Source: Sulfurimicrobium sp. (GTDB lineage: Bacteria > Pseudomonadota > Gammaproteobacteria > Burkholderiales > Sulfuricellaceae). Taken from it: a stretch of 32,048 nt of DNA. The first letter of the stretch is position 1, and each line of letters begins with the position of its first letter. Below, piece after piece: positions 1 through 32,048 of the stretch. The notes beneath the pieces were generated by a model that was not told the DNA's origin, did not search any database, and worked only from the letters and a program-made list of their open reading frames with translations. A program made the position numbers and the translations under genes. The stretch lies in the NCBI GenBank assembly GCA_030690835.1, contig JAUYFW010000072.1, positions 1 through 32,048 on the forward strand, written 5' to 3'.

Positions 1-309
1 GGGCTTGGCGATAAAACGGTAAATATGGGTTTCATTGATAGCGCCGAGCAAACCGTTGATATCCGCCTGGCCGCTCAATATCATGCGTACCGCATCCGGC
101 TGGATCTCGCCGAATTGCCGGAGAAACTGGATGCCCTTGAGCTCCGGCATCAGGTAATCGGAAATCACCAGATCGAATTTCACCTCACGGCAACGTTGCA
201 ATGCCGCCAGGGGAGAGGTGAAAGTTTCGACCTCGTATTTTCCTCCCAACTCGCGTTGCAAGGCATTGAGCACATTCTGTTCATCGTCGACCAGCAATAT
301 TCTGTACAT
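1..309 (-). CDS. Response regulator receiver domain protein, 5' part only (runs off left edge)
   Basis: This gene is absent from the ORF track because it has no stop inside the window. Read from the ATG at 309 on the minus strand it begins MYRILLVDDEQNVLN and stays open for 103 codons to base 1. It is a CheY-like receiver domain: acidic pair D8/D9, phospho-acceptor D51 in VISDYLMPE, the conserved Ser in LSGQAD, and the conserved Lys102 in FIAKP. Together these complete a phosphoryl-accepting fold. The output domain lies outside the window, so DNA binding, HD-GYP or other effector function cannot be told; the YRFIAKP ending is often seen in RpfG-like regulators, but that is only a hint. It is transcribed away from the DsrE-like gene, and the two share the region 310-450. 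Confidence 0.85.
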   Translation of the reverse strand, partial: MYRILLVDDEQNVLNALQRELGGKYEVETFTSPLAALQRCREVKFDLVISDYLMPELKGIQFLRQFGEIQPDAVRMILSGQADINGLLGAINETHIYRFIAKP

Positions 310-450
310 AATCGTCACCTTCACCAGATGGAGAACCACAGTTTGACAGGGAATGCCGATGAAAGGGAAGATGGGCTCCATGATCACCCCCGATCAGGGT
401 TCACCTATTTGACCTTGAGCTTATTCGCCACTTCCATCATCATTACGGTC

Positions 451-912
451 ATGACTCCCGCACTTACTGCTCGCATGCGCCACGGCTTCGCTGCCGCCCT
501 GTTCATCCTGTTCGCCATCGGCGTCAATCATTCCATGGCCGGGGAGAAAACTGCTCCCGCTGCCCGCAAAGCGCATAAAGTCGTGCTCCAGGTCAGCGAC
601 GGCGACCCGAAAAAATGGAACCTGACGCTGATCAATGCCAAAAACGTACAGACGGAACAGGGCAAGGACAACGTGGTGATCGAAATCGTGGCATATGGAC
701 CCGCCATCGACATGCTCAGGATCGAGTCGGAAGTCGAGCCCAGGGTTAACGAGGCAATCAAGAGCGGGATCAAGGTCGTCGCCTGCGAAAATACCATGCA
801 CGGCTTGCGCCTCACCGCCGCGGACATGTTGCCCCATATCCATTACACCCGCACCGGCGTGGTGTACCTGATGGAGAAGCAGGAGCAGGGCTACGCCTAC
901 ATCCGGCCCTGA
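451..912 (+). CDS. Exported DsrE-family protein
   Basis: The track ORF starts at 25, but its first 142 codons lie opposite the response regulator; the real protein begins at ATG 451 (153 aa) or ATG 475. From 475 the N-terminus reads as a classic signal peptide (basic MRHG, hydrophobic AAALFILFAIGV, likely cleavage after SMA at residue 30 of the longer form). The mature part is a compact DsrE/YchN-like fold: KVVLQVSDGDPKKWNLTL, VVIEIVAYGPAIDML, GIKVVACENTM, and a C-terminal QGYAYIRP that is typical of this group. One cysteine sits in the VVACEN motif at the end of a predicted beta strand, where DsrE proteins carry their sulfur-relay cysteine. Family members take part in sulfur transfer or are of unknown role; export to the periplasm makes a cytoplasmic sulfur relay unlikely. 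No strong Shine-Dalgarno is seen before either start. Confidence 0.75.
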   Translation: MTPALTARMRHGFAAALFILFAIGVNHSMAGEKTAPAARKAHKVVLQVSDGDPKKWNLTLINAKNVQTEQGKDNVVIEIVAYGPAIDMLRIESEVEPRVNEAIKSGIKVVACENTMHGLRLTAADMLPHIHYTRTGVVYLMEKQEQGYAYIRP

Positions 913-956
913 CCCCTTACCCTTCTTAAAATAAGCAGAAACAGCAGGAATCCCTC

Positions 957-2429
957 ATGCAGCCCAAAACTCCCCTCAAGGTTCTTTTCGTTACGCCGGA
1001 AGTCACGCCCCTGCTCAAAACCGGCGGCCTGGCCGACGTCAGCGCCGCGCTCCCCGCCGCCTTGCGCGAACTGGGGGTGGATGTGCGAATTCTGCTGCCG
1101 GGTTACCCCAGGGTGATGGAGGCTCTGCCCGACAAACGGCTCGCCGTGAACCTGCTGCATACCGGGTTCCACGGCGAGGTGCGGCTGCTGGAAGCGGAAT
1201 TGCCGGGTAGCGGCGTGCCGCTGCTGGTGATCGACTATCCACAGCTCTACGAACGCGACGGCGGTCCTTACATCGACCACAACGGTCATGACTGGGTGGA
1301 CAACGCGCAACGTTTCGCCCTGCTGTCCAAGATTGGCGCCATTCTGGGCGGATCGGCCAGCCCGCTCGACTGGCGGCCGGACATCGTGCAATGCAACGAC
1401 TGGCAAAGCGGCCTGACGCCGGCCTATCTGCATTTCAGCCCCCCGCCCAGCGCCGCCACCATCATGACCATCCACAACATGGCATTCCAGGGCTGTTTCC
1501 CACCGCTGCTCACCAGCGCCCTGGGCCTGCCGCCATCAAGCTACGGCATGAACGGCGTGGAATACTTCGGCAAGCTGTCGTTTCTCAAGGCCGGCCTGTA
1601 TTACGCCAACCACATCACCACGGTAAGCCCGACCTATGCCGAGGAAATCCAGAATGAGCCGCTGGGCTTCGGCATGCAGGGATTGCTGGAGCAGCGTTAT
1701 CTGGACCTCACCGGCATCGTCAACGGCATCGACCGGCACGAGTGGAACCCGGCCACGGACAAGCTCCTGCCTTACAACTACAGCGCCGACGATCTATCCG
1801 GCAAGGCCGCCAACAAGCGTGCGCTGCAACACAAACTGGGGTTGGAGGAAAATCCGGACATTCCCTTGCTGGGGGTAATCAGCCGCCTCACTTACCAGAA
1901 GGGCCTGGATCTCCTGCCCGCCATCGCGCCCGCCCTGCTTGAGTACCCGGTGCAGATTGTCATTCTGGGCAGCGGAGAAGCCGCGCTGGAAGAAGAATTC
2001 ATCGCGCTCGCCCAGGCCCTTCCGGATCAGGTAGCGGCAGTCATCGGCTTCAACGAGGGGCTATCGCATCTGATCGAAGCCGGCGCGGATATTTTCCTCA
2101 TGCCGTCGCGCTTCGAGCCCTGCGGCCTGAACCAGATGTACAGCCAGTGTTATGGCACGCCGCCGATCGTGCATGCCACCGGAGGACTGGTGGACACGGT
2201 GGTGGACGCGACCCCGCAAAACATCGCCAACGGCACGGCCACCGGCTTTGTTTTCAGCCATACCACCGTGCACGGTTTACAGGAGTGCATCCTTCGCGCC
2301 CTGGCTGCCTATGCCGACAAACCTGTCTGGCGCCAGATCCAGCAGAACGGCATGCGCCGCGATTTCGGCTGGAACCGCAGCGCGGAGGAGTATCTGGCGC
2401 TATACGAAGCAATACTGGAACGCGCCTGA
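957..2429 (+). CDS. glgA: Glycogen synthase (ADP-glucose type)
   Basis: Transfers glucose from ADP-glucose to the non-reducing end of an alpha-1,4-glucan in the cytoplasm. The 490 aa length fits bacterial GlgA (GT5, GT-B fold). The N-terminal domain carries the nucleotide-sugar motif KTGGLADV at residues 21-28. Further along are NGIDRHEWNP, SRLTYQKGLDLL, and the C-terminal catalytic block PSRFEPCGLNQMYSQCYGTPPIVHATGGLVDTV with its conserved Glu. An AGGA-type ribosome-binding site precedes the ATG. It lies convergent to glgP with only 5 bases between the two stop codons, so synthesis and breakdown of glycogen are encoded side by side on opposite strands. No terminator is visible between them. 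Confidence 0.96.
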   Translation: MQPKTPLKVLFVTPEVTPLLKTGGLADVSAALPAALRELGVDVRILLPGYPRVMEALPDKRLAVNLLHTGFHGEVRLLEAELPGSGVPLLVIDYPQLYERDGGPYIDHNGHDWVDNAQRFALLSKIGAILGGSASPLDWRPDIVQCNDWQSGLTPAYLHFSPPPSAATIMTIHNMAFQGCFPPLLTSALGLPPSSYGMNGVEYFGKLSFLKAGLYYANHITTVSPTYAEEIQNEPLGFGMQGLLEQRYLDLTGIVNGIDRHEWNPATDKLLPYNYSADDLSGKAANKRALQHKLGLEENPDIPLLGVISRLTYQKGLDLLPAIAPALLEYPVQIVILGSGEAALEEEFIALAQALPDQVAAVIGFNEGLSHLIEAGADIFLMPSRFEPCGLNQMYSQCYGTPPIVHATGGLVDTVVDATPQNIANGTATGFVFSHTTVHGLQECILRALAAYADKPVWRQIQQNGMRRDFGWNRSAEEYLALYEAILERA

Positions 2430-2434
2430 CATCC

Positions 2435-4999
2435 TCACAACCACTGCATCAACCCCATTTCCAGCGGATGGGTCAACAACTCGTGGGCAGGATAAACGCG
2501 GATCTTGTAATCCAGCCGCCCGCACTGGCCGGGTGCCAGATCGAGGGCGAACAGGTGCTCCTTGCCGTCCGCGCTGACGCTTTGGAACTTGAAGCCGAAA
2601 TGCAGGTATTCTGAAATATCCTGCTTGGTGGAGCGGCGAATCAGCAATTCAACCACCACGTCTTCAGGCGCCATTCCGTTCATTTTCATCGCCACCTCGC
2701 ATTTCACCGCATCGCCGAAGTGAATATTCCTGAGCGGGGTGTCCAGCCGGCGCATTTCCACACCCGGCCAGGCGGCACGAACCCGCCCCTTCCAGGCCGA
2801 CAGGCGCTTCGCCCCGGCGAAATTTTCCTTCTCATAGCGCCGCCCCTGCTGGCTGGCAGGCAGGTAGAATTTGGACACGTATTCGCCCACCATGCGTCCT
2901 GAATTGAAGCGCGGCAGGATGGTGGCCATGGAGCGCTTGGACATTTTCACCCATTCCGGCGAATAGCCCATCTTGCCGCGTTCGTAGTAAGCGGGAATCA
3001 CGCGGTCCTGGAGAATTTCGTACAGGGTCTGGGATTCTTCCCGGTTGCGGCGGTAGTCTTCCATATAGGTCGGCGCCGGCTTGATCGCCCAGCCGTTGGT
3101 GCCGTCGTAGCCCTCGCCCCACCAGCCATCCAGCACGGAAAGGTTGATCGCGCCGTTCATGCCCGCCTTCATGCCCGAAGTGCCGCTTGCCTCGAGGGGA
3201 TAGACCGGGTTGTTGAGCCATACATCCACGCCCGATACGAGGCGCCGCGCCAGACCGAGATCGTAGCCCTCCACCAGCATCACCTTGCCCTCGAATTCGG
3301 GCATGTGGGTAATACTGGTAATCTGGCGAATCAGATCCTGCCCGGGCAAATCCGCGGGGTGCGCCTTGCCGGCAAAGAGGAACAGCACCGGACGCTTCTG
3401 GTCGGAAATGATTTCCCTCAGCCAGTCAAGGTTTTCGAACAGCAGCGCAGCGCGCTTATAGGTGGCAAAACGGCGCGCGAAGCCGATGGTCAGCACATTG
3501 GGGTCAAAATGATCGACATGCTTGAGCACCCGTTCCAGATGGGATTCGCTGCCGTGATGGCGGAAATGCTGCGCGCTTTTGCGGAAGCCCACCAGTTGCA
3601 GCATCTGCGACTTGAGCGACTGGCGCACGCTCCAGAACAACTGGTCGGGGATTTCGTCGATACGGTCATTCCAGAACTCCGGGTCCGACATGCGGTGGCG
3701 CCATTCATAGCCAAATACGTTGTCGAACAGGTCCGCCCATTCCTGCGCCAGGAAAGTCGGCACATGCACGCCGTTGGTGACGTAGGACATGGGGTTCTCT
3801 TCCGGCAGCACTTCCGGCCACAGCGTGGAGCAGATACGCGAGGAGACATCGCCGTGGATGCGGCTCACGCCGTTCTGGTGGCGCGAGCCGCGAATCGCCA
3901 GCGCGGTCATGTTGAATTCCGGGCTTTCCGGCGTCACGCCCAGGGAAAACAGGTGGTCGAGGCGCAAAGCCGTGGCGTGGCAGAACTGCTGGAAATATTC
4001 GGTGATCATGCCCTCTGAAAAATGGTCGTGGCCGGCCGGGACCGGGGTGTGGGTAGTGAACACCGTGTTCACCGCCACTGCCTCCAGCGCGCTGTCGCAA
4101 TCGAGGTTCTGCTGCACCACCAGATTGCGCATCCGCTCCAGAATCAGGAATGCGGCGTGACCCTCGTTGATGTGCCACACGGTGGGCTTGATGCCGAGTG
4201 CCTGCAGGGCGCGCGCGCCGCCGATGCCGAGAATGACCTCCTGTTTCAGGCGCAGGGTGCGATCACCACCATAAAGCTGATGGGCAATGTCGCGGTCTTC
4301 CGGGTCGTTTTCTTCCACATCGGTGTCGAGCAGATACAGCCGCACATGGCCGACAATCGCCTGCCATACTTTCACGTTAACCTGCCGCCCGGGAAATTCC
4401 ACCATCACCCGGACTTCACCGCCATCGTCGCGCAGTGCCGGGTTCACGGGCAGATCGCCAAAATCCGAATCGGCATAGGTGGCAATCTGATTGCCGTCAC
4501 GGTCTATGGTCTGGGAAAAATAGCCCTGGCGGTACAGCAGGCCCACGCCCACGAAGGGCACGCACATATCGCTGGCGGCCTTGCAGTGGTCGCCGGCAAG
4601 AATGCCGAGACCGCCGGAATAGATGGGGAAGCTTTCATGGAAACCAAATTCGGCGCAGAAATACGCCACCAGGTCGCCATCCTTGAGATGCGCCTCAGCG
4701 TTATTGTGGCGCACCATCTCGTGATGGTAGGTGTCGTAGGCCGCCAAGACGCGGTTGTAGGTGGCGAGAAAGACCTGGTCTTCCACCGCCTCCAGCAGGC
4801 GTTTTTCGTCCACCCGGCGCAGAAAAACTTTCGGATTGTGCGCTACCGCATCCCACAGCCCAGGATGCAGGCGCGCAAACAGGGTGCGGGTCGGCTTGTC
4901 CCAGCTGTACCAGAGATTGTTGGCCAGCTCTTCCAGGCGCATCAGCTTGCGCGGGATTTTAGGATTGACTTCGAGAGTGAACGTCGTGCCTTGTTTCAT
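2435..4999 (-). CDS. glgP: Alpha-glucan (glycogen/maltodextrin) phosphorylase
   Basis: Releases glucose-1-phosphate from alpha-1,4-glucans using pyridoxal phosphate (GT35). The 854 aa protein belongs to the bacterial subgroup with an N-terminal extension (LEELANNLWYSWDKPTRTLFARL) instead of the muscle-type regulatory N-terminus. The PLP-binding lysine is Lys611 within EASGTSGMKAGMNGAINLSVLDGWWGE. Also visible are YSGGLGILAGDH, which resembles the active-site glycine loop, and VWHINEGHAAF. The C-terminal roughly 130 residues (from about AWPGVEMRRL) look like an added domain found in this subgroup. The minus-strand start at 4999 is preceded by GAAGGACAGGC, a good ribosome-binding site, and just upstream by a dispersed repeat. 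Long plus-strand ORFs opposite this gene are shadows. Confidence 0.95.
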   Translation of the reverse strand: MKQGTTFTLEVNPKIPRKLMRLEELANNLWYSWDKPTRTLFARLHPGLWDAVAHNPKVFLRRVDEKRLLEAVEDQVFLATYNRVLAAYDTYHHEMVRHNNAEAHLKDGDLVAYFCAEFGFHESFPIYSGGLGILAGDHCKAASDMCVPFVGVGLLYRQGYFSQTIDRDGNQIATYADSDFGDLPVNPALRDDGGEVRVMVEFPGRQVNVKVWQAIVGHVRLYLLDTDVEENDPEDRDIAHQLYGGDRTLRLKQEVILGIGGARALQALGIKPTVWHINEGHAAFLILERMRNLVVQQNLDCDSALEAVAVNTVFTTHTPVPAGHDHFSEGMITEYFQQFCHATALRLDHLFSLGVTPESPEFNMTALAIRGSRHQNGVSRIHGDVSSRICSTLWPEVLPEENPMSYVTNGVHVPTFLAQEWADLFDNVFGYEWRHRMSDPEFWNDRIDEIPDQLFWSVRQSLKSQMLQLVGFRKSAQHFRHHGSESHLERVLKHVDHFDPNVLTIGFARRFATYKRAALLFENLDWLREIISDQKRPVLFLFAGKAHPADLPGQDLIRQITSITHMPEFEGKVMLVEGYDLGLARRLVSGVDVWLNNPVYPLEASGTSGMKAGMNGAINLSVLDGWWGEGYDGTNGWAIKPAPTYMEDYRRNREESQTLYEILQDRVIPAYYERGKMGYSPEWVKMSKRSMATILPRFNSGRMVGEYVSKFYLPASQQGRRYEKENFAGAKRLSAWKGRVRAAWPGVEMRRLDTPLRNIHFGDAVKCEVAMKMNGMAPEDVVVELLIRRSTKQDISEYLHFGFKFQSVSADGKEHLFALDLAPGQCGRLDYKIRVYPAHELLTHPLEMGLMQWL

Positions 5000-5010
5000 G
5001 CCTGTCCTTC

Positions 5011-5076
5011 AGTATAAAAGCCGCGTAGCAAGACCTCGTCCCCCTCGCCCTTTGGGAGAGGGCAGGGGTGAGGGGC
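5011..5076. repeat. Dispersed palindromic repeat, glgP-proximal copy
   Basis: The 119-base gap between orn and glgP holds AGTATAAAAGCCGCGTAGCAAG (5011-5032), which matches 18 of 22 bases at 27143-27164 in front of uppS. It is followed by a strong stem-loop formed by CCCCTC (5041-5046) and GAGGGG (5070-5075) around GCCCT/AGGGC. This is the REP-like type of sequence that is common at bacterial gene borders. Transcripts reading from orn to glgP would contain the hairpin. Confidence 0.6.
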
Positions 5077-5118
5077 ACTTCAGTTTAGCGCAGAAAATCC
5101 CGTGCCCGGTGCAAGCAC

Positions 5119-5667
5119 TTAGCCCTTGATAAAATGCTCGCGGTAGTATTTCAGCTCGTTGATGGACTCGTAAATATCCGCCAGGGCTTCATGCTTGTTT
5201 TCCTTCTTGAAGCCTTCATACAGGGCCGGCTGCCAGCGCCGCGCCAGTTCCTTGATGGTGCTCACATCCAGGTTTCGATAGTGGAAAAAGGCTTCCAGCT
5301 TGGGCATGTATTTGGCCATGAAGCGCCGGTCCTGGCAGATGGAATTGCCACACATGGGAGATTTTCCCGCGCCCACGTGCTGCTGCAGAAAATCGATCAT
5401 CAGCGCTTCCACCTCGGCATCGCCCAGTTTTGATGCCTTGACCTTGTCGATCAGGCCGGACTTGCCATGCGTGCCCTTGTTCCAGTTGTCCATGCCGTTC
5501 AGCACTGCATCGGATTGGTGCACCACCAGCACCGGCGCTTCCGCCACCGTATTCAGCTGGGCGTCGGTCACCACCAGCGCGACCTCGAGAATGCGGTCGG
5601 TGTCCGGGCTGAGACCGCTCATCTCCATGTCCAGCCAGACAAGGTGGTTGTTGTTTTCTTGTGCCAT
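5119..5667 (-). CDS. orn: Oligoribonuclease
   Basis: A 3'-to-5' exoribonuclease that finishes RNA decay by degrading very short oligonucleotides, including pGpG from cyclic-di-GMP turnover. At 182 aa it is full length. DEDDh-family residues are in place: D13 and E15 in WLDMEMSGL, the Asp in ICQDRRF, and the KHEALADI block that supplies the catalytic His and the last Asp. [16 protein letters not shown] and YREHFIKG are near-invariant Orn sequences. It is divergent from the M48 protease gene, with 76 bases between them. Confidence 0.97.
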
Positions 5668-5743
5668 ACTATTGCCCCGAACGAATTAATCCACATATTG
5701 TTGCATGACCCTGGTTATGCGTCACCTTGTCCATTGAGTATCC

Positions 5744-6994
5744 ATGCCTTTTTTTACCCTGATTTTTATAGCTGCACTGTTCGCCACGATTGCAACCCGC
5801 TTGTGGCTGGCACAGCGCCATTTGCGCCATATCCGCTCGCATCGCGATGCCGTACCGCACGATTTCGCCGAACACATCGGGCTTGAGTCGCACCAGAAAG
5901 CGGCGGACTATTCCAGCGCCAAGACGCGCCTCGACGTCATTCAAATTCTCCTCGACACAACACTGCTACTCGCCTTCACCCTTGGTGGCGGCATCCAGCT
6001 TCTGGCCGATTTCTGGCAGGGAATACTGGGCAGCGGCCTGTGGCGTGGCGTGGCGCTGATCGCCAGCATCCTGGTGATTTCCAGTCTGTTCGAACTGCCA
6101 CTCAACCTGTATCGCACCTTCGTTATTGATGCACGCTTTGGTTTCAACAAGATGACCATCGGGCTGTTCATCGCCGACCTGTTGAAGCAGACGCTGATCG
6201 GCGCAGCACTCGGCATGCCCTTGCTGCTTGGCGTGTTGTGGCTGATGGAACAAATGGGCTCGCACTGGTGGCTCTATGTATGGTTTGCCTGGATGAGCTT
6301 CAATCTGCTGATCCTGTTGCTTTACCCCACCGTGATTGCGCCCCTCTTCAACAAATTCACGCCGCTGCAAGACCAGACCCTGGCCGCGCGCATCGAAACC
6401 CTGCTGCAAAAATGCGGCTTCAAATCGCAAGGCCTGTTCATCATGGACGGCTCGCGGCGTACCAGTCACGGCAATGCCTATTTCAGCGGACTGGGCGCGT
6501 CCAAGCGCATCGTGTTCTTCGACACCCTGCTTTCGCGTCTCAACCACGATGAAATCGAAGCCGTGCTGGCCCATGAACTCGGCCATTTCAAGCGCCGCCA
6601 TGTGATCAAGCGCATCGCGGCCATGTTTGCCCTCAGTCTGGCGGGCCTGTGGCTGCTCGGCTGGCTCATGCCTCAGGGCTGGTTCTATCAGGGCCTGGGC
6701 GTCACCACCCAGAGTACCGCTACCGCGCTGCTTTTGTTCCTGCTGGTCAGCCCGGCGTTCACCTTCCTGCTTCACCCGCTGTCGAGCCTGGTTTCGCGCA
6801 AGCATGAATTCGAGGCCGACCGCTACGCAGCGGAAAACGCCAGCGCAGAGCACCTGATTCACGCACTGGTCAAACTTTACAACGATAATGCCGCAACGCT
6901 CACACCCGACCCGCTGCATTCGCTGTTTTACGATTCACACCCGGCTGCGGGGCAACGGGTGGCGCATTTACGGGCGTTGATGAAACAAATTTAA
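5744..6994 (+). CDS. M48 (Ste24-like) membrane zinc metalloprotease
   Basis: A 416 aa multi-pass membrane protein of peptidase family M48, closer to the Ste24/CAAX-protease branch than to HtpX because of its length and its long N-terminal membrane region. Zinc ligands are HELGH at residues 277-281 (VLAHELGHFKRRH) and the downstream Glu in HEFEADRYA. Hydrophobic segments lie near residues 1-20, 66-90, 101-120, 145-167, 175-200, 288-310 and 325-345. TLIFIAALFATIATRL at the very N-terminus supports the ATG at 5744. Eukaryotic Ste24 trims prenylated CAAX proteins. Bacteria lack that substrate, so a role in membrane-protein quality control is inferred, not shown. It stands alone on the plus strand after orn. 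Confidence 0.9.
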   Translation: MPFFTLIFIAALFATIATRLWLAQRHLRHIRSHRDAVPHDFAEHIGLESHQKAADYSSAKTRLDVIQILLDTTLLLAFTLGGGIQLLADFWQGILGSGLWRGVALIASILVISSLFELPLNLYRTFVIDARFGFNKMTIGLFIADLLKQTLIGAALGMPLLLGVLWLMEQMGSHWWLYVWFAWMSFNLLILLLYPTVIAPLFNKFTPLQDQTLAARIETLLQKCGFKSQGLFIMDGSRRTSHGNAYFSGLGASKRIVFFDTLLSRLNHDEIEAVLAHELGHFKRRHVIKRIAAMFALSLAGLWLLGWLMPQGWFYQGLGVTTQSTATALLLFLLVSPAFTFLLHPLSSLVSRKHEFEADRYAAENASAEHLIHALVKLYNDNAATLTPDPLHSLFYDSHPAAGQRVAHLRALMKQI

Positions 6995-7002
6995 CAAATC
7001 TG

Positions 7003-7031
7003 CTGACACAATTTCCGAGTTATTTGATAAA
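7003..7031 (+). promoter_or_regulatory. Candidate sigma-70 promoter for the cytochrome c gene
   Basis: CTGACA (7003-7008), a 17-base spacer, and GATAAA (7026-7031) lie 36 bases before the cytochrome start, in an AT-rich gap of 73 bases. The -35 box matches TTGACA at five positions and the -10 box matches TATAAT at four. No experimental support. Confidence 0.4.
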
Positions 7032-7067
7032 GTAATTACCATTGTTTATTTTCGCAGGGAGAACTTC

Positions 7068-7376
7068 ATGAAAATTTTTCTCATCATTCTTGGCTTGGGC
7101 CTGTATGCCTCTGCGCCGGCCTTTGCCGATAGCGACAAGGGTGATATCAAAATCGGCAAGACGCTGCATGATAAATCATGCATTGCCTGCCACGCTTCCA
7201 AATTCGGTGAAGATGGAAGCAAGATGTACACCCGTGCCGACCACAAGGTCACCAGCAAGCAACAGCTCGGTTCCCGCGTCAAGACCTGCAACAACAACGT
7301 CGGCGCCGGCTGGTTCCCGGAAGAAGAAGCCCATGTTGCGGCTTACCTCAATGCCACTTACTACCATTTGAAGTGA
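7068..7376 (+). CDS. Small periplasmic monoheme cytochrome c
   Basis: A 102 aa secreted electron carrier. Residues 1-20 form a signal peptide (MKIFLIILGLGLYASAPAFA, cleavage before DSDKG). The single heme attachment site is CIACH at residues 38-42, so the mature protein binds one c-type heme after export. Met51 (GSKMYTRAD) is a possible distal ligand, and TCNNNVGAGWFPEEEAHVAAYLNATYYHLK is a helix and tail typical of a short cytochrome c family found in betaproteobacteria. The second cysteine (TCNNN) is outside the heme motif. A GGGAGAA ribosome-binding site precedes the ATG. The redox partner cannot be told from the neighbours; the next two genes also encode exported proteins. Confidence 0.88.
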   Translation: MKIFLIILGLGLYASAPAFADSDKGDIKIGKTLHDKSCIACHASKFGEDGSKMYTRADHKVTSKQQLGSRVKTCNNNVGAGWFPEEEAHVAAYLNATYYHLK

Positions 7377-7464
7377 TCATAAGATCATATAATTCTTGTC
7401 AAATTGAGTAAGTAGGCCCACAATCGCCCCTCATGCAATCACCATTTTTACCGGAGGGGCTTCC

Positions 7465-7824
7465 ATGAAACTACTGCTGGCACTGGGCCTGATCGCCACA
7501 TCCCTGGGGGGTTGCTGCATGGTGGCCTGCAATAGCCGGCCTGCCAACAGCCACATCAAGGTCAGTTCGAATGTTCCCGCGGACTGCAGCTTTGAGGACA
7601 AGGCCGGGCTGCGGGAATTCTATGCCCCCGGCAACGTGGACGGCATGCCGAAGAATGCGCCCGGCACCCTGATCTGTCAGGCCAAAGGATATAAGTCTTT
7701 CCAGAAACAGATTCAGGCCGTGGACTGGAGTCAAATCGATTCCCTGTCTGGCGACCCGCTAGCAATTCGCTATTTCAGCGAAATCACCGTCATTTTGGAA
7801 CCGCTGGGCAATAAGCCAAAATAA
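7465..7824 (+). CDS. Small predicted lipoprotein, function unknown
   Basis: I do not recognise a family. The 119 aa product begins with a lipoprotein signal: MKLLLALGLIATS followed by the lipobox LGGC at residues 14-17, so Cys17 would be lipidated and the mature protein anchored in the membrane, on the periplasmic side. Cys18 and Cys22 follow at once, then Cys42 and Cys73 in the folded part (PADCSFED, LICQAKGY), which might form a disulfide. GGAGGGGC ahead of the ATG is a strong ribosome-binding site. A perfect -10-like TATAAT occurs at 7388-7393 in the 88-base gap, without a convincing -35. It lies between a cytochrome c and an outer-membrane protein. Confidence 0.72.
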   Translation: MKLLLALGLIATSLGGCCMVACNSRPANSHIKVSSNVPADCSFEDKAGLREFYAPGNVDGMPKNAPGTLICQAKGYKSFQKQIQAVDWSQIDSLSGDPLAIRYFSEITVILEPLGNKPK

Positions 7825-7839
7825 ACAGGCGGTTGCCCA

Positions 7840-7868
7840 TTGATATCACGGCTTTAATAGTTTAAAGT
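7840..7868 (+). promoter_or_regulatory. Candidate promoter for the outer-membrane protein gene
   Basis: TTGATA (7840-7845), a 17-base spacer, and TAAAGT (7863-7868) lie about 45 bases before the start at 7913. The -35 box is good and the -10 box moderate. This would let the barrel gene be transcribed separately from the lipoprotein gene. Confidence 0.33.
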
Positions 7869-7912
7869 CGTCACGTTTTATTATCATGCTCAAACGCTCA
7901 GGAGAAAACCCG

Positions 7913-8467
7913 ATGAAACGTAAGTTCGCCGCCCTTGCCTTCCTTTCCACCCTGGCCATTTCCGGCTCTGCGCTGGCCGATGGATGGACACTGTTCCCAG
8001 TCTCAAAAGATGGCTGGAAGCCTGAAGTCACGCTGGCCGCCGTGGTCGGCTCCATGGACGTTAAAAACATTGGCACCAGTGAATACCAGGGCGCGGAGCT
8101 TTCTCTCAACTGCCCATGGTTCCAGCCTCCCACCGGCGCAATCCGCCAGCAATTCAACATCGGCACTTACAACAATGGCAACGCATCGCTGACCAGCTTC
8201 GAAATGAATCCGCATTATTACGTCTCCGTCGCTCCGGGCTGGACCATCGGCGCCGGTCCCGGCATTGGCTACGTACATGGCTACGTCGGCGACAAGGATG
8301 CCGACATGTCGAGCATTCAGGTTTCTGCCAGCGCCAATTACCGCAATGGTCACTTCTTCGCCGGTGCTGGCGCTCGCTACCAGGACACGCTTAACAAGGA
8401 AATCGTACCGGGCGTAAAAGGCATGGATAACTGGCTGGTTACCGCCAAGGTTGGCATCAATTTCTAA
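7913..8467 (+). CDS. Small outer-membrane beta-barrel protein
   Basis: The ORF opens at 7886, but ATG 7913 is preferred: it has the ribosome-binding site CAGGAGAAAA just upstream and gives a clean signal peptide, MKRKFAALAFLSTLAISGSALA, cleaved before DGWTLF. The mature part (about 162 aa of 184) alternates polar and hydrophobic residues in strands such as VSASANYRNGHFFAGAGARYQD and ends in a terminal phenylalanine (WLVTAKVGINF), the usual BamA recognition feature of outer-membrane barrels. The size suggests about eight strands, of the OmpW/YfaZ/OmpA-barrel kind. I cannot assign a substrate or a family name. A rho-independent terminator follows directly, so this ends the three-gene run of exported proteins. 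Confidence 0.75.
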   Translation: MKRKFAALAFLSTLAISGSALADGWTLFPVSKDGWKPEVTLAAVVGSMDVKNIGTSEYQGAELSLNCPWFQPPTGAIRQQFNIGTYNNGNASLTSFEMNPHYYVSVAPGWTIGAGPGIGYVHGYVGDKDADMSSIQVSASANYRNGHFFAGAGARYQDTLNKEIVPGVKGMDNWLVTAKVGINF

Positions 8468-8488
8468 GGAAATCGACATTTGCAGCCT

Positions 8489-8517
8489 GAAAAACGCCCG
8501 CACGCCGGGCGTTTTTT
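8489..8517 (+). terminator. Rho-independent terminator after the outer-membrane protein gene
   Basis: ACGCCCG and CGGGCGT pair around a CACGC loop (about 8494-8512), with an A-run before and a six-base T-run after. It starts 22 bases past the stop codon and separates this group from rsgA. Confidence 0.9.
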
Positions 8518-8562
8518 GTTTTTTAACACTTACCTATATGCGGCAATAGCGTGAACACCAGC

Positions 8563-9417
8563 ATGGAAGGACAAATCATTGCCGCCTATGGCCGCCAGTT
8601 CACGGTAGAACTGCCGGACGGAGTGCATGTCACCTGCGTCACGCGGGGGAAAAAAAGCGGGGCGGCCTGTGGCGACCGGGTGCGAATTGCCCTCACTTCG
8701 CCCAATCAGGGCGTCATCGAAGCCATCCTTCCGCGCCAGTCCCTGCTCTATCGCTCCGACGCGTTCCGGGAAAAAATCATTGCCGCCAATGTCACGCAAA
8801 TCATCATTGTGCTGGCAGCCGTGCCGAGCTTCTACGAAGACCTGGTAAATCGCTGCCTGGTGGCTGCGGAAGCCGCCAGGATCAAGGCACTGATCGTGCT
8901 CAACAAGGCCGATCTGGTTGCCGAGACGGCCCGTGCCATGGAGACGCTGCAACCTTACCGGAATCTCGGCTACCCATTGTTGACCCTCTGTGCCCACCGC
9001 GACATCGAGCCATTGCGGCCCTTCCTGCAAGGCGAAACCAGCGTGCTGGTGGGACAATCCGGCATGGGGAAATCGAGCATCATCAATGGCCTGTTTCCCG
9101 GCATTAATTTGGAAACACGCGAAATATCCAAAACGCTGGATTCCGGCAAACACACCACCACTTTTGCCAAGATCTACCACCTAGACCCCGACAGCCACAT
9201 CATCGATTCCCCCGGTTTGCAGGAGTTCGGCTTGCATCATCTCAAGGCCGAGGAAATCGACCACGCCTTCATCGAGTTCCGCCCCTACCTCGGGCAATGC
9301 AAGTTCAACAACTGCCATCATCGCTCGGAACCCGGCTGCGCCGTGCTCGCAGCCGTGGCGGCAGGCAGCATCCATCGACGACGCCTGGCGGCTTATCAGA
9401 AGCTGGTCAGCGCCTGA
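8563..9417 (+). CDS. rsgA: Ribosome small-subunit-dependent GTPase A
   Basis: A circularly permuted GTPase that acts in late 30S subunit maturation. The order of motifs proves the permutation: G4 NKAD (114-117) comes before G1 GQSGMGKSS (164-172) and G3 DSPG (215-218). The N-terminal OB domain contains GQIIAAYGRQFTVELPDG and TRGKKSGAACGDRV. The C-terminal zinc site is C246, C251, H253 and C259 in GQCKFNNCHHRSEPGC. The track starts at a GTG (8551); I prefer the ATG at 8563 because homology begins with MEGQIIAAYG, but neither start has a clear ribosome-binding site. The last 11 bases overlap, tail to tail, the P-type ATPase gene. Confidence 0.95.
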   Translation: MEGQIIAAYGRQFTVELPDGVHVTCVTRGKKSGAACGDRVRIALTSPNQGVIEAILPRQSLLYRSDAFREKIIAANVTQIIIVLAAVPSFYEDLVNRCLVAAEAARIKALIVLNKADLVAETARAMETLQPYRNLGYPLLTLCAHRDIEPLRPFLQGETSVLVGQSGMGKSSIINGLFPGINLETREISKTLDSGKHTTTFAKIYHLDPDSHIIDSPGLQEFGLHHLKAEEIDHAFIEFRPYLGQCKFNNCHHRSEPGCAVLAAVAAGSIHRRRLAAYQKLVSA

Positions 9418-12052
9418 CCCACCATTTCCTCAGTTCTTCCAGCAGCAGCATGACCAAGGCCATGGGAATCAGCAATAGCCACACTTCCCGCGCAACCGGC
9501 AACGTGCCAAACAGCGCATTGCCCCACGGGGTATAGTCGATCAGCAGGATCAGGGTAATTTCCGCCGCCACGCCGGCGAGGATCAGGCGGTTGTCCAGCA
9601 GATTCCGGGAAAATACCGAATCGCGGTCGCTACGACAAATGAATACGTTGACGACCTGCATCACGATAATCGCGCTCAAGGTGGCGGCAGTTGCCTGGAG
9701 ATAAAGTGCGTCATGCGGCGGCAATTCCGTGCCGTACTGCCATCCTCCGCCATGCAGCACCCAGAAGAAGGCAGCCAGCGCTGCCGCTGCTTCCAGAACG
9801 CCGAGAAACAGGTAGGCGCGCAGCAGCAAGGCACCGTTGAGCAGCCGTTCTCCCCGCGCCCGGGGCGGCTTCTGCATGACGCCAGGGTGGGGCTTCTCGG
9901 TACCCAGGCCAAGGGCCGGCAGCATGTCGGTACCCAGATCCACGGCAAGAATCTGGATCACGGTCAGCGGCAGGGGTATCTTGAACAGGACAAAGGCAAG
10001 ATAAGGCACAATTTCCGGAATATTGGAGGTGAGGATGTAGGTGAGAAATTTGCGGATGTTGTCGTAAACCGCCCGCCCCTCCTCGATCGCCGCCACGATG
10101 CTGGCGAAGTTGTCGTCGAGCAGGATCATATCCGCAGCCTCCTTCGCCACATCGGTACCGGCAATGCCCATGGCGATGCCGATATCGGCCTTCTTCAGTG
10201 CCGGCGCATCGTTCACGCCATCCCCGGTCACCGCGACGATATGGCCTTTTTTCTGCAGCGCGAGGACGATGCGCATTTTCTGGTCGGCCTTGAGACGGGC
10301 GAAGATGATCTCTGGCGCATCGAGTTTGAGCTGCAACTGGTCTGCGGAAAGGTGCTGCATGTCATCGCCCGTCACCACCAGCGGCGCGGCGCACAGGCCG
10401 ATTTCGCGCGCGATGGCCACGGCGGTATGAGGATGGTCGCCAGTGACGATAATCACCTTGATTCCCGCTGCGTGGCATTTTCGGACGGCTTCGGCCACCT
10501 CGGCGCGCGGCGGATCTTCCAGTCCCACCAGACCGCTCAGCGTCAGGCCGCTTTCCAGCTGCCCGCGGAGCTCGCCCTCCGCCACCTTGCGCGAGGCGAA
10601 GGCCAGCACCCGCAGGCCCTGCCCGGCCAGTTCCTGTTCGGCGCGCAGCATGCTTTCCCGCGCCTCCGCGCCAAGCGCCACAATGCCGCCCTCGGTCTCA
10701 ATGTGGGCGCATAGCGGCATGACTGTCTGCAGCGCGCCCTTGGTGTAAAGCACCTGCTCGCTGGCAGTCCGGTGTAGCGTGGACATGCGCTTGCGCTCGG
10801 CGTCGAAAGGCACTTCGTCCACGGCCGGCAGATCCGGCCACTCGCCTCGCGCGTTGTCCGCCATGCCCACCAACGCCACCTCCATCGGATCGCCCAGCCA
10901 GGTGCCGTCATCCTTGCGCTTCAGCATGTGGCAATAACGCGCTGCGGCGAGGAGCTCGGCGTACAGATGCGCCTGTTGCAGCAAATCCTGGGGGGTCTTG
11001 TAAACTCCGTTGACAAAGAGCTGCTTTACTTCCATCCGGTTGAGCGTCAGGGTGCCGGTTTTGTCGGTACAGATGACCGTCGCCGAGCCCAGCGTCTCCA
11101 CCGACGGCAAATGGCGTACCAGTGCGTTGCGCTTGGCCATGCGCTGGGTCGCCATGGCCAGCGAGAGGGTCACCGTGGGCAACAGGCCTTCCGGTACGTT
11201 GGCGACGATAATCCCGATGGCGAAAATGAAATTTTCCCAAAAGGACAAGCCCATCGCCTGGCCGATAAAGAAAAAAAGGACCCCCAGCCCGATCGACAGG
11301 GCCGCCACCAGATGGGAGAGGTGGACGATTTCGCGCTGCAAGGGCGAAAGACGCTCGCTTGGCGCCTGGGTAAGGTGGGCAATTTTGCCGAATTCGGTAT
11401 TCATGCCGGTAGTGAACACCACCGCCTTGCCTTCTCCGGCCACCACGGAAGTACCCGCCAGCAGCATATTGTTGCTGTGCAGCAACTCTTCCACGCTGCT
11501 GGGACTGGCATTGCACGCCCTGGGACGGGACTCTCCGGTGACCGTGGCGGTGTTGACGCGCAGGTCATAGGCCTCGATCACGCGACAATCGGCGGGCACG
11601 TTGTCGCCTTCCTGCAACAGGACCAGATCCCCCGGCACCAGTCGTGCCGCTTCGACCTGCTCCACGCCTCCGCCCCGCATCACCTTGACTTGGCGCGGTA
11701 GCAGCTTGAGCAGCGCCGACAAGGCACGTTCGGCGCGGTATTCCTGCCAGAAGGAAAACAGCCCGTTGATCAGGATCACGCCGAGGATGGCATAGCCCAG
11801 CATTGCCATCCCCTGCCCCGGTGCGCGCCATTCCGCGACAAAAGCCAGGGCGGCGGCGAACCACAGGATCAGGGCAAAAAAGTGGGTAAAACCCTTGAGG
11901 AACTTGAGCCAGAGGGGCTCAAGCGGCAGAGACTCGACCTGATTGGGGCCGAACTCCAGCAAACGGCGCGCGGCTTCCGCCACGGCGAGTCCGTCCGGCC
12001 CACTATGCAGGCTGGCGAGCGCCTCTTCCGCGGTCAAGTGATGGATTTTCAT
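9407..12052 (-). CDS. Type IIC-like (Na,K-ATPase-like) P-type cation pump
   Basis: An 881 aa ATP-driven cation pump of the inner membrane. The actuator domain has TGES (172-175). The phosphorylated Asp is D330 in CTDKTGTLTLNRM. The nucleotide domain keeps YTKGA, and the hinge keeps TGDHPHTA and GDGVNDAPALKKADIGIAMG. About ten membrane segments are seen. The membrane core resembles animal Na,K-ATPase rather than SERCA: M4 ANVPEGLLPTVTLSLAMATQRMAKRNALV, M5-M6 TSNIPEIVPYLAFVLFKIPLPL and ILAVDLGTDMLPALGL, and M8-M10 IVMQVVNVFICRSDRDSVF through LEELRKWWVRR. The Glu of M4 (E288), Asn and Glu of M5 and both Asp of M6 are kept; the M8 Asp of Na,K-ATPase is Asn here. No beta-subunit gene is adjacent. 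The ion (Na+, K+ or H+) is inferred only at class level. Confidence 0.92.
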   Translation of the reverse strand: MKIHHLTAEEALASLHSGPDGLAVAEAARRLLEFGPNQVESLPLEPLWLKFLKGFTHFFALILWFAAALAFVAEWRAPGQGMAMLGYAILGVILINGLFSFWQEYRAERALSALLKLLPRQVKVMRGGGVEQVEAARLVPGDLVLLQEGDNVPADCRVIEAYDLRVNTATVTGESRPRACNASPSSVEELLHSNNMLLAGTSVVAGEGKAVVFTTGMNTEFGKIAHLTQAPSERLSPLQREIVHLSHLVAALSIGLGVLFFFIGQAMGLSFWENFIFAIGIIVANVPEGLLPTVTLSLAMATQRMAKRNALVRHLPSVETLGSATVICTDKTGTLTLNRMEVKQLFVNGVYKTPQDLLQQAHLYAELLAAARYCHMLKRKDDGTWLGDPMEVALVGMADNARGEWPDLPAVDEVPFDAERKRMSTLHRTASEQVLYTKGALQTVMPLCAHIETEGGIVALGAEARESMLRAEQELAGQGLRVLAFASRKVAEGELRGQLESGLTLSGLVGLEDPPRAEVAEAVRKCHAAGIKVIIVTGDHPHTAVAIAREIGLCAAPLVVTGDDMQHLSADQLQLKLDAPEIIFARLKADQKMRIVLALQKKGHIVAVTGDGVNDAPALKKADIGIAMGIAGTDVAKEAADMILLDDNFASIVAAIEEGRAVYDNIRKFLTYILTSNIPEIVPYLAFVLFKIPLPLTVIQILAVDLGTDMLPALGLGTEKPHPGVMQKPPRARGERLLNGALLLRAYLFLGVLEAAAALAAFFWVLHGGGWQYGTELPPHDALYLQATAATLSAIIVMQVVNVFICRSDRDSVFSRNLLDNRLILAGVAAEITLILLIDYTPWGNALFGTLPVAREVWLLLIPMALVMLLLEELRKWWVRR

Positions 12053-12108
12053 CGCCGCCGATACGCCGGAAACTTACCGGATTCGCCAAGGGTGGACCCA
12101 AGGCCGAA

Positions 12109-12122
12109 CCCGGCTTGCCGGG
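12109..12122. other. Short perfect hairpin between mucD and the ATPase gene
   Basis: CCCGGC TT GCCGGG directly follows the mucD stop codon on the minus strand, within the 74-base gap. It lacks a T-run, so it is not a classic terminator; it could protect the mRNA 3' end or assist termination. Confidence 0.35.
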
Positions 12123-12126
12123 AAAG

Positions 12127-13527
12127 TTAAGGTTTGTTGCCGTTAATGCGGATGGTCACGAACATCGAACGGTCGCCACGCAAAATGCGCAAGGCAACGA
12201 CTTGCCCCGGGCCATACTGGTTCAACAGCTCCGCAAATTGCTGCAAACCCTTCACGTCCTGGTTGTTCACCGACAGAATGATGTCGCCGCTGATCACGCC
12301 CGCCTGTGCCGCGGCGCCTTCCGCGTCTTCCACCAACAGGCCGTTGCTGATTTTGAGTTCTTTCTTCTGTACATCGCCAAGTTCACTCAAGCTTAATCCA
12401 AGTTTGCCGGTAGCCTTGCCGAGTTTGGCGGAACGCCCCCCACCCTTCTCACCCGGCAGTTCGCCCACGATCAGCGCGACATCCTTGCTTGCCCCTTTGC
12501 GCCACACCTGAAGCAGCACGCGTTTACCCGGCTTGACTGCAGCGACGAGTCTGGGCAGTTCGCTGGAACTCTCGACCGTTTTGCCGTCGAACTTGAGCAC
12601 CACATCGCTCGCCACGAGTCCCGCCTTGTCCGCCGGACTGCCTTTTTCCACGTTGGCGATCAATGCCCCCATGGGCCGGCTCAGCCCGAACGATTCCGCC
12701 AGTTCCCTGGTCACCTCCTGGATCATCACGCCCAGCCAGCCGCGGTTGACCTTGCCACCGGCGCGCAACTGGTCACTGATGTCGATCGCCACGTCGATGG
12801 GGATGGCGAAGGACAATCCCATGTATCCGCCGGTGCGGCTCAGGATTTGGGAATTGATGCCGACCACTTCGCCTTTCATGTTGAATAGCGGACCACCTGA
12901 GTTGCCGGGGTTGATCGCCACATCGGTCTGAATGAAGGGCACATAATTTTCCTGCGGCAACGAACGCCCCTTGGCGCTGACGATGCCGGCAGTGATGCTG
13001 TTATCGAAGCCAAAAGGCGAACCGATCGCCGCCACCCATTCGCCCACCTTGAGCTGATCCGGCTTGCCGATCATCACCCTGGGCAAATTGCTCGCCTCGA
13101 TCTTGATCAGAGCCACGTCGGTCCTGCGATCGCTGCCGATGACCTTGGCGGGAAATTCACGCTTATCGGTGAAGCGCACAGTGACCTCATCCGCCGCATC
13201 CACCACGTGGGCATTGGTCAGGATATAACCGTCCGCGCTGATGATGAAACCGGAACCCAGGGAACGCGACTGAAATTCGCGCGGCCCCTTCTGCCCCTTG
13301 CCCGGCGGCATGAAACGGCGGAAGAAATCGAACATCGGATCGTCTTCCGACAAATGGGGATTCTGGGGAAGGACGCTCTCGTTACGCACGGTCTGTGTGG
13401 TGCTGATATTGACGACCGAAGCGCCGTGTTTTTCCGCCAGTTCGCTGAAATCGGGCAAATCCCTGGCGTAGGAAAAAGCAGTCAAGGATACAAAAAGCGC
13501 AAAAAAGGCGAATAAACGTTTCATCAT
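12127..13527 (-). CDS. mucD: Periplasmic Do-type serine protease/chaperone (DegP/MucD)
   Basis: A trypsin-like protease of the HtrA/Deg family that removes misfolded envelope proteins. The 466 aa protein has a signal peptide (MMKRLFAFFALFVSLTAFSYA), then the protease domain with catalytic triad H107 (LTNAHVVD), D137 (RRTDVALIK) and S210 (NPGNSGGPL), then two PDZ domains (roughly residues 255-345 and 370-460). It is the last gene of the sigma-E operon, as in the algU-mucABCD arrangement. ATG codons at 13527 and 13524 both lie after AGGAGGT; the reading frame overlaps the rseC stop, so the two are translationally coupled. A separate membrane-anchored DegS-type site-1 protease is not present in this window. 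Confidence 0.94.
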   Translation of the reverse strand: MMKRLFAFFALFVSLTAFSYARDLPDFSELAEKHGASVVNISTTQTVRNESVLPQNPHLSEDDPMFDFFRRFMPPGKGQKGPREFQSRSLGSGFIISADGYILTNAHVVDAADEVTVRFTDKREFPAKVIGSDRRTDVALIKIEASNLPRVMIGKPDQLKVGEWVAAIGSPFGFDNSITAGIVSAKGRSLPQENYVPFIQTDVAINPGNSGGPLFNMKGEVVGINSQILSRTGGYMGLSFAIPIDVAIDISDQLRAGGKVNRGWLGVMIQEVTRELAESFGLSRPMGALIANVEKGSPADKAGLVASDVVLKFDGKTVESSSELPRLVAAVKPGKRVLLQVWRKGASKDVALIVGELPGEKGGGRSAKLGKATGKLGLSLSELGDVQKKELKISNGLLVEDAEGAAAQAGVISGDIILSVNNQDVKGLQQFAELLNQYGPGQVVALRILRGDRSMFVTIRINGNKP

Positions 13528-14000
13528 TCATGACCTCCTGCAAATTTGACAAAGTTTTGAGAAAAGACCCGCCGCAGGACGACCGGCTGGAACTGGCTAT
13601 TCGTTCCCGCACCGGCGCTAATCAATTTCAAGGCCACAAAACCCACAACCAGCCCGACGAGCACCCCGCCAACGGCATAAGCGTCCTGTAAGCGAGCCGG
13701 CGCCAGCCACCCGCCCAAAATCGCGCCCGTCAGCAGGAACGCCAGCGGCAACAGATACACCAGCAGCGAACTCTTGAGCAGCGCCGCTTCTTCCATACCG
13801 ATCACCACGCGCTCACCCAGCGCCGCGTCAATCGGATTGAGCACCTTGAATGATGAGGTTTTGCTGCCCAGCAACTGGCTCAGGGTGGACGTGCCGCAGC
13901 CTTCCTTGCCGCTGCAACTGCCACACGCCGAGGCACGCGAGGTTTCCACGAACACGCCCTCCTGCCCGATTTTTACGATCACACCTTCTGCTTCCAACAT
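13524..14000 (-). CDS. rseC: Sigma-E factor regulator RseC/MucC family
   Basis: A 158 aa inner-membrane protein with the family's cysteine-rich N-terminal cytoplasmic part, CGSCSGKEGCG (C26, C29, C35), which suggests metal or Fe-S binding. Two membrane helices follow (LLKSSLLVYLLPLAFLLTGAILGGWL and AVGGVLVGLVVGFVALKLI). RseC is described as a positive modulator of sigma-E activity, with related members helping reduce SoxR or flavin-electron-transfer complexes. It sits third after the anti-sigma pair, 15 bases downstream of rseB. Its end overlaps the start of mucD by 4 bases. Confidence 0.92.
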   Translation of the reverse strand: MLEAEGVIVKIGQEGVFVETSRASACGSCSGKEGCGTSTLSQLLGSKTSSFKVLNPIDAALGERVVIGMEEAALLKSSLLVYLLPLAFLLTGAILGGWLAPARLQDAYAVGGVLVGLVVGFVALKLISAGAGTNSQFQPVVLRRVFSQNFVKFAGGHE

Positions 14001-14015
14001 TTGAAATCCCGCCTA

Positions 14016-14972
14016 TTATTTTGCGATAAAAGACACCGAATTGCCGATCTGCGTCACGGTCGCCGCCGGCACCTCGCCCAGCACCGTCACCTGATATTCG
14101 CCGACAGGCCTGGTATAAACGTTGATGGCGCCCTGACTGGAAAGGCCGGACACGGGTTTCAGGATTCCCGCCAGAGGCTCGATGAAGATGGATACCGCCG
14201 CCAGTTGATCGGAAAATACCATATGATTCGTGGGGAATTTTTTGCCCGGAAAGGCGCGTTTCAACGCCATGATTTTCTTGAATCCGGCCGGCGGCGATTT
14301 GACCACCCAGCCGGGATCGACCTGTGCTTCCCTGGCTTGCATGCTCACCGGTTGCTTGACAGCATATTTCGACTTCAACTGCTCGGGATCGATGTTGCCG
14401 CCGATGCTGGCCTGGGTAAAGAAAAATTGATCCACCACTTCATTTTTCTCATTCAGGGTGCTGGCCTTGAGCAGCAGGCCGCTGGCGCTGTCGGCGCACA
14501 AGCGGTGTCCATACCGGTAGATATCGCGTGGCTCCAGCATGACATTCTGACAATCGTATCCGGCCACGCGCTCCATGCCACCCAGTTTGATCGCGTAGAT
14601 TTCGCCGATACCCGACAACTGCTCGGGCAAAAGGGCCGGAAAACTCTTGTGCGCCTTGCGCCTTTCCACGATCACGGCCTTGTTTTCCAGCATGTAACAG
14701 ACCACTTCATCGTTGTCGCGGATAATCTCGCGCGGCGGACCATCCAGCACTTCGAGCTTTTCATGCTCGCCGCTCGCGTCCGAGAGGTGGACGATGCGTG
14801 AAGTTTTCATGTAACCGTCGCGCCGATAAACGAAAGTACCGCTGTAATTGATGCGGTGAGCAGCGGAAGCCATCTTTTGCAGCCAGGCAGAGGCGTCCCC
14901 CTCAGCCTTCTCAGCCAGGGCGAAGCCTGGCAAAAACATCAGGATCAGCAATACATGGCGCGTCTTTCTCAT
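14016..14972 (-). CDS. rseB: Periplasmic sigma-E regulator RseB/MucB
   Basis: Binds the periplasmic part of the anti-sigma factor RseA and shields it from site-1 proteolysis; it lets go when it senses mislocalised lipoprotein or lipopolysaccharide. The 318 aa product has a signal peptide (MRKTRHVLLILMFLPGFALA) followed by the LolA-like N-terminal domain (WLQKMASAAHRINYSGTFVYRRDGYMKTSRIVH) and the smaller C-terminal domain (from about VDPGWVVKSPPAGF to the end). Its ATG overlaps the rseA stop in an ATGA junction, so the partners are made together. Confidence 0.94.
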   Translation of the reverse strand: MRKTRHVLLILMFLPGFALAEKAEGDASAWLQKMASAAHRINYSGTFVYRRDGYMKTSRIVHLSDASGEHEKLEVLDGPPREIIRDNDEVVCYMLENKAVIVERRKAHKSFPALLPEQLSGIGEIYAIKLGGMERVAGYDCQNVMLEPRDIYRYGHRLCADSASGLLLKASTLNEKNEVVDQFFFTQASIGGNIDPEQLKSKYAVKQPVSMQAREAQVDPGWVVKSPPAGFKKIMALKRAFPGKKFPTNHMVFSDQLAAVSIFIEPLAGILKPVSGLSSQGAINVYTRPVGEYQVTVLGEVPAATVTQIGNSVSFIAK

Positions 14973-15466
14973 CGGGCGTTGACCTCACGGATTTCAGAAA
15001 CCGTGCGGATATATGGCGTCATGCCCTGCATGGCTACACCGGGCGAGTATTCCTGATGCGCGAGCAGGTAGGGATTGACGTCGGCGCTGGCGAGTTCCAC
15101 TGGCGCTGCTTTTGCCAGAGTCATCTCGGTGGGCGCATGCACCGCGCCCGTTTGCAATACGGCCCAAACCACCAGCCCCACCGCCGTGACGGAAGCAGCG
15201 GCTGACAAGGCTATGGTGCGCGGGCTGCGCTTGGGCAGACGATGAGGTGCCAGCACGGTCGGCTCTTCCGCCAGACTCGCACTGAAACGCCCCATGAAGC
15301 CGTCGGAAACAGAAGAAGTGTCGCGCAAGACATCGCCAATCAGATGGTAGGCGTGCCACTCGCGTTGCGCTTCCGAATCCTGCAATGCGCCGAAGAAACG
15401 TTGCACTTCCGCATCGTCCAGTTCGCCATCCATCATCTGTGAAATTTGCTCATTCATCCTTACCAT
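14969..15466 (-). CDS. rseA: Anti-sigma-E factor RseA/MucA
   Basis: A 165 aa single-span inner-membrane protein that holds RpoE inactive. The track ORF begins at 15562, inside rpoE. The start at 15466 (MVRMNEQIS) is chosen because AAGGAGACAAGAG lies seven bases before it; ATG 15457 has no correctly spaced site. The N-terminal cytoplasmic domain (QISQMMDGELDDAEVQRFFGALQ through WHAYHLIGDVLRD) is the sigma-binding fold; the membrane helix is about residues 78-100 (IALSAAASVTAVGLVVWAVLQTG). The periplasmic tail is where site-1 cleavage and RseB binding would occur, and RseP, encoded 7.5 kb away, would cut within the membrane. The start overlaps the rpoE end by 7 bases. Confidence 0.92.
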   Translation of the reverse strand: MVRMNEQISQMMDGELDDAEVQRFFGALQDSEAQREWHAYHLIGDVLRDTSSVSDGFMGRFSASLAEEPTVLAPHRLPKRSPRTIALSAAASVTAVGLVVWAVLQTGAVHAPTEMTLAKAAPVELASADVNPYLLAHQEYSPGVAMQGMTPYIRTVSEIREVNAR

Positions 15467-16059
15467 CTCTTGTCTCCTTGCGTATCCAGCAGCGGCCGCA
15501 GTTTTTCCGAAATCGCATCGCGCGCACGAAAAATACGCGAACGCACCGTACCAATTGGGCAATTCATGACCTGCGCGATATCCTCGTAACTTAAACCTTC
15601 GATCTCACGCAGGGTAATCGCGGTTCTTAACTCTTCTGGCAAGGCGTCCACTGCGGAGTTCACCGTTTCGGCAATTTGTTTGCTCATCAATGCATTTTCC
15701 GGCGTATTGATGTCGCGCAACTCGTCGCCGCCCTCAAAGCCCTCGGCCTCTTCATTGTCGTATATGGTTACGGTCGGCGCGCGCCGCCCCTGCGCCACCA
15801 GGTAATTCTTGGCGGTATTGATGCCAATACGATATAGCCAGGTATAAAACGCGCTCTCGCCCCGGAATGAAGGCAAGGCGCGGTAAGCCTTGATAAAGGC
15901 TTCCTGCGACACGTCCTCCACTTCCGCCGCATCGCGAATAAAGCGCGACAACAGCCGTGCCAGCTTGCGCTGATACTTGGCCACCAACAACTCGAAGGCG
16001 TGCTTGTCACCGCGCTGCGCACGCTCGACCAGTTGCTGGTCAATTTCCCGGTCACCCAT
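15460..16059 (-). CDS. rpoE: RNA polymerase sigma-E factor (RpoE/AlgU, ECF family)
   Basis: Directs RNA polymerase to envelope-stress genes. The 199 aa protein shows region 2 ([66 protein letters not shown]) and region 4 ([41 protein letters not shown]), with the short linker of ECF sigma factors. It heads rpoE-rseA-rseB-rseC-mucD, all tightly packed. nadB is divergent, as in many gamma- and betaproteobacteria. A sigma-E-like promoter is visible about 75-100 bases upstream, consistent with autoregulation. Confidence 0.96.
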
Positions 16060-16134
16060 CTGGGTTCGCTCCCTGAAGCTATTTATTTTTTGTATAGCGC
16101 TTTCGCCGGACCATGCCGGTATAGACGCCTCAAC

Positions 16135-16163
16135 AAAAGACAGCAGAAGCGTGTAATTAGTTC
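16135..16163 (-). promoter_or_regulatory. Candidate sigma-E-type autoregulatory promoter of rpoE
   Basis: On the minus strand TGAACTA (GAACTA at 16163-16158) is followed after 17 bases by TCTTTT (16140-16135). This resembles the sigma-E pattern GGAACTT-(16-17)-TCTGA, with mismatches in both boxes. The predicted start, near 16128, leaves a leader of about 70 bases to rpoE. Confidence 0.35.
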
Positions 16164-16242
16164 ACGCAACATTGGGGGTTTGCGCGTAGGCGACTGGCTG
16201 CATGGTATGATTTTCCCGCTTTCATTTTGTACTGGATCGGGT

Positions 16243-17829
16243 GTGAAACAATTCGACGTGGTTATTATCGGCAGCGGACTGGCGGGCATGACGCTCGCCC
16301 TGCATCTGGCCGCGCATAAGAAAATCGGGCTGATCACCAAAAAGTCCCTGCTCGATGGCGCCAGCAGCTGGGCGCAGGGCGGTATCGCCGCCGTGCTGGG
16401 CGATGACGATTCAATCCAGTCGCATGTCCAGGACACTTTGGTCGCCGGAGCCGGCTTGTGCAGCGAATGCACGACCCGTTTCGTCGTGGAACATGGCAAA
16501 CCGGCGATCGAATGGCTGCTCCAGCAAGGCGTACAGTTCAGCCACGACGAACTGCATGCCGAGGCGCTCCACCTCACACGCGAAGGCGGCCATAGCCACC
16601 GCCGCATCGTGCATGCCGCCGATGCCACTGGAGCCGCGATACAGCAGACCCTGTCGGCACAAATCAAGGCTCACCCCAATATTACCCTGCTGGAAGAACA
16701 CATCGCCATCGACCTCATCACGGGGAAAAAACTGGGCCTCAAGGAACCGGCACTGGCCAATCGCTGCTTCGGGCTCTACGCTCTCGACAACAGTTCGGGC
16801 AAAGTGGTCACCTTTTCCGCCCAGCATGTCGCGCTGGCCACGGGCGGCGCGGGCAAGGTTTATCTCTATACCACCAACCCCGACGTCGCGGCGGGGGATG
16901 GCGTGGCCATGGGCTGGCGTGCCGGTTGCCGGGTAGCCAACATGGAATTCATCCAGTTCCATCCCACCTGCCTGTATCACCCCCACGCCAAATCCTTCCT
17001 CATCACCGAGGCGGTACGCGGTGAAGGCGGCTTGCTCAAGCTGCCCGACGGCACGCGCTTCATGCCCGATCATGACCCGCGCGCCGAATTGGCGCCGCGC
17101 GATGTAGTCGCAAGGGCGATCGACTTCGAAATGAAAAAGCGCGGCCTGGATTGCGTCTATCTCGACATTTCACACAAGCCGGAGGCATTTCTCAAGGAGC
17201 ATTTTCCCAATATCCATGCGCGCTGCATGGCACTGGGCATCGACATCACGCAGGACCCCATCCCGGTGGTTCCCGCCGCGCATTACACCTGTGGCGGCAT
17301 CATGACCGACCTGCGCGCCCGCACCGACATCCACAATCTTTATGCCGTGGGCGAGGTCGCCCATACCGGACTGCATGGCGCCAACCGGCTGGCAAGCAAT
17401 TCGCTGCTGGAATGCATCGTGTTCGCCCAGGCTGCCGCACGGGATATTCTGCAACAACCGGACAGCCCGTTACAGCCCCTGCCGGAATGGGACGAAAGCC
17501 GCGTCACCGACGCCGACGAGGAAATCATCATTTCCCACAACTGGGACGAATTGCGCCGTTTCATGTGGGATTACGTCGGTATCGTGCGCACCAGCAAACG
17601 TCTGCAGCGGGCCTTGAAACGCATCAAACTGTTGCAGGAGGAGATTGACGAGTATTACAGCAATTTCCGCGTCAGCAACGACCTGATCGAGTTGCGCAAC
17701 CTGGTGCAGACAGCCGAATTAATCGTGCACAGCGCCATGCTGCGGCACGAGAGCAGAGGCTTGCATTTCAGCCGCGATTACCCGGAACAGCTGCCGGCAG
17801 CGGAAAACACCGTGCTGGTGCCCGACTAA
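16243..17829 (+). CDS. nadB: L-aspartate oxidase
   Basis: An FAD enzyme that oxidises L-aspartate to iminoaspartate, the first step of NAD synthesis; NadA (not in the window) uses the product. The 528 aa form starting at GTG 16243 begins [20 protein letters not shown], exactly where homologs begin, so the track start at 16000, which lies opposite rpoE, is wrong. ATG 16207 is in frame and is the alternative. Visible motifs: dinucleotide fold [45 protein letters not shown], and [23 protein letters not shown]. The C-terminal helical domain ends near [11 protein letters not shown]. It converges on lpxA, with 22 bases between stops. Confidence 0.95.
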
Positions 17830-17831
17830 GG

Positions 17832-17851
17832 CTCGCTTCGCGAGTTTCACG
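17832..17851. repeat. CTCGC/GCGAG hairpin repeat at the lpxA stop
   Basis: CTCGC TTC GCGAG (17832-17844) fills the 22-base gap between convergent nadB and lpxA. With its flank it matches the unit after the dxr stop (24371-24393): both read CTCGCTTCGCGAG..TCA.GTTAA, with the final TTA being the complement of the stop codon. It may serve as a bidirectional mRNA-end hairpin. Confidence 0.5.
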
Positions 17852-18628
17852 TTAACGAATGATGCCGCGTGTTGATATCGCCAGGAAATCCAGCCACATC
17901 CCGATTTCTGGAACAAGCTCGCGCTGTTCCTCCAGAACACTTTTCGCTTCAGCAAGGCTGAGGCCAGACTTGTACAGGGTTTTGTAAGCGCGCCGCAAGG
18001 CCAGTATCACATCAGGTGAAAACCCCCGGCGCTTGAGCCCCTCGGCATTGATGCCATGCGGCGCAGTCGGATTCCCGCCCACCGTCACACAGGGCGGCAC
18101 ATCCATGGTAACGACGGAGCTGATACCAACCATGCTGTGTGCGCCGATATGACAAAACTGATGAATGCCGGCAAACCCGCCCAGAATCGCATAATCATCA
18201 ACGCTGACATGACCCGCGAGGGTAGCGTTATTGGCAAAGACTGTCTGGTTTCCAACCTGGCAGTCGTGCGCGATATGCACCGAGGCCATGATCCAGTTGT
18301 CGTTGCCAAGGCGGGTAATACCCACATCCTGCGCCGTACCGATGTTGATCGAACAGAACTCGCGAATCGTGTTGCGGTCACCGATTTCGAGCCGAGTCGG
18401 TTCGCCCGAATATTTTTTGTCCTGAGGAGCCTCGCCCAGACTGGAAAACTGGAATATCCTGTTTTCTTTTCCAATACGGGTATGCCCATCCAGCACCACG
18501 TGCGGCCCGATCCAGGTAGCATCCCCGACCTCGACATGTTCCCCGATAATCGAATAGGCGCCGACAGTAACACCCTCACCGAGTTTCGCACCCGGATGAA
18601 CGATGGCGCTAGGGTGTACCCCTATCAT
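17852..18628 (-). CDS. lpxA: UDP-N-acetylglucosamine acyltransferase
   Basis: First step of lipid A synthesis: transfers a hydroxyacyl chain from acyl carrier protein to UDP-GlcNAc. The left-handed beta helix shows as repeated hexapeptides (VHPSAIVHPGAKLGEGVTVGAYSIIGE and onward). Catalytic His121 lies in ASVHIAHDCQVGNQ, and the C-terminal helical part contains GLKRRGFSPDVILALRRAYKTLY. The track start (18652) lies inside fabZ; the correct ATG at 18628 ([10 protein letters not shown], 258 aa) shares one base with the fabZ stop. It is the last gene of the cluster. The usual next gene, lpxB, is not here: nadB converges instead. Confidence 0.96.
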   Translation of the reverse strand: MIGVHPSAIVHPGAKLGEGVTVGAYSIIGEHVEVGDATWIGPHVVLDGHTRIGKENRIFQFSSLGEAPQDKKYSGEPTRLEIGDRNTIREFCSINIGTAQDVGITRLGNDNWIMASVHIAHDCQVGNQTVFANNATLAGHVSVDDYAILGGFAGIHQFCHIGAHSMVGISSVVTMDVPPCVTVGGNPTAPHGINAEGLKRRGFSPDVILALRRAYKTLYKSGLSLAEAKSVLEEQRELVPEIGMWLDFLAISTRGIIR

Positions 18629-19074
18629 CAGGCGATGTCGCGCTTGGCGCACATGAGTTCGGCTTCCGCAACGATGTCACCGTTGACCCTGGCTTCCGCC
18701 TTGAATTTCCAGATCCCTCGCATCTGGCGCTGGATGGCGACATGCAGGAACAATTGGTCACCGGCCGTGACCGGTTTCTTGAAACGCGCATTGTCGATTC
18801 CGACGAAATAGAAAACCGAGTTTTCGTCAGGCAGGATGCCCATGGTCTTGAAAGACAGAATGCCCGCTGCCTGAGCCAGCGCCTCCATGATCAGCACGCC
18901 CGGCATCACCGGGTGATGAGGGAAGTGGCCTTGAAAGAAAGGCTCGTTGATAGTGACATTCTTGATCGCAACAATGTCTTTTCCCGGCTCGCACTCCTGT
19001 ACCCGATCCACCAGCAGAAAGGGGTAACGGTGCGGTAAATGTGCCATGACTTCATGAATATCCATGCTGCTCAT
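18628..19074 (-). CDS. fabZ: 3-hydroxyacyl-ACP dehydratase FabZ
   Basis: Dehydrates 3-hydroxyacyl-ACP in fatty acid elongation and so competes with LpxA and LpxD for the same hydroxyacyl-ACP pool. The 148 aa hot-dog-fold protein has [13 protein letters not shown], then the active-site helix [20 protein letters not shown] with His50 and Glu64. The start at 19074 ([10 protein letters not shown]) forms an ATGA overlap with the lpxD stop; the longer track ORF runs into lpxD and is rejected. Confidence 0.96.
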
Positions 19075-20123
19075 GATGATTTTTTCTCCAGTTCGTTGAT
19101 CTTTTTTTCCAGTCCCTGGATTTTCTGCGCCATGGCATCCAGGTGCCTGAGGTGGGCCGCGTTTTTGAGCCACACATCATGTGCCGAAAACGGCATGGCT
19201 GAAGTATAGGCGCCCGGTTTATGGATAGACTTGGTAATCAGGGTGCCGGAGGATATCTGAACATTGTCCGCAATCTCCAGGTGCCCGAGAATCATGCCCG
19301 CCCCGCCCACTGTGCAATGACGGCCAATTTTGGCGCTGCCCGCAATGCCGACACAGCCCGCCATTGCGCTATGCGCCCCGATGCGGACGTTATGGGCAAC
19401 CTGGATCTGGTTATCCAGCTTGACGCCCTCCTCGATCACGGTATCTTCGAGCGCACCCCGGTCTATGGTCGTATTCGCGCCGATTTCAACATCGTCGCCG
19501 ATGAGAACCCGACCGATCTGGGGAATCTTGAGCCATCGTCCATTTTCATGCGCCAGCCCAAACCCGTCCGCACCGATCACCGCACCGGAATGCAGAATCA
19601 CGCGTTCGCCAAGCTGGCACCCATGGTAAATCACCACGCGCGGGTACAGGCGACACTGCGCGCCGATCACCACGCTTGCGCCAATCACACAACCAGCACC
19701 GATCACGACCCCGTCACCGATCACGCAATCCGCGCCAATATGAACAAACGGCCCGATCGATGCGGAATCGGCTATTTTCACGCCGGGATCGATAACCGCG
19801 CTGGCATGCACCCCCGCTTTGACTGCCGGTTCGGGGTTCAGCAAAGCAGACACCCTGGCAAAATAGGCGTAGGGGTTATTGCAGACAATGCGTGGGCGGT
19901 CGCTTGCGTCACGCATATCCTTGCCGACGATCACTGCGCCAGCAGCGGACTGTTCCAGCTTCTTCAGGAAACGGCCTCCGGTCAGAAAGCTGATGTGACA
20001 AGCCTGAGCCTGCTCCAGCGAAGCGATCTGGCTGACGCGCAGTTCCGCATCACAGAGAACCTCGCCACCAAGCAATTCGACGATTTCGCCCAGCGACCAG
20101 GTTTTAGCGGAGATAGGCTTCAC
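19071..20123 (-). CDS. lpxD: UDP-3-O-acylglucosamine N-acyltransferase
   Basis: Third step of lipid A synthesis: adds the second hydroxyacyl chain, at the amino group. At 350 aa it has the N-terminal uridine-binding domain ([10 protein letters not shown] through [14 protein letters not shown]), a long left-handed beta helix ([25 protein letters not shown] and repeats) with catalytic His244 in [18 protein letters not shown], and a C-terminal helix that looks coiled ([23 protein letters not shown]). It begins 11 bases after skp and overlaps fabZ by 4 bases. Confidence 0.96.
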
Positions 20124-20134
20124 TCAATTGGGAC

Positions 20135-20635
20135 TTATTTGTCAGACAACGCCTTTATAACCTTATCCGTCACATCAATGCGAGTGCTGGCAAACACGGC
20201 CTCCTGCAGGATCAGATCGAATTTTTCGCTCTCGGCAATGGCGATGATGGCCTTGTTGGCACGTTCCTGAACGGCCGAGAGCTCTTCGTTGCGACGCAGG
20301 TTCAGGTCCTCCCGCAACTCGCGCTGGGAACGCTGAATGTCACGATTCAGATTAGCAAGCTCGCGTTCCCTGTTGCGTCGTTCCGATTCGGCAACTGTCA
20401 CGCCATCGCGTTCGAGTCCGGCTTGAATTTCCTTGGCCTGCTTGATCAGTTTCATCAACTCCTGATCGCGCGAAGCAAACTCTTTTTCCAGTTTTTTCTG
20501 CGCTTTCTGAGCTGGCGAGGCTTCACGAAACACGCGCTCGGTATTGACATAACCAATCTTGAGTTCTGCGGCCTGAACCAGGGTGGCCGTCTGAATCAAC
20601 GATAACGCTAATACGGACAATACAATCTTTTTCAA
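20135..20635 (-). CDS. skp: Periplasmic outer-membrane protein chaperone Skp/OmpH
   Basis: Holds unfolded outer-membrane proteins in the periplasm on the way to the Bam complex. The 166 aa protein has a signal peptide (MKKIVLSVLALSLIQTATLVQA), then KIGYVNTERVFREASPAQKAQKKLEKEF, and a long charged stretch with coiled-coil pattern (QELMKLIKQAKEIQAGLERD... NRDIQRSQRELREDLN) that would form the tentacles of the trimer. It sits between bamA and lpxD, the usual place in proteobacteria. Confidence 0.93.
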   Translation of the reverse strand: MKKIVLSVLALSLIQTATLVQAAELKIGYVNTERVFREASPAQKAQKKLEKEFASRDQELMKLIKQAKEIQAGLERDGVTVAESERRNRERELANLNRDIQRSQRELREDLNLRRNEELSAVQERANKAIIAIAESEKFDLILQEAVFASTRIDVTDKVIKALSDK

Positions 20636-20644
20636 TTCAATCTC

Positions 20645-22939
20645 CTAAAATACTGTTCCCATCTGGAACTGGAACATCTCGGTCTTGTCGCCCTCTTTCT
20701 TGTTGATGGGCTGCGCCAGACTGAATTTCAGCGGACCTATCGGCGAGAACCAACTTACCGACACACCCGCCGAATAACGTAACTCGCCAATATCGAAGGT
20801 AGCGTACCGCCCAAGCGCGTCGCCTTCGCCAAAGACCATGCCGCTGTCAACAAAGGTTCCCAGGCGGACTGACTTGTCATTTGGCAAGCCAGGGAAGGGG
20901 AATAGCAATTCAGCACTCATCACGATACGGGTATTGCCGCCCAAGGCATAATCACTACTGTCGCGCGGTCCCAGCGAACTGGTTTCATATCCCCGTACCG
21001 AACCGATACCACCTGCATAGAAATTCTTGAAGTATGGCAGGGGTTGGTCGTTGTAGCTGTCTGCATAACCCAGTTCGCCATTCAGCAGAACCGTAAAATG
21101 TTTGCCGAATGTCTTCAGCCACTGTTGCTGGTACGAAATCTTGTAGTACTCAAGGTCAAGGCCGGGCAGCCCCACCTCGCCATATAGCCGCTGCAGCGAG
21201 CCTGACATCGGATACATCAGATTATCCCGGGTATCCCGCGCCCAACCCAGGTCGGTCCGAATGGTATCGACAGTCGTGCCGTAGGCATTCACGAAATCGA
21301 TCACTCTTTGCGAACTGTTTTCATCAATCGTATTTTCTATCTGCTCCACCGCCAGCCCCAGATTGACCGTATCCTTCTCGTTAAGCGGGACGCCGAAGCG
21401 CACGCCGGCACCCTTGGTCTGCGTTTTGTAACGGGTCACAGCAGACAGGTTAGTGGTGTCGACCGTGCGATTGTAGAGATCGAATCCTCGGCTGATTCCA
21501 TTATCGGTGAAGTACGGGTTGGTATGGGAAAGCGAATAGACCTTGTTGACGCTGCCGCTATTGACCTGGACCGCAAAATGGTTGCCGCTGCCGAACACGT
21601 TTTGCTGGGCAAAAGAGGCATTCAGCACCAGTCCCTCGGAACTGGAAAAACCCGCACCCGCCATCACACTGCCAGTCGGTTTTTCAGTCACGTTATAATT
21701 GATGTCGACCTGATCCGTCGTGCCCGGCACCGCTGGCGTTTCGACGTTGACGTCAGAAAAATATCCCAGACGCTGCAAGCGTTCACGTGAACGGTTGATC
21801 TTGTCGGCGGCATACCACCCCCCCTCGATCTGGCGCATTTCACGCCGCAGCACTTCGTCACGCGTCTTGGTGTTGCCGGTCACATTGATGCGGCGCACAT
21901 AAACCCTGCGTCCGGGATCAACATAAAAAGTAAACGCAACCTCACCTTTTTCCTTGTTGACTTCCGGGGCGGCGTTGACGTTGGCAAACGCGTAACCATC
22001 ATTTCCCAGACGGTCGCTCATGGCCTTGCTGGATGCCGTCAACTTCTCGCGAGAAAAAGCCTCGCCTGACTGGACCTTGATCAGCTTGCGCAACTCCTCT
22101 TCCGGCACCAGCATCTCTCCGGCCAGCTTGATATCCGAAATCGTGTAGCGCTTGCCCTCGTTCACGTTGACGGTAATGTAAATACCCTGCTTGTCGGGAG
22201 AAATGGATACCTGGGTGGATTCGATATTGAATTCAAGGTAACCGCGATTCATGTACCAGGAACGCATGGTTTCAAGATCGGCCGAGAGCTTTGGCTTGGA
22301 GTACTGGTCGTTTTTGCTGTACCAACTCATCCAGCCAGTCGTGGCAAGCGCGAGCTGTGCCTGTAATTCCTTTTCCGGAAAGGCCTCATTGCCGACAATA
22401 TTGATCTGCCGTATCGTCGCCACTTCACCTTCGACAATATCGAAACTGATGGCCACCCGGTTGCGCTCCAACGGGGTCACCGTTGTCGTGATGCTGACTG
22501 CGTACTTGCCGCGACTGAAATACTGCCGCTTCAATTCCTGTTCAGCGCGATCCAGCAAGGATTTATCAAAAACCTTGGATTCCGACAGACCGGCGCTTTT
22601 CAGGCCATCCTTGAGTTGTTCCTTGGTGAACTCCTTGGCGCCGTTGATATCAACCTGGGCAATCGCCGAGCGCTCTTCCAACGACACAACCAGCACGCCG
22701 TTATCCGCTTCCAGGCGAACATCCTTGAAAAATCCGGTGGCATACAAGGCCTTGACGGCAGCAGAAATTTTTTCGTCGTTGACGGTCTCGCCCACCTTGA
22801 TCGGCAGGTAAGTGAAGACTGTTCCAGCCTCGGTACGCTGAATACCTTCGATCCGAATATCCTTGACAGTGAATGGCTCGACAGCGAAAGCCGACACAGC
22901 ATAGAGGCTGAAAATCAGGAGTGGGATAAGTTTTTTCAT
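20645..22939 (-). CDS. bamA: Outer-membrane protein assembly factor BamA
   Basis: The essential insertase for beta-barrel proteins. The 764 aa protein has a signal peptide (MKKLIPLLIFSLYAVSAFA), five POTRA domains over roughly residues 20-420 (starting FTVKDIRIEGIQRTEAGTVFTYLPIKVG) and a 16-strand barrel. The barrel contains the lid motif FYAGGIGSVRGYETSSLGPRD (VRGY/F signature) and ends in a C-terminal phenylalanine (MFQFQMGTVF). The ATG shares one base with the rseP stop, so the stress protease and the barrel insertase are translated from one message. Confidence 0.97.
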   Translation of the reverse strand: MKKLIPLLIFSLYAVSAFAVEPFTVKDIRIEGIQRTEAGTVFTYLPIKVGETVNDEKISAAVKALYATGFFKDVRLEADNGVLVVSLEERSAIAQVDINGAKEFTKEQLKDGLKSAGLSESKVFDKSLLDRAEQELKRQYFSRGKYAVSITTTVTPLERNRVAISFDIVEGEVATIRQINIVGNEAFPEKELQAQLALATTGWMSWYSKNDQYSKPKLSADLETMRSWYMNRGYLEFNIESTQVSISPDKQGIYITVNVNEGKRYTISDIKLAGEMLVPEEELRKLIKVQSGEAFSREKLTASSKAMSDRLGNDGYAFANVNAAPEVNKEKGEVAFTFYVDPGRRVYVRRINVTGNTKTRDEVLRREMRQIEGGWYAADKINRSRERLQRLGYFSDVNVETPAVPGTTDQVDINYNVTEKPTGSVMAGAGFSSSEGLVLNASFAQQNVFGSGNHFAVQVNSGSVNKVYSLSHTNPYFTDNGISRGFDLYNRTVDTTNLSAVTRYKTQTKGAGVRFGVPLNEKDTVNLGLAVEQIENTIDENSSQRVIDFVNAYGTTVDTIRTDLGWARDTRDNLMYPMSGSLQRLYGEVGLPGLDLEYYKISYQQQWLKTFGKHFTVLLNGELGYADSYNDQPLPYFKNFYAGGIGSVRGYETSSLGPRDSSDYALGGNTRIVMSAELLFPFPGLPNDKSVRLGTFVDSGMVFGEGDALGRYATFDIGELRYSAGVSVSWFSPIGPLKFSLAQPINKKEGDKTEMFQFQMGTVF

Positions 22940-24306
22940 TAGGAGCCGGTCAACAAGCGGTTAATATCGTTGTAAAAAGCGAACATCATGAGCGCGAGCA
23001 GGAGTGTCATGCCTATCTGCTGGCCGATTTCCATGACGCGGTCGGAGACGGGACTTCCCTTCACGATTTCGGCCATATAATACATCAAATGCCCCCCATC
23101 CAATAAGGGCACAGGCAACAAATTAAGCACGCCCAGACTGATGCTCACCAGTGCCAGGAACATCAGATACGCCACCCAACCGATGTGCGCCGACTGCCCT
23201 GCGTAATCCGCGATTGTGATCGGACCACTGATATTTTTTGGCGACACCTCGCCGATGATCATCTTGCCCATGGTCTTCAAGCTGAACCAGGACATATCCC
23301 AGGTTTTCCATGCCGCCTCCTGCATAGCGCGTACCGGGCCATAGCGCACCTCGGCCATCAGCCGCTCACCGATGGCTTCATCGACAAAGGGGCCAGCACC
23401 TATTTTGCCGACGGCCTTGCCTTGTTCCATCGCCTCATCCGGCTTCAGAGAAATTTCGATCCTGGCCGAACCGCGCTTGACGCTGAAGCGCAATTCCCGC
23501 TGCGGATTGGCTCGAATGGCCGTGACCAGATCTTCCCAGCGCGAGATATTTTTGCCGTCCAGCGCCAGAATTTCATCCATTTCCTGCAAGCCCGCTTTTG
23601 CGCCTGCGCCATCGGGCAATAATTTCCCGATCACAGGCGGCAGAATGGGGCGATAGTGCGTCAGACCCAGTTTTTCCAGAAAGTCGCCATCAAAATCATC
23701 GGAAGACAATGATGCAGTTTCCAGCACATGCTGACGAATATCGTTTTTCGCGCTTAGCGTCTCGAATCGCACCGTTTGATGTTCCATGGCTTTCTTGAGC
23801 AAAGCCCAGCGCACATCTGCCCAAACCGTGACTGGCTCGCCGTCCAGCGAGGTCACCAGTTCGCCGTATTCAAACCCCGCTACGGCAGCCGGACTGCCCT
23901 TGACCGGGTCGCCCAGCAAGGGCTTCACGCCAGGCATGCCGACCATGAATAAAAACCAGTAAAGGAGAATCGCCAACAACAGATTCGCGACCGGCCCGGC
24001 GGCTACGATCAGAATTCGCCGCCATACTGTTTGGCGGTTGAAGGCGCGCCCCAGTTCGTGCTCTGCGACCTCGCCTTCGCGCTCGTCCAGCATTTTTACA
24101 TAGCCTCCCAGGGGAAAAGCGGCAATTGCCCACTCTGTGCCATCCGCCCCGAAACGGCGCAGCCACAAGGGCTTGCCAAAGCCAACAGAAAACCGCAACA
24201 CCTTGACCCCGCAACGGCGGGCAACCCAGTAATGGCCGAACTCGTGCACGATAATCAGCACGCCAAGCGCCAGCGCGAACGCCAGGAGAGTGTGGAGAAG
24301 GTTCAT
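22939..24306 (-). CDS. rseP: Site-2 intramembrane metalloprotease RseP
   Basis: Cuts the anti-sigma factor RseA within the membrane after site-1 cleavage, releasing RpoE, and also clears leftover signal peptides. The ATG at 24306 (MNLLHTLLAF, 455 aa) is preferred over the track start at 24333 because GAGAGGGAAA sits just before it and homology begins there. Zinc motif HEFGH is at residues 21-25 in the first helix; the second half of the site is NLLPVPLLDGGH near the C-terminus. Two PDZ domains lie between (about residues 105-290), with GLQEMDEILALDGKNISRWEDLV in the second. Its ribosome-binding site is inside a 13-bp inverted repeat. Confidence 0.96.
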   Translation of the reverse strand: MNLLHTLLAFALALGVLIIVHEFGHYWVARRCGVKVLRFSVGFGKPLWLRRFGADGTEWAIAAFPLGGYVKMLDEREGEVAEHELGRAFNRQTVWRRILIVAAGPVANLLLAILLYWFLFMVGMPGVKPLLGDPVKGSPAAVAGFEYGELVTSLDGEPVTVWADVRWALLKKAMEHQTVRFETLSAKNDIRQHVLETASLSSDDFDGDFLEKLGLTHYRPILPPVIGKLLPDGAGAKAGLQEMDEILALDGKNISRWEDLVTAIRANPQRELRFSVKRGSARIEISLKPDEAMEQGKAVGKIGAGPFVDEAIGERLMAEVRYGPVRAMQEAAWKTWDMSWFSLKTMGKMIIGEVSPKNISGPITIADYAGQSAHIGWVAYLMFLALVSISLGVLNLLPVPLLDGGHLMYYMAEIVKGSPVSDRVMEIGQQIGMTLLLALMMFAFYNDINRLLTGS

Positions 24307-24308
24307 TT

Positions 24309-24383
24309 TCCCTCTCTCCTTACTCTCTCCCAAAGTACCCTGAAGGGCATAAAGGAGAGAGGGACGCAGACTCGCTTCGCGAG
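24309..24383. repeat. Palindromic repeat covering the rseP ribosome-binding site, plus CTCGC hairpin
   Basis: TCCCTCTCTCCTT (24309-24321) and AAGGAGAGAGGGA (24352-24364) are a perfect 13-bp inverted repeat around ACCCTGAAGGGCATAAAGG (24337-24355), a 19-base block found again exactly at 27202-27220. CTCGCTTCGCGAG (24371-24383) follows, next to the dxr stop. On the minus strand the 3' arm of the hairpin, AAGGAGAGAGGGA, directly precedes AAATG of rseP and contains its Shine-Dalgarno sequence. Confidence 0.75.
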
Positions 24384-24390
24384 GCTCAAG

Positions 24391-25575
24391 TTAAGCACGC
24401 GCAATCAATTCAGCGGCAAGCAAGCGCGCTTGTGCATCGGCATTCTGGGCATCTTCCAGGCTACGCATGGGAACGGAGGTCAGTTGTTCCAGCGTCTGCT
24501 CGATGATGCTGGGGATAGCCAGGAATGGCAGCTTGCCATCCAGAAACGCAGCCACTGCGATTTCGTTGGCGGAATTCAAGATGGCAGGCGCCGTACCCCC
24601 TGTGCGCAGGGCCTGGTAAGCCAGACCAAGGCAGCGAAAGCGCACCATATCTGGCGCTTCAAAATCCAGGTGCGCAATCTTGAACAGGTCGAGCGCGGAG
24701 ACCCCGGCCTGAATCCGTTCTGGAAAACCCAGCGCATACGCGATCGGGGTTCGCATGTCCGGATTGCCTAACTGCGCCAGCACCGAGCCATCCGCATATT
24801 CGACCAGTGAGTGAATCACGCTCTGCGGATGCACCACCACCTGAATCTGTTCCGCCGATGCGCTGAACAACCAGTGCGCTTCGATGACTTCCAGCCCCTT
24901 GTTCATCATGCTGGCAGAATCAACTGAAATCTTGCGCCCCATCGACCAGTTCGGGTGGGCGCAGGCCTGTTCCGGCGTCACTTGTTCCAGTTCTGCCAGC
25001 GCACGGGTGCGGAACGGACCGCCGGACGCGGTCAGCAGGATGCGGGTGACGCCGACCTGCGCCAGTCCACGCCCGAAATCGCGTGGCAAGGACTGAAAAA
25101 TGGCGTTGTGTTCGCTGTCGATGGGCAGCAATTGGGCGCCATGGTCGCGCACGGCATCCATGAAAATCTGGCCGGACATCACCAGGGTTTCCTTGTTGGC
25201 CAACAGAATACGTTTGCCCGCCCGAGCTGCCGCCATGGACGGGCGCAAACCCGCCGCGCCCACAATGGCCGCCATGACGCTATCCACCTGTGGCAGAGAG
25301 GAAACCAGCTCCAGTGCCTCGATGCCGTGCAATACCTGGGTTGCCAGGCCATGATCCAGCACTTTTTGGCGCAAGGATTCAGCCGCATCTGCATCCAGCA
25401 AAACGGCGTATTCCGGCTCGAACTGCTGGCATTGCTGGAACAATTTGTCGATCTGGCTATTGGCTGTCAGCGCGACGACCCGGAAGCGCTCCGGATGACG
25501 CGCAATCACGTCCAGCGTGCTGACGCCGATAGAGCCGGTGGAACCTAGAACGGTAATATTTTGCTTGTCTGGCAT
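24391..25575 (-). CDS. dxr: 1-deoxy-D-xylulose 5-phosphate reductoisomerase
   Basis: Second step of the MEP route to isoprenoid precursors: NADPH-dependent rearrangement and reduction of DXP to MEP. At 394 aa it is full length. The NADPH-binding GSTGSIG is at residues 11-17; [27 protein letters not shown] and [22 protein letters not shown] carry the metal- and substrate-binding acidic residues. Its product route feeds UppS, encoded two genes upstream. Two bases separate it from cdsA. Confidence 0.97.
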
Positions 25576-25577
25576 TG

Positions 25578-26369
25578 TTACAAACCCGGAAAACCATACA
25601 GATAATAAGCCGCAGCCAGAGGTAGCGCGGGCATCATGCCGTCAAGACGATCCAGCACCCCGCCATGACCGGGCAGAATGCGCCCGCTATCCTTCAAGCC
25701 AGCCTGACGTTTGAGCCAGGACTCGAACAAATCCCCGACCACACTGATAGACCCCATCGCCAACAACAGGATAAACCCAGGAAAAGGAACGCCCACGCTG
25801 GCTTCCAGCGACTTCCATGCAAAACCGAAACAAGCCACCGCCAACAGGCCGCCTGCCACGCCTTCCCAGGTCTTGCCTGGACTAATGGCCGGCGCCAGTT
25901 TGTGCTTGCCGAACGCGCGCCCGGCGAAATAAGCGCCAATATCTGCCGCCGACACCACCGCCAGCAAACCCAGCAGCAAGGCTGGGCGCATGGCATGAAA
26001 CTCCATCATGGCAAACCAGGTCGGGAACAGCACCAGCCAACCGGTCAGCGCCAGCACGGCAGGATGGCGCACCTGCCAGCCACGAATCAGCCAGGGAAGT
26101 GCCGCGAACAACCAGAATGCCACTGCCAGCAGGTAAAACAGCCCGACTCTGGCTTTAACTGTAAAAAAGGCCAAGCCAAAGAAAATCGTCAGTCCCACAT
26201 AAACCCAGCGTTCCTTGCGCGGGAACATGGCCAGCCCGCCCCACTCCCATGCACCAATGGTGATCACGCCCAACATCAGCCAACCCCAAAACAAACTGGG
26301 CAGGTAAAACAAGGCCAGCAGCAGGCCAAACAACAGGCCAAATGCCGTGAAAACGCGCTCCTTAAGCAT
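25578..26369 (-). CDS. cdsA: Phosphatidate cytidylyltransferase
   Basis: Makes CDP-diacylglycerol from phosphatidate and CTP in the inner membrane, the branch point of phospholipid synthesis. The 263 aa protein is almost all membrane helix and carries the family signature [30 protein letters not shown] near its C-terminus, with the conserved KD, HGG and DRLD. It overlaps the uppS end by 8 bases. Confidence 0.96.
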
Positions 26370-27141
26370 GGTCAGGGGGTTTCAACTGTTCGCTGCCGCG
26401 CAACTGCTCGCTGGTACGGCCGAAGCGGCGCTCGCGATGCTGGTAGGAAAGGATAGCTCGATCCAGTTCTTTGCCATCGAAATCAGGCCACAAGACATCG
26501 GTAAAATACAGCTCGGTATAAGCCAGTTGCCACAGCAAGAAATTGCTGATGCGCTGCTCACCGCCGGTACGAATAAACAGGTCCGGCTCCGGGGCATTCG
26601 GCATGGAAAGATAGGGTTGCAGATCAGATTCGTTGAATCCGGCCGCCAGGTCGGGGTGATCCTTGAGCATGGACTGGACAGCCTGCATGATGTCCCAGCG
26701 TCCGCCATAATTCGCTGCAATCGTGAGAGTCAGCTTGTCGTTACTGGCTGTCAGCGCTTCGGAGCGCCGCACCATGTCCACCAGTTTGGCGTCAAAACGG
26801 CTCAGGTCGCCGATGATTTTGAGTTTCACGCCGTTCTGGTGCAATTTGCTGACTTCATTTTCCAGCGCCAGCATGAAGAGCTGCATCAGGAAAGTCACTT
26901 CTTCTTCCGGACGTCGCCAGTTTTCGCTACTGAAAGCAAATAGGGTAAGGTATTCGATCTTGCGCTCGATGCACGCCTTGACCATGGCGCGTACGGTTTC
27001 CAGACCGCGCTTGTGTCCCATCACGCGGGGCATGAAGCGCTTTTTCGCCCAGCGCCCGTTGCCATCCATGATCATGGCAACGTGGCGGGGGATGAACGAT
27101 ATGTCGGGAATATCGCAGGTGGAACTTGGGGGGTGTGCCAC
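26362..27141 (-). CDS. uppS: Undecaprenyl diphosphate synthase (cis-prenyltransferase)
   Basis: Builds the C55 carrier lipid for peptidoglycan and O-antigen from FPP and IPP. The 259 aa form starts at a GTG (27141). This places the catalytic Asp of [13 protein letters not shown] at residue 26, the same number as in E. coli, and no other ATG, GTG or TTG lies between it and the conserved [11 protein letters not shown]. Other conserved blocks are [15 protein letters not shown] and [31 protein letters not shown]. There is no Shine-Dalgarno before the GTG: a dispersed repeat (AATATAAAACTCGCGTAGCGAG) comes to within one base of the start codon. Confidence 0.94.
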
Positions 27142-27142
27142 T

Positions 27143-27228
27143 AATATAAAACTCGCGTAGCGAGCCTGCGCCCACCTCTCCCGCTGGCGGGGGAGGGTTG
27201 CACCCTGAAGGGCATAAAGGGAGGGGGA
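27143..27228. repeat. Dispersed palindromic repeat abutting the uppS start
   Basis: AATATAAAACTCGCGTAGCGAG (27143-27164) matches the glgP-proximal unit at 18 of 22 bases. Next comes a hairpin, CCTCTCCCGC TGG CGGGGGAGGG, then ACCCTGAAGGGCATAAAGG (27202-27220), identical to a block before rseP. The whole makes a composite REP-like element in the 152-base gap between frr and uppS. Confidence 0.65.
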
Positions 27229-27278
27229 ACGAGCACGGCATCTCTCATGATAGTAGACAATTCATTAGTCGTGCTCGT
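27229..27278. other. Nine-bp perfect inverted repeat after frr
   Basis: ACGAGCACG (27229-27237) and CGTGCTCGT (27270-27278) are perfect reverse complements around 32 bases that include an AT-rich ATGATAGTAGACAATTCATTAG. It lies 15 bases past the frr stop on the minus strand. It could be an mRNA-processing hairpin or a protein-binding site; there is no terminator T-run. Confidence 0.45.
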
Positions 27279-27293
27279 GGGATGGGCTGAGGC

Positions 27294-27851
27294 TTAAACA
27301 GCCATCAACTCGACCTCTTTGGCCTGCAGCATCTTGTCCACTTCGGCCACGTAGCGGTCGGTCAGCTTCTGTATCTCGTCCTGGCCACGACGGTCATCAT
27401 CCTCGCCAATAGCCTTGTCCTTGAGCATTTTTTCCATTTGACCATTCGCGTCGCGGCGCAGATTGCGTATCGCCACCTTGGCGCCCTCGCCTTCTGTCTT
27501 CACCACCTTGGTCAGTTCCCGGCGGCGCTCTTCCGTCAGCGGCGGCATCGGCACACGGATCATCTCGCCCTGCGTGGCGGGGTTCAAGCCGAGATCGGAA
27601 TCCCGAATCGCGCGCTCGATCGCGCCCACCATTTTCTTTTCCCACGGCTGCACGCCGATGGTGCGCGAATCCACCAGCGTGACGTTGGCCACCTGATTGA
27701 TTGCTGTTGGGCTGCCATAGTAGTCCACCGTCACATGATCCAGAATCCCCGTATGGGCGCGCCCGGTACGCACCTTGGCCAGATCGATTTTGAGCGACTC
27801 AAGCGATTTCTGCATTTTTTGCTCAGCGGTTTTTTTTACGTCTGCGATCAT
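27294..27851 (-). CDS. frr: Ribosome recycling factor
   Basis: Splits post-termination ribosomes together with EF-G. The 185 aa length is exactly the family norm. Visible blocks are [32 protein letters not shown], then [43 protein letters not shown] and the C-terminal helix [28 protein letters not shown]. It follows pyrH in the standard order but is separated from it by a 211-base gap holding an inverted-repeat element. Confidence 0.97.
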
Positions 27852-27887
27852 GTTTGTTGTTCCTTAATCCTTGAAACCTCATTTCGA

Positions 27888-28038
27888 CCACGAAACACAC
27901 GAAATACACGAAAAAACCAGTCTATTTGGATTTGTTTATGCCCAGCTTTATCGGGTATTTATCCATTCACCCAACGGGAAATGGATCATTACAAAACATC
28001 TTTTTTGAACTATTTCGTGTTTTTCGTGTTTTTCGTGG
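27888..28038. repeat. MITE-like element with TTTCGTGT-type terminal inverted repeats
   Basis: The left end CCACGAAACACACGAAATACACGAAA (27888-27913) and right end TTTCGTGTTTTTCGTGTTTTTCGTGG (28013-28038) are inverted copies matching at 24 of 26 bases; each is built from three near-tandem TTTCGTGTN units. The AT-rich middle has a nested hairpin, ATCCATT (27961-27967) with AATGGAT (27981-27987), around CCC/GGG. No ORF is inside. Sequences of the TTCGTGTNTTTCGTGG type are known as widespread intergenic repeats. It occupies most of the pyrH-frr gap. Confidence 0.7.
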
Positions 28039-28062
28039 CTCAACAGCGTTTTTAAGGGTTAA

Positions 28063-28779
28063 TCAGCACAATACTTTCGTACCTTCGTCTTCACCCATTA
28101 CCACCCGCTTGAGCGCGCCAGACTTGAAAATACTGAACACCACCAAAGGCATTTTCTGGTCGCGGCAGAGCGCCAGCGCGGTGGCATCCATCACTTTCAG
28201 ATTGCGGATAATGGCCTCGTCGAAGGTCAATTGCTGGTAACGCATGGCATCCGGATTGGTTTTGGGATCATCGGTATAGACACCGTCCACCTTGGTGGCT
28301 TTCAGCACGATTTCCGCGCCGACTTCCATGCCGCGCAGGGCAGCCGCCGTATCCGTGGTAAAGAAAGGGTTACCGGTGCCCGCACCAAAAATGACTACCT
28401 TGCCTTCTTCCAGATAGCGGATGGCCTTGCCGCGAATATAGGGCTCGGCCACCGCCTCGATGGTCAGCGCCGTCTGCACGCGGCTGACCACCCCAATCCG
28501 GCGAAAAGCATCCTGCAAGGCCAGCGCATTCATCACTGTCGCCAGCATCCCCATGTAATCAGCCGTGGCTCTGTCCATGCCTGCTGCGCCAGGCGCAACG
28601 CCACGAAAAATATTACCGCCACCGATCACCACCCCCACCTGCACACCCATGCGCACCACTTCGGCCACTTCGGCCACCATCCCGTCGATCGTATCGCGGT
28701 TGATGCCGTAGCTGTCGTTGCCCATCAGGGCTTCGCCGGAGAGTTTGAGGAGAATGCGTTTATAGGCAGGGGCGGTCAT
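28063..28779 (-). CDS. pyrH: Uridylate kinase
   Basis: Phosphorylates UMP to UDP, a bacterial hexameric amino-acid-kinase-fold enzyme. The track start (28857) runs into tsf; ATG 28779 ([20 protein letters not shown], 238 aa) follows AGGAGCAGAACCCC and is used. Visible are [36 protein letters not shown] and [17 protein letters not shown]. It begins 13 bases after the tsf stop. Confidence 0.97.
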
Positions 28780-28792
28780 GGGGTTCTGCTCC

Positions 28793-29671
28793 TTAAACCT
28801 GGGATGCGGCAGCGACTTCAGCGGCGTAATCCACAACCTTCTTCTCGATGCCCTCACCGACGACGTACATGGTGAACGCGCTGACGGAAGCCTTCTTGGA
28901 AATCAACAGCTTCTCGATGGTTTGATCCGGATCCTTGACGAAAGGCTGACCCATCAGGGTCACTTCCGCCAGATACTTGGTGATCCGGCCTTCGACCATC
29001 TTGGCGATGATGTCAGCAGGCTTGCCGCTTTCGGCTGCCTGGGCAGAGAAAATCTTGCGCTCGTTTTCCAGCAGCTCAGTGGATACCTGGTCTTTGGACA
29101 CGCAAATCGGCTTGCTGGCCGCGATATGCATGGCGATATCCTTGCCCAGTTGCTCGTCGCCGCCCGTGCTGTCCACCAGCACGCCGATACGGGTGCCGTG
29201 CAGGTAAGTCGTCAGCTTGCCGGTGGTTTCAGCGCGTACCAGACGGCGTGGAGAGATATTCTCGCCCAGCTTCATGATCAACGCCTGACGGGCTTCTTCC
29301 ACGGTCTGGCCGGATGGCAGCTTGGCGCTGGCCAGCACGTCGAGGTCCTCGATTTTTTGTTCCGTGGCAAGCTGGGCTGCTGCCTTGGCAAAAGCCAGGA
29401 AGTCCTCGTTCTTGGAAACGAAGTCGGTTTCGCAATTGATTTCCACCAGCGCGCCAGTATGACCGTCTGCACTGATAAAGCTGCCTACCACGCCTTCAGC
29501 TGCAATGCGGCTGGCTGCCTTGCTGGCCTTGGCGCCGCTCTTGATGCGCAGCAGTTCTTCCGCCGCCTTCATGTCACCGCTGGTTTCAGTCAGCGCCTTC
29601 TTGCATTCCATCATGCCCAAGCCAGTCAGCTCGCGCAGTTCCTTGACCATTCCTGCGGTAATGTCAGCCAT
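28793..29671 (-). CDS. tsf: Elongation factor Ts
   Basis: Nucleotide exchange factor for EF-Tu. The 292 aa protein has the UBA-like N-terminus [29 protein letters not shown], the EF-Tu contact motif [12 protein letters not shown], and the C-terminal module [18 protein letters not shown]. It is downstream of rpsB, with a hairpin terminator/attenuator in the 80-base gap. Confidence 0.98.
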
Positions 29672-29714
29672 CTTAAAACTCCTGAATATCTATTTTTAAT
29701 CTTTAATAGGTTAT

Positions 29715-29741
29715 AAAAAAAGGGGCTTCCGCCCCTTTTTT
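29715..29741 (-). terminator. Terminator/attenuator between rpsB and tsf
   Basis: On the minus strand AGGGGC GGAA GCCCCT is flanked by an A-run before and TTTTTTT after (stem 29721-29736). It begins 16 bases past the rpsB stop. A partial terminator at this point is known in E. coli rpsB-tsf; it would set a higher S2 than EF-Ts message level. Confidence 0.85.
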
Positions 29742-29751
29742 GCGAAAGCAA

Positions 29752-30501
29752 TCAAGCGGCTGAGGCGCTTTCCGATTCGTTTACCTCGACGAATTCTTCA
29801 CCCTTGATGATCTCCGTAATCACCTGGCTGCGACCTTCCAGAATCGCATCGGCCATGCCGCGCGCATACAGGCGAATCGCCTTGCTGGAGTCGTCGTTGC
29901 CTGGAATGATGTAATCCACGCCAGCCGGGGAATTGTTGGTATCGACCACGCCGATCACCGGGATACCCAGTTTGAGCGCTTCAGTAATCGCGCCGCTTTC
30001 GTAACCGACGTCGATCACGAAAATCGCATCTGGCAAGCCAGCCATATCCTTGATACCGCCCAGGCTACGATCCAGCTTGACCATTTCACGCTTGAGACCC
30101 AGCGCTTCCTTCTTGGAAACGCGATCCATGCTGCCGTCTTCCATCATGGCCTCCATGTCCTTGAGACGCTTGATGGATTGCTTGACGGTCTTGAAGTTGG
30201 TCAGCATGCCGCCCAACCAGCGGTAATCGACATAAGGCGCACCGGCGCGGGCTGCTTCTTCCTTGACAATTTCACGTGCCTGACGCTTGGTGCCAACGAA
30301 CAGGACATTGCCCTTGTTGGTCGCCATCTTGCGCACGAACTTGACAGCCTCTTCGTACATGGGAAGAGACTTTTCCAGGTTCACGATATGAATCTTGTTG
30401 CGGTCACCGAAGATGTACTGCGCCATCTTGGGGTTCCAGTAACGAGTCTGGTGGCCGAAATGGACACCAGCTTCCAGCATTTCACGCATGGTAACTGACA
30501 T
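29752..30501 (-). CDS. rpsB: 30S ribosomal protein S2
   Basis: A structural protein of the small subunit. The 249 aa product has [79 protein letters not shown], and [49 protein letters not shown], all near-invariant. AAAGGAG precedes the ATG. It heads the long minus-strand cluster and has its own promoter and structured leader. Confidence 0.98.
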
Positions 30502-30678
30502 GTTAAAACTCCTTTAAGGGTTAAGCCTCCACCCGTCCACCTGCGACCCCCGACTATCAAGACAGGAGCACCCTTAGCGGGACGGATGTGCGTATTTGCC
30601 GCCTATGGCGACTTAAAATTAACCTGATGCGGCCAGAACCGTGACTCGTCGCCACAGCAACAGACAACATCAAATTGG
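30502..30678 (-). promoter_or_regulatory. rpsB mRNA leader, likely S2 autoregulatory region
   Basis: About 177 untranslated bases lie between the predicted start site and rpsB. The RNA can form AUCCGUCC (30587-30580) with GGACGGGU (30538-30531), eight pairs with one G-U, and other GC-rich stems. Ribosomal protein S2 is known to repress its own rpsB-tsf message through the leader. That this leader acts so here is inferred; I did not match it to a covariance model. Confidence 0.5.
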
Positions 30679-30684
30679 GGCGCG

Positions 30685-30714
30685 ATTGTATCATGGACAG
30701 CTGATAATGATCAA
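30685..30714 (-). promoter_or_regulatory. Sigma-70 promoter of rpsB
   Basis: On the minus strand TTGATC (30714-30709), an 18-base spacer, and TGATACAAT with the -10 box TACAAT (30690-30685) preceded by an extended -10 TG. The -10 is five of six consensus. The next bases on the far side hold mobile-element debris, starting about 70 bases upstream of the -35. Confidence 0.65.
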
Positions 30715-30788
30715 TTTGTAGTGAGTGCAGAGCAAGCGCGCGTCTGCTGGCCCATTTGGCTCTCCAATAGCGGGCGCGATTGGTTATT

Positions 30789-30814
30789 TGTAATAGTTCA
30801 GATTTGATCTTACA
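30789..30814. repeat. Imperfect palindrome, possible insertion-sequence end
   Basis: TGTAATAGTTCAGATTTGATCTTACA has inverted ends TGTAA/TTACA and an inner TCAGATTTGA. It sits at the outer side of the IS3 fragment, where a terminal repeat would be expected, but the other end was not found. Confidence 0.25.
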
Positions 30815-30890
30815 CGGAGTGTCGGAAGTCTGGGCCAGAAGGGCATCTACGTGCCAAGAAGAGTCACCCGGGCGGATGGGAAATCAAGTT

Positions 30891-30986
30891 ACTGACCGAC
30901 AGCATTCCACCCTCGGTTACAAGTCGCCGACCCGCTTCCTGAACGACTGGATCAGTGCTCAGCATGAGGAAAAACTGGTAGCATGA
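30891..30986 (+). pseudogene. IS3-family transposase, C-terminal remnant
   Basis: Within the 68-codon ORF at 30780-30986 only the last 31 residues are recognisable: TDRQHSTLGYKSPTRFLNDWISAQHEEKLVA. This is the closing part of the integrase catalytic core of IS3-family OrfB proteins (R.HS.LGYK.P..F). The DDE residues and everything before them are missing, and the upstream codons show no similarity, so the ORF start at 30780 is chance. It is a dead fragment. Confidence 0.7.
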
Positions 30987-31644
30987 AAACCGGCCCTTGG
31001 AAGACTAAAAATAGGGGGAAGCTCAGTTTCAATCCCGCTTGTTTGATGCCCGCCAGCATCTTGGCGCGAAATACTTTCGCCAGCGCTTTGTGGCCGAACA
31101 GGTAACCGCCTTCTTTGTTGCGCCACCGCCGCTGTTTTTTGTCGAATGCGGCCCCCGGCATCACCAGGTGCACGTGCGGGTGGTAATCCAATCGGCGGCT
31201 GTGGGTGTGCAGCACCGTCACCGCGCCGGTGCTGCCGCGCAACTTCCTGTCGTTCTGGCTGAAGGTGTTGACGGTCTCCCACGCGCTGCGGGTGATCAGG
31301 TCGTACATCACGCGCTGATGCTGCCAGGCCAGCGCGCGGAATTGCGCGGGCAAGGTGAAGGTCACCATGAAGTATTTGCCGGGCACCCGCTTTTGCATCT
31401 GCTGGTCTATCCAGTGTTGCGATTCGTGCGCCTGGCAATGCGGACACGATCGGTGCCCGCAGGAATGCGGCAAGAAGCGCTGTTCCTCGCAGCCGTCGCA
31501 GGCGAGTTCCATCTTGGGGCTCATGCTGCTGCGGCATAGCTGGAAGGCGTTTAACGCCGCCCATTGGCTGGGCAGCAGGCGATGGCCCTGTTGCGCGATC
31601 AGCTCGGTCGCATGGGTTGCCACAATGTGCGCCAGCCGGATCAT
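30952..31644 (-). pseudogene. IS91-family HUH transposase, 3' truncated
   Basis: The real start is ATG 31644 ([16 protein letters not shown]), not the track start at 32040, which lies in another frame over the recombinase gene. Residues 45-75 form the zinc-binding domain, with cysteines C49, C52, C62, C67 and C70. The rolling-circle metal motif is H157-V-H159 in YHPHVHLVMPG. The recognisable protein stops near residue 209 (LKLSF, about base 31015); the last 20 codons read backwards through the IS3 remnant. IS91 transposases are nearly twice as long and carry their catalytic tyrosines after the HUH motif, so this copy cannot be active. ATGA overlap with the recombinase stop shows that the pair formed an operon. 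Confidence 0.85.
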
Positions 31645-32048
31645 TTGATCTCGCCCCAGCTGATCTGGATTTGCCCCATCAACTGGTTGATACGTGCGCC
31701 ACTGGAGCGCTGCTGCTGTTCGGTGAGGTGGGTGTAACGGAGGGTGGTGAGGATGGATTGGTGTCCGAGGATTCTTTGCACTTCCAGCAGGTCGACGCCC
31801 GCTTCGATCAGGTGAGTTGCATAGGAATGGCGCAAGCTGTGCGGCGTAATGTGTTTTATAAACCGCACTCGCGGGTGACCTGGCGCAAAGTGGCCTGGAC
31901 GCCGCCGCGATCCAGCGGGGTGGTGGCCAGATGCGCTTTTTTGAGCCCGCACTTCCGGTTGGGGAACAACAACGCGGGGTTGCGGTGGGTCTGCCAGAAA
32001 CGGCGCAGCACCTGCAAGGTGTTCTCCGGCAACGGGACAAAACGGTCG
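31641..32048 (-). pseudogene. Tyrosine recombinase (IS91-associated integrase), frameshifted, partial
   Basis: The C-terminal catalytic half of a XerC/D-like recombinase. From the window edge one frame reads [32 protein letters not shown] through QVTRECGL and hits TAA at 31858-31856. The next frame continues with [49 protein letters not shown]. One missing base near 31855-31862 explains the switch. HSLRH supplies the His and Arg of box II, LGHQS the next His, and LRYTHL the tyrosine nucleophile. The first catalytic Arg would be beyond the window. The frame break could be true decay or a sequencing error. Confidence 0.82.

Follow-up and report, generated by a model that had tools for sequence, protein, structure and literature searches.

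A gene in the analysed 32,048-nucleotide stretch of Sulfurimicrobium sp. DNA (hereafter, the window) encodes a genuine pump of the type IIC branch of P2 ATPases, the side of the family that includes animal Na,K-ATPases, and belongs to a known, uncharacterised bacterial kind. This pump may well be a Na+(H+)/K+ exchanger that works without a beta subunit through ion sites I and II, with a third site unlike that of animals and an expected stoichiometry of about 2:2. New here are the invariant asparagine of membrane helix M8 in company with a glutamate in M7, and a histidine that recurs in M5 of relatives.

A pump gene of the type IIC branch

The gene occupies positions 9407–12052 on the minus strand (all coordinates refer to the window) and forms an open reading frame of 881 codons from ATG, uninterrupted by a stop. 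Its assignment as a type IIC-like P2 ATPase of 881 amino acids draws on the reading frame itself, Pfam, NCBIfam, sequence and fold searches of the PDB and a phylogenetic tree. The Pfam domains of P-type ATPases were each recovered above their cut-offs, and the motifs TGES (residue 172), DKTGT with the phosphorylated Asp330 (11063–11065, minus strand), KGA (438), DPPR (513) and TGDGVNDAPAL (609) are in place. A structure predicted with 40 homologues (pLDDT 80.6, pTM 0.70) has ten membrane helices, of which M4 and M6 are broken, as expected for an ion-binding P2 pump. The preliminary description of this DNA had already given the reading frame and the motifs VANVPEGLL in M4, YILTSNIPE in M5 and VDLGTDMLP in M6, all of which we recovered, and it had read M8 (VMQVVNVFICR) and M9 (GVAAEITL) correctly.

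In the PDB sequence search (HMMER), the best match was the Na,K-ATPase alpha subunit (8zyj, 560.7 bits), ahead of both the bacterial Ca pump LMCA1 (476.4 bits) and SERCA (414.6). For a bacterial type IIA control the order was reversed (LMCA1 665, Na,K-ATPase 445). The 49 best fold matches of the predicted structure were all Na,K- or H,K-ATPases, with TM values of at most 0.87, the highest being to K+-bound E2 states. The top NCBIfam family was likewise IIC (TIGR01106), although its score of 635.7 bits misses the curated cut-off of 946.1; IIA2 reached 605 bits and IIB 460.9. Five homologues also rank IIC first, and IIA controls rank IIA2 first.

A careful maximum-likelihood tree of 54 proteins, which holds no IIB or methanogen sequences and whose animal and Ca-pump references were taken from the PDB-search alignments and lack short loops, split the IIC side, animal pumps included, from IIA with support of 99/96. 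The clade of the window pump, a second bacterial group (L033–L042) and the animal pumps were joined at 95/93, with the animal pumps nested inside the bacterial IIC set. In AU tests, forcing the window pump's clade together with IIA was rejected (p-AU 6e-5), as was a bacteria-only clade that excludes the animal pumps (p 0.001). On the tree and the first of these tests, the reading as a IIA Ca2+ pump was rejected. Thus, the type IIC affinity proposed earlier was borne out, the protein lying outside IIA by the tree and the AU test and outside IIB by HMM rank only. The likeness to animal pumps had also been called almost block for block. It is strong for M4–M6 and weak for M8–M10 (about 26 bits), so that this wording holds best for M4–M6.

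Relatives and genomic setting

At least 522 stretches match the window pump. Among the matches listed, most of the named relatives belong to the Beta- and Gammaproteobacteria, plus a few Verrucomicrobia MAGs, and they include Sulfuricella, Gallionella, Thiobacillus, Accumulibacter, Methylobacter, Methylomonas and Pseudomonas linyingensis; the nearest named one among them is Sulfuricella denitrificans, with 77% identity. The distribution is patchy: of 398 genomes sampled from the phylum, 13 had a match at E <=1e-160, and among 289 Verrucomicrobiota genomes surveyed, 6 had one at E <=1e-165, in five cases with about 41% identity and the branch unassigned. The SYGQ beta-assembly motif occurs in none of the 106 bacterial homologues of the pump, and the beta subunit (PF00287) was not found in its genome and 20 relatives, in a search run without a positive control.

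The same genome encodes a second paralogue (L043, G000:C280:20534-23221), 64% identical to the window pump, as well as a IIA pump (G000:C155). In relatives of this paralogue (L098, L102, L107 and L114), the pump gene is immediately preceded, on its own strand, by a DnaJ/CbpA-like gene and an open reading frame of about 105 amino acids. The second proteobacterial IIC group, L033–L042, shares about 44% identity with the window pump and is sister to animal Na,K-ATPases (100/99), to which the window pump is less close. A further pump, L139 on plasmid pSF45436d of Sinorhizobium fredii, has 58% identity and is annotated as two overlapping reading frames, perhaps owing to a frameshift.

Upstream of the pump, at a distance of 74 bp and on the same strand, lies a gene for a mucD/degP-type protease (12127–13527, minus strand). 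It belongs to the rpoE-rseA-rseB-rseC-mucD envelope-stress operon (12127–16059, minus strand), of which the pump is apparently the last gene. No promoter- or terminator-like sites were recognised in the 74-bp gap, so that co-transcription with this sigma-E operon is possible. On the other side, the convergent rsgA (8551–9417, plus strand) overlaps the 3′ end of the pump gene by 11 bp. The mucD-pump-rsgA order is conserved only within the pump's genus and therefore says little about the pumped ion. Across the pump family there is no conserved partner gene from which the ion could be read, and other neighbours that recur are confined to particular lineages; nothing in the gene context ties the pump to Na+ or K+. 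Neither RNA switches nor tRNAs were found in the window, and an IS91-type transposase gene (30952–32040, minus strand) lies past rpsB/tsf, where the contig ends. A K+ link beside a related pump was seen in one case only, on plasmid p1 of Streptomyces fungicidicus, where a deep IIC-side pump (L147) comes after a gene for a universal stress protein and directly before two genes of TrkA-type K+ uptake.

Cation-binding residues

Residue counts were taken over 106 non-redundant bacterial homologues, and Na,K-ATPase (NKA) numbering is that of the pig enzyme. Sites I and II are intact, as had been claimed from the M4 glutamate, the M5 asparagine and glutamate and the two M6 aspartates. Glu288 in M4 (11189–11191, minus strand; NKA Glu327) belongs to site II. 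The M5 segment YILTSNIPE (residues 672–680; 10013–10039, minus strand) covers NKA Tyr771, Thr774, Ser775, Asn776, Pro778 and Glu779, and DLGTD in M6 (residues 705–709; 9926–9940, minus strand) covers Asp804, Thr807 and Asp808. Glu288, Tyr672, Glu680, Asp705 and the M8 residue Gln799 (NKA Glu327, Tyr771, Glu779, Asp804 and Gln923) are present in all 106 homologues, while Asn677 (NKA Asn776) is kept in 103 and Asp709 (NKA Asp808) in 104.

In 10 of 96 close relatives (L016, L057, L059, L064, L069, L092, L109, L119, L120 and L121), the position of NKA Ser775 in M5 holds histidine, which takes no fewer than five independent changes in the tree; several of these relatives also alter the M4 asparagine (NKA Asn324). 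Because H,K-ATPases have lysine at the same M5 position, such replacements may represent repeated shifts towards H+/K+ exchange.

At the third site, the HMMER alignment of M8 runs without gaps ('vmqvvnvficrsdrdsvf' over 'VVQWADLIICKTRRNSVF'), which sets Asn802 (9647–9649, minus strand) on human alpha3 Asp923, that is, pig alpha1 Asp926. The earlier placing of this asparagine at a site III position thus holds. The same alignment puts Glu831 in M9 (9560–9562, minus strand) opposite Glu954, confirming that the M9 glutamate is retained; it occurs in 104 of 106 homologues and is absent in IIA. Gln799 (9656–9658, minus strand) is the invariant M8 glutamine noted above. The third site had been presented as altered in this particular pump, a view that did not stand: Asn802 is asparagine in 106 of 106 homologues, which rules out a lineage-specific loss, and asparagine also occupies this M8 position in SPCA1, several IIA pumps and the majority of the remaining IIC-like bacteria and haloarchaea.

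On the tree, M8 aspartate needs a single change, which falls on the animal branch; M9 glutamate likewise needs a single change, which separates IIC from IIA, and this residue marks the IIC branch. No M8 aspartate was seen among the bacterial IIC-like and IIA sequences fetched from plasmid searches. M8 asparagine is the usual condition in bacterial members of the branch, and Asp926 was probably gained towards the animal pump. Change counts by themselves leave the direction unfixed, and the Asp/Asn polarity is set by animal sequences alone; rooting by outgroup makes a gain of aspartate the simpler reading. Since methanogen P2C pumps are said in a review to keep all three Na+ sites (PMC10654040), this gain may predate animals.

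Two further M8 positions bear on the third site. That of Trp924 is Val800 in the window pump and Val, Ile or Met among relatives, while that of Cys930 remains cysteine (Cys806), where H,K-ATPases have an arginine that neutralises the M8 aspartate. In human alpha3, the disease substitution Asp923Asn reduces the affinity for Na+ more than 100-fold while that for K+ stays the same, and Cys930Arg turns the Na,K-ATPase electroneutral with its Na+ dependence kept (PMC9463140). The importance of Asp926 is debated, its role having been quoted as 'relatively minor' (PMC5233988).

A second difference, absent from the preliminary description, lies in M7, where Glu754 (9791–9793, minus strand) aligns without gaps with Gln854 of the Na,K-ATPase (Gln873 of the non-gastric H,K-ATPase). 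One paper reports this glutamine among the coordinating residues of site III (PMC9463140), while other lists of site III residues omit it (PMC6746705, PMC5233988). In the clade of the window pump, 93 of 96 sequences carry Glu here and 3 carry Gln, and in the second bacterial group 5 have Glu and 5 Gln. Most pumps of these two groups therefore pair M7 Glu with M8 Asn, in contrast to M7 Gln and M8 Asp in the animal pump. It seems from these alignments that the site III carboxylate has moved to M7 rather than been lost. The changed stoichiometry or different ion that had been predicted from the M8 asparagine is thus no more than possible, since M7 Glu may keep a carboxylate in the third site. It is conceivable, if rather doubtful, that the M7-carboxylate/M8-asparagine pairing is the earlier arrangement, preserved in these bacteria, and that animal 3:2 transport arose by moving one charge between helices.

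Mode of transport and known systems

In the reading that we prefer, the protein would be an inner-membrane type IIC pump without beta, in which ATP phosphorylates Asp330. In E1, sites I and II would load Na+, or possibly Na+ or H+, from the cytoplasm for export; in E2P, the same two sites would load external K+, leading to dephosphorylation and to K+ being carried inward. The ions and the direction are suggested by homology, as intact sites I and II point to K+ counter-transport and export of Na+ or H+. The third site would be without the M8 aspartate and Trp924, with Gln799, Glu831 and Cys806 retained and Glu754 added. No high-affinity third Na+ site of the animal type is then expected, and exchange would be electroneutral (about 2:2) or of reduced stoichiometry. 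Electroneutral 2:2 exchange is a first guess, made by analogy with Asp923Asn and Cys930Arg, and it is not secured because Glu754 could rebuild the third site. No transport or ATPase data for bacterial IIC members were found in the literature.

Were Glu754 to supply the carboxylate that Asp926 gives in animals, the pump could be an electrogenic 3 Na+/2 K+ exchanger. The reported coordinating role of Gln854 (PMC9463140), the near-constant M7 glutamate beside invariant Asn802 and the conservation of Gln799, Tyr672, Ser676, Pro679, Cys806 and Glu831 are in favour of such a site. We nevertheless regard it as unlikely: the ligand role of Gln854 comes from one paper, Trp924, which the H,K pump needs in order to build site III, is replaced by Val, Ile or Met, and half of the second bacterial group pairs M7 Gln with M8 Asn, which indicates that the M7/M8 exchange is not obligatory. 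In addition, 3:2 export would presumably be expensive at bacterial membrane potentials.

A pump lacking a Na+-selective third site might instead admit protons to sites I and II and act mainly as an H+/K+ exchanger. It would fit that the Trp924 position carries an isoleucine-like residue, as it does in the two H,K-ATPases (PMC9463140), and that some relatives have the M5 histidine, but strict H+ selectivity has been linked to both the M5 lysine and the M8 arginine (PMC9463140), and the window pump has Ser676 and Cys806 at these positions, which makes this quite improbable. We give very little credence to export of Ca2+ or another divalent ion, the activity of most bacterial P2 ATPases. The IIA2 score is near that of IIC (605 against 636 bits) and M8 asparagine is common to IIA pumps; however, the tree and the AU test speak against it, the M4 sequence Asn-Val-Pro-Glu-Gly-Leu-Leu and the M9 glutamate are of IIC type, and the same genome has the separate IIA paralogue.

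The origin of 3 Na+ : 2 K+ transport in the Na,K-ATPase is an open question, and a review of 2023 raises the question of what function prokaryotic P2C pumps have at all (PMC10654040). The bacterial design of the third site could reveal how transport of three Na+ arose in the animal pump. A widespread beta-less family with intact sites I and II carries a natural version of alpha3 Asp923Asn, for which the M7 glutamate is a possible compensation. Members with M7 Glu, M7 Gln, M5 Ser or M5 His form a comparison set for stoichiometry and ion choice.

The Na+,K+-ATPase proper exports 3 Na+ for 2 K+ taken in and is ouabain-sensitive. Its alpha subunit is the best match of the window pump in both sequence and fold and shares the M4–M6 motifs, the M8 glutamine and the M9 glutamate. 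However, identity is about 34%, the window pump is without SYGQ and below the TIGR01106 cut-off, and it has Asn for Asp926, Val for Trp924 and Glu for Gln854. Gastric and non-gastric H+,K+-ATPases are likewise of type IIC and have a non-Trp M8 residue between two site III positions, but their M5 Lys791/794 and M8 Arg949 are Ser676 and Cys806 in the window pump, and their M8 Asp is Asn.

Bacterial type IIA Ca2+-ATPases (LMCA1 and others) resemble the pump in P2 fold, length, lack of beta and, often, M8 asparagine; they differ in M4 (Ala-Ile-Pro-Glu), in the Pro778 position, which is mostly Gly, in lacking the M9 glutamate, and in falling on the other side of the tree. Bacterial and archaeal IIC relatives have been reported before, although none was found characterised in the literature: 44 bacterial and archaeal Na,K-ATPase alpha-like sequences (PMC9609216) and the methanogen P2C pumps (PMC10654040) share with the window pump the same branch, the absence of the beta-assembly motif and an uncharacterised function. 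The archaeal alpha-like pumps are said to keep three Na+ sites, whereas the bacterial clade of the window pump has an invariant M8 asparagine.
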